Below are positions 1-44,225 of a DNA stretch of 44,225 nucleotides, piece by piece. Position 1 is the first letter of the stretch. Each line of letters begins with the position of its first letter. The stretch lies in the NCBI GenBank assembly GCA_025449645.1, contig JANWIY010000136.1:1-44225 (forward strand). Direction: 5' to 3'. The DNA comes from Chitinophagaceae bacterium (lineage in GTDB: Bacteria; Bacteroidota; Bacteroidia; Chitinophagales; Chitinophagaceae). The notes under the pieces were generated by a model, which searched no databases, was not told the DNA's origin, and worked only from the letters and a program-made list of their open reading frames with translations. A program made the translations under genes and the position numbers.

Positions 1-226
1 GAGGCGACAAGAAAACGCCTATCTGGGGTCCGGCGCTGATTGTAAATGTATTCGTTCCTGTAGACTTCAGTGTGCCGACATCATACGCATAATTGCTATT
101 GGCTGTATTGTACCCGGAAGTTCCGATTGTTGTCCCAAGCATTATGGTACCCCTGCTAAACTGTGCTTTCGTGCATATTGAAAATAAAAGGCAGGCCGTT
201 GTCAGAATAAAAATTTCTTTTTTCAT
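1..226 (-). CDS. Outer-membrane beta-barrel protein, N-terminal part (cut by window edge)
   Basis: The first 75 codons of a leftward gene whose remainder lies beyond base 1. It starts with ATG at 226. The product opens with a clear Sec signal peptide (MKKEIFILTTACLLF, then SICTKAQ, with likely cleavage after the Ala before Gln). The following segment alternates polar and hydrophobic residues and is rich in Gly, Thr, Ser and Asn (for example GTIMLGTTIG and NTFTISAGPQIGVFL), as in the first strands of small Bacteroidota outer-membrane barrels (porin-family or OmpW/PorT-like proteins). This family call rests only on the N-terminus, so the function cannot be specified. It is divergent from the ABC permease to its right. 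Confidence 0.6.
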   Translation of the reverse strand, partial: MKKEIFILTTACLLFSICTKAQFSRGTIMLGTTIGTSGYNTANSNYAYDVGTLKSTGTNTFTISAGPQIGVFLSP

Positions 227-554
227 AACCCGTTATTTAAGTCAAAATCCATTGTATCCATATCACATGGTTAACGAATGGATAGCGTTTCAGATTGCTT
301 AACAATGATGCCCGGTTTGACTAATAAGATGTTAAGGAATCGCTGTTACCCATACTTTTTGAAAACGTTATCAACGAAAGTGATGGAAAAGAAGTTGGCC
401 ATAAACAGCCGGGTCAGGATCTCCAAAAAAAGTAATTCCCTGCAACATCACTAAATGTGAATTGACCTTATCACCAGGAAGGTTCTTTATTCCGGAATTC
501 AAAGAGAATCTATATTATGCCCTATATTTGAACACCTCAAAGGATTCCCTGCGA
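227..554. other. Divergent intergenic region
   Basis: A 328-base spacer between the leftward beta-barrel gene and the rightward permease. The frame of the permease is open upstream from 462, but that extension has only a TTG start and lacks the look of a membrane-protein N-terminus. I therefore treat it as non-coding leader. The only element I can point to is a Bacteroidota-type -7 box near its right end, listed separately. Confidence 0.5.
523..530 (+). promoter_or_regulatory. Putative Bacteroidota -7 box (TATATTTG) for the permease gene
   Basis: TATATTTG matches the TAnnTTTG -7 consensus of the Bacteroidota primary sigma factor and lies 24 bases before the ATG at 555. I do not see a convincing -33 TTTG at the expected distance. 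Its position argues that translation starts at 555 and not at the upstream TTG at 462, which would precede the promoter. Confidence 0.4.
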
Positions 555-1655
555 ATGAAATTCTCTAACCAGCTAATGGCTGTGCTCACGTTATCCAGGT
601 ACAGCTTGCTGGCTACATTGAGAAGTCCTACCTCAGTCGTTTTTTCACTGCTCTTCCCCATCGTTTTTATCGTGGTTTTCGGTTCGATGGTAGGCGATCA
701 AACACCCAAACCGAAACTCGCCGTAGGTGTGGAATGTGATACCGCAAATCTGGTTTTCAGGGCGTTTGATCAAATTTCTTCCTTTGTTTTGGAAAGAAAC
801 ATGACGCCTTCGGAACAGTTGGATGCTTTGAAAAAAGGGCGACTCACGGCTGTGATGAACATCTCTGCCGATAGTGGTTCCACCATTCCACACTTTAACA
901 TAAGCCTGAAATCGGCCGGCGCATCGCCCGCAACACTTTCCCTGCTCAATACAATCCTGCGGGAAGCCATTCAAAGGATTAATGAAAATGTTTTCCCTAT
1001 AAATAAAACCATAGCGACCCTCAAAATTGTCCGAACCCCCGGGCGTACATACAAGCAGATTGATTTCATCCTGCCCGGCCAACTCGGCTTTTCATTACTC
1101 ATGGCTGGAGTTTTCGGATCTTCTTTCCTGCTGTTCAGTCTGAGGCAAAGCCTGGTCTTGAAACGCTTGAGAGTAACTCCGGCAAATAAAAGCACGATTA
1201 TTCTTGCAGAAATGCTAAGCCGTCTTTTCTTCCATGTGATCGCTTTTATTATCATGGTGGCGCTTGGCTATTATGCATTTGGGTTCACGCTGGTTAACGG
1301 TCTACCCACTTTCGCTGAAATGCTCGTTTTCTCCCTTTTCGGTCTCGGCATCTTTATGGGAACAGGATTTATCATCAGCGGAGTGCTACAGAACGAGAGT
1401 TCTATTTCACCTGTTGCCAATACGATCACCTTACCACAGATCCTGCTATGCGGATTGTTTTTCCCCATCGAAAGCTACCCGCACTGGTTACAGGGATTTT
1501 GCAATCTCCTGCCGCTCACTTTCTTTGTAGAGGGCCTCCGTAAAATTGCCTTTGAAGGCACACATATCTGGGAGATGCCGAAGCAATTGCTCGGACTTCT
1601 GGGGTGGACGATCTTAGTCGGATTCTGGTCCGTCAGATCCTTTAAGTGGGAATAA
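555..1655 (+). CDS. ABC-2 type transporter permease
   Basis: Membrane subunit of an ABC exporter, probably of the drug/lipid/polysaccharide ABC-2 class. From the ATG at 555 it is 366 residues. An N-terminal amphipathic stretch (MKFSNQLMAVLTLSRYSLLA) leads into one transmembrane helix (FSLLFPIVFIVVFGSMVG). An extracytoplasmic domain of about 150 residues follows, then five hydrophobic helices in the C-terminal half (for example LGFSLLMAGVFGSSFLLFSL, FFHVIAFIIMVALGYYAF, and a last one ending in ILVGFW). This is the usual 1+5 topology of ABC2_membrane_3-type permeases. No ATPase gene is adjacent inside the window, so the partner must lie elsewhere. The substrate is unknown. The start at 555 is preferred because of the -7 box at 523 and the natural cytoplasmic N-terminus. 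Confidence 0.8.
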   Translation: MKFSNQLMAVLTLSRYSLLATLRSPTSVVFSLLFPIVFIVVFGSMVGDQTPKPKLAVGVECDTANLVFRAFDQISSFVLERNMTPSEQLDALKKGRLTAVMNISADSGSTIPHFNISLKSAGASPATLSLLNTILREAIQRINENVFPINKTIATLKIVRTPGRTYKQIDFILPGQLGFSLLMAGVFGSSFLLFSLRQSLVLKRLRVTPANKSTIILAEMLSRLFFHVIAFIIMVALGYYAFGFTLVNGLPTFAEMLVFSLFGLGIFMGTGFIISGVLQNESSISPVANTITLPQILLCGLFFPIESYPHWLQGFCNLLPLTFFVEGLRKIAFEGTHIWEMPKQLLGLLGWTILVGFWSVRSFKWE

Positions 1656-1737
1656 ATAGCCTGTTGCCTGCGCGCAGAATTCTTTTTCAGACTCATGCTG
1701 CTGCGTAAACAGATCAAATCAAACTGAGGTTACCACT

Positions 1738-3363
1738 TCAGGGCGCTATCCAGATTTTCGTGCTGATCAGATCGCTATTATGTGTTTCAGCCAGCCAGTT
1801 CGCATTATTGAAGGTCTGCTCCGAATTCGGATATTGATACCTGTTATAATTCCCATAGGTCTGCATATATCCGGCGGCATTATTTTGATCCATGGGCGTA
1901 AGGCCTCCTGTTCTTTTTAAAAGTGTCCATGCATCCCAGGGCTGGCGTATCATGTCAATCCATTCCTGAGCATAAATTTGCTGGGTGGCGTGTGCTGCAT
2001 CGGATGGATCCAGCAGAACGATCGGATTATTTTCAACAGCGCTGATCGTTGAATCTGAAGGAAGGCCGGCTGGTTTGTTTACCACCCAAACAGGAGAGTT
2101 GATGGCAGCCTGGGTCCAGAAATTCAGGGAAGCTGAAATACCCGCGTTATATTCCGTTTTCGCGGCAGCCAGATCTGCTGCCCCTGCGATCCCCCGGGCA
2201 TCAATCTCTGCCTTTAGAAAATGGACTTCCGCCGCAGTCATAAATAATTCAGGTATGGTTTGATCCCTGCTCCAGTAATAATTAAAATTTGCATATAAAT
2301 TGACAGTGCTGCCCGTGCCATTTTTATTTGCCCAGTCAGCATCTCTCAATGTATTGTAAGGGTCTCCCCCTTCAGGTGGGGTGGAAGAAGTAGGATTTTG
2401 CGGAAACGGATTCCACTGACCGGCATTATTGGGTTCAAAAAAGATAATACAGCGGGGATCAAATATTCCGCTGCCATCCGGGTTGTTGGTTCCAGACATC
2501 ATTTGCCACATCATCGTGCCCATGCGGAGCCTGCATTCTGTTCCAAATGTGTACTGTCTTGCGCTGAGATCCATATTCGGGATATTGGCAGGATAAAGGC
2601 CGATATTGTCGGTTGTATAATCAGATAATAATGGTTTGGTTAATGCGTCGGTGATTTGCGGGGTAGCATCTGCCGGATCCTTGCCAAAAATATTTAATGC
2701 CAGACGCAGGCGAAGGGAATTGGCAAATTTTATCCATCCGGAAATATCATTCCCCAGAACATAATCACTACTCCCGAATGAATATTGCTTTGGGTCGCTG
2801 CTGTTAAAGCCATTGACCGCGTCTTCAAGGTCGTTGAGACATGAAACATATATGCTTTGCTGGGAATCGTAGGGAGGTTTTAATACTGAAGGATTCGAAG
2901 GCGAGTAGTTAACCGCATCTCCGGCTTTTGAATAAGGCATATCACCATAAAAATCAGTCACCTTAATGGCCTGATACGCCCTCAACACCTTCATCATTAA
3001 CTTCACATTGTTATAAATGGTTGAGTCAGGACTTGCGGATACAATGCCCATAAAAGCATTATAGTTGGAAAGGTTAAGATAGAAATTGCTCCATATGCCG
3101 GTAGATGCATAGGGGAAATCCGGATGGGCATATACCATACCCTGCTGTGTTATCGGGTACAGCCATCCGTTATCGTCATTCTGATCGCCACCTGAAAGTG
3201 CCAGATTACTGACAAACGCCACATAAATCTGCGGAAGTGTAGCAATTGTAGAGCCCGTCCATGGCTTATTAATTGTTTGGAAATTCTTTGAGCAGGATGC
3301 AATCCCGGCTGCCAGCACGATCAGCAAAGCCAGCGGCAACCTGCTTTTCTTATAGTAAGTCAT
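1738..3363 (-). CDS. SusD/RagB-family nutrient-binding outer-membrane lipoprotein
   Basis: Surface lipoprotein that caps a SusC transporter and captures its ligand. From the ATG at 3363 the product is 541 residues and begins MTYYKKSRLPLALLIVLAAG followed by IASC, a lipoprotein signal peptide with the lipobox Cys. The frame is also open from an ATG at 3402 that overlaps the SusC stop by one base (TAATG). That start would put 13 polar residues ahead of the signal peptide, so 3363, which is preceded by an A-rich leader, is more likely, although translational coupling from 3402 is possible. The body has TPR-like helices typical of the SusD-like_2 group (for example MMKVLRAYQAIKVTDFYGDMPY and FLKAEIDARG). 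It lies directly after susC in the same operon. The ligand is unknown because no enzyme is linked in the operon. Confidence 0.92.
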   Translation of the reverse strand: MTYYKKSRLPLALLIVLAAGIASCSKNFQTINKPWTGSTIATLPQIYVAFVSNLALSGGDQNDDNGWLYPITQQGMVYAHPDFPYASTGIWSNFYLNLSNYNAFMGIVSASPDSTIYNNVKLMMKVLRAYQAIKVTDFYGDMPYSKAGDAVNYSPSNPSVLKPPYDSQQSIYVSCLNDLEDAVNGFNSSDPKQYSFGSSDYVLGNDISGWIKFANSLRLRLALNIFGKDPADATPQITDALTKPLLSDYTTDNIGLYPANIPNMDLSARQYTFGTECRLRMGTMMWQMMSGTNNPDGSGIFDPRCIIFFEPNNAGQWNPFPQNPTSSTPPEGGDPYNTLRDADWANKNGTGSTVNLYANFNYYWSRDQTIPELFMTAAEVHFLKAEIDARGIAGAADLAAAKTEYNAGISASLNFWTQAAINSPVWVVNKPAGLPSDSTISAVENNPIVLLDPSDAAHATQQIYAQEWIDMIRQPWDAWTLLKRTGGLTPMDQNNAAGYMQTYGNYNRYQYPNSEQTFNNANWLAETHNSDLISTKIWIAP

Positions 3364-3401
3364 ACGAATTTTTTTGTTAGTGATAATAATATTTACTTCC
3401 A

Positions 3402-6400
3402 TTAAAATCCTGCTTTTACAGAGAAACCAAATGAACGCACACTTGGCAAAGCGCCGAACTGGATTCCCTGTACGTTGGTTGTTCCACTCAAACTTTCAGG
3501 ATTGATATGATCTGGCAATGTTGTAAATAAATAAAACAGGTCGCGTCCAATTAATGAAAGAGACAAACTCTGGAATATTCCGGTTTTACTAACCAGACTA
3601 TTCGGCAGCCGGTAAGTAATATTTAATTCTCGCAGCTTGCCCCAGCTGTTTGTAAATATGCTGTTGGTTCGTACAATGGGTACATTGTCCCAGGATTGAT
3701 AATTTCCTGCATACTTCCACCAGGAATTTACAACAGCTGTATTTGGTTTACCATCAGGTGTCACGCCTTGTAATATCACACCGACATTACCCGTAGTGCC
3801 ATCCGGAAATGTATAGGGCAACCCATGGCCATCCCTCTCCTTAATAGTCTCAGGAGCTTCTCCCTGACCCATTATGGTCGCATAGTCTCCGGACCAAATC
3901 TGGCCCCCGATCTTAAAATCGGTTAAAACATATAAGCTGAAACTCTTGTATGAAACCGTATTACCAATACCGCCAATCAGTTTAGGTGTGGCATCCCCGA
4001 GTTTGACGAACGTGGGGGTAGTGGCGTATTGTGCGCCTATAACCGCGCCATTACCCGTATTCATCCCATCCGCATACCAGAGGTTTACAACCTTCTGGCC
4101 GTTCATATACAAATAGTCGTATCCGTAAATGCTGCCATAATCATCCCCCACACGCGCATTCATATTCACTCCGTCTCCGCCACCGCTGCTTCCGTCGCCT
4201 GAAAACCAGCTTCCGAGAGGCAACTGATCTATACCTGGTGAAAGGGAAACCACTTTATTGCGATTATGTGCCCCATTTACGGTTATATCCCATGTGAAAT
4301 TTCTTGAACTGATAATTTTAGCGTTGACAATAAACTCAATGCCTCTGTTTCTCAAAGCACCTGTATTGATCGTAAGCTGATCTGCTCCCGAAGAAGTGGC
4401 GATAGGTACCGGAAGGATCTGATCGTAGGAATAAATATCATAATAAGTAAAATTAAAATTCACCCGGTTCTTAAGAAAGCTGAGGTCCGTTCCGATTTCA
4501 AATGAACGGGATTGCTGCGGTTGTATCGACAAGGAAGGCAGGGTGCTTGGTACCGAAAGGCCGGTTGTGAAACCTCCATGCGTAACGGGACTATATGTGA
4601 AGACCGTTTGATAAGGAACATAACCGTTGGCGCTGGAAGCTGCTGCAAGCCTGAGTTTACCATAACTTAACCAGTTGCTGAAAGCTTGCATCTTAAGAGC
4701 GTCTGTAAATACCCAGCTCAGGCTGGCTGAAGGGTAGAAAAAGGATAATTTGGAAGCCGGTAAGGTGGAGGACCAGTCATTTCTGCCACTCACCTCGAGA
4801 AACAAATATTTTTTATAAGAAAGGTTCAATAATCCATACACGGAATTAAGTTCACTTTCAAATCTGTTTTCCGTTGGCATGGGAAAGGGATTCGTGCCTG
4901 CATAGTTTGTTATATTATAAGTAAACGGGTAGTTGAAAGGCCCCGGATTCTTGTTGGCCAAATCATACAATTTGTAGTGATAGTTGCTTGCACCAACGGC
5001 AAAGCTGGCGTCAAAATCCTTAAACAAATCATCTTTATGAGCGGTTAACATGCCGTCAAAATTCTGAATCGATACGGTGGAAAGATCGTTTGAATATAGC
5101 CCGTCTACACCCGCAGGATCGTATGGTTTGGCTCTGGTTTCAAACTGGTTGGTCAGATAATCTTCTCCCACGTGACCGGTCGCATTCAGCCAAGGCAAAA
5201 TATCTCCCGTTAATTTGATCGATCCCAATAACTGGTTTTGGGTGAAAATGGTCTGATTATCCAGCGTGTTCCACCAGTAGTTTCCAACACTGGAACTTGG
5301 ATATGGGCTGTTACCGGATACCAGGTTTTTATTGAATGAACCATCGGGATTAAAAGTAAGGCTCCTCTCCAGTGGTTTATAATCGGCAGGCAAATGATAG
5401 GTAGTAATATACCCTACACCGCTGTTCGAAAGCGGCGAATTATTTGTGCTATTCTCTGATAAAATATCCGGCGCATTTAGGCGGTTTAAATTGGTGTAGC
5501 TGGCGGTAACTTCCGCCTTTACCTTTTTGCTGATGTTGATGGATGAACCTACGTTGAAAACATTCTGCGTGTAATTACTATTATAGGTAATTGCATCGTT
5601 GGCCGTTCTGGTATAGGATGCGCGCAAGGTGCCAATATCGCCGCCACCTGAAAAAGATATATTGTGGGTGGTCGTGCTTCCGTTCTTGTAAAAACTTTTG
5701 AAAATATTGGGATTTGCAGTGTAGGGACGCGTCGTTCCATCCCACCATACCAGGGGCTGGCCCTGCATTTTGGGTCCCCAGGATGCACCATCGCCGGGGA
5801 AACCAATAACATTGTAAAAAGGTATTGTAGTGCCGGGTAAATCCTGGTGGGCACCATACTGATCCCCTTCTGTAAACTCCCTGTCGTTGCCACTGGCATC
5901 TTTATTAAAGGCAGGCGTGGCAGAATATAAAGTTTCCGTCATGCCACTTCCGTATTCATGCTGCAATTGCATATACCTGTAAGGCGTGTTCCACCGGTCA
6001 GAGAAATTATAATTAATTCCCAGGCCATTCTGCCTGGTCCCTTTTTTTGTGGTAATCAATATGACTCCGTTAGCGCCCCGGGCCCCGTATAAAGCTGCCG
6101 CCGTTGGTCCTTTTAACACATTAATGCTTTCCACATCATCTGCATTAATGGTATTCAGAAATGAGCCATAGTCGACGCCAGGCTGACTAACATCTCTTGA
6201 TCCGGTTACATTTGACGCATCGAGTAATCCGTTTGTGGAGAAATTTTGGCCCTGCGGCAATATGGGTTCATTATCTACCGTAACGCCATCCACTACAATC
6301 AGCGGCTGGTTATTTCCAAATAAACTATTGTTACCGCGGATGACTATGCGCGTGGAGCTGCCTTCCACACCATTTGGCACAGTAATATTCAAACCGGCAG

Positions 6401-7199
6401 CCTTCCCGATCAAACCGTTGGCAATATTGGGCGGATCTGCTTTAATCAGGTCCGGACCATCCACTTTCTGAACGGAATAGCCCAAGGATCTCGCTTCTCT
6501 TTTTATGCCCAGCGCAGTAACCACCACTTCACCCATTGCATTTTCAGATTTTCTCAATGAAACATGTATGTTGGATGAGCTACCGACCGAAACTCTTGAG
6601 TCCAGATAACCTACGGATGAAAATATGAGCACATCCCCGTCATTGGCCTGAATTTGAAAATGCCCTTTTTCATCGGTTACAGTTCCTCTCGAAGTGCCCG
6701 CAATACTTACACTCACTCCAAGAAGCGGCGAGCCATCTTCAGAAACAACCGTTCCCTCCACTATTTTAAAAGGCTCCAACCCGTCAGCTTCATTTTGAAT
6801 CGATGCCATTTTTTCTTCATTCTTTTTAAGAATGATCTGGTTGCCAATGACTTCAAATGAAATCTCAAATGGGCTGAATAATCTGATCAGCAAGTCGCCA
6901 AGCCTTTCATTATTGGCCACAACGCTGATCTTTTTTTTCGCAGGCAGGATATTACTGCTGTATGTAAATCCCACGCCGGCAGAAGCCGCAATTGTTTTTA
7001 AAACTGACTTCATCTCCCTGGCCGGCAGATTCAGTGACACTTTCTTATTTAATATTTCCTGACCATTTACTTTTTTAGCAAATGTGTAACTGACAAAGCT
7101 CAGGGTCAGGAGAATTTGAAGGAGTGTAACTTTCATAATGAATAGAACAGCATGTTTTGGATTTCCGGTTTTGTTCATAACTTTAAACAGTTTTGTCAT
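3402..7199 (-). CDS. SusC/RagA-family TonB-linked outer-membrane transporter with STN signalling domain
   Basis: A 1265-residue TonB-dependent outer-membrane importer that pairs with the SusD downstream. Domains in order: a signal peptide (residues ~22-45, MKVTLLQILLTLSFVSYTFA), so an alternative start at 7136 is possible; an STN (secretin/TonB N-terminal) domain (~50-125, LNLPAREMKSVLKTIA to IGNQIILKK); a carboxypeptidase-regulatory-like domain (~145-225, VEGTVVSEDGSPLLGVSVSI to DVLIFSSVGYLDS); a plug (GEVVVTALGIKREARSLGYS, VRGNNSLFG-like segment, LIVVDGV); and a 22-strand-type barrel ending SFGFSVKAGF with a terminal Phe. The STN domain is what contacts FecR in cell-surface signalling. The fecR and ECF sigma genes immediately upstream on the same strand fit a self-contained signalling-uptake locus. 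Confidence 0.95.
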   Translation of the reverse strand: MTKLFKVMNKTGNPKHAVLFIMKVTLLQILLTLSFVSYTFAKKVNGQEILNKKVSLNLPAREMKSVLKTIAASAGVGFTYSSNILPAKKKISVVANNERLGDLLIRLFSPFEISFEVIGNQIILKKNEEKMASIQNEADGLEPFKIVEGTVVSEDGSPLLGVSVSIAGTSRGTVTDEKGHFQIQANDGDVLIFSSVGYLDSRVSVGSSSNIHVSLRKSENAMGEVVVTALGIKREARSLGYSVQKVDGPDLIKADPPNIANGLIGKAAGLNITVPNGVEGSSTRIVIRGNNSLFGNNQPLIVVDGVTVDNEPILPQGQNFSTNGLLDASNVTGSRDVSQPGVDYGSFLNTINADDVESINVLKGPTAAALYGARGANGVILITTKKGTRQNGLGINYNFSDRWNTPYRYMQLQHEYGSGMTETLYSATPAFNKDASGNDREFTEGDQYGAHQDLPGTTIPFYNVIGFPGDGASWGPKMQGQPLVWWDGTTRPYTANPNIFKSFYKNGSTTTHNISFSGGGDIGTLRASYTRTANDAITYNSNYTQNVFNVGSSINISKKVKAEVTASYTNLNRLNAPDILSENSTNNSPLSNSGVGYITTYHLPADYKPLERSLTFNPDGSFNKNLVSGNSPYPSSSVGNYWWNTLDNQTIFTQNQLLGSIKLTGDILPWLNATGHVGEDYLTNQFETRAKPYDPAGVDGLYSNDLSTVSIQNFDGMLTAHKDDLFKDFDASFAVGASNYHYKLYDLANKNPGPFNYPFTYNITNYAGTNPFPMPTENRFESELNSVYGLLNLSYKKYLFLEVSGRNDWSSTLPASKLSFFYPSASLSWVFTDALKMQAFSNWLSYGKLRLAAASSANGYVPYQTVFTYSPVTHGGFTTGLSVPSTLPSLSIQPQQSRSFEIGTDLSFLKNRVNFNFTYYDIYSYDQILPVPIATSSGADQLTINTGALRNRGIEFIVNAKIISSRNFTWDITVNGAHNRNKVVSLSPGIDQLPLGSWFSGDGSSGGGDGVNMNARVGDDYGSIYGYDYLYMNGQKVVNLWYADGMNTGNGAVIGAQYATTPTFVKLGDATPKLIGGIGNTVSYKSFSLYVLTDFKIGGQIWSGDYATIMGQGEAPETIKERDGHGLPYTFPDGTTGNVGVILQGVTPDGKPNTAVVNSWWKYAGNYQSWDNVPIVRTNSIFTNSWGKLRELNITYRLPNSLVSKTGIFQSLSLSLIGRDLFYLFTTLPDHINPESLSGTTNVQGIQFGALPSVRSFGFSVKAGF

Positions 7200-7308
7200 T
7201 GAATAAAATAGGTGGCAAATGAATCCTTTAAAGCGCGTTCTCTAAACACTTGAAAGGATGAATAAAGATGTGGTGGTGTTCCCGCACTACCACTCTTTCT
7301 ACGAAATA

Positions 7309-8463
7309 TTATTTACAGCCTTTGCCGTCAATAAATACCTGATTGTCTGCAATTCTATAAGTCGCACTGATGGCCTCACAGATAATCTTGAGTTTTTCCT
7401 CAAAAGCTTCGTCTGTCAGCGAAGTGGTGACATCGCATCTGGAAAAAACCTGCTGATCAAAATTTATCCTGATACCATAGCCTTCCTCCAGTGTTGCAAA
7501 TATTTTCGAAACAGGCATTTCCTCAAATTTGAAATTGATTGGACGCGCTTCCGGCGTTTCATTTAACTTCGTTCCCCCGCTGTCAAGATCTGATTTGACT
7601 ATCCGGTTGGATTGTGGGGTATAAGTTATGAGTTGGTTTGGGTTGAGTATGAATTCTGCTTTATTCCTGTTATTATTTTTGGAAACTGAAACTTTCCCTG
7701 TTTTTACCAGCACTATGATATTGCCATTGTGTTTATTGTTGCTGACATTGAAGCTTGTTCCCAAAACTTTCAGCACGATTTCTTTGGTATACACATAAAA
7801 TGGACGGTTCGCATCTTTGGCAACATCAAAAAAAGCGTCCCCATTCAAATAGATCGTTCTTTTATCATGCTGAAGGAAAACACTGTATTCAATAGAAGAG
7901 CCCGGCCGCATGGTCACTTTAGTTCCGTCCACCAGGTAGGCTATCTGGTTTTGATTTGTACTGTTGAGTCTTTTAAGGGTATTGTTTTCAATGATTGCAG
8001 CTATTTTAGGGCCGATCTCTTTCGGCTCATTCCCCCGGATTTTTTTTGGATTGTAGAAAATTGCGGATCCAAGGATAATTAATGCCGCAACGGAAGCTGC
8101 TATCCAATATTTTGTGCGGTACCTGATCGCTCTAATTGGAAACCCTGTCTGTGCCGGTCTGATCTGTTCATTGATTTTCGCCCATATGCTTGCTGAAAGC
8201 GGTCCGGCATTTGCGAATTCCTGAGCTTCCCGTAGATTAAATGCCAACTCTTTTGCCTGCAAAAAGCTATCCAGCTGCTCAGGATGTTCTTCCATCCATT
8301 TTCCCCAATAGGCATTGCTTTCTTCATCCGGAAGAATAACCCATTTAATAAATTGATCATTTTCCAAAAAAGGTAAAATATGGGCTTCGAAATTCTCCAA
8401 AGTAATCAGATAGGTTTGAAAAGAGGATGGACCATTCTTAAGGAAGTGTAAAGAATCAGTCAT
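7309..8463 (-). CDS. FecR-family anti-sigma factor
   Basis: An inner-membrane regulator of 384 residues that holds an ECF sigma factor and releases it on a signal from the SusC STN domain. The N-terminal cytoplasmic part carries the usual Bacteroidota pattern FIKWVILPDEESNAYW, followed by one transmembrane helix (~131-150, YWIAASVAALIILGSAIFY). The periplasmic FecR domain follows (~180-290, with LNGDAFFDVAKDANRPF and LGTSFNVSNN). Next comes a C-terminal DUF4974/STN-like domain (~300-384, FKFEEMPVSKIFATLEEGYG to RIADNQVFIDGKGCK). The gene is 33 bases downstream of the sigma gene and about 109 bases upstream of susC, all on the minus strand. Confidence 0.93.
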   Translation of the reverse strand: MTDSLHFLKNGPSSFQTYLITLENFEAHILPFLENDQFIKWVILPDEESNAYWGKWMEEHPEQLDSFLQAKELAFNLREAQEFANAGPLSASIWAKINEQIRPAQTGFPIRAIRYRTKYWIAASVAALIILGSAIFYNPKKIRGNEPKEIGPKIAAIIENNTLKRLNSTNQNQIAYLVDGTKVTMRPGSSIEYSVFLQHDKRTIYLNGDAFFDVAKDANRPFYVYTKEIVLKVLGTSFNVSNNKHNGNIIVLVKTGKVSVSKNNNRNKAEFILNPNQLITYTPQSNRIVKSDLDSGGTKLNETPEARPINFKFEEMPVSKIFATLEEGYGIRINFDQQVFSRCDVTTSLTDEAFEEKLKIICEAISATYRIADNQVFIDGKGCK

Positions 8464-8496
8464 TTATACTCAAATTACCTTGAACTTATTTTCGTG

Positions 8497-9102
8497 TCAG
8501 AAAAATAAGCATATTACGGTGCTGAGTGCTGATGCGAAAACAACCGATTTCAGGTTTTTCTTGATGCGGCAAAGTGCATTGTAGAGGAGATTACTGACCG
8601 ATTGATAGTTCATCTGGAGGAGTAGGGCGATCTGGTCGTTTGAAAAGCCCTGATAAAATCGCAATTGGATCACTTCCTGCTGTCTCTTGGAAAGACTTTT
8701 GATCACTTTTCGCAATAAATGAACCTGGGAATCCCTTATTTCTTTATCTATGATTGCCGATTCAACCGGCAATTCAAATCTGGCAAATGCAGACCGCATG
8801 GAATTCGGTAAAAAGGGGCTCTGCAGCTGGCGTTTTTTTTCTGAACGGATAAGCTTGTAGCGGAGGGCCTTGAACAGGTAGAACTTCACGGATTCAACAG
8901 TAGCAAGATTTTTATGCGAGTACCACAATTCAACAAATAAATCCTGAATGGCATCCTTTAATACTTCCTGATCTTCACAAATTTTCGAGCCGTAACAAAT
9001 GAGATCAGGGCTATGTAATTGATAAAGGCTTGCAAAAGCATTTTTGTCACCATCCTTAAATTGAGACCAAATTTCGCAGTCATTGGTTTGTTCGCGTCTC
9101 AT
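8497..9102 (-). CDS. ECF-type RNA polymerase sigma factor
   Basis: A 201-residue extracytoplasmic-function sigma factor. The sigma-2 region is at ~22-85 (FASLYQLHSPDLICYGSKIC, then DAIQDLFVELW). The sigma-4 region is at ~133-185 (LSKRQQEVIQLRFYQGFSND, with a helix-turn-helix QIALLLQMNYQSVSNLLYNA). The protein ends in a hydrophobic tail (SVVFASALSTVICLFF), a feature also seen in other Bacteroidota ECF factors encoded beside fecR. It heads the sigma-fecR-susC-susD series and presumably drives susCD transcription after FecR release. Confidence 0.93.
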   Translation of the reverse strand: MRREQTNDCEIWSQFKDGDKNAFASLYQLHSPDLICYGSKICEDQEVLKDAIQDLFVELWYSHKNLATVESVKFYLFKALRYKLIRSEKKRQLQSPFLPNSMRSAFARFELPVESAIIDKEIRDSQVHLLRKVIKSLSKRQQEVIQLRFYQGFSNDQIALLLQMNYQSVSNLLYNALCRIKKNLKSVVFASALSTVICLFF

Positions 9103-9140
9103 ATCAGTACAGGCAAGCGCGTTTGGTGTTCGGAGAATTA

Positions 9141-9148
9141 TAAAAGTA
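9141..9148 (-). promoter_or_regulatory. Possible -7 box upstream of the ECF sigma gene
   Basis: Read on the minus strand this is TACTTTTA, one base away from TAnnTTTG, about 39 bases upstream of the sigma-factor ATG. No clear -33 element was found. This is a weak call. Confidence 0.2.
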
Positions 9149-9266
9149 GCATTAAGTTAACCAAAATTAACGTAAATATAATTCTGAGAAAAAAACGGGG
9201 AACAGGAATGGTCAGCAGCAGGACAGCATTTCTATCGCAGCCCTGCCTTCCTCCATCACCTCATAT

Positions 9267-9635
9267 ATGAAAAGCAATTATCCGAAGGATACCCTGGTTA
9301 AAGCTTTCGAAAATATTGACAGTACCATACTGGTGATCTCGAAAGACAATGGACTGTATGCAAACCTCTTTTCCTCATCAGGAAATTTATTGAAAAGAAT
9401 TTCATTATCTCCTCCGGTCGCAGCCGAACAACAGGTAACGCAGGATTCCTTGCCTATCAATGCAATTTCTTTTCTCAGTACCAGCTTTCCTAACTATGTA
9501 TTTGAGAGTGCCGTTTCCTTGACGCTTAATAATGTTCTGCAGGGATATGTTGTTGTGATTGATGCGGACAACACCAGGTATGCTGTCAGGTTTGATGCAA
9601 CAGGAAAATTAATTTCGATTAAAACAATATGGTAA
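9267..9635 (+). CDS. Small PepSY-like protein of unknown role
   Basis: A 122-residue product that I do not recognise with certainty. The C-terminal two-thirds (ISFLSTSFPNYVFESAVSLT, then GYVVVIDADNTRYAVRFDATGKLISI) follows the PepSY-like layout: a helix ending in FPNY, then strands containing a D-G/N turn, ending in FDATGKLI. This layout is seen in Bacteroidota putative periplasmic PepSY-like (DUF2874/BLIP-like) proteins. It lacks the signal peptide those proteins usually have. Either it is cytoplasmic, or the 5' end has been lost, or the true start is not the ATG at 9267. It is divergent from the sigma gene and stands alone. Confidence 0.5.
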   Translation: MKSNYPKDTLVKAFENIDSTILVISKDNGLYANLFSSSGNLLKRISLSPPVAAEQQVTQDSLPINAISFLSTSFPNYVFESAVSLTLNNVLQGYVVVIDADNTRYAVRFDATGKLISIKTIW

Positions 9636-10129
9636 TAAAAATAGAAGGCCAAATTCACACCGGACAAGGGTTCGCGACAAAAATGAAATGTGCATAACTA
9701 TGTGTGTAATGGGTGTAAAAGAGAAACGTCAAAAATTTGGAAACGCTCGTATCTGTTTTGTACTTTAGTGTGGTAATTGAGAAACGGAAATCTGTAAAAA
9801 GGTTGAAGTAACTCAATTGAGAAGTGAAAATCTGTAACAAGATAGAAACAACTCAAGGAAGCATCGGGTCAGTAAGTACAGAAGCGAAAGCTGAAATTAC
9901 TAAAAAGGCTTGGTGCTTTTCCTTTTGTATCAATCGATGGTCTTTCATCCTGAAGCCCTGGCTCCAAAGTTTCATCGCAATTTTTTACCTAAAATTGCAT
10001 TATCTGATTCATTTTCAATAATTCCGGTTGATTCTAAGGCCTGATCTTCATGGCCCGGACTGCAGACTATTTTTCCTGTTCCCCATCTGACCCCTTTCCA
10101 AAAACGCTGAATCTGGTTTGATCCTTCTT
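9636..10129. other. Non-coding spacer between convergent genes
   Basis: About 490 bases without a credible gene. Short open frames exist, but they have no family features and low-complexity products. The one clear structure is the tandem 40-bp duplication near 9775-9854. The right part (9900-10129) holds nothing I can name. Confidence 0.5.
9775..9854. repeat. Two-copy imperfect 40-bp tandem repeat
   Basis: Copy 1 (9775-9814) and copy 2 (9815-9854) both start AATTGAGAA, share AAATCTGTAA in the middle and end AACTC. They match at most positions with an exact 40-base period and no gap. The period is not a multiple of three, so this is not a coding repeat. Only two copies are evident. A decayed third unit may follow (AGAAGCGAAAGCTGAAATTA region at ~9880), but that is uncertain. 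Confidence 0.7.
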
Positions 10130-11002
10130 CTAAAATCTGCATTTGTTCTCCGGCAAGCCTTTGACGCCGGGCCTGGCAATAAATACATCACCACTTTCCG
10201 GATATTTTCGCAACTCCTCTCCATTAAGATCCTGCCGGGCAGTTGTAATTACCAGGTGATCCAGGTATTCACCCGAAAATGCGCAGGATGTGACATTTGG
10301 TACAGGTAAATTGATCATGTCCAGTAATTCACCGTTCCGAGGGTTCCACTTGTATACCCCAAATCCGCCCCAGTGTGCAATCCATAGCATGCCCTCTTCA
10401 TCAATGGCCATTCCATCCGGAACGCCCAAATTGGCAGGAATATGAACAGCCACAGATTCGAATTCTATTTGCCCCGATGCCTGATCAAACCGGAATGAAC
10501 TGACGGTTCTTCTGGGCGTGTCAATATAATACATGTGCAGGTTATCAGGAGACCAGGCTATACCATTTGAAATTGAAACCCGTTCCAGTTTTTTTTGCAG
10601 AGTCAGACCATCGTCCACACAGTACAGGCTGCCAGCGCCGGTAATAAATTCCGAATGCATGGATCCAACCCAGAGTCTCCCCTTGCTATCACAAGCTCCA
10701 TCATTACAGCGGTGATCCGGCATCTCTTTTTCAATGTCCAACAGCCACTCCAACTTATCCTCATCCAGATTATATCTTGCCAACCCGCCATTCAAACCCA
10801 ATAATAATTGCTCATGCTTATCCCGGAGAATGAGGGTCACTTTATAATCGACTTCCCTTGTGCTTACCGTATGATCCGACCAGCTATATTCATAAAATTT
10901 CCTGGCTTCTATGTCGGTCCAGAAACAAGATTTCCTGGCAGGATGCCAGAGGGGGCCTTCTCCGAGAAAACATTGTGCAGGGTATAACAAATAGGCCATC
11001 AT
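10130..11002 (-). CDS. SMP-30/gluconolactonase/LRE-family protein
   Basis: A 290-residue six-bladed propeller of the SMP-30/regucalcin family, most often sugar-acid lactonases using one divalent metal. Metal-ligand positions are visible: Glu in LGEGPLWHP (~residue 15), the Asn/Asp region in WSPDNLHMYYIDT (~150-162), and Asp in GVPDGMAIDEEGMLWIAHWG (~193-211). There is no signal peptide, so it is cytoplasmic. It is the last gene of a five-gene minus-strand operon. Its first ATG (11002) overlaps the stop of the TIM-barrel gene in an ATGA arrangement, which suggests translational coupling. In context it probably opens an aldonolactone formed by one of the two dehydrogenases upstream (inference). 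Confidence 0.9.
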   Translation of the reverse strand: MMAYLLYPAQCFLGEGPLWHPARKSCFWTDIEARKFYEYSWSDHTVSTREVDYKVTLILRDKHEQLLLGLNGGLARYNLDEDKLEWLLDIEKEMPDHRCNDGACDSKGRLWVGSMHSEFITGAGSLYCVDDGLTLQKKLERVSISNGIAWSPDNLHMYYIDTPRRTVSSFRFDQASGQIEFESVAVHIPANLGVPDGMAIDEEGMLWIAHWGGFGVYKWNPRNGELLDMINLPVPNVTSCAFSGEYLDHLVITTARQDLNGEELRKYPESGDVFIARPGVKGLPENKCRF

Positions 11003-11904
11003 AATTCCCTGGCTATGGTTTTAGGCCAGTGTGTTTCCATCTTGTGGCGTAAAAACGAAACGCTCCTTGCAAGCTGATCCATTCCATCAACACCGTCTTC
11101 AATACTGATCCAGCCATCAAACCCAACCCCTTCCAGCTCCCTGAAAATCGCATCGTAATCATTCAATCCTTTGCCGATCTCACCGTGCCTGAGGCGGGAA
11201 GCATAACCCTTCACTCCGGCTTCTTCCCTGCGGAGATCTTCCAATGTTCCCCTGATCAGATAACGATCACTTGCATGCATGGTAATTACCCGGTTTGATA
11301 TGAGCTTCAGTAGTTCCAGCGGATCTTCGCCGGCCAGATAGGCATTGCTTGGATCGAAGTTTACTCCGAAATCCGGATGCTGGATGCTGTTCACCAGTCT
11401 GCAAAATACATCCGCCTTTTGTGCAAACTCCGGAAATTCCCAGAAATCATCTTTATAATGATTTTCAAGAATCAGGGAAACGCCATTTTCATGGGCATAT
11501 GGCAGGCAGGCTTCAATACAATTCACTGCGTAGCTCAAACCTTCGTCGACAGAAATTCCGGGACGGCGCTGGCCAGACAAAACACGGCAATATGATCCGC
11601 CAAGAGCCCGGGTCATGTCGATCCATCGTTTTTGCTTCGCTACTTCCCCATTCCTGAAGGCCGGGTCGGGATGGGTGAAATCCGGGGAACAGCACATCAT
11701 TGGAATTTGTTTCCCATGATCCTCCGCCTGCCTTCGGAAACGCAGCCAGTTTTTTTCATCCTCCATTTCCAGAAAACCGGCGTACCACTCCAGGCCATCA
11801 ATATCCAGCTTTCCGGCAAGCTCAATCCATTCGGCAATATGCATGCTGCCATCCTTACAGAGTGCCTGCATAAAAGCTTTAGGAAAGGCAGCCAGATAGG
11901 GCAT
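10999..11904 (-). CDS. Sugar phosphate isomerase/epimerase-like TIM-barrel protein
   Basis: A 301-residue member of the xylose-isomerase-like/AP-endonuclease-2 TIM-barrel superfamily. Metal-binding residues sit at the expected strand ends: Glu in LILENHYKDD, Asp in VNFDPSNAYL, His in ITMHASDRY and Glu in WISIEDGVDG. There is no signal peptide. The family includes ketose 3-epimerases, UlaE-type epimerases, hydroxypyruvate isomerases and lyases or dehydratases, so the reaction cannot be assigned from sequence. It sits between the SDR gene (16 bases upstream) and the SMP-30 gene (four-base overlap), so it very likely acts on an intermediate of the same sugar-acid route. Confidence 0.88.
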   Translation of the reverse strand: MPYLAAFPKAFMQALCKDGSMHIAEWIELAGKLDIDGLEWYAGFLEMEDEKNWLRFRRQAEDHGKQIPMMCCSPDFTHPDPAFRNGEVAKQKRWIDMTRALGGSYCRVLSGQRRPGISVDEGLSYAVNCIEACLPYAHENGVSLILENHYKDDFWEFPEFAQKADVFCRLVNSIQHPDFGVNFDPSNAYLAGEDPLELLKLISNRVITMHASDRYLIRGTLEDLRREEAGVKGYASRLRHGEIGKGLNDYDAIFRELEGVGFDGWISIEDGVDGMDQLARSVSFLRHKMETHWPKTIAREL

Positions 11905-11920
11905 AAATAAATACCAGGGT

Positions 11921-12727
11921 TTATATTTTGGAATTTCCCCGCAGTGTCGATTCGTCTTTTGGAAAATTTCGTCCGATGAAAGGATGCTGTTCCAGGTCCA
12001 CTACCTGGCCGCTAATTGGTCCGCTTTCATCTGCAAGCCAGTAGACTGCAGCGGCGCCAATTTCTTCAGGTAGTAATATACGGCCTGAAGGAGCATAAAC
12101 TGCAGGAACCTGTTTATACCAATCTTCAGCCAATCCCTGATCGCGTTTACGGAGGATCTCCGTTTCCGTCATTACCCAACCCGGATTGATCTGATTGATC
12201 CGGACACCATTTTCACGGTGTAATGTGTCACCTAAATTGCGCGTCATAGTCATAAGCGCGCCTTTTGATACACTGTATGCCAATAAATTCGGCTCTCCGC
12301 ACCAGGCATTTACAGATCCGATATTCAATACACAGCCGCGGTTCCTGCTCAGCTGAAGCAGGGCCGCCTTGATAAGTTCGAAAGGAGAAAGGGTATTCAC
12401 CTCAATCACCCTGCGGAAAAACTCCAGATCTGTTGTGTGAATATTAGATGAAACAACCATTGCAGCGTTGTTTACCACCGCATCCAATCTGCCGAAAGCG
12501 TTCATGGCAAGATCAACCAGCCTTTGAGGAGCGCCTTCTACGCTGATGTCTTCAATATGTAAAATGGAATTGGTCCTGCCCAGTTCATTCCGCACCTCTT
12601 CACCCAGGTCGTATTCAAGGCCATGAAGAACGACTCTTGCCCCCTCTGCAACACAGCGTTTGGCAATGGCTTTTCCAATGCCCGTAGTACTTCCGGTAAT
12701 GATGATCACTTTGTTTTGCAGTCTCAT
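11921..12727 (-). CDS. SDR-family NAD(P)-dependent oxidoreductase
   Basis: A 268-residue classical short-chain dehydrogenase. The coenzyme motif TGSTTGIG is at residues 11-18, NNAA at ~86-89, the catalytic Ser at ~138 (NIGSVNAW), and YSVSK at ~151-155 carries the catalytic Tyr and Lys. Downstream INPGWVMTE is the usual post-catalytic segment. The start is two bases after the stop of the MDR gene, so the two dehydrogenases are tightly coupled. Substrate unknown; polyols, aldonates and keto-sugars are common for this subgroup. A mannonate oxidoreductase role linked to the uxuA gene at 24-25 kb is conceivable but not supported by motifs. Confidence 0.92.
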   Translation of the reverse strand: MRLQNKVIIITGSTTGIGKAIAKRCVAEGARVVLHGLEYDLGEEVRNELGRTNSILHIEDISVEGAPQRLVDLAMNAFGRLDAVVNNAAMVVSSNIHTTDLEFFRRVIEVNTLSPFELIKAALLQLSRNRGCVLNIGSVNAWCGEPNLLAYSVSKGALMTMTRNLGDTLHRENGVRINQINPGWVMTETEILRKRDQGLAEDWYKQVPAVYAPSGRILLPEEIGAAAVYWLADESGPISGQVVDLEQHPFIGRNFPKDESTLRGNSKI

Positions 12728-12729
12728 GA

Positions 12730-13764
12730 CTAAACAGGTTTAAGCACACTTTTTACAACTTCACCCCGATGCATTTTTTCAAACGCCTCACGCCATTCCG
12801 TTATCGGCCAGATGCCCCCGATGATCGGCTTAACATTCAATTGTCCTGATGAAAGTAACGCAATCACCCGTTCCCATACGGGCCAGTTATGGCTGAAACT
12901 TCCCTGCAGCGAAATATTTTTTTGCACAAGGGGATCCAGCGAAAACCCAAGCGGCTGAGTACCCCAGCCTACTTTTGTAATATGGCCACCAGGGCGAACA
13001 AGCTCCATGGCTATTCCGAGGGTCATGCTTGTTCCTGCCGCATCAATAATGCAATCCGCTCCCAATCCGTCTCCCTGCATGGCCCAACCTTCAGCATCTC
13101 CCGTGATCGCTTCACAGCCATAAGTTTTTGCAATTTTCAGTCGGTGACTATCAGTTTCCAGCCCAACGACCGCCACTTCTGCTCCGCAAAGCCTTGCTAC
13201 CGCAGCACATAAAATCCCGATCGTGCCAGGACCGAGTACGATCACACGGTCGCCAGGCTTAAGACGGGTGTTTTCGACCACAGCATTGAATGCAACACAA
13301 CAGGGTTCTGTGAGACAAGCTTCTTCAAAGGCGAAATGGTCCGGAATCCGGTGCAGGCAGCGCGAAGGAACGCGCACATAACGTGTCATCGCGCCATCCA
13401 CGCCGTAACCGAATCCTTTTCTTGAAGGATCAAGTTGATAAAGGCCCCGCCGCGACATCGGACTATTAGTATCTATTACTGCCGCCGTTTCGCTTACGAC
13501 GCGGTCACCTTTTTTCCAGTCCACAACCCTGTTACCGGTTTCAGCAATAAAACCTCCGAACTCATGACCAAGCACCACAGGATAGTTCACCTTCCAGCTT
13601 TGATCTGCCGTCCACTGATGCAGATCGCTTCCGCAAACGCCAACATTCACCACTTCCAGCAATACGTCATCATCTCCGATCACGGGCTTTTCGAAGTCGC
13701 GGATCTCCACAGATCCCTTTGCGGCGCCATAGTTAATAACAGCTGCTGATTTGTTCCTGGTCAT
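12730..13764 (-). CDS. Zinc-type medium-chain dehydrogenase (MDR) lacking the structural-zinc cysteines
   Basis: A 344-residue alcohol/polyol dehydrogenase-like protein. Catalytic-zinc residues are present: Cys44 (GVCGSDLH), His67-Glu68 (GHEFGG) and Glu in LTEPCCVAFNAV. The Rossmann fingerprint GPGTIG is followed by an acidic strand end (GLETDSHR), favouring NAD. The lobe that normally holds four cysteines (~residues 90-130, starting SETAAVIDTNSPMSRRGLY) has no cysteine at all, so the structural zinc is absent. The gene lies 25 bases after the HUMPS gene and two bases before the SDR. It likely oxidises or reduces a sugar or sugar-acid hydroxyl; the exact substrate is not readable. Confidence 0.92.
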   Translation of the reverse strand: MTRNKSAAVINYGAAKGSVEIRDFEKPVIGDDDVLLEVVNVGVCGSDLHQWTADQSWKVNYPVVLGHEFGGFIAETGNRVVDWKKGDRVVSETAAVIDTNSPMSRRGLYQLDPSRKGFGYGVDGAMTRYVRVPSRCLHRIPDHFAFEEACLTEPCCVAFNAVVENTRLKPGDRVIVLGPGTIGILCAAVARLCGAEVAVVGLETDSHRLKIAKTYGCEAITGDAEGWAMQGDGLGADCIIDAAGTSMTLGIAMELVRPGGHITKVGWGTQPLGFSLDPLVQKNISLQGSFSHNWPVWERVIALLSSGQLNVKPIIGGIWPITEWREAFEKMHRGEVVKSVLKPV

Positions 13765-13789
13765 TTGAAAAATCGATTCAAGGGGTCAT

Positions 13790-14503
13790 CTAAATGTTTC
13801 TGCCAATTTTTACATCTCCATAACCGTGTATTTTATCGCAGATCATACGAAGACTGGTTTCGAGATCACCTGTCGCCGTCCTGAAAGCATCTGCGTCAAC
13901 AATCAGCGGAGCTCCAAGTACAACCAATGGAGCTCCATACAGAGGGCATTGAATTGCCTGCTCCAGGGTAAGGCCGCCTACTGCCTGCACTGGCACAGAA
14001 ACGGCTTCCACAATATAACGCAATTGGGTCAGGGGACTGGGCATCGGTAACCCGCGCGATGCAATTCCCCTCCGTTCATCATAACCAGTATGATGAATGA
14101 TATAATCGCAGCCTAATTCTTCCATCATTTTCGCGGCTTGCACTTTATCGGGACATCCCAGGTTGTCTCCCATTATTTTTATTTCAAAGTCCCTCCCTGC
14201 CTTGACCACACAACGAATGGTCTCCTCATGCGCTCTCGCCATGACAACAACATGTGTTGCACCTGCGCGGGCCATCATTTCCGCCTCAAGATAACCCCCG
14301 TCCATTGTTTTCAGATCAGCCACAATAGGAAATTGCGGAAAAGCTTCATGCAATTTTCTTACGCCGTGCAAACCCTGTGACAGGATCATTGGCGTTCCCG
14401 CCTCAAGCCAATCAACTCCGGCGCGAATAGCCATTGCGGCAGTTTCCAGCGCTTCGTCGAGATCAATGAGGTCAAGCGAAATTTGAACAATAGGCTTCAT
14501 CAT
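13790..14503 (-). CDS. HUMPS-family (orotidine-decarboxylase-like) protein, 3-hexulose-6-phosphate synthase-like
   Basis: A 237-residue TIM barrel of the OMP decarboxylase suprafamily. The signature D-x-K-x-x-D is at residues 63-68 in VADLKTMDGG, with the upstream EAGTPMILSQGL and the late VQAVGGLTLEQA glycine-rich phosphate-binding segment. DLKTMD is closer to 3-hexulose-6-phosphate synthase than to the DAKIAD motif of ascorbate-pathway UlaD. The Mg-dependent reactions known in this family are aldol cleavage or synthesis of hexulose 6-phosphate and decarboxylation of 3-keto-L-gulonate 6-phosphate. No 6-phospho-3-hexuloisomerase partner is in the window, and no kinase, so a ribulose-monophosphate formaldehyde role is doubtful. 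First gene of the five-gene operon. Confidence 0.88.
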   Translation of the reverse strand: MMKPIVQISLDLIDLDEALETAAMAIRAGVDWLEAGTPMILSQGLHGVRKLHEAFPQFPIVADLKTMDGGYLEAEMMARAGATHVVVMARAHEETIRCVVKAGRDFEIKIMGDNLGCPDKVQAAKMMEELGCDYIIHHTGYDERRGIASRGLPMPSPLTQLRYIVEAVSVPVQAVGGLTLEQAIQCPLYGAPLVVLGAPLIVDADAFRTATGDLETSLRMICDKIHGYGDVKIGRNI

Positions 14504-14586
14504 GCTTCTTAATAATTTATACAGCTCCTGCTTCTTCCCCGGTTAAGGGCATATTATATCACTTTAATACTTCATGGGGCATTGCA

Positions 14587-14649
14587 TTCCATTAATTGAG
14601 CGATCGCATGGCGGCCAATATTCCTGCCTCTTATCACAGATTAATGGAA
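14587..14649. promoter_or_regulatory. Inverted repeat upstream of the HUMPS operon (possible operator)
   Basis: TTCCATTAAT (14587-14596) and its exact reverse complement ATTAATGGAA (14640-14649) are separated by 43 bases. An 8-bp palindrome, GCGATCGC (14600-14607), lies between them. The element sits in the 166-base gap between the DUF1080 gene and the HUMPS gene, upstream of the operon start. This suggests an operator or a processed leader, but no regulator gene is adjacent. Confidence 0.35.
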
Positions 14650-14669
14650 CCCGGACGAAAAATTTGAAA

Positions 14670-15362
14670 TCAATCCAACTCTTTTATTCTGATATTTCTG
14701 AAATAAATTGGTGCACCTGCATGCTTGCCCTGGAATCCAACATGTCCTTCCAGCTCGATTGAAGCCAGAGGCTTACTCAGCCAGGCCGGAATCTTCGTGC
14801 CATCAGGATTTGTTTGGGCAGAAGTATACAAGCTCATATCACAGGTATTGACCAATTCGCCGTTTAATACCACCCAGATTTTTCTACCAATGCAGGAGAT
14901 GGTGTAATGATTCCATTCTCCCGGTTTTTTGACCAGATGTCTGGTTGCCGCCTGGTGGCCGAATATCGCAGCGCATTGCCAGCTTGGAGGAGAATTCGCC
15001 CACTCGGGATCAAAATCATCTGCGATTTGAATTTCCACAGAATTTTCTGTCCATTTTTTCATGTCGCTGCCATGTACAAATACTCCGCTATTCGTTCCCT
15101 TTGCGTTTTTAAATTCAAGGTCCACTATAAAATTATGATAAGCCTTCCTGCTCCAAAGCGCCTCATCTTTGGTAGCTGTAATTATTCCGTCGTTACAACT
15201 CCAGACACCCCGGGGGAAAATACCATCTGAGAGATCGGCATTAAAAAGTTCTGTCCACCCCGGGCCGGTTGTGCTGGGATGGGTAAGCGCAGGCCCCTGG
15301 GCCTCAATTCCAGTTATTATCGTGAATAACAGACTGATCAGTAAAAAAGATTTTTTTCTCAT
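14670..15362 (-). CDS. Secreted DUF1080 (3-keto-disaccharide hydrolase-like) protein
   Basis: A 230-residue exported protein. The signal peptide (MRKKSFLLISLLFTIITGIEA, cut near AQ) is followed by a single jelly-roll domain of the DUF1080/PF06439 type, seen in W-TELFNADLSDG, GIITATKDEALW, NSGVFVHGSD, EIQIADD, GEWNHYTISCIGRKIWVVLNG and HVGFQGKHAGAPIYFRNIRI. Family members are named 3-keto-disaccharide hydrolases and act with periplasmic oxidoreductases that make 3-keto-glycosides. The gene precedes the HUMPS operon on the same strand, 166 bases upstream, so it may provide substrate for it. A Gfo/Idh oxidoreductase of the Tat-exported kind lies at 28-29 kb. Confidence 0.85.
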   Translation of the reverse strand: MRKKSFLLISLLFTIITGIEAQGPALTHPSTTGPGWTELFNADLSDGIFPRGVWSCNDGIITATKDEALWSRKAYHNFIVDLEFKNAKGTNSGVFVHGSDMKKWTENSVEIQIADDFDPEWANSPPSWQCAAIFGHQAATRHLVKKPGEWNHYTISCIGRKIWVVLNGELVNTCDMSLYTSAQTNPDGTKIPAWLSKPLASIELEGHVGFQGKHAGAPIYFRNIRIKELD

Positions 15363-15678
15363 CTCAACATGGTTTTTAAATTATTTATTTCTTTTAAACA
15401 GCTCCAATCCTATCCGGAGTTTGGTATTTCGATACCAATTTAAGAATTTCAGGAATCCTTTCCTGAGTAAGCCCGGCATTTACCCGTCCAGGATTCCCAG
15501 TCTTTTGTTTTCCCGTTTGCACATGTACTGGATGACTCCCTGAAGCGGAAAGATCTGGCTTTAAAGATTACCCCTAAGGGTAAACATTTAGAAGCAGGCT
15601 TTAAATATGTTATTCAGGGGCTCCGCGAAAATAATAAAGTTGGAAAGCCGTTGCAGGAGCAGCGTAAAATCAATATCT
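15363..15678. other. Divergent spacer between the DUF1080 and T9SS genes
   Basis: A 316-base spacer. It contains a small perfect hairpin (15421-15438) and an open stretch resembling a decayed coding fragment (15471-15680), both listed separately. No promoter consensus is clear. Confidence 0.4.
15421..15438. terminator. Small hairpin TTGGTAT-TTCG-ATACCAA
   Basis: A perfect 7-bp stem (TTGGTAT / ATACCAA) closed by the four-base loop TTCG, followed by TTT on the plus strand. It lies between the DUF1080 gene and the possible gene remnant. It could be a terminator relic or a leader hairpin; the T-tract is short. Confidence 0.3.
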
Positions 15679-15680
15679 AT
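15471..15680 (+). pseudogene. Possible 3' fragment of a lost gene
   Basis: After a TAA at 15468 this plus-strand frame is open for 70 codons up to the start of the T9SS gene, which begins in another frame. It has no usable start codon. The translation has protein-like composition (for example DSQSFVFPFAHVLDDSLKRK, DLALKITPKGKHLEAGFKYV, IQGLRENNKVGKPLQEQRKI), rich in Lys, Glu and hydrophobics. I do not recognise the family. Because an open run of this length can occur by chance, this is only a candidate remnant. Confidence 0.25.
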
Positions 15681-18600
15681 GAAAAAGGTAATCACTACCT
15701 GTGTGCTGGTGCTTTTGTTGTGTTTGTTTCAACAGGTTTTCGGGGCAACCCGGTTTTGGATAGCCGGAACGTCCTCCAACTGGAATAATATAGCCAACTG
15801 GTCAAATGTCTCCGGTGGCGCAGGAGGATTGAGCGTTCCGGTTGCAGCAGATGATGTTAATTTCGATAATCACGGCATAGGAAATTGTAACCTGGACATG
15901 ACGGTAAACGTAAAGAGCATTACTGTTTCCGCCTTGTACACGGGAACAATAACCCAGGGTACAAATCCAATCACAACAGTTCAGACGGCATCTTTTTCCG
16001 GCGGTAATTTTGCAGGCGGCAATTCGGATATTATTTTCGGCGGCGCTTTCACCGTTTCCGGAACTGCATTCACTTCCACTTCCACCGCTCTTGAACTGAG
16101 AGACAACGCAGCTTTTACCGGGGGCAGTTTTATCCACAACAACGGTACTGTAAGGTTCAACTGCGTTAACAATGCAGCTCAGGCCATCACAGGTACCGGT
16201 CCTGTCTTTTATATATTAGAGTTCGTAGGTATTTCAAGGACCTATACAATGTCTGCGCTCGTCGGGGACATTACGGTAATCAACAGCCTGAATACATCCG
16301 GCAGCGCATTTTACAGGCTCACAGGAGGAGTGATTGACGTAAACGGAGACATAAACAGTACAAATACGGCCACAGGATGCGGCGGAGATGCCCAGTTTAA
16401 TATTGTCGGGGCCGGCACCCAAAACTTCAATGGCAGTACCGTTGCAGGAGCAGGAGCGCTCACACAACTTACCATCAATAAACCATCAGGCACACTGACC
16501 CTTGCGAATTTTCCCGGCGTATCAAATAATTTTATTTATACCGCAGGAGCTATTAGTCCCGGAACTTCTACTTTTTGCTTTACTCATGCTAACAACAACA
16601 ACTATAATATCACGGGCAGCCTATCTTTAACGAATATTGAGTTTTTCGCAAGCGGGGGAACACTCACCCTGGCCATTGCTGCGGCCACTACCCTTACGGG
16701 CAGTGGAGATCTCACGATCGCCGGCGCCGGTAATGTGCTGCTTAATACTGGTAATATCAACATCAGCGGAAATATTTTTCTGACGAATACCGCTAATGGC
16801 GGAGGAGGATCCACCACGATCAATATTGTGGGGGCAGGCGCGGAATCGATGGATGGTACTGCAGTGACTGTTAATCAGAGCAGATTGCCGGTAATCAATA
16901 TCAACAAGCCGGGAGGCACGCTCTCCCTTTTGGGTAATATTTCTTTCTCAGCAAATCTTACCTATACTGCCGGTACGATCAATGCAGGGACTTCTACCTG
17001 CTATATTGTAAACAATCTTACAATTACAGGAATATTTTCAATTTACAACCTCACCGTGTTAGCAGCTGGAAATACCACGGTCACGATTACCGCCGGCAGC
17101 ATAATTACTGCTACAAATACCCTTGATCTTGAAAACGGAGCGAATTTCATTAGTATCAATACAGGCACTATTGCAGTACAGGGAAATATTGTCGATAACA
17201 ATTCAGCCACAACGGCAAGCAGCTCGGGCACAATCCTGATCGATGGTACAGGAACACAAACGATCACCACTTCAGGCGTTGTTGACCAGGGGAAATTTCC
17301 GGCTGTAACAATGAATAAGGTTTCCGGAACCCTTGTTTTTCCTACGCTGATGACGGTTACAGGAAACTGGACCTATATCAGTGGCACACTTGATCCGCTC
17401 ACGAATAATTCAACCGTTGTATTTGAAGGGAACCTAACCATAACAGGAAATCATACCCTGAATAATATCACGTTTGATGGCAGTAATAACTTCACTTTCA
17501 CAACAGCCGTGGGAACAACTCTTACTGTATCCGGAAATATGAACATGATCGGAGGATCCAACATAACATTGGCTACGGGAACGATAAATCTTAACGGTAA
17601 CCTGGTTTTGACCAATACCGGCGGTGGCGGTGGTACAACCAACCTTACATTTACAGGTTCAACCAATCAATCAATAATCAGCGCACTGCTCGTCAACCAG
17701 AATTGTCTGCCATCCGTGACTATAAACAAGCCGTCAGGAACACTCGCCTTTCCTTCCCTCATCACCGTTAAGGGTAGCTGGACTTATTCAGCAGGAACCC
17801 TTGATGTAAATACCAATAACTCTACGGTGGTGTTTGCCAGTCCCCTGGGTGCAGGTGTATACGGCTTCACGGGAAGTCACACATTGAACAATGTAACTTT
17901 TGAAGGAAATAATAATAATACAGCATCAGTAAATACCGGAACTATCCTCACTGTGAGCGGGACACTATCAACTACCGGGGCTTTTAATGTTTTTATAAAC
18001 ACACCGGTCGCCGGCGCTACGGCCATTCAGGCTCAGGGTAATATTTCTGTCAATAATACATCCGTTGCCGGGGGCGGAACAGGGGTGATTTTGATCAACG
18101 GAACAGGATCCCAGTTATTTTCAGGGAATTCCCCTGCCAGCCAGGGTCTGATGCCTAATTTAACCATCCAAAAAACGACGGGAACCCTCACCCTCAGCGG
18201 CATCATTTCGGAAAGCCGTAATTGGACATATACCAGCGGAACAGTAGATGCAACCACCAATGCGGGCACTGTGGTATTCGGCGGTAACAACCTCACGATC
18301 ACCAGCGCGGGAATGAGCTTCTATAATGTGACATTTGCAACAAGTACCAGCACACTTTCCAACAGCATGTCAGTAATCAATAATCTGGCGATCACCGGGC
18401 TTTCGGTTTTGGCGCCAGGTGCCAATACGATCAATCTCGGGGGAAACTGGACAAACTGGGGCACACTCGGTTTCAACGAAGCAGGCAGCACTGTGAATTT
18501 CAACGGTCCGGCCTTGCAAACAATCACGACTACCGGCGGAGAGAATTTTACAAATTTCACGGTAAATAATTCTGGCACCGGTATTCAGATGCAAAATGCT

Positions 18601-19734
18601 GTTGCCGTCGCAACCAGTTTGACCATGACCAAAGGTAATATAGATCTGCAAACCAATACCCTTACCCTTGGAACATCGGCCGCTCTTCCCGGGACCCTGA
18701 ATTACACATCCGGAACAATGATCAATACAGGGACTTTTAAAAGATGGTTCGCCAAAGCAACGATTCCGGCCGGCGGAACCGCGGGCCTCTTCCCGGTAGG
18801 AACGGTTACTGATTACCGGCCTATATTTGTTTCGGTGCCCGTATCTCCTCCAACAACAGGAGGAACGATTGCGCTCAGTTACACAGATGCAACAACCAAC
18901 ACAATCACATCTATTTCTGATCCACCCTTTACGATTGTAGTGAGAAAGGATCTGAACTGGGCAATGACAGAAACCGGTATTATTGGCGGATCTTACAACC
19001 TCCAGATTCAGGGAACCAATTACGGGCTAATCGGGGCCGTCACGGATCTGCGGCTATCACTTGCCAACAGCATTGTAGGTACAGCCGGGGTAAATGCAGG
19101 AACAACACTGAACCCGCAGGTAAACAGGGTTTCACTGGCAGCGACCGATCTTTCGAATACTTTTTTTCTTGGATCCATAAATGCAATAAGTTCCCCGCTC
19201 CCTGTGAATCTTGTTTCCTTAACCGCATCACCCAATGGCAACAGAGTTGATATTAAGTGGGAGACCGCCATCGAAATACAAAATGACTATTTTACTATCC
19301 TGCGTTCCACAGATGCTGCACACTGGCAAGGTATAGGCACTATTAATGGAAAAGGAACATCCACCGGTGATTCGAAATATGAATATTTTGATGACAGACC
19401 CTATGATGGCATATCCTATTACCGTTTACAGAATACGGATTTCGACGGAAAGACCTATTTATCTCCAATACGAACGGTCGACTTTGATGGCATTATTTCA
19501 AGCATTACTGTTTATCCAAATCCGGCAAGCACAAATATTATTATATCGTCTTCAGGAAATGGCGTGATGAATATCCGCATGCTGAACAGCAGCGGGCGAA
19601 TCGTCCCCGTTTACCAATCGGGCAATGGTTCGAATCAGATACTTGATGTTTCCTTTCTTCCTTCCGGAGTGTATTTTATTCAAATTGTGCAGGGAGGGAT
19701 GAAAGAAACACAAAGTGTTATTATCAAAAGATAG
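15679..19734 (+). CDS. Very large T9SS-exported repetitive surface protein
   Basis: A 1351-residue secreted protein from the ATG at 15679 (the frame is open from 15607, but MKKVITTCVLVLLLCLFQQV is the evident signal peptide, ending VFGA). The N-terminal part (TRFWIAGTSSNWNNIANWSN) has the W-x(n)-NW pattern found at the start of many Bacteroidota adhesin-like proteins. The middle is Thr/Asn/Gly-rich with tandem units of about 137-148 residues marked by I-N-K-P-S-G-T-L, predicted to form stacked beta structure. A non-repeat domain (~1050-1240) follows, then a fibronectin-like segment (DIKWETAIEIQNDYFTILRS), and a T9SS type A sorting domain at the end (ITVYPNPAS to FLPSGVYFIQIVQGG). Probably a cell-surface or released adhesin. 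No catalytic motif seen. Confidence 0.88.
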   Translation: MKKVITTCVLVLLLCLFQQVFGATRFWIAGTSSNWNNIANWSNVSGGAGGLSVPVAADDVNFDNHGIGNCNLDMTVNVKSITVSALYTGTITQGTNPITTVQTASFSGGNFAGGNSDIIFGGAFTVSGTAFTSTSTALELRDNAAFTGGSFIHNNGTVRFNCVNNAAQAITGTGPVFYILEFVGISRTYTMSALVGDITVINSLNTSGSAFYRLTGGVIDVNGDINSTNTATGCGGDAQFNIVGAGTQNFNGSTVAGAGALTQLTINKPSGTLTLANFPGVSNNFIYTAGAISPGTSTFCFTHANNNNYNITGSLSLTNIEFFASGGTLTLAIAAATTLTGSGDLTIAGAGNVLLNTGNINISGNIFLTNTANGGGGSTTINIVGAGAESMDGTAVTVNQSRLPVININKPGGTLSLLGNISFSANLTYTAGTINAGTSTCYIVNNLTITGIFSIYNLTVLAAGNTTVTITAGSIITATNTLDLENGANFISINTGTIAVQGNIVDNNSATTASSSGTILIDGTGTQTITTSGVVDQGKFPAVTMNKVSGTLVFPTLMTVTGNWTYISGTLDPLTNNSTVVFEGNLTITGNHTLNNITFDGSNNFTFTTAVGTTLTVSGNMNMIGGSNITLATGTINLNGNLVLTNTGGGGGTTNLTFTGSTNQSIISALLVNQNCLPSVTINKPSGTLAFPSLITVKGSWTYSAGTLDVNTNNSTVVFASPLGAGVYGFTGSHTLNNVTFEGNNNNTASVNTGTILTVSGTLSTTGAFNVFINTPVAGATAIQAQGNISVNNTSVAGGGTGVILINGTGSQLFSGNSPASQGLMPNLTIQKTTGTLTLSGIISESRNWTYTSGTVDATTNAGTVVFGGNNLTITSAGMSFYNVTFATSTSTLSNSMSVINNLAITGLSVLAPGANTINLGGNWTNWGTLGFNEAGSTVNFNGPALQTITTTGGENFTNFTVNNSGTGIQMQNAVAVATSLTMTKGNIDLQTNTLTLGTSAALPGTLNYTSGTMINTGTFKRWFAKATIPAGGTAGLFPVGTVTDYRPIFVSVPVSPPTTGGTIALSYTDATTNTITSISDPPFTIVVRKDLNWAMTETGIIGGSYNLQIQGTNYGLIGAVTDLRLSLANSIVGTAGVNAGTTLNPQVNRVSLAATDLSNTFFLGSINAISSPLPVNLVSLTASPNGNRVDIKWETAIEIQNDYFTILRSTDAAHWQGIGTINGKGTSTGDSKYEYFDDRPYDGISYYRLQNTDFDGKTYLSPIRTVDFDGIISSITVYPNPASTNIIISSSGNGVMNIRMLNSSGRIVPVYQSGNGSNQILDVSFLPSGVYFIQIVQGGMKETQSVIIKR
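16474..18200 (+). repeat. Tandem protein repeats marked by INKPSGTL-like motif
   Basis: The octapeptide marker occurs five times, beginning at 16474 (INKPSGTL), 16900 (INKPGGTL), 17311 (MNKVSGTL), 17722 (INKPSGTL) and 18166 (IQKTTGTL). Spacings are 142, 137, 137 and 148 codons. Within units, W/L-TY-xSGT-xD/N and V-L/I-I-x-GTGSQ-type segments also recur. The DNA copies have diverged clearly, so this is an old duplication and not a recombination-active array. Confidence 0.75.
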
Positions 19735-19798
19735 GGATTGCCGATTCAATCAAGAACGCTGCGTGCCTGGGCTCCCGGCATCAGCCAGGCGGTTATGG

Positions 19799-20962
19799 TT
19801 AAATATATTTCAACCACCATTGTTTATGTGCTGCCTTATATTTTCCATACCAAAAGCAGGGTTTGTATAGTAGTACCACAATAGCTACCCATATAAGATA
19901 AACCGCCCAAAGCGGCACACCACTTGCTGCGCCATCTGGTCTGCCGAAGGTTCCTGAAGCAAAGCGCAAGTCAGCCCAATGAAAGCCCTGGCAAAATAGC
20001 AGGACGATTAACAAGGTATGAATGATGTAAAAATGGATTATAAAATAGAACAAGGGCACTTTCCCGTAAACACTTACTACATCTCCAACCCTGTTATTCA
20101 TCCGCTCTGCAAAAGCGAGAACCAAAAACATAATTCCCAGCGTAACCGAGCAAAATAAAAGTGATGGAGGATACTTGGTTATATTCATAAAAGACAGGAA
20201 AGTATACATGGCCGTTTTTTGAACAGACCATAATGAAGGATCACCATAAATATTGATAAAGCGCACCAGCACAAAAAACAGCAAAGAACCCAATCCGATC
20301 CCTGTAAATATTTTTTCCCTCCTAACGCCTGGCAATTCAAATAATTTTCCTGCAGCAAATCCAGCCAGCATAATGCCCAGCCAGGGAATGGGCGGATAAG
20401 CCATAACAAAAACATGATTCGAAAATAGCTGGAATGCGCCGGGGCTCAACAGAGGCGATAAATTAGTTTTATTCATTGATCCCTGGCCGGATTGAATAAA
20501 GGCCAGCAAGCCATGACAAAATATGATTACAAGTCCTGAAATGGCTATTGTTTTTGCAGATAATTTCAGCAATAAAGAAAGGATGATAAATCCAAAACCA
20601 ATCGTGGCAATAACCTCGAAAATGAGGATATGAAAACCTGCATCGAAAAACAGCCCGAAGTTTACGACTGTAAATTCCAGAAGAATCAGCCAAAGGCCGC
20701 GTTTGAGCAGAAAACTCCTGCTTTGTTTGTAATCAGCTTTTCTTTTCAATGAAATGTATGCAGATGTACCAGCCAGGAAAACAAATACCGGCGCACATAA
20801 ATAAGTGATCCACCGGGTGAAGAACAATACAGGTGTTGTCGTTGACAGATTGGTTGGACTCTGTGTAACCGCGTTTACATGTATAAGGTCCCGGACATGG
20901 TCAAGTGCCATGATAATCATCACGAACCCTCTTGTAAAATCGATACTATAAATCCTTTTCAT
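19799..20962 (-). CDS. DUF1624 / heparan-alpha-glucosaminide N-acetyltransferase-like membrane protein
   Basis: A 387-residue polytopic inner-membrane protein with about ten hydrophobic helices. The N-terminus RIYSIDFTRGFVMIIMALDH carries the D-x-x-RG and the conserved acidic/His pair of the HGSNAT/YeiB-like acyltransferase group, and PVFVFLAGTSAYISLKRK follows as helix 2 with its cytoplasmic basic patch. Such proteins transfer acetyl groups from cytosolic acetyl-CoA to extracytoplasmic sugars. The actual acceptor is unknown here. It is followed upstream (93 bases) by an FAD oxidoreductase on the same strand, with no obvious pathway link. Confidence 0.85.
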   Translation of the reverse strand: MKRIYSIDFTRGFVMIIMALDHVRDLIHVNAVTQSPTNLSTTTPVLFFTRWITYLCAPVFVFLAGTSAYISLKRKADYKQSRSFLLKRGLWLILLEFTVVNFGLFFDAGFHILIFEVIATIGFGFIILSLLLKLSAKTIAISGLVIIFCHGLLAFIQSGQGSMNKTNLSPLLSPGAFQLFSNHVFVMAYPPIPWLGIMLAGFAAGKLFELPGVRREKIFTGIGLGSLLFFVLVRFINIYGDPSLWSVQKTAMYTFLSFMNITKYPPSLLFCSVTLGIMFLVLAFAERMNNRVGDVVSVYGKVPLFYFIIHFYIIHTLLIVLLFCQGFHWADLRFASGTFGRPDGAASGVPLWAVYLIWVAIVVLLYKPCFWYGKYKAAHKQWWLKYI

Positions 20963-21055
20963 GAAGTTGCGTAATTCCTACAGGCATTGCCGATCGCTGT
21001 ACAAATATGCCTGTTATTTCCTTTGCTTCATTCTCAAATGGATCGGCAGCTCGTT

Positions 21056-22480
21056 TTATTTTATCTTAAAAATATCTCGTAATGCACGTTTTGCTGCATT
21101 ATATCCACACATGCCATGCGCGCCTCCACCAGGTGGCGTGGAAGAAGAACAGATATAGATGCCCCTGGCCGAAGTTCGGTAAGGGGAAAAGCGCAGTGCC
21201 GGCCGGGTAAACATTTGGCCCAGATCAAGGACTCCGCCGCCGATATCGCCGCCAATATTATTCGGATTAAATTCTTCCATTTCTGCCGCGGTAAAAATAT
21301 GTCGGGCCAGAATGAGTTCCCTGAAACCCGGAGCAAACCGCTCTACCTGCTTTTCAATTGCGTCCGTCATATTGCTTCGGGATCCACTGGGCACGTGACA
21401 ATAGGCCCAGCCCGTATGTTTGCCAGCCGGGGCACGGGATCTGTCGAATAAGCTTTGCTGTGCAAGCAATACAAAGGGCCGTTCGGGAAGTTTACCTGCC
21501 CATACCATCAGTTCTGCAGCGGCTATTTCTTCGAATGTATTTCCGATGTGAATGGTTCCTGCCTGCCTGCAGGATGATGACTGAAATGGAATCGGCGCGT
21601 CAAGTGCCCAGTCAATTTTAAAAACACCCGGTCCGTACCTGTACCTGTTCAGCTGGCGCCGATACAAGTCTGAAAACCGATGGCCGGCAATACTTAATAA
21701 TTGTCTGGGTGTTATGTCGAATAAAACTGCACGTGCCGGTGGAACTTGGTCCATTGAACCAATATAGCATCCTGTTTCTATTTCCCCTCCCAATGAAATA
21801 AAATAAGAGGCCAGCGCTTTTGCGATTGAATGTGAACCGCCAACTGCAATTGGCCATCCCTGCAGATGACCAGCCAGCATCAACACAAGTCCTATGGCTG
21901 ATGTAGCGCAATATGTGAGGGGAAGCATACCGTGCGCGGCCATGCCTCCCCACAGTGCGCGGGCTTCCCGCGTAGAAAACCTCCTGGCCAGCTGTGTGGC
22001 GGAGCTAAGTGCCTTGAATCCGAACCGGACCATCGCAGAGGGGTCCACCGGAAAACGAAGCGGACCCAGTACATCAGAATCAATCCAGGGCCAGTCATTC
22101 ACCAGATCCTGCATTAATTTCCGATAGGCGTGGTCTGCTAAACCATTCGCAGTTTCCGTGACAGATCGTTTTAGTACGGCCGCCCCACCACCATCCAACG
22201 GATGCGCGGCATCGAAGACGGGGTAAACAAACTGCAAGCCGTGTTCTTTAAGGGGCAGCTGCCGGAAGAAAGGCGATCCGGCTGCCATGGGATGGATGGC
22301 CGAACAAGTATCATGAATAAAACCGGGAAGGGTCAGTTCGGCCGATGACAAACCCCCTCCGATTTCATTTTTGCCTTCGATCAGTAAAACAGACAGACCT
22401 TTTTGCTGCATGGCAATAGCTGCTGCCAATCCGTTAGGTCCGGATCCTACAACAACGGCATCGTACGTTGTCCTGGTCAT
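21056..22480 (-). CDS. NAD(P)/FAD-dependent oxidoreductase (phytoene-desaturase-like)
   Basis: A 474-residue flavoprotein of the amine-oxidase/phytoene-dehydrogenase superfamily. The dinucleotide motif is VVVGSGPNGLAAAIAMQ at ~9-25, with the strand-end Glu in LLIEGKNEIGGG. The C-terminal FAD motif region includes GIYICSSSTPPGGGAHGMCG (~441-460). No signal peptide. This subgroup is often annotated as a carotenoid-type desaturase, but no carotenoid genes (crtB, crtE, crtY) are nearby, so the substrate is unassigned. It starts with ATG at 22480 and is divergent from the PIG-L gene. Confidence 0.88.
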   Translation of the reverse strand: MTRTTYDAVVVGSGPNGLAAAIAMQQKGLSVLLIEGKNEIGGGLSSAELTLPGFIHDTCSAIHPMAAGSPFFRQLPLKEHGLQFVYPVFDAAHPLDGGGAAVLKRSVTETANGLADHAYRKLMQDLVNDWPWIDSDVLGPLRFPVDPSAMVRFGFKALSSATQLARRFSTREARALWGGMAAHGMLPLTYCATSAIGLVLMLAGHLQGWPIAVGGSHSIAKALASYFISLGGEIETGCYIGSMDQVPPARAVLFDITPRQLLSIAGHRFSDLYRRQLNRYRYGPGVFKIDWALDAPIPFQSSSCRQAGTIHIGNTFEEIAAAELMVWAGKLPERPFVLLAQQSLFDRSRAPAGKHTGWAYCHVPSGSRSNMTDAIEKQVERFAPGFRELILARHIFTAAEMEEFNPNNIGGDIGGGVLDLGQMFTRPALRFSPYRTSARGIYICSSSTPPGGGAHGMCGYNAAKRALRDIFKIK

Positions 22481-22677
22481 TCCATTGATCTTAGCGTGTG
22501 TAAATCCATTTTAATATTTCTTCTGTTATTGATTCTGGCAGCATCGCATCCGCGGGGGGCCGCACAAAATTAAACTATTGCAGACAGGGAACTGAAAAGT
22601 ATGGAAGTCTTTCTCCGCCTCAACTGGCTGACTTAAAAAAAATTTATGAATATACAGGAAGTCGATACCTTAATTGT

Positions 22678-23436
22678 ATGAAACATACCACATTCAGCCG
22701 GAGGAATTTTGTAAAAAATACCGGATCCGCATTGGGCTTATTGCCCTTTCTCCCACTAACGCAAAGACTCCAGATACAGGACGCGGAGAATAAAAAAATA
22801 ATCTGTGTGGGCGGCCATCCCGATGATCCGGAAAGTGGTTGCGGCGGTACGCTTGCAAAATTTTCCAACGAAGGACACGAAGTGACCATTATTTATTTAA
22901 CCACGGGAGAAGCGGGTATCGTAAATAAGTCCCATACGGAGGCAGCGGATATAAGAAAGCAGGAAGCAATAAATGCATGTAAAATTCTGAAAGCAAAACC
23001 GGTTTTTGCCGGTCAAATAGATGGCGACACTATCATGAATAATGATTGGGTAGCGAAAATGCAGACAATCATCGCTGCCGAACAACCTGACCTGGTGTTT
23101 ACACATTGGCCGATCGATTCCCACAAAGATCACCAGATTGCAAGCCTGCTCGTGATACAATCCTGGATTCGCGCGCAGCAAAAATTTCCGTTATATTTTT
23201 TTGAAGTTTGCGCCGGTGAACAAACCTTGAGTTTCCATCCGACAGATATTGTGGATATCAGCAATACGCAGGAACAAAAAAGAAAATCGGTATACTGTCA
23301 TACCAGTCAGGATCCTCCTGGAATCTATAGTTGCGGTCATGCCAGCATGGAAGATTTCCGCGGAAGGCAATTGGGTGTAAAAGCAGGTGAAGGATTTGTC
23401 AGAATGACCGGGAAAGGACAGGGTGGCCTAACCTAA
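22678..23436 (+). CDS. PIG-L/LmbE-family deacetylase, Tat-exported
   Basis: A 252-residue zinc-dependent N-deacetylase-like protein. The N-terminus has a twin-arginine signal (FSRRNFVKNTGSALGLLPFL). The metal motif appears as GGHPDDPE (residues ~43-50; the usual form is AHPDD), followed by LAKFSNEGHEVTIIYLTTGE. The second motif is THWPIDSHKDHQ (~144-155), which supplies the third metal ligand and the active-site His. Family members remove acetyl or acyl groups from amino sugars or related glycans; export suggests a periplasmic glycan substrate. Its 3' end overlaps the end of a convergent small ORF by nine bases. Confidence 0.9.
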   Translation: MKHTTFSRRNFVKNTGSALGLLPFLPLTQRLQIQDAENKKIICVGGHPDDPESGCGGTLAKFSNEGHEVTIIYLTTGEAGIVNKSHTEAADIRKQEAINACKILKAKPVFAGQIDGDTIMNNDWVAKMQTIIAAEQPDLVFTHWPIDSHKDHQIASLLVIQSWIRAQQKFPLYFFEVCAGEQTLSFHPTDIVDISNTQEQKRKSVYCHTSQDPPGIYSCGHASMEDFRGRQLGVKAGEGFVRMTGKGQGGLT

Positions 23437-23640
23437 AATCCACCAATCCCTTTCCGATGGATTGTCTGCCCGAAATACCTTCAGATCGTAGAACCCGCTA
23501 TCATGCATAGCGTAAATAATTTCCTTCGTGATATTCCTGATAACGTATGTTTTAGCCTTTTCAGGCTCCGAATGATCGAGTAACCTGTCGCCAATAGCCA
23601 GCTTTTGAATTTCCTTTACAGAACTAATCTTCCTGAGCAT
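23428..23640 (-). CDS. Small hypothetical protein
   Basis: A 70-residue product, not recognised. It begins MLRKISSVKEIQKLAIGDRL, contains KAKTYVIRNITKEIIYAMHD and ends SERDWWILG. Composition and alternation suggest a small soluble beta-rich cytoplasmic protein. There is no signal peptide or membrane segment. It overlaps the convergent PIG-L gene by nine bases at the 3' ends. A spacer with a hairpin separates it from the repeat-peptide gene upstream. Confidence 0.5.
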   Translation of the reverse strand: MLRKISSVKEIQKLAIGDRLLDHSEPEKAKTYVIRNITKEIIYAMHDSGFYDLKVFRADNPSERDWWILG

Positions 23641-23728
23641 AGCAAGGTTTTTTTAATTTAAAAAATGCTTTCGGTCAAACCTCATTTGCGCTCACACATG
23701 AAAGGATAAATAAAACCTAAGAATCAAT

Positions 23729-23760
23729 GGAGCGGTTGCCTTATCAAAAACAACCGCTCC
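23729..23760 (-). terminator. Rho-independent-like hairpin downstream of the repeat-peptide gene
   Basis: A perfect 10-bp GC-rich stem, GGAGCGGTTG (23729-23738) with CAACCGCTCC (23751-23760), and a 12-base loop. It lies 33 bases past the stop of the gene at 23794-24072 (minus strand). The U-tract is weak on the minus strand and only TTT on the plus strand, so it may instead be an mRNA-stabilising 3' hairpin. Confidence 0.6.
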
Positions 23761-23793
23761 TTTGAACGGGAATGGAATACGATCCAAACATGA

Positions 23794-24072
23794 CTACCTG
23801 ATATAGGCTGTAGCCAATTTAGGAGAGTCTTTTGGAGTTGTGTCTGCCAAAACCCGGCTCACATAACGAACCGATAATTTAGGAGAATCTTTAGGAGTCG
23901 TGTCTGACACCATCGAATTCAGATAAGCAGTTGCCAGCTTAGGCGAATCTTTGGGTGTTGTGTCTGCTAAAGTCAGAGTGTTAGAAAAGTGGGTACGATT
24001 GTTTCTGACAGAAGCCATAGAGGCTCCAATAACGCAAAGGCCTGCACACGCAGCCAGTAGGACTTTTTTCAT
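23794..24072 (-). CDS. Secreted small protein with three DTTPKDSPKL repeats
   Basis: A 92-residue protein of unknown function. Residues 1-20 (MKKVLLAACAGLCVIGASMA) are a strong Sec signal peptide. A short linker (SVRNNRTHFSNTLTLA) is followed by three units with an exact 20-residue period: DTTPKDSPKL at 37-46, 57-66 and 77-86, each with Tyr four residues later (positions 50, 70, 90). The last unit stops after AYIR. The decapeptides are identical, yet seven of the ten codon positions differ among copies by synonymous changes only, which points to selection on the peptide itself. It could be a multi-copy peptide precursor cut at basic residues, or a structural surface protein. The 5' leader has a run of ten T residues (coding strand). 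No processing gene is adjacent. Confidence 0.75.
   Translation of the reverse strand: MKKVLLAACAGLCVIGASMASVRNNRTHFSNTLTLADTTPKDSPKLATAYLNSMVSDTTPKDSPKLSVRYVSRVLADTTPKDSPKLATAYIR
23797..23964 (-). repeat. Three 60-bp coding repeats (20-residue units)
   Basis: The three units begin at 23964, 23904 and 23844 on the minus strand. The first 30 bases of each encode the same decapeptide with different codons (for example CCC, CCT and CCA for Pro4; CTG, TTA and TTG for Leu10). The second halves (ATAYLNSMVS, SVRYVSRVLA, ATAYIR) are looser but keep Tyr and a following aliphatic residue. Confidence 0.85.
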
Positions 24073-24204
24073 AACTGAACAATTTTTGATGTTAAAAAAA
24101 AAATTCCTACGATTTAGGATAAGGTTTATTCCAATTTCTTTCCTTTGCTTTTCAGTAAGAAAAGAAACAATTGAAAGAATCTAAAAATCATGCCAATTTG
24201 TGGA

Positions 24205-25362
24205 TCAGGTCCCGATCCCCATTTCCAGGCCTCTCAGTTCGGCCAATCCCCTCAAGCGTCCTATTGCGCTATAACCGGGATAAGTTTGTTTATTGAGATC
24301 ATCCAACATCTGGTGACCATGATCGGGACGCATTGGGATGGAACGATTTTCACGTTTCATTAACCTGATGACTTCTTTCATCACTTTGTACATGTCTACA
24401 TCGCCAGACAAATGATCCGCTTCATAAAAATTTCCAAACTCATCCCGTTTTATATTGCGCAAATGAAGAAAATAAATTCGATTGCCCATTCTTTGGATCA
24501 TTCCGGGCAAATCGTTTTCAGCCCGGACGCCGAGAGATCCGGTACAAAAGCAAATTCCATTGGCAAGGGAAGGAACAGCATGCCATAGTTCAAGCAGATC
24601 GGCCTCGACGCAAACGATCCTCGGTAATCCCAGGACCGGGAATGGCGGGTCGTCAGGGTGAATGGCCAGCCTTAATCCTTCCTGTTCCGCCACCGGGGCT
24701 ACCTGTTGCAAAAAATAATAAAGATGTTCTTTTAATTTTTTTGAATGAATGCCCTCGTATGTTTTTAAGGCATCCAGAACCTGGTCAGCCGTAAATGATT
24801 CCTTACTTCCCGGCAAACCAAGCAGCGCGGATTTATAGAGGATTTCCCTTTCGGCGTCGCTCATCTGATCAAAACGTTGACGGGCTACGGCAATCTCTGC
24901 CACGTCATATCCTTTTTCTGCATTTGGTCTTTTCAATAGAAAAAGGTCAAACGCCAGAAACGCTGCTCTTTCAAAATATAATGCTTTGCTCCCGTCTTTC
25001 ATTTTATATTGAATATCTGTTCGTAACCAATCGAGAATGGGCATGAAATTATACGTGATTACTTTTATTCCGCAGGCAGCGAGATTGCGCAGACTTTGCT
25101 GATAGTTTTGAATATAAGTTTTGAATTTGCCTGTTTGCTTTTTTATGTCTTCATGAACCGGCAGGCTTTCAACCACAGTCCAATTCATGCCCGCTGATCC
25201 GATCAGGCTTTTTCTTTTATTTATTTCTTCTGCAGGCCAGGTTTCGCCTACCGGAATTTGATGCAAGGCCGTGACGACGCCCGTGCATCCCGCCTGGCGG
25301 ATATCCGATAATTGTACCACATCATCCGGCCCGTACCATCGCATGGTTTCCTCTAATTTCAT
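24205..25362 (-). CDS. uxuA: D-mannonate dehydratase
   Basis: Converts D-mannonate to 2-keto-3-deoxy-D-gluconate in hexuronate catabolism, using a divalent metal in a TIM barrel in the cytoplasm. From the ATG at 25362 the product is 385 residues, close to the usual ~390, and begins [20 protein letters not shown]. The frame is open back to 25479, but that extension looks unlike the family. Diagnostic segments: [60 protein letters not shown] and [13 protein letters not shown], which together hold the metal-binding Cys, His and Asp residues. It is 31 bases downstream of the CE15 gene and last in the operon. No uxaC or obvious uxuB is in the window. Confidence 0.95.
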
Positions 25363-25393
25363 AATTTCTGTTTCAATGTAATTCTTCGGCCTC

Positions 25394-26818
25394 CTACCTG
25401 AAATACCTTTCTGCAAATAAAAGAAAAACCGGCCAGTCAGGTAAATCAGAATGACCGCCCTCATGTTCCCTGAAAGCAAGCTCCCCGCTGATCAATGAAA
25501 CATCCGGCTTCGGCATTTCAGTTGTTGACAAACCTTTTTTCCCAAGCAATTGATAAACCGGGGAAGCTGCAGCGCAGGCGAGAAATTCGCCTTTTGGATC
25601 AGCCCATAGGTCCTGTGTACCACCTGTGACGAAAAGTGGTCTCGGCGCAATCAGGGCCATTAGCTCATGCGCGTCCACGGGCATGTCCGTCCAATGCCCT
25701 GCATATTTTAAAAAGTTTCCTGCCATCCAATGATATTCGCCTGCGCCGGCAACATTATCAATTGTTTCACCATAGTTTCTTTTCTCCAATGAAGCACCCA
25801 TGGATCCGGAGCAGCTGGAATATACAATCGCCCAGCGCTGATCGAGCGCAGCAGCAAGCAGCGCTGTTTTTCCCCATCTTGAATGACCTTCAATGCCGAT
25901 CTGTTTTGAATTCACTGAAGGATCTGTTTCAAAATAATCCATGGCACGACTCAGTCCCCAGCACCAGGCGGCAATAACGCCCCAATCATCCGGCTTTCTG
26001 GGTTTTCCCTGTTGCATGAAGCCGATGATGCCTTTATTTAAATCTGCACCATTGTCCATTTGAATCAATCCGGTATTCACCGTGGCCATCGCCCACCCTT
26101 TCGCAATAACCATTGCAACGGATAAGCTGGTATCATTATTTTTAGCACCCGGAAATGCGCCGGGGAATCCCACACCCACAGTTACCATCAGCGGGAGTGG
26201 TCCTTTTGCGGCAGATGGAGTATAGAGGATGATCTCAACCCCGGGCGTATCGTTGAAATATTCTGAAACACGAAGCTGTCCGGTTATTGTTTTCTTAATG
26301 GCTTTACCATTCAGGGCCTGACTGTCAATTGCCGTCACCTTAAAATCAACGGGAGGAATTCCAGAAGGTATTTTACCGTAGATCAGATGAGTGAAATCAT
26401 CGAGAATTTCAGGACGCCTCGACCTCCACCACTCCTCTGAATTTTTTACCTTGTCGCCATTTTTTAAAATCAATGGATCCGGCAAGGTATAGCCGCCGGC
26501 TTTGGACTCATTGTAGTTGGTCCAAGTCCCCCAATCTGACCTGACATAGGTATTTCCTGCCTGGTCATACCAACTGGATGAGCCCGGGTTTTGAAAAAGA
26601 TTTGCGGGCCTGTGTGGATCATCTGAAGCGGGCGGAAGATCGGGCAAATGGATTCCCAGCTGATCAATCATTGCCTTCCAGTCTGTCGCGGATGCGGCAT
26701 GAATCCTGGCAAGATAATCGCTTCGCTGCTCCGGTGTCATTCTAAGAAAATCCTGTTGTTGCGCATAGACTGTACAGTTAGATATCAGGAACAATAAGGT
26801 ATTTAGAATAAAACGCAT
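25394..26818 (-). CDS. Secreted glucuronoyl esterase (CE15-type)
   Basis: Alpha/beta hydrolase predicted to cleave ester bonds between lignin alcohols and the 4-O-methyl-glucuronate side chains of xylan. From the ATG at 26818 it has 474 residues with a signal peptide ([20 protein letters not shown]). The upstream extension to 26977 is basic and unlikely to be translated. The CE15 nucleophile motif GHSRWGK is at ~311-317 (Ser313). It is followed by [52 protein letters not shown] and the catalytic His in [11 protein letters not shown] (~456). Operon position beside uxuA supports the glucuronate theme. The segment after SSCSG (SMGASLEKR) departs from the common GGAAL form, so the catalytic acid may be placed differently. 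Confidence 0.9.
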
Positions 26819-26986
26819 CTCAGGCCCTGAAGTTACGGGATCGATTTCAGCCCGCATTATTGGTCCCAAAGAAAAAGCAAATGGAATACAATTCGCCGCA
26901 GGCAATGATCGCCTTTTTGCCTTCCGGACGAATCCCAAACCCGTCAGGCCCCTTTGTTTATACCAAGACTTTACCATTGGGACGGG

Positions 26987-28060
26987 TCATTTGACATCCT
27001 TGGCAAAATCCTCCGCCAACTGATTCAGTTCATTTGCCGTCATGGCATTTTTACCTTCTTCTAAAATAATCCGGTAACGGAAGCGGATGGTTTTCCCTTT
27101 TTCCAATTGAAGATTCATTTCTTCCTTGCCACTGCTGAATATTTTCTGGCCCAGGGGATTTGCCGCAAACAAACCATAACCGCGGGCATGCCAATAGGTA
27201 GGGTAGCCGGGGTTATCAGGATGATCAATTATAGCAATGCTTACCGAATCCCTACCCATTTTTCCAAAAACCATACACCATACGCCACGGGTTCCCCAGG
27301 CAGCATCTCCGGTTTTGCCTTCACTCGTTAAATAATTCCCATGTGCAATCTTATCGGCTCCGCCCTTTACAATGGTCATATTTCCTTTGTTATCCCTTAA
27401 TTCCTGGTCTTCTTTTGCCGGAATTTGCAACTCATGAGCCAGGCGCAGTCCAAGCATACCATCTTTCGCATCAGTAAAATGTACGATTGTATCAGCCTTC
27501 AGTGTAGTGACGCGGTCTATCATCCGCCGATTTCCGGTTTCGCCGAATTCGAACCGGGTAGTTTCTTCCAACAATATTACTCCAAGTTGATTACACCAGT
27601 TGGCATGGTAAACAAGAATGCCCCTTTGCCCATCCTTCATCTCATCAATACGGTCGGTTTTTATCCATCCATATAAATGTTTTTTTTCAGCCGGGATGGC
27701 ATATGAATTATTCCAGAAATCCAGTCCGTTTACATTTTCATAAGTTAACCAAAGGCCAACATGATGAGGATGGTCCGTTGGCTCCCCTTCCCTGGGGTTG
27801 AGGGGAAAGCCGCGGGTGATCAGGGTGCCTTTGGATGTGAAAAGCGGATATAAAACCGGCTTCTCCAATGTGTCCGGATATAAAAAACTCGTAAATATTT
27901 TCCCCCCGACAAAGACATTGATCTTATGCTCATTCTTTACCTTCTCCAGTTTTACCAATTGATTTTCCTGGGCATTGGCAGGCAGAAAAAACAAGGTCAT
28001 CAGAATCAGGAGAAGGGTCCTGCACATTCTTATTTTGATACAAATAATTTTCCACTTCAT
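26987..28060 (-). CDS. Secreted DUF6807 (PmoA-family) protein
   Basis: A 357-residue exported protein. The N-terminal hydrophobic segment is MCRTLLLILMTLFFLPANAQ (an alternative start at 28027 would leave a cleaner signal peptide than 28060). The family is shown by DHPHHVGLWLTYENVNGLDFW, ETTRFEFGE, GVWCMVFGKMG, IIDHPDNPGYPTYWHARGYG and FAANPLGQKIF, with three conserved His clusters. Members are annotated as methane oxygenase PmoA for historical reasons and are common in Bacteroidota and Planctomycetota glycan loci. A methane-oxidation role is not implied. The start abuts the stop of the Gfo/Idh gene (TAA followed directly by ATG). It likely works in the periplasm with that oxidoreductase. Confidence 0.85.
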   Translation of the reverse strand: MKWKIICIKIRMCRTLLLILMTLFFLPANAQENQLVKLEKVKNEHKINVFVGGKIFTSFLYPDTLEKPVLYPLFTSKGTLITRGFPLNPREGEPTDHPHHVGLWLTYENVNGLDFWNNSYAIPAEKKHLYGWIKTDRIDEMKDGQRGILVYHANWCNQLGVILLEETTRFEFGETGNRRMIDRVTTLKADTIVHFTDAKDGMLGLRLAHELQIPAKEDQELRDNKGNMTIVKGGADKIAHGNYLTSEGKTGDAAWGTRGVWCMVFGKMGRDSVSIAIIDHPDNPGYPTYWHARGYGLFAANPLGQKIFSSGKEEMNLQLEKGKTIRFRYRIILEEGKNAMTANELNQLAEDFAKDVK

Positions 28061-29416
28061 TTAATACCGGAATATTTTGCCATCGGCCATCACTTCCTGG
28101 TTGTCTTCGTCAAACGTAACTTTTGCTCCTGTATGTACCGCTGCGTTGGTCATGATGGTAGCCATGGCATGGCTGTACCCGGCTTCCACCGGAGCATGCG
28201 GTTGATTACGGCTCCGGACGCACTCCATCCAGTTGCGGATATGATTTGAAGTAAGAGCATCTCCGCCTGTATTTGCAGAAACCACTACTTTCTCTACGGG
28301 TGACAAGCTCATATCCGGCAACAGGTTGGGTTGCATTTGCATTTCATCTGCGAAATGTTTGGTCAGTCCGCCCGTCGGAGAGACTTTATTCGTGTTGAGG
28401 TTCAGCTCGCCACCATTTGAATAATAAATCTCTGAGGGATTCTCTGTACCATTATGCATGCGGGACAAAAACACAACCTGGAAACCGCTGGCCAGATCGT
28501 CCGCCGGGCCATAATCAAATGCTGCGGTAATAGTATCCCAGTTTTTCCGGCCATCCTTCCACATATAAATTCCTCCATTTGCAACCACACTTCGTGGATG
28601 CTTTAAACCAGAAAACCAATGTACGGTATCGATTTGGTGACTCATCCATTGGCCGGGCAACCCGGATGAATAAGGCCAGAACAAGCGGAACTCAAGGTAT
28701 TTTCTCGGGTCAAATTCATCCTTAGGGCGGTTAAGTAAAAAGCGATCCCAGTCAGTATCCTCCTTTTTCAAAATGCCGGTAAGTCCGGGCCGGCGCCAGC
28801 GCCCCGGCTGGTTAACGTTCCAGGTAAGCTCTACCATGGTGATCTTGCCGAATTTCCCCGAGCGGATAAATTCATTGGCGGCCTGATAATTGGCCCCGCT
28901 CCTTCTCTGGGAACCGATCTGTACAATTTTATCAGACGACCGGATAGCCTTTAATGCTGCGCGGTTATCGGCCATTGTTTCGGCAAAGGGTTTCTCGACA
29001 TAAGCATCGCATCCTGCCTGAACTGCTTCGATGGCATGCAAAGCATGCTGGAAATCGGCCGTACTGATGAATACTGCGTCCACGAGTTTCTTATCATAGA
29101 GCTCTTCATTATTGCGGCAGGCAACGATATCATGCTGCATTTTCTCCTTCCATTTGGCAGCGCCTTCTTCCCTTCTCCTGTTCCAGATATCAGAAACAGC
29201 CACTACATCGAAATTCAATTCTTTGTAATGATTCATGAAGGAGGGCATATGGGAAGATTTATGCCGGTCGGAAAAACCGACCACTCCGACCCTTACCCGG
29301 TCATTAGATCCGATGATCCGTTTATAGCTGCTGGCAGTCCAACCCATTCTGGAAACAAGCAAACCCGTTCCAGCCAAAGAAGCCTGTTTGACGAATGCCC
29401 TGCGGGAATTTTTCAT
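28061..29416 (-). CDS. Tat-exported Gfo/Idh/MocA-family oxidoreductase
   Basis: A 451-residue NAD(P)-dependent sugar oxidoreductase. A twin-arginine signal (NSRRAFVKQASLAGTGLLVS) implies export of the folded, cofactor-loaded enzyme. The Rossmann fingerprint is VRVGVVGFSDRHKSSH, and the substrate/cofactor motif is VEKPFAETM. C-terminal segments LPGQWMSHQIDTVHWF and NHIRNWMECVRSRNQPHAPV are usual in the exported Bacteroidota subgroup, some of which oxidise glycosides at C3 or act as cofactor-recycling glycosidases. It is the first gene of the operon with DUF6807, CE15 and uxuA. A -7 box (29451-29458) sits 34 bases upstream. Confidence 0.92.
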   Translation of the reverse strand: MKNSRRAFVKQASLAGTGLLVSRMGWTASSYKRIIGSNDRVRVGVVGFSDRHKSSHMPSFMNHYKELNFDVVAVSDIWNRRREEGAAKWKEKMQHDIVACRNNEELYDKKLVDAVFISTADFQHALHAIEAVQAGCDAYVEKPFAETMADNRAALKAIRSSDKIVQIGSQRRSGANYQAANEFIRSGKFGKITMVELTWNVNQPGRWRRPGLTGILKKEDTDWDRFLLNRPKDEFDPRKYLEFRLFWPYSSGLPGQWMSHQIDTVHWFSGLKHPRSVVANGGIYMWKDGRKNWDTITAAFDYGPADDLASGFQVVFLSRMHNGTENPSEIYYSNGGELNLNTNKVSPTGGLTKHFADEMQMQPNLLPDMSLSPVEKVVVSANTGGDALTSNHIRNWMECVRSRNQPHAPVEAGYSHAMATIMTNAAVHTGAKVTFDEDNQEVMADGKIFRY

Positions 29417-29450
29417 TGCTGTAATTTGTTTGATAAATATGAAACGGGTT

Positions 29451-29458
29451 CAAAGATA
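29451..29458 (-). promoter_or_regulatory. Putative -7 box (TATCTTTG) for the Gfo/Idh-uxuA operon
   Basis: The plus-strand CAAAGATA reads TATCTTTG on the minus strand, an exact TAnnTTTG match, 34 bases upstream of the Gfo/Idh ATG. A -33 TTTG is not obvious. Confidence 0.45.
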
Positions 29459-29726
29459 TGGTATCCTGAAAAGCAGGTTGTGGATAAGGAAATCCTGCCC
29501 GGCATTCCTGCATTTCGCCGAACAATCCCATATTGGATGGGAATTTCCCCAATTCTGAAGTGAAACCGATAATCGATGTTTAGACTGCATTCGATCGTCA
29601 GAAATTTTAATATTTTTATTCAATTGATTTTTAGTGTAATAGGTTAGGCAATACCGCATAATAGTAATTTGGTACATGGATTGGAAATACTAATAGGTTT
29701 TTCATAGGATATTGGATTTTTCAACT

Positions 29727-29748
29727 GGGCTGGATTTCTATCCGGCCC
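29727..29748 (+). promoter_or_regulatory. Leader hairpin upstream of the small ORF/crcB group
   Basis: GGGCTGGAT (29727-29735) pairs with ATCCGGCCC (29740-29748) with one T-G wobble and a TTCT loop, followed by TTCTTATAAA. It lies 27 bases before the ATG at 29776. It could be an attenuator or terminator at the 5' end of the group. The tail is only partly T-rich. Confidence 0.4.
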
Positions 29749-29775
29749 TTCTTATAAACAGAAACCATTCATTTT

Positions 29776-30006
29776 ATGAAAGACTTTGTACTCAGAGCAG
29801 TTACCCAACTTAAAGAAATGACCCGGTTGAAGGTTTACTCCAATCCTTTATACGGGAACATCCGGATCAGTACGGAAGGAAACCATCTCGTCGCTCAGTT
29901 GGGGGGTTATTTTGATTCATTCGTCAAATGCATTAGTTTTGCCATGAATCAGGCGATGGAGTTCGCCTTTGAGTGTCCCGTCCAAGATGGGAATGATAAC
30001 TCCTGA
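29776..30006 (+). CDS. Small hypothetical protein upstream of crcB
   Basis: A 76-residue product I do not recognise: MKDFVLRAVTQLKEMTRLKV at the start, then YGNIRISTEGNHLVAQLGGY and FVKCISFAMNQAMEFAFECP. No signal peptide. The middle suggests a short helix followed by strands. It starts at a well-placed ATG after an AT-rich leader and ends 32 bases before crcB, with a 7-bp hairpin AGTTTAA/TTAAACT (30011-30029) between. Could be co-transcribed with crcB. Confidence 0.5.
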   Translation: MKDFVLRAVTQLKEMTRLKVYSNPLYGNIRISTEGNHLVAQLGGYFDSFVKCISFAMNQAMEFAFECPVQDGNDNS

Positions 30007-30038
30007 TCATAGTTTAAATCAATTAAACTTATACGACT

Positions 30039-30419
30039 ATGGCCAGGAGTTTAATATTAGTAGGTGCAGGCAGTTGTGTGGGAGGCATTTGCCGATATCT
30101 TACCCAGCAATTTGTTCAAAAGCATTATCCATCTTCCATACCGCTCGGTACTTTAAGTGTAAACATCATCGGTTGTTTTATCGTCGGAGCGCTATTGGCA
30201 TTATCTGCCAAAGGCAATCTGCTCAGTCCCGAGATGAGACTGTTGCTTGCTACAGGATTTTGCGGAGGCTATACAACCTTCTCCTCTTTCGCTTCTGAAA
30301 ATATCAGCCTTCTCCAGGAAGCCGATTTCTTTTATTCCGGACTCTACATCCTTTTAAGCGTAGTTATTGGATTTGCTGCTGTATACCTGGGAATTTTTGT
30401 AATCAAACTCATCTCATGA
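30039..30419 (+). CDS. crcB: Fluoride efflux channel CrcB/Fluc
   Basis: A 126-residue, four-helix inner-membrane fluoride channel that works as a dual-topology dimer and relieves fluoride toxicity. The start MARSLILVGAGSCVGGICRY has the conserved G-x-x-GxxxR helix 1. PLGTLSVNIIGCFIVGALLA is helix 2 with the pore Asn, and TGFCGGYTTFSSFASE contains the signature with the central Na+-site turn and the F-box Phe residues. The last helix is SVVIGFAAVYLGIFV. The gene ends three bases before the DUF190 gene, a very common pairing. Confidence 0.95.
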   Translation: MARSLILVGAGSCVGGICRYLTQQFVQKHYPSSIPLGTLSVNIIGCFIVGALLALSAKGNLLSPEMRLLLATGFCGGYTTFSSFASENISLLQEADFFYSGLYILLSVVIGFAAVYLGIFVIKLIS

Positions 30420-30422
30420 ATT

Positions 30423-30788
30423 ATGGAACTACAAACAGAATCCAAACTGCTGCGTATTTTCATTGGTGAGATGGATAAAATCGCTCATCAGCCTTTATAT
30501 GAGGTTATCCTTTTTGAAGCTAAAAAACAAGGTCTGGCAGGATGTACCGTACTTCGCGGTATCATGTCATTTGGCGCTTCTACCCTGGTGCACACAGCCA
30601 AACTTATTGACATTTCCGAAGACCTCCCCATTGTTGTTGAGATCGTTGATCAGGAAGAAAAAATCAATGCTTTTATTGGGAAGGTGGACGCATTGATGGA
30701 AAAAGCAGCCTGCGGTGGGTTGATCACAATTGAAAAAGCGAGTATATTGTCTTATAAACCGAGATCAGGAAGGAACGCCGGTGGGTAA
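30423..30788 (+). CDS. DUF190 domain-containing protein
   Basis: A 121-residue soluble protein of the DUF190 family, a GlnB-like ferredoxin fold. Segments: KLLRIFIGEMDKIAHQPLYE, KKQGLAGCTVLRGIMSFG, LPIVVEIVDQEEKINAFIGK and LMEKAACGGLITIEKA. It follows crcB with a three-base gap. DUF190 genes are frequently adjacent or fused to crcB, suggesting a regulatory or accessory part in fluoride handling, but no biochemical role is firmly known to me. Its stop overlaps a possible GTG-started micropeptide by eight bases. Confidence 0.9.
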   Translation: MELQTESKLLRIFIGEMDKIAHQPLYEVILFEAKKQGLAGCTVLRGIMSFGASTLVHTAKLIDISEDLPIVVEIVDQEEKINAFIGKVDALMEKAACGGLITIEKASILSYKPRSGRNAGG

Positions 30789-30852
30789 TATATTAAGCAA
30801 TGTTTGGTTTGTGGCAGCTATCTGGATGTCATTGGCTTTTATTGCTGCATAA
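30781..30852 (+). CDS. Possible 23-residue membrane micropeptide
   Basis: A GTG at 30781, overlapping the DUF190 stop, opens a 24-codon frame ending TAA at 30850-30852. The product (GNILSNVWFVAAIWMSLAFIAA after the initiator) is almost a single transmembrane helix with two Trp. The overlap and position at the end of the crcB group resemble coupled small membrane proteins, but at this length chance is a real alternative. Confidence 0.2.
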   Translation: MGNILSNVWFVAAIWMSLAFIAA

Positions 30853-30875
30853 AAAATTTATGAAAAATAAAATTC

Positions 30876-33290
30876 CTAATCATCTTCTTTCTGTTCGTTT
30901 GATTTGACAAAAGCCGCGTGCCTGGGTGCCGGTACAATCGCATTTGGCCCCTTTACTGCTTTCCATATCACTTCAGTAAATTGCCTGTCCGGGATCATGT
31001 CCTCCTTCGAAAAATTAAAGGTTTCGCTTTTGCGCTGCCATACATTTTCTACCGTATTTTTTGCATTAATATTTGTTCGCAACGGTTTTGCATCAAAAGG
31101 GCGAAGGTCTGCAGTTTCCGAAAAGCATCTCCACATGGGCATGGCGGCCGCATCGTACTGCGTCATCGGCGGTATGCCCAGGATGAGTTCAATGGTGTGA
31201 AGCATTGAAGTGGTCGAATACATCGTGTGATCAACCATATGCCGTTTCACGTATCCTCCTGCAACATAAGCAGGGCTGCGGTGTGCATCCACATGATCGG
31301 GGCCATCCTGAGCATCATCTTCCAATACAAAAACAACACTTTCTTTCCATACCGGACTTTTGCTTAAATAGTCAACGAACATTCCCACAGCCAGATCATT
31401 GTCGGCACAATGTGCAAAAGGCGTCGGCCGTCCTTTCTTAAGTCCTTCCGTATGATCATTAATGATGCGCAATGTATTGAGATGAGGCAATGCATGGTGA
31501 GCGACAAGGGAATCAAAGTCTTTCTTCCACTGATCCACGCGGGTAGTGTCCCTGACTTTCTGATCCCAGCTGGTATAGTAATGACAGAAGTGTCCTTTTA
31601 AAATGGGAATATTCGGTTTGTAGTTATCCGCAAACTCGCCATAGGTCCGGTAGCTTACGCCGGCACGGGCGCAATCATTCCAAATAAAGCCGCCCTTATT
31701 GTTTGCAATTGCCCGGGTTCCTTCTCCATCATAATCTCCTCCCCGCCCGCCATAACTGGTCGGCCAGGTTTTTTCCAGGTAATCCGTAGCGTATCCCCCC
31801 ATGCTCCAGTTGTGGCCGTCTGCACTCACTTCCGCATCTACATAAAAATTATCCAATAAAACAAATTCTCTCGCGAGTGCGTGCAGATTAGGCGTAATAT
31901 TTTCCCCAAAAATACAAAGGCTTGTATCGCCGTTACCCTCGGGCATATCCCCCAAAACCTGATCATAGGTTCTGTTTTCCTTGATAATGTAAAACACATA
32001 TTTAATGGGTGAAGGGTCTCCAATCTTCATTGGCACAGGATTGCCTTCTTCGCCCGGCGCCGTCAATTCATTTTTTTTATTGTAAGGCGTGTTTTCATAT
32101 ACGAGCCTGGAATAATTGCTTAAAGCAGATGGACCAGGCTCTTTAAAAAAACTTAAACTGCCGACAAATAAACCTGCGATATACTGTTTTTTTTCAGCAC
32201 CTTTCTGATAAGATAAAGTAGCACTGGTATCAAAGGCTCTGTATTCCGGATTCGGGAGGGAGGTAAACCCTTTTCCGTTGGCGACAAAAATTCGGTTACC
32301 GATCACTTTAACAGCTGTTGGATACCAGCCTACAGGAATAAATCCTTTTGATTTGCCGGAGCCCGGGTGACTTATATCGTATACGGCCAGGCAATTATTA
32401 TCGGCGTTTGCGATATATAGTGTTTTTTCATCCGAACTCAGGGCCAAAGCATTGGTTGTAGAACCACTGGGAGAAGCAGGGTATAGTGCCGCGTTCAGCG
32501 TTTCAATCACAGTCCTGGTATGCAAATCGATCACAGAAACACTGTTATCATTGGCATTGGCCACGAAAAGATATTTCCCACTTTTTGTCAGGCAGATATC
32601 ATTTGGATTATCTCCGACAGGAATACGGTCTGTTATCTTTTTAAGCTTTGTATTATAAATTAAAATTTTATCCCCTCCCCACAATGAAATGTACAATTCC
32701 CTTTTATCGGGTGATAATAAACAGGTATAGGCTTCGGCACCCAAAGCAATCGATTCCGATTTCTTCGTTTTTAAATCAACGGTATACAGGCTGTTATTTT
32801 CTTTGGTGACCACATAGACGGTCTGGGATGCGTTATCTATATCCATCCCTGCAGGAGAGATTTTTATGGGCCAGGGTCTTCCAAGTGCGATGCTGTCTGC
32901 CAATACCAATTTTTTATTTATGATCTGATATTTCAGAATCCGGTTATCATTTCAACCTGAAGCATAAAGATATTTTTCGTCTCCGCTGAAAACCAGTCCC
33001 AACCAGCTTTTCGGGATAACCACCTGGCTTAATATTCCCGGCCGTACGGCATCTATTAATTGGATGGTCTGGTTGCTCTGGCCGTTATTCGTAACGGCTA
33101 TTAATTTTTTTGACGGAGAAACTGCTATGTTGAGCGGCAGGTCTCCGAGCGGCAAAGAGCTACCCAATGGCGTAAGGCTCCATCCGTTTGGCAGGTGCAC
33201 CCTCTCGGCTATTGTATCCTGCTGGGCATAAGAAATGCACGAAAAAACCGACAGAAGTAAGATAACACAGAAATATTTTATCCTGTTCAT
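30876..33290 (-). pseudogene. YVTN beta-propeller/phosphoesterase gene interrupted by one in-frame TGA
   Basis: The reading frame runs from ATG 33290 (signal peptide MNRIKYFCVILLLSVFSCIS, then YAQQ) to 30876, about 804 codons, with one stop: TGA at 32954-32952 (codon 113). Both sides are in the same frame and fit one protein. The N-terminal part ends LVFSGDEKYLYASG and the next codons give NDNRILKYQI, so a Gly (GGA) to TGA change in a propeller blade is likely. The remainder has YVTN blades (LFVANANDNSVSVIDLHTRT, LYIANADNNCLAVYD) and a C-terminal phosphoesterase/alkaline phosphatase-superfamily domain (FYIIKENRTYDQVLGDMPEG, FVFVLEDDAQDGPDHVD-like segment, HRSPAYVAGGYV). The downstream part could only start at a TTG (32909), without a signal peptide. 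Confidence 0.8.
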
Positions 33291-33408
33291 ATAAAAATAA
33301 GTTATTGTTCAAAACCCAGATCTAAACTTCGCCCTGGAAGTTCCCTAATAATTGTTTCTTCAGCTTCTATAAAATTAATCTACTTGTTTTAATTGAATAT
33401 GACCTCAT

Positions 33409-35859
33409 TTATTTTGCTGTCAAATTTATCGTTGCGGGATCCAGCCCACCTCCTGATGCAGTAAGTGTAATCGATCCATTGATCTTTTGGGATTGAATAA
33501 CCGCGAGGCACATTCCGTTATATGCCTTGTGGGATTTTGTCTTAAAGGATTCATGACTTACTTCATTCCCGTTATCTACACCTATAATATTACCCGGACC
33601 GCTGAGGTTGAAATTAATCAGCTGATCCGCATGTGGAACCAGGTTGCCATTTTTATCGACGATCCTTACCGTAATAAAAGACAAGTCGCTTCCATCCGCT
33701 ATGATATTTTGTTTATCTGCCAGGAGTAAAATTTTTGCTGCAGGGCCAGCCGTTTTAACCTCTTCAACCAAAACCACCTGCCCGTTTTTTCTGGATACTG
33801 CTTTCAGGGTACCCGGTTCATAATTCAGTCTCCACATGACGTGAAGATCATCTCCGGATTTTTTTCTGACGCCCATGGATTTGCCGTTGAGAAAAAGTTC
33901 TACTTCGTCTGCCTGATTATAATAGGCCCACACATCCACCAGCTGTCCTTCTTTCCAATTCCAGTATGGAAAAATATGCAAGACCGGCTTATCTGTCCAA
34001 ACACTTTGATAAAGATAAAATGCATCTTTCGGAAATCCGGCAAGATCGATGATCCCGAAATAGGAACTCCGGGATGGCCAGCCGTAAGGTGTCGGTTCAC
34101 CGATATAGTCAAATCCGGTCCAGATAAACTGACCGGACAAGAATTTGTATTTATTTATCATTTTCAAAGTCTCTTCATGCGTAGATCCCCAGGCCGCAGA
34201 AGCATTATCGTAAGCGGAAATGGTATTCGTAACAGTACCATCCGGCAGAACAGTGTTTGGCTTTTCCGACCAGCGGCGGATACTGTCAGACGGCATTTCA
34301 TAAAAGCCCCTCGATTCAAAAGCTGAAACTGTTTCAGTGGCAATGAATTTTTTTCCGGGAAACCGGTCAGGGAAACCCGCATAGTCGTTGTGGTCATAAT
34401 TGTAACCGATGAGGTCGAGAGCGCCGGATTTGATCAACGGATTATTCGGATGAGGGTTGTTTAAAGCTGAGGTGACTGGTCTTGTCGTGTCCAGTGATTT
34501 TATAATTGATCCCAATTCTCTTGCGATCATGGTTCCGGAACTATCTTTAGGAAACCATTGCTCGTTGATTTCATTGCCAATGCTCCAGATAAAAACAGAG
34601 GGATGATTTCTGTCCCTGAGCACCTGATCCTGAAGGTCCTGCCTGTGCCATTGGTCCCAGTCCAGGTGGTAATCATAATCAGTTTTTTGTTTCTTCCACA
34701 TATCAAATGCTTCATCCATCACAAGAAAACCCATCCGGTCGCACAGGTCAAGCAGCTCGGGCGCCGGTGGATTATGAGAAGTACGAATAGCATTACAACC
34801 CATACTTTTTAATATTTCCAGCTGGCGCCGGAGGGCGGCCCTATTTACAGCGGCGCCCAAACAGCCCAGATCATGGTGATCGCAAACACCCTGTATCTTC
34901 ATCCATTTTCCATTGAGAGAAAATCCGTTGTTTGAATCAAATGAATAATAGCGGATTCCGAATGACGTGACATATTCATCCATTCCCTGACCATCTATGA
35001 TGACCTTTGTTACTGCCCGGTACAAATAAGGGTGCTCAATGGACCAGAGTTCAGGGTCCGGAATATGGAAGTGTTGCGATACATTGATCAGCGTGTCTCT
35101 TCCCTGGCGCATAGCCATGGTTTCAATTGAAATCTCTTTTCCGGATGAATCTAAAATAGAAGTTGAAACTGTTGTCTGCCTATCTAAACCATCATGTGCA
35201 CGCACCGTCAGTTTCAGGTCTACATCCGCAGACTTGTCAGAAATACGGGGTGTCGTGATAAAACTGCCCCAGTGATCAATATAAACTTTGCCGGTTGTCA
35301 CCAACCACACATTGCGGTAGATGCCTGAGCCGGAATACCAGCGGGAATTGGGTTGTTGCGAGTTATCTACCCTTACCGCGATCGTATTGATTCCGGATTT
35401 TAAATATGGATTAAGTTCATATCTGAAAGATATATATCCGTTTGGTCTTTTACCCAGATAGTGGCCGTTTATCCACAATTCGCTATTGCGATAAATGCCG
35501 TCAAAGTCAATAAAAATATTTCTTGTTTTTTCGGATGAAGAAATGCTGAAGGATTTTCTGTACCACCCAATACCGCCAGGAAGTGCGCCGCCTCCAATCC
35601 CTGCAGGATTTTTTTCACTGAACGGACCTTCAATACTCCAATCATGCGGCAAATTCAAAGAGCGCCAGCCTGAATCATTGAAATCTTGTTTACTTGCCGC
35701 TGCAATGTCTCCCCGAAAAAATCTCCATCCTTCATTAAAGGATGTTCTGGTCCTGCCTGTGTTTTGTCCTGCAGCAATCAGAGTTATTAAAGTAAAAAGG
35801 CCAATAAGGGATTTTTTTAAGCCGGAATAAATCGGGATTGAAGGTTTGCCCATTATCAT
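33409..35859 (-). CDS. Secreted glycoside hydrolase family 2 enzyme (beta-galactosidase-like)
   Basis: An exported GH2 enzyme, 816 residues from the ATG at 35859. The frame is open to 35889, but the signal peptide begins after MGKPSIPIYSGLKKSLIGLF. Domains in order: sugar-binding jelly roll (~45-200, FNEGWRFFRGD, LPHDWSIEGPF, FDGIYRNSELWINGHYLG); Ig-like (~205-310); TIM barrel (~315-600) with the acid/base Glu in FIWSIGNEINEQW and nucleophile Glu in FIATETVSAFE; and two C-terminal Ig-like modules, one of DUF4982 type (VDVWAYYNQADEVELFLNGK) and one Big-1-like. Substrates in this subfamily are beta-galactosides or related glycosides. It lies after the propeller-phosphatase on the same strand with no tight linkage. 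Confidence 0.92.
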   Translation of the reverse strand: MIMGKPSIPIYSGLKKSLIGLFTLITLIAAGQNTGRTRTSFNEGWRFFRGDIAAASKQDFNDSGWRSLNLPHDWSIEGPFSEKNPAGIGGGALPGGIGWYRKSFSISSSEKTRNIFIDFDGIYRNSELWINGHYLGKRPNGYISFRYELNPYLKSGINTIAVRVDNSQQPNSRWYSGSGIYRNVWLVTTGKVYIDHWGSFITTPRISDKSADVDLKLTVRAHDGLDRQTTVSTSILDSSGKEISIETMAMRQGRDTLINVSQHFHIPDPELWSIEHPYLYRAVTKVIIDGQGMDEYVTSFGIRYYSFDSNNGFSLNGKWMKIQGVCDHHDLGCLGAAVNRAALRRQLEILKSMGCNAIRTSHNPPAPELLDLCDRMGFLVMDEAFDMWKKQKTDYDYHLDWDQWHRQDLQDQVLRDRNHPSVFIWSIGNEINEQWFPKDSSGTMIARELGSIIKSLDTTRPVTSALNNPHPNNPLIKSGALDLIGYNYDHNDYAGFPDRFPGKKFIATETVSAFESRGFYEMPSDSIRRWSEKPNTVLPDGTVTNTISAYDNASAAWGSTHEETLKMINKYKFLSGQFIWTGFDYIGEPTPYGWPSRSSYFGIIDLAGFPKDAFYLYQSVWTDKPVLHIFPYWNWKEGQLVDVWAYYNQADEVELFLNGKSMGVRKKSGDDLHVMWRLNYEPGTLKAVSRKNGQVVLVEEVKTAGPAAKILLLADKQNIIADGSDLSFITVRIVDKNGNLVPHADQLINFNLSGPGNIIGVDNGNEVSHESFKTKSHKAYNGMCLAVIQSQKINGSITLTASGGGLDPATINLTAK

Positions 35860-36204
35860 TTTATGTAATTTGGAGTTGCAACCTACCATTTCTCCATATA
35901 TTTCTGCAGGAGACTCGTAAAATCTTGCGGTAGTATTCTACTGTAACGGTGGGGTTTCTATATAAACGGTATCGAAGAATTCGAATTTCACGAATATATT
36001 CGTATAAGCAATCCAGCAATATATTAATTGTAAAATATTGCGATTCAAAAATATTTTCTCATGTGACCGTGAGGTCCATAACCAGGCCATTGTTTCTACA
36101 ATTGGCTTGCTTTTTTTGGGTATGAACCTGAATAAAGGTAAGGCAAATCCGGTCCGGTCTACCGTTTTATTCTCCTATATTTACAGAATACCCGCATTTC
36201 CCCG
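35860..36204. other. Divergent intergenic region with palindromes
   Basis: About 345 bases between GH2 (-) and the MFS gene (+). It holds the palindromes listed below, a TATTTTTG -7-like match on the minus strand at 36053-36046 and a near -7 box TATATTTA at 36176-36183 on the plus strand, 21 bases before the MFS start. Otherwise AT-rich and non-coding. Confidence 0.45.
35973..36003. promoter_or_regulatory. Palindromic operator-like sites between GH2 and MFS genes
   Basis: ACGAATATATTCGT (35990-36003) is a perfect 14-bp palindrome. Directly to its left, CGAAGAATTCG (35973-35983) is a second inverted CGAA/TTCG pair. Two similar half-site pairs close together in a divergent promoter region suggest binding of a dimeric regulator controlling one or both genes. 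No regulator gene is adjacent. Confidence 0.35.
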
Positions 36205-37353
36205 ATGGCCGATATTTCCCTAGCCCGTTTGAGAAGGGCGAATGCCGTTTACTTTTTCATTTCCGGGTTTGGATATTCCAGTTGGACCTCCCGAATTCCG
36301 GTTATTAAGGAGTCCCTTAAATTAAACGACGCGCATTTCGGCACCCTTCTATTTATGATGCCCGTGGGACTGATCATTACAATGCCTTTCACTGGAAAAC
36401 TCCTGGATCATTTCAAAAGCAGGACGATCATGCTTTGCGGCGCCATGATATACAATGTGGTGTTGGTCTGTCTTGGGTTCAGTCCCTATGCCTGGGTGCT
36501 GGCCATTGTATTATTTTTCTTCGGCGCTTCCCGCAATCTTATGAACCTCTCGATGAATGCACAGGCCATTGGCGTGCAGGTGCTATATCACAGGTCCATC
36601 ATGAGTTCCTTCCACGCCGTTTGGAGCCTGGCCGGCTTTGCCGGCGCTGCAATCGGTTACCTGATGGTTACGACCAATACAATTCCCGGCTGGCACCTGC
36701 TTGGCGTTAGTCTATTGCTGAGTTCGCTCACTTTATATTTTTACCGCGACACTCTGGACCAGGTGCCGGACCATAAAAACAAAAGGCCGCTATTCTCGCT
36801 GCCTCCGAGGGGCATGCTGGTCTTTTCCCTAATCTGTTTTGGTTCGATGGCTTGTGAGAATACCATGTACGACTGGAGCGGGATTTACATCAAACAGGTG
36901 CTTCATGGGTCCAATGGATTGGCAACGATTGCATTTGTGATTTACATGGTTGCAATGACGACCGGGAGGGTGCTGGGCGACCGGCTGGCAGACAGATTCG
37001 GAATACAGTTTGTACTCCGCAGCAGTGGGATCCTTATATTCTGCGGTCTTACAACCACTGTGCTTTCACCTTTCATTTCACTGACTATGGTCGCTTACCT
37101 GCTAACAGGGTTTGGCGTATCCTGCGTAGTGCCTTTCGTATTCAGTCTGGCAGGCAAAATTCCCATGTCCAACCCAGGTGCCGCCCTCGCTTCCATTTCA
37201 TCACTCGGATACCTGGGTTTTTTGTTGATTCCTCCAATGATCGGTTATGTAGCACAATCTTCGAGTCTCCGCGTATCCTTTGCCATCATCGCCACTATGG
37301 GATTATTGATCATTTACCTGAGCAGGAAGGTAAGAATTCAGGAAAATGGATGA
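36205..37353 (+). CDS. MFS transporter
   Basis: A 382-residue major-facilitator permease with twelve predicted helices. The start MADISLARLRRANAVYFFIS leads into helix 1. The cytoplasmic loop after helix 2 shows FTGKLLDHFKSRTIMLCGA, a variant of the G-x-L-x-D-R-x-G-R-R motif A, and the second half repeats it in GRVLGDRLADRFGIQFVLRS. It resembles YbjJ-type and other sugar-/drug-like MFS members. The substrate cannot be read. It is divergent from the GH2 gene, so a role in taking up GH2 products is possible but unproven. Confidence 0.88.
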   Translation: MADISLARLRRANAVYFFISGFGYSSWTSRIPVIKESLKLNDAHFGTLLFMMPVGLIITMPFTGKLLDHFKSRTIMLCGAMIYNVVLVCLGFSPYAWVLAIVLFFFGASRNLMNLSMNAQAIGVQVLYHRSIMSSFHAVWSLAGFAGAAIGYLMVTTNTIPGWHLLGVSLLLSSLTLYFYRDTLDQVPDHKNKRPLFSLPPRGMLVFSLICFGSMACENTMYDWSGIYIKQVLHGSNGLATIAFVIYMVAMTTGRVLGDRLADRFGIQFVLRSSGILIFCGLTTTVLSPFISLTMVAYLLTGFGVSCVVPFVFSLAGKIPMSNPGAALASISSLGYLGFLLIPPMIGYVAQSSSLRVSFAIIATMGLLIIYLSRKVRIQENG

Positions 37354-37421
37354 TCATTATTTTTCAACCTGTACGCACCTGAATTGCCTATTGATTAATT
37401 TGCCCTGATAAAGCTCAGCTT

Positions 37422-37901
37422 ATGAAAAAAATATTCACCGCCGCACTATTGCTGTTCAGTAATTTCTCTTTTGGTCAATCCGGAAAAAATACCGAAGCGG
37501 TCATTAAACAAAAATTTGAAGCCATGAACACGCATGACCTGGAAGCAATGGGGCGCTTGTACCTGGACAGTGCTAGGATACAGTCCGTTGGTTTTACCGA
37601 AACACAAATAGGTCCTCCGGGTATTAAAAAAGTTTACACAAGATATTTCAAAGGCTCGCCGAATCTCAGCTACCAGGTAACAAAGATTATACTGAAGGAT
37701 TCCGAAGCGGCCGTCACCTACACTTCAACCGGTACACTCTCTAACGTGGAGGAAGGCACGCCATCTTACATGAAGGGAAAGACTTACACGCTTCTGAATT
37801 GTGCCATATTCAAATTTCAAGATGGAAAGATCATGACTGAGATGACATATTTTGACCAGGTTTCTTTTCTGCGGCAGGCTGGATTTTTCGATCATAATTA
37901 A
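37422..37901 (+). CDS. Secreted NTF2-like (SnoaL-type) protein
   Basis: A 159-residue protein with signal peptide MKKIFTAALLLFSNFSFGQ. The mature part has the NTF2-like cone fold signature: VIKQKFEAMNTHDLEAMGRL and YLDSARIQSVGF at the start, then YFKGSPNLSYQVTKIILKDS, AAVTYTSTGTLSN and CAIFKFQDGKIMTEMTYFDQ. The family is catalytically diverse and often of unknown role. It follows the MFS gene by 68 bases on the same strand. Confidence 0.85.
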   Translation: MKKIFTAALLLFSNFSFGQSGKNTEAVIKQKFEAMNTHDLEAMGRLYLDSARIQSVGFTETQIGPPGIKKVYTRYFKGSPNLSYQVTKIILKDSEAAVTYTSTGTLSNVEEGTPSYMKGKTYTLLNCAIFKFQDGKIMTEMTYFDQVSFLRQAGFFDHN

Positions 37902-38068
37902 TCTTGCTTCTTTCATATTTACCAACTTGAAACGCAATAATAAACTATCAACCTATATTCAAATGGTTTGCGGCCTGACCATAATTGGAATTGGAATTAA
38001 ATTGACTTTGACCAGCAGGAAATAGTGTGATGATTACTATTAGGCAAGCAAATAATGCAATCGCTAAA

Positions 38069-38347
38069 TTATCTCATAAATTTTACAATAGCCATCACGC
38101 CTCCAAGCATTGTAATAAGTTGAACAATACCGGTCCAGAACATGGCCTTATAAATATCACCCTTCGATTGCTCAATTTTGAGTTCTAAATTATGAATATC
38201 ATCTTTCGTTGCAAGGAATAATTTCTTGGCATCCACCTCTACCACTTCCCCAACGGCAAGAACAAAAGCCACCGCTTTATCATCAGGCAAATGCAATTCC
38301 TTCCTGAAGAGGTCATACAATCTGATTTGACTAATACCCATGTCCAC
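38069..38347 (-). CDS. Small coiled-coil protein with one C-terminal membrane helix
   Basis: A 92-residue protein resembling the small DUF1640/CCDC90-like layout: an N-terminal helical part (ISQIRLYDLFRKELHLPDDK), an amphipathic coiled-coil stretch (FLATKDDIHNLELKIEQSKG), and a C-terminal transmembrane helix (FWTGIVQLITMLGGVMAIV) ending KFMR. Such genes are widespread in Bacteroidota without known function. The Met at residue 3 is an alternative start. Confidence 0.7.
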   Translation of the reverse strand: MDMGISQIRLYDLFRKELHLPDDKAVAFVLAVGEVVEVDAKKLFLATKDDIHNLELKIEQSKGDIYKAMFWTGIVQLITMLGGVMAIVKFMR

Positions 38348-38450
38348 AAAAATAAAATTTTAATGGCAAATTACTCGGCTATTTTATTATAACGAGGATA
38401 AAAAACCGGGTCTTAGGTAGGGTTATTTCACCCTAAAAATATAATTAATG

Positions 38451-38951
38451 TTAGTTTTTAGCTTGAGTCAGATCCATTGTCATCCATAGATCACATCCGT
38501 AATGGCCCGATTTTCCCAGGGGACCGGTCAAATAAGTGAAACCGGCTTTTTGATAAAGACCCAAAGCATTATGGAGCTCCGGCATGGTTTCCAGATAGAT
38601 TTTTTTAAATCCGAATTCCCTGGCTTTTTCGAAGCAGGCTTCCATTAATTGATAACCCAGGCCAAGTCCCCGCACCTCTGGAACAAGGTATAATTTTACA
38701 AGCTCACAATAACCCTCGGGCAAACCAGGTGTTGGAAAAACACCGGAACCGCCGATCGCCTTTCCATTCAGTTCCGCTATAAAATAGAAAGAATTTGGAG
38801 CCTGAAACAGGTTGAATAAATCGTCCGTTGTCGGATCGAAATACACCGTCCCGGGTTTATTCGCTCCAAATTCTGTTAATATGTTCCGGACAATAGAAGC
38901 AATATCAGCATTGTCCTCTTCTCTTATTGGTCTCGTTAAAAACTCGTTCAT
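38451..38951 (-). CDS. GNAT-family N-acetyltransferase
   Basis: A 166-residue acetyltransferase. The acetyl-CoA-binding motif A is seen in LVKLYLVPEVRGLGLGYQLM (R-G-L-G-L-G), followed by FEKAREFGFKKIYLETMPEL and ALGLYQKAGFTYL, the usual GNAT C-terminal elements. Complete in length for the family. The acceptor is unknown. The start ATG at 38951 is preceded by 45 bases after the methyltransferase gene, with which it may be co-transcribed. Confidence 0.92.
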   Translation of the reverse strand: MNEFLTRPIREEDNADIASIVRNILTEFGANKPGTVYFDPTTDDLFNLFQAPNSFYFIAELNGKAIGGSGVFPTPGLPEGYCELVKLYLVPEVRGLGLGYQLMEACFEKAREFGFKKIYLETMPELHNALGLYQKAGFTYLTGPLGKSGHYGCDLWMTMDLTQAKN

Positions 38952-38996
38952 ATCTATATCCTTAGGCTATTTCCAAATCCTTTTGGCCATTGACAG

Positions 38997-39794
38997 TTAC
39001 CATTTGTTTTTTTTTGTTGCAAGAATGGAATAAATCATTGGAATTTTATCATCCAGATGTACTATCCTGAATTTACCCGGTTCTAACTCTGTAGTATGCT
39101 TAAAACAATTATAGGGAGAATAGTTAAATTCCGTGAATGAATTAATTTCAAGTCCGTTTTTAATCAGGTTATTGATTACTTCGCCCAAACTGTGATTCCA
39201 ACTCACAAATTCCTGTTTAATCGGAGCCTGTCTGTCAGCATAAGTACCTGTTTCGGTTTCAGTGATTGCGCCTGTATTGAAATAATTATATCCCATTTTG
39301 GTGAAATCATCATCAAACATCCAAACCACAGGATGAAACTCAACTAAAATAAATTTTCCGCCGGGTTTCAAATAACGCGAAATGATCTCAGCCCATTTCC
39401 CGAGGTCCGGTAGCCAGCCAATTGTTCCATAACTTGTAAATACAATATCAAATTGCTCATCCAGGTGCTGTGGCAGGTCATAAAGATTACAGCATATAAA
39501 TTTTGTTTGAACCTGCATTTTAGATGCAAATTCTTTGGCCCGTTTAATAGCGGTGTCTGATAGGTCCACCCCGGTGACCATTGCTCCCAGCCTGCCCAAT
39601 GAAATACTATCCTGTCCAAAATGACATTGAAGATGCAAAATACTTTTCCCCGCTATACCGCCGAGTAGATCCAATTCTATGCTTTTCAGTGATGATTTTC
39701 CATGCAAAAAATTTTCATTATCATAGAAATCTGATCTGATATGAATGTCTGTCTTTTCGTTCCAACTTTTTCTGTTTATTTCTATATAGTCCAT
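38997..39794 (-). CDS. Class I SAM-dependent methyltransferase
   Basis: A 265-residue Rossmann-like methyltransferase. Motif I region is ILHLQCHFGQDSISLGRLGA, followed by the acidic strand end VTGVDLSDTAI (Asp binding the ribose) and FDIVFTSYGTIGWLPDLGKW (motif IV). Then come LKPGGKFILVEFHPVVWMFD (motif V/VI) and a C-terminal substrate cap. The motif I shows C-H-F-G-Q in place of the common G-x-G-x-G, a variant typical of this subfamily. Substrate unknown. Confidence 0.92.
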   Translation of the reverse strand: MDYIEINRKSWNEKTDIHIRSDFYDNENFLHGKSSLKSIELDLLGGIAGKSILHLQCHFGQDSISLGRLGAMVTGVDLSDTAIKRAKEFASKMQVQTKFICCNLYDLPQHLDEQFDIVFTSYGTIGWLPDLGKWAEIISRYLKPGGKFILVEFHPVVWMFDDDFTKMGYNYFNTGAITETETGTYADRQAPIKQEFVSWNHSLGEVINNLIKNGLEINSFTEFNYSPYNCFKHTTELEPGKFRIVHLDDKIPMIYSILATKKNKW

Positions 39795-39965
39795 TTTTTT
39801 ATATTCCCGGTATTAAGAAGCTAAGATAAACTGAAATTGCCTTTAGCAAATGGAGCATCCGGGTACCCGGGTATTTTCCGGCAGCTGTACAGGGCCCAAT
39901 TGAATCCTTCTTTGCGATATGCCTGAAGATTTGCATATTACATTCATTTAAACCGGAACAAACGC

Positions 39966-41123
39966 TTGTATTATCTGCTTCGCATTTTGGTCAGGCTGGG
40001 TCTTAAAATTTTTTGCAGGACAATCCGCGTCAACCGCCCTGAATTACTGGAGACAAGGGGCCCGCTGGTCTTGGCCTGCAATCATCCCAATGCATTCCTG
40101 GATGCTATCATTTTGGGAAGCCTGTTTCAGCAGCCGGTTCATTTTATTGCACGCGGGGATGCATTCCAAAATCCGGTTGCAAGATGGCTGCTTGGCGTCG
40201 TGAAATCGATTCCGGTTTACCGTTTAAGTGAGGGAAGGGAATTTCTTAGTCGTAATGAAGCCAGTTTTGAAAGATGCAATCAAATCCTTTCAACCGGCGG
40301 CATCGTACTGATTTTTGCAGAGGGTTTTTGCATTAATCAATGGGCATTGCGTCCGATGAAAAAAGGCGCAGCACGTATTGCCCTGGCAGCGATGAATGAC
40401 GAAGGCATGAACTTCCGGATGCGCGTACTTCCCGTTAGCCTGAACTATAATTCCTTTACGACCCTGGGAAAGACTATACTTATTCATTTTGGAGAAATGA
40501 TTTCCAAAAATGATCTCCCGCCTTTTCATTCCGATGCCGAAAAAATGCACCGTTTCAATGGCTTGCTCGCTGCACGATTATCTGCAGGGATGATGCAATC
40601 GGATAGCAACCCGCATCTGATTCAGGTCCTCATCAGCAATAGCCGCCAGCTTTCAGTCCCTGATCTGAAATTAGTCCAGGCTGGTTTGGTTTCTGCCAAA
40701 GAACCCTACCCGTTTCAAAAACTGAAAATCCCGGGTGCGACAGCTGATGATCAGGCTTCGTTAAGCCTCAATCTGCTGCTCAGCCTGATTTTGCTGGTCC
40801 CGGCCATGGCTGGCTGGATACTTCATGCACCGCTGTATTTCCCCCTGAAAAAGGTTGTTGAGAAAATGACAAAGGGATCCGTTTACTTCGATTCATTCCT
40901 TTTTGTCGCATTGTTGCTGAGCTACCCGGTTTACTGGCTGATCATCAACATTATTTTTCAGCCATTGATAAAAAGTGAGTGGTTGCACCTCCTGGTATTT
41001 TTCATGCCACTGATGGCCTGGATCTGTATTTACTGGTGGCAAAGTTTCCAGTGCCTTAGGAATTATTTTATGCTAAGCAGGAATGAAAGAAGGATTTTAC
41101 ACGATACTCTGAATGCGAATTAG
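39966..41123 (+). CDS. 1-acyl-sn-glycerol-3-phosphate acyltransferase-like (PlsC domain) membrane protein
   Basis: A 385-residue lysophospholipid acyltransferase-like protein. The PlsC domain (~1-210) has the catalytic ACNHPNAFLDAIILG (N-H-x4-D) at ~38-52, the downstream VKSIPVYRLSEGREF and the FAEGFCINQWALRPMKKGAA (F-x-E-G) motif. The C-terminal third has three or four hydrophobic helices (NLLLSLILLVPAMAGWILHA, FLFVALLLSYPVYWLIINII), longer than minimal PlsC proteins. No in-frame ATG exists near the start. The TTG at 39966 is the best start because a TGA lies at 39924 in frame. Confidence 0.85.
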   Translation: MYYLLRILVRLGLKIFCRTIRVNRPELLETRGPLVLACNHPNAFLDAIILGSLFQQPVHFIARGDAFQNPVARWLLGVVKSIPVYRLSEGREFLSRNEASFERCNQILSTGGIVLIFAEGFCINQWALRPMKKGAARIALAAMNDEGMNFRMRVLPVSLNYNSFTTLGKTILIHFGEMISKNDLPPFHSDAEKMHRFNGLLAARLSAGMMQSDSNPHLIQVLISNSRQLSVPDLKLVQAGLVSAKEPYPFQKLKIPGATADDQASLSLNLLLSLILLVPAMAGWILHAPLYFPLKKVVEKMTKGSVYFDSFLFVALLLSYPVYWLIINIIFQPLIKSEWLHLLVFFMPLMAWICIYWWQSFQCLRNYFMLSRNERRILHDTLNAN

Positions 41124-41233
41124 CTGGCAGGAAAGGCTGAACGCTGAATTCAAAACGCTGGATGCCGGACCTGAAGAAATTTAGAATTCTCATCAAAAAA
41201 CGGTTGAAAATTGAACGACCAACTGTCAAATGT

Positions 41234-41557
41234 CTAATTCAAATGGGGAACTTCACTAGGCACAACTACATTTTGCGATCTGGAGAGACGGATGCCCTTT
41301 GCTACAAAGAATAGCAGACCGGCAAGTGAAAAGCAAAACATTATGGAAGTGATAACGGACATGGTGACGCCGATCCTATAGATCAGAAGGGCCCCGGTAA
41401 TTGCGGCGACGATCCCAAAACAAATGGACCAGGAAACAGATTCCCGGATCTGCAGCCTCCTTGCTGATGCTGAACCAGTTGGAGCAGATTTAAAAACAGA
41501 CTTGCCTGCCTGGGAAGTGTCTATGAGCCCGACTTCTTTCAACTGCGGTTCCATCAT
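41234..41557 (-). CDS. Small membrane protein, hypothetical
   Basis: A 107-residue protein from the ATG at 41557 (MMEPQLKEVGLIDTSQAG). The N-terminal third is polar and basic. Two adjacent transmembrane helices follow (ICFGIVAAITGALLIYRIGV and VITSIMFCFSLAGLLFFVAK), then a short basic tail (GIRLSRSQNVV). The upstream frame to 41581 uses a TTG and is unlikely. Unknown function; stands alone between convergent and divergent neighbours. Confidence 0.6.
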   Translation of the reverse strand: MMEPQLKEVGLIDTSQAGKSVFKSAPTGSASARRLQIRESVSWSICFGIVAAITGALLIYRIGVTMSVITSIMFCFSLAGLLFFVAKGIRLSRSQNVVVPSEVPHLN

Positions 41558-41737
41558 AACTTGTTTCAGGGTAATCAGCAAAAAACCGTGCCAGATTGAT
41601 TCAAATGCTCAGCATTTATGCACATTCTGCCAAACTTTAACTCACCATGGGTCGCGTTGGCGAATATTGAGAATTCAAAACAAAATCCCTGATCACTCCG
41701 ATTACATGCCATTGAACGCCGGGAATGTTGCAGAGGG

Positions 41738-41825
41738 AAAGTAAAAATTAAAAAGTAAAAAATAGACCCTCCTGTGTGGTCACCCGACCTGATGGGTCTA
41801 TTTTTTACTTTTTAATTTTTACTTT
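41738..41825 (-). terminator. Perfect 32-bp inverted repeat downstream of GH30 (bidirectional terminator-like)
   Basis: The left arm (41738-41769, ending AAAAAATAGACCC) and right arm (41794-41825, starting GGGTCTATTTTTT) are exact reverse complements over 32 bases around a 24-base loop. The GC part lies at the loop side (AGACCC/GGGTCT), with A/T tracts outside, so transcripts from either side would see a hairpin merging into U-rich sequence. It lies 19 bases past the GH30 stop. The outer arms consist of the same GTAAAAA/TTAAAAA heptamers found at the GH30-GH97 junction. Confidence 0.8.
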
Positions 41826-41843
41826 TTAATTTTAAATTTTTAA

Positions 41844-43229
41844 TCACCATACAAAACTGGCAACAGCCCCGGCATTAAGGCTGGTTGCAAAGGATCTTCC
41901 TCCTGACTGAACCGTAAAAGCCTGTTTTGAAAGTGTAATATTGGCAATAATTAGTACCGTTTTACCGCCCGGGGTTCTGAATGCCACATCGGAGAGGGTT
42001 TCGGTTTGAGAGGATTGTATTCGAACCGAACCCGGCACCACAAATTTAGAGGCATGCGCAATTACATAGTAGGCCAGGTTGCGCGAAACGATATTGCCGT
42101 CGATCGTCAGCGCACCCTCGCACATGGTGCAACCACCGTTATCCGTATGCGGTTTGTTGTTCTTGTCTGCCGCGAGGTTCCAAAGCAAAACATTGCGACT
42201 CCAGTTGCGCATGGCACCAATAATCAAACGGTCCACCTGGGCTGCAATACGAAATCCATGCTCATCGGTAACCATTTGCTCAGTGAAGTATAGTTTTTTG
42301 CCGGGGTATTTGTCGTGTACAACAGACATCGCCTCTATTTTTCCGGCATACAGGTGAAAACCGGATCCATCCACAAAAGCAGCAGCCAGGGGGTCTTTCA
42401 AAATAGTCAGCGGATACTGCGGTTCATCGCAATTATGATCGTACAGGATGATTTTTGTCCTGATTCCATTTTGGCGGAAGAGCGGACCCAGGTTGTATTT
42501 GATGAAAATAAGCTGGTCCCTTGCCGGCATTTTCATACTGGGCGTATTGTTTTCGTTCAGCGGTTCATTTTGAACCGTTATAGCATCTATCCGTATCCCT
42601 TCCAATTGCATGGCGCGTATATATTTCAGCAAATAGTTCGCATATACGGCATAAAATTGGTTTCTCAGGCTTCCTCCTTTCATTTGGCCGTTGGTTTTCA
42701 TCCAGGCAGGGGCCGACCAGGGAGAGCCAAGAATTTTTATGGAAGGATTAATGGCTAATATTTCTTTCAATACGGGGACCACGAAATTTTTATCGTCCTG
42801 CAGATCGAAATGTTTCAACCCGGGATCTGTCTCGCCTACGGGCATATCATCATAAGTAAAAACCCTTTCGTTCAGGTCGGAAGCGCCAATACTGATCCTG
42901 AGATAACTTACCCAGATGTCATTGGATCCTTTGCCAAAAATTTCCTGTAATAATTTTTTTCTCTGCGATGAACTCATTCCCATCAGAAGCTCTGCACTTC
43001 CTCCGGTAAGGGCAAAGCCAAATCCGTCAATTGACTGATAGTTTTGCGAATTGTCAACCACAATCGCATCCGGGTCTCTGGTTGCTTTCTCAAACTGAAG
43101 CGGAGTGGTTTGCTTTTCCAGCAATTGGGAGCGATCGGCTGTAGTTAACCAGTACTGAATGTCGTTTTGCTGGGCGTTTGAAAAGTAAAAAGTAAAAAGT
43201 AAAAAGTAAAAAAAAGATCTTCTTTTCAT
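41844..43229 (-). CDS. Secreted glycoside hydrolase family 30 enzyme
   Basis: A 461-residue GH30 enzyme (glucosylceramidase/beta-1,6-glucanase/xylanase family). The N-terminal signal peptide is MKRRSFFYFLLFTFYFSNAQ, encoded largely by a heptamer repeat. Catalytic features: DGFGFALTGGSAELLMGM near the start of the barrel, SPWSAPAWMKTNGQMKGGSL, the acid/base Glu in AITVQNEPLNEN and the nucleophile Glu in KLYFTEQMVTDEHG. A C-terminal beta domain follows (IQSSQTETLSDVAFRTPGGK to GAVASFVW). Length and motifs are complete. It follows the GH97 gene, separated by a repeat-filled spacer of 56 bases, and the two are likely co-transcribed. Confidence 0.93.
   Translation of the reverse strand: MKRRSFFYFLLFTFYFSNAQQNDIQYWLTTADRSQLLEKQTTPLQFEKATRDPDAIVVDNSQNYQSIDGFGFALTGGSAELLMGMSSSQRKKLLQEIFGKGSNDIWVSYLRISIGASDLNERVFTYDDMPVGETDPGLKHFDLQDDKNFVVPVLKEILAINPSIKILGSPWSAPAWMKTNGQMKGGSLRNQFYAVYANYLLKYIRAMQLEGIRIDAITVQNEPLNENNTPSMKMPARDQLIFIKYNLGPLFRQNGIRTKIILYDHNCDEPQYPLTILKDPLAAAFVDGSGFHLYAGKIEAMSVVHDKYPGKKLYFTEQMVTDEHGFRIAAQVDRLIIGAMRNWSRNVLLWNLAADKNNKPHTDNGGCTMCEGALTIDGNIVSRNLAYYVIAHASKFVVPGSVRIQSSQTETLSDVAFRTPGGKTVLIIANITLSKQAFTVQSGGRSFATSLNAGAVASFVW
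43185..43212 (-). repeat. Tandem GTAAAAA heptamer inside the GH30 signal-peptide codons
   Basis: Four consecutive GTAAAAA units on the plus strand (43185-43191, 43192-43198, 43199-43205, 43206-43212), that is TTTTTAC in coding sense. They encode the FFYFLLFTFYF core of the GH30 signal peptide. Since seven is not a multiple of three, gain or loss of one unit would shift the frame, while three units (21 bases) would keep it. Confidence 0.85.
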
Positions 43230-43257
43230 GAGTTCTAAATTACCTATTATTTTTTTC

Positions 43258-43298
43258 TTACTTTTTAATTTTTACTTTTTAATTTTTACTTTTTACTT
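43258..43298. repeat. Intergenic heptamer repeat between GH97 and GH30 genes
   Basis: On the plus strand this reads TTACTTTTTAATTTTTACTT and continues, alternating TTTTTAC and TTTTTAA heptamers (a 14-base period), a related repeat in the opposite orientation to the signal-peptide array. It includes the GH97 stop codon (43286-43288), so the last residues SKK of GH97 are repeat-encoded. It can pair imperfectly with 43185-43212 across the GH30 start codon. Confidence 0.8.
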
Positions 43299-44225
43299 AT
43301 AATCCCCGCCCACCCTCCGCCGGCAGCAAGGTGCAAATGAATAACCATATCGTGTTGAACGGGCAAAATCCGGCGCACATAATCGGTACCATCACGCCCT
43401 GCATTTATACCATCACTGAATAATTCAGCCGTAAACGATCCTTCTCCCAAAAAATTCAGCGGTATATCCAGATCCCGGTCAGTCCAGTTATTCAATGCAC
43501 CTATGTACCAATCAGTTCCTTTCCTGCGCGCAACAACGGCAAACTCACCTACGGAGCCATCGATGGCAACGGTTTCGTCGAATACAGTTGGAAATGCCGC
43601 GATGAAACGGGTGCAGATACTATCCTGCCGGTATGTTGTCGGATTATCAGAAAGCATCTGGAGAGGCGCTTCATAAAGGGCGTACATGGCCAGTTGATGA
43701 CAGCGTGTGCCCAAACTCATGGGCATTGAACCGATGGGTCTGAATGCAGATTTATTTGCATTTCGCATTGCCCCGGGAGTGTAATCCATCGGCCCGGCGA
43801 GCATGCGGATAAAGGGGATCTGGGCATCATATTGCGGAACTGAAGTAACAGGTGACCACTTGTAATTTTCCAAACCGCGCACCCCTTCACAATTCAAAAC
43901 ATTTGGATAGGTCCTCTGCAGTCCCGATGGCTTGTACATGCCATGATAATCCAATATAAGCTTATATTTTGCAGCTTTATCAGCAATATCATAAACACGA
44001 CCCACCATCTGCTGATCGTCTCTGTCAAGAAAATCAATCTTAAATCCCCTCACGCCCATCCTGCTGTAATGAGCAAACAGCGAATCAGCATTTCCTGTTA
44101 AAGCGTACATGGTTGACCAAAGGATCACGCCGACATTCCGCGCATTCCCATATGCGATGATGCTGTCGAGGTTAATCTCAGGCGAAACCTCCAACAGGTT
44201 GGTGTCGCTGCTCCAACCGGCATCC
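43286..44225 (-). CDS. Glycoside hydrolase family 97 enzyme, C-terminal part (cut by window edge)
   Basis: The frame is open to the right edge, where it reads DAGWSSDTNLLEVSPEINLD, so the gene continues beyond the window and the apparent start near 44194 (TTG) is internal. About 312 residues are visible. The GH97 barrel core is seen in GVRGFKIDFLDRDDQQMVGR, KLILDYHGMYKPSGLQRTYP and LNCEGVRGLENYKW. The C-terminal GH97 domain follows (FAVVARRKGTDWYIGALNNW, then TDRDLDIPLNFLGEGSFTAE). Known family members are alpha-glucosidases or alpha-galactosidases; KIDFLDRDD suits a retaining Asp nucleophile as in alpha-galactosidase members, but this is a guess. Co-directional with GH30. Confidence 0.9.
   Translation of the reverse strand, partial: DAGWSSDTNLLEVSPEINLDSIIAYGNARNVGVILWSTMYALTGNADSLFAHYSRMGVRGFKIDFLDRDDQQMVGRVYDIADKAAKYKLILDYHGMYKPSGLQRTYPNVLNCEGVRGLENYKWSPVTSVPQYDAQIPFIRMLAGPMDYTPGAMRNANKSAFRPIGSMPMSLGTRCHQLAMYALYEAPLQMLSDNPTTYRQDSICTRFIAAFPTVFDETVAIDGSVGEFAVVARRKGTDWYIGALNNWTDRDLDIPLNFLGEGSFTAELFSDGINAGRDGTDYVRRILPVQHDMVIHLHLAAGGGWAGIISKK

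Follow-up and report, generated by a model that had tools for sequence, protein, structure and literature searches.

Small signal-bearing proteins of Chitinophagaceae with D-T-x-P units and an upstream sigma-54-type element: candidates for O-glycosylated envelope mini-proteins

What kind of protein would keep one decapeptide in three identical copies while the underlying codons diverge? This question is raised by an open reading frame at positions 23794-24072 (minus strand, stop codon included) of the window, a 44,225-nucleotide stretch of DNA from a Chitinophagaceae bacterium, whose contig belongs to a 3.59 Mb genome that is 86% complete. An earlier note had described the frame and its repeats from the letters of the DNA, leaving the strand unstated. 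The predicted mini-protein has 92 residues and begins with a Sec-type signal peptide (approximately residues 1-20, 24013-24072, minus strand) made up of MKK, a hydrophobic stretch and A-S-M-A, with the cleavage point placed by eye. The decapeptide DTTPKDSPKL starts at residues 37, 57 and 77, a period of exactly 20, and a tyrosine occupies unit position 14 in all three copies. Unit 1 (23905-23964) continues with the spacer ATAYLNSMVS, unit 2 (23845-23904) with SVRYVSRVLA and unit 3 (23797-23844) with ATAYIR, all on the minus strand.

The codon pattern proved to be as previously described: codons 2, 3, 4, 6, 7, 9 and 10 vary between the copies, codons 1, 5 and 8 are constant, and all differences are synonymous. 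A recent slip of the DNA is ruled out, since Tandem Repeats Finder (minimum score 30) yielded no tandem array and, compared pairwise, the copies are identical at 23, 24 and 26 of the 30 bases that encode the decapeptide. By hand count, nine minimal changes, all synonymous, account for the differences, which corresponds to a neutral probability of 2.7e-6 to 2.2e-5, a range set by the assumed transition bias. As judged from sequence comparison, the frame is a gene and not a chance product, because relatives in other genomes share both its signal and its unit. Conservation along the alignment is among the highest at the N-terminus, and a signal-like N-terminus was recognized by eye in the family members that were read. 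A lipoprotein was considered and rejected: the mini-protein has the sequence LAAC ending at Cys9, preceded by only five hydrophobic residues, and this lipobox cysteine is not conserved, position 9 being phenylalanine in each of the other four sequences of the first alignment. Structure prediction from the single sequence yielded no confident fold (pLDDT 47), a low-confidence result that does not by itself establish disorder.

The synonymous divergence had been attributed to purifying selection on an old duplication, and comparison with a related genome (G019) bears this out. Three units are found there at the same locus, the first interrupted by two N, and the flanking genes are the same as here, a PIG-L-type gene and uxuA; the dS values of neighbouring genes between the two genomes are 0.74 and 0.97. 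Decapeptide copies within the present genome gave a pN of 0 at a pS of 0.79 (three pooled comparisons), the orthologous units 2 and 3 compared with G019 gave a pN of 0 at a pS of 0.63, and the drifting spacers 1 and 2 gave 0.25 and 0.26, respectively, each sample comprising a small number of codon pairs (10 to 30). In spacer 2, two of ten codons differ from G019, as against nine of ten when units 1 and 2 of the present genome are compared; spacer 2 is thus closer between genomes than between units, and at least unit 2 was therefore separate before the split. The spacer of unit 1 differs from its G019 counterpart at eight of ten codons, and the decapeptides of units 1 and 3 in G019 are encoded alike at all but one of eight readable codons. 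Because units 1 and 3 of G019 are nearly alike and the unit 1 spacer is so divergent, some exchange between units is possible.

The decapeptide itself is conserved over a limited range. The earlier note had reasoned that free variation among homologues would argue against a selected peptide, and the findings point partly in that direction: the decapeptide is invariant in the comparison with G019 but altered in the more distant genomes G007 and G005. The G007 gene, whose neighbours on both sides are related to those found here, encodes three units reading DTVP[PG]DTTK (decapeptides DTVPPDTTKP, DTVPPDTTKA and DTVPGDTTKP), and the G005 unit reads DTVPK[K]PDSPK. These changes between distant relatives affect all units of a protein alike, and the core that lasts across relatives is D-T-[VTIL]-P.

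The mini-protein belongs to a family of 32 small, predicted exported ORFs, each with a D-[ST]-[VTIL]-P unit, distributed over 27 genomes in 13 genera. A five-member profile matched 92 of the 394 genomes of the family Chitinophagaceae at an E value of 0.1 or better; many of these matches cover mainly the signal, and the 32 members were kept after the fetched loci had been read. At an E value of 0.01, matches were obtained in 84 of 298 genomes of the same order and in 71 of 395 genomes across the phylum; outside Chitinophagaceae they were mostly signal-only, spanning for the most part the first ~25-45 of the 63 profile positions, and were excluded. The set also omits G019, whose start falls within a run of N and whose sigma-54-type element was read separately, and ORFs longer than 160 residues. 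The latter comprise three near relatives in genus g32 (L034, L039 and L045), which are ~320-400 residues long, contain several DTVP-type motifs and all have the sigma-54-type element as well, in the form TGGCACAGTTTTTCTA. One close relative was confirmed in named genome contigs (PLEB01000210.1, a Chitinophagaceae bacterium from palsa).

For counting units we used 30 proteins, leaving out two of three copies from G062. A single D[ST]xP unit is present in 23 of the 30, from a total of 44 units; repeated units occur in this genome (G000), in both G005 genes, in G007 and in G118, and the members from G102 and G062 have two motif copies. The G062 locus (L145 2391-3077, minus strand) holds three tandem paralogues with two DTxP-type motifs each, adjoining a gene common to seven loci of that genus.

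The view that the family had not been described held within the databases and literature searched. The mini-protein scored nothing above cut-off in Pfam or NCBIfam, matched one PDB sequence at an E value of 0.16 and had no relative in the viral contigs, phages or plasmids searched; one PHROG of unknown function matched residues 34-57 at 6.5e-6. A literature search on the exact peptides found no paper, and one on small secreted proteins of Chitinophagaceae found a single unrelated one. The G005 member at L004 (1381-1737, minus strand) passes the NCBIfam cut-off for RPE4, the Rickettsia palindromic element domain, at an E value of 6.8e-6; this is probably a low-complexity match, which could misname such proteins.

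Upstream of the gene lies a sigma-54-type -24/-12 element, TGGCATGATTTTTAGA (24180-24195, minus strand), which ends 107 nt before the ATG. The sigma-54 consensus is TGGCACG-N4-TTGCW, and TGGCATGATTTTTAGA scores 9 of 12 against it. The pattern TGGCA-N6-TT, fixed after the members had been seen, occurs within 250 nt upstream of 26 of 32 members as compared with 16 of 321 control small signal-like ORFs, which were mechanically defined and are possibly not all genes. A strict form, TGGCANNNTTNTT, written after the first set, precedes 22 of 32 members and 5 of 321 controls; at least three of the 16 control matches, and three of the five strict ones, come from loci retrieved by the motif search itself. 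Among loci fetched from the first run of the strict pattern onwards, it was present in 5 of 11 members and in none of eight other small signal-bearing ORFs. At least 9 of the 12 consensus positions were matched in 20 of 23 members, as against 11 of 94 other ORFs and 4.3% of shuffled sequences. Element-bearing members occur in 10 of the 13 genera, members of the same genus not being independent in these counts, and the element is missing in six of the 32, including the paralogue in this very genome (GGGCATGATTTTTATA). Across four genomes of the genus, the motif is found at 13-19 sites per genome versus 6-12 for a reversed control; it is thus noisy genome-wide, and single sites are therefore weak evidence. 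The genome has two Sigma54_DBD matches indicative of RpoN, one of them beside an activator, and six full-length sigma-54 activator domains.

No sigma-70-type promoter was found, and a possible extracytoplasmic-sigma promoter, weighed by eye in the leader, was discarded, as the wider family does not conserve it. Also by eye, we noted a leader element, TCCTAAATCGTAGGA (24105-24119, minus strand), with a TCCTA/TAGGA inverted repeat; it is similar in G007, less closely so in G005 and G015, and had no Rfam match. A terminator-like hairpin of 14 pairs (23729-23760, minus strand; fold z-score -5.1) follows 33 nt after the stop codon. Further downstream on the same strand, a 70-residue ORF (23428-23640, minus strand) without a Pfam match is closely related to one near the G007 gene (L185).

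Similar sites were seen elsewhere. The window contains another sigma-54-type site, TGGCACGGTTTTTTGC (41593-41578, minus strand), 36 nt before a 107-residue ORF (41234-41557, minus strand) that resembles a small membrane protein and has no Pfam match; its G007 relative (L222) has TGGCACGATTTTTTGC at the same place. Such sites also precede a 56-residue small membrane protein, both in this genome (L212) and in G007 (L223/L205), and a ferritin-like gene in G024 (L225; Pfam PF00210), which hints at an envelope or stress regulon. In another Bacteroidota family (L127, L139), small exported proteins in tandem copies have TGGCA-type sites at -79 and show no visible sequence relation to the DTVP family.

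The composition of the units offers a clue to their role. Bacteroidota O-glycans are attached at the sequon D-[ST]-[LIVTASMFCG], as given in portions of PMC12871550 and PMC8729774; according to the former, proline is the third residue in under 1% of cases, the enzyme that attaches the core glycan is undiscovered and the function of the glycan is largely unknown. In the mature parts of the 30 members, Asp is followed by Ser or Thr in 123 of 141 cases, and 114 of these 123 are permitted sequons, as compared with 17.7 in shuffled members (maximum of 32 in 2000 shuffles), a density that is partly circular because the members were found with a profile containing DTVP and DTT. In 20 alignment rows, Ser or Thr follows Asp in 63 of 72 cases and Glu in one of ten. 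The third residue in the 44 D[ST]xP units is V in 30, T in seven, I in four and L in three. The mini-protein of the window has three predicted D-T-T sequons, and only these three sites are left, because its second motif, D-S-P, is not a favoured sequon. The proline after the sequon is nearly constant in the family and is not part of the known motif.

Taken together, the reading we prefer, to which we give about even chances, is that the mini-protein is an O-glycosylated envelope protein under sigma-54 control, in which the units serve as modules for glycan attachment. The gene would be driven by an RpoN promoter of its own and its transcript would end at its own terminator. The product would be small, exported and probably unstructured. 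In its mature chain, short units would follow one another, each based on D-T-[VTIL]-P (the phylum-wide D-[ST]-x sequon with a near-constant proline) and usually extended by another D-[ST] and by a few hydrophobic or aromatic residues. Each unit would accept a glycan, making the protein a polyvalent glycopeptide located in the periplasm or at the cell surface, and its production may be switched on by a sigma-54 activator in response to an envelope or starvation signal. Within this scheme, the ORF, its repeats, the selection on the decapeptide, the family, the promoter association and the sequon density are observed; of these, the family, the decapeptide selection and the promoter association stand on firmer ground than the glycan, and export, use of RpoN, inducing condition, destination and role are predictions of the same kind as glycosylation. 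Somewhat short of even, in our estimate, are the chances of the broader proposal, namely that an undescribed family of such sigma-54-controlled, O-glycosylated exported mini-proteins extends across Chitinophagaceae, with units that multiply within a protein or as tandem genes, drift in their DNA and change together between lineages. They would change together because all must fit the same partner, a glycosylation enzyme or a receptor.

The main rival dispenses with the glycan: each unit could be a linear motif recognized by a partner in the envelope, which would be why the units co-change. A decapeptide pN of 0, a near-constant proline that the sequon does not need, and the short hydrophobic or aromatic stretch beside most units all suit such a motif; however, the near-exclusive D-[ST] with a permitted third residue is better explained by a sequon, and no partner is known, so that we regard this alternative as unlikely while keeping it ahead of the others. 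Distinctly improbable is a low-complexity exported tail of no specific role, subject to drift and compositional bias, with a promoter element that is there by coincidence or serves some neighbouring function. D[ST]-rich tails do occur in small lipoproteins of related genomes, and the decapeptide varies among distant members, but a pN of 0 at high pS speaks against drift, and TGGCA-N6-TT was found with only two of 15 D[ST]-rich lipoproteins (none of 15 for the strict form).

The earlier note had likened the design either to a short repetitive surface protein or to a precursor yielding multiple copies of a single peptide, with Lys and Arg near the unit borders as possible cleavage sites, and had suggested looking for conserved neighbouring proteases or transporters. 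In the precursor reading, a protease would cut between units and set free repeated copies of a signalling or antimicrobial peptide. Gene sharing among the 27 neighbourhoods compared (by similarity, with six annotated) is mainly within genera, and the exceptions include histidine kinases, which recur in five neighbourhoods, and arginine deiminase relatives and ABC ATPases, which are each seen in three. A precursor would fit the identical decapeptides behind a signal peptide, the unit sequences that are lineage-specific yet alike within one protein, and the ABC genes in the vicinity of three members: G304 has a divergently oriented exporter 366 nt away, and ATPase genes occur near the G112 gene and, at a distance of 6 kb, by that of G161. 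It is nevertheless the least probable reading and an unlikely one, given that most members have a single unit, that no dibasic site lies between units, that the lysine at unit position 5 is replaced by Pro or Gly in G007, that no neighbour is common to most genera in the flanks compared, and that the three ABC genes belong to a very common domain family, with a membrane domain only in that of G304.

If the glycan-module reading is correct, a short, sequon-rich protein with its own predicted sigma-54 promoter would lend itself naturally to use as a substrate of the O-glycosylation machinery and as a reporter for it, and would also be a concrete, testable target for sigma-54 in Chitinophagaceae.

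Several known systems share features with the mini-protein. Multi-copy peptide precursors likewise combine a signal peptide with identical repeated peptides; in contrast, the present family lacks conserved cut sites, no processing gene is shared across most genera in the flanks compared, and single-unit relatives are common. The small D[ST]-rich lipoproteins of related genomes are also short and signal-bearing with D-[ST] repeats, but a lipobox cysteine replaces the signal-peptidase-I site, the DT[VTIL]P unit is absent and the element is mostly missing. Genes of the sigma-54 (RpoN) regulon that serve the bacterial exterior, which in portions of PMC3162934 include those for polysaccharide, flagella, LPS, lipoproteins and wall precursors, similarly have a -24/-12 element before an envelope-type gene; the main text of that paper contains no match for Bacteroid-, Flavobacteri-, Chitinophaga or Cytophaga. 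A further parallel is with the general O-glycoproteins of Bacteroidota such as Bacteroides fragilis, Tannerella forsythia, Porphyromonas gingivalis and Flavobacterium johnsoniae, which are exported and modified at D-[ST]-[LIVTASMFCG] sequons; the mini-protein has sequons of this form, and its export and glycosylation are predicted. Those known O-glycoproteins are ordinary-sized proteins with scattered sites, whereas the mature chain of the mini-protein consists mostly of sequons and spacers.
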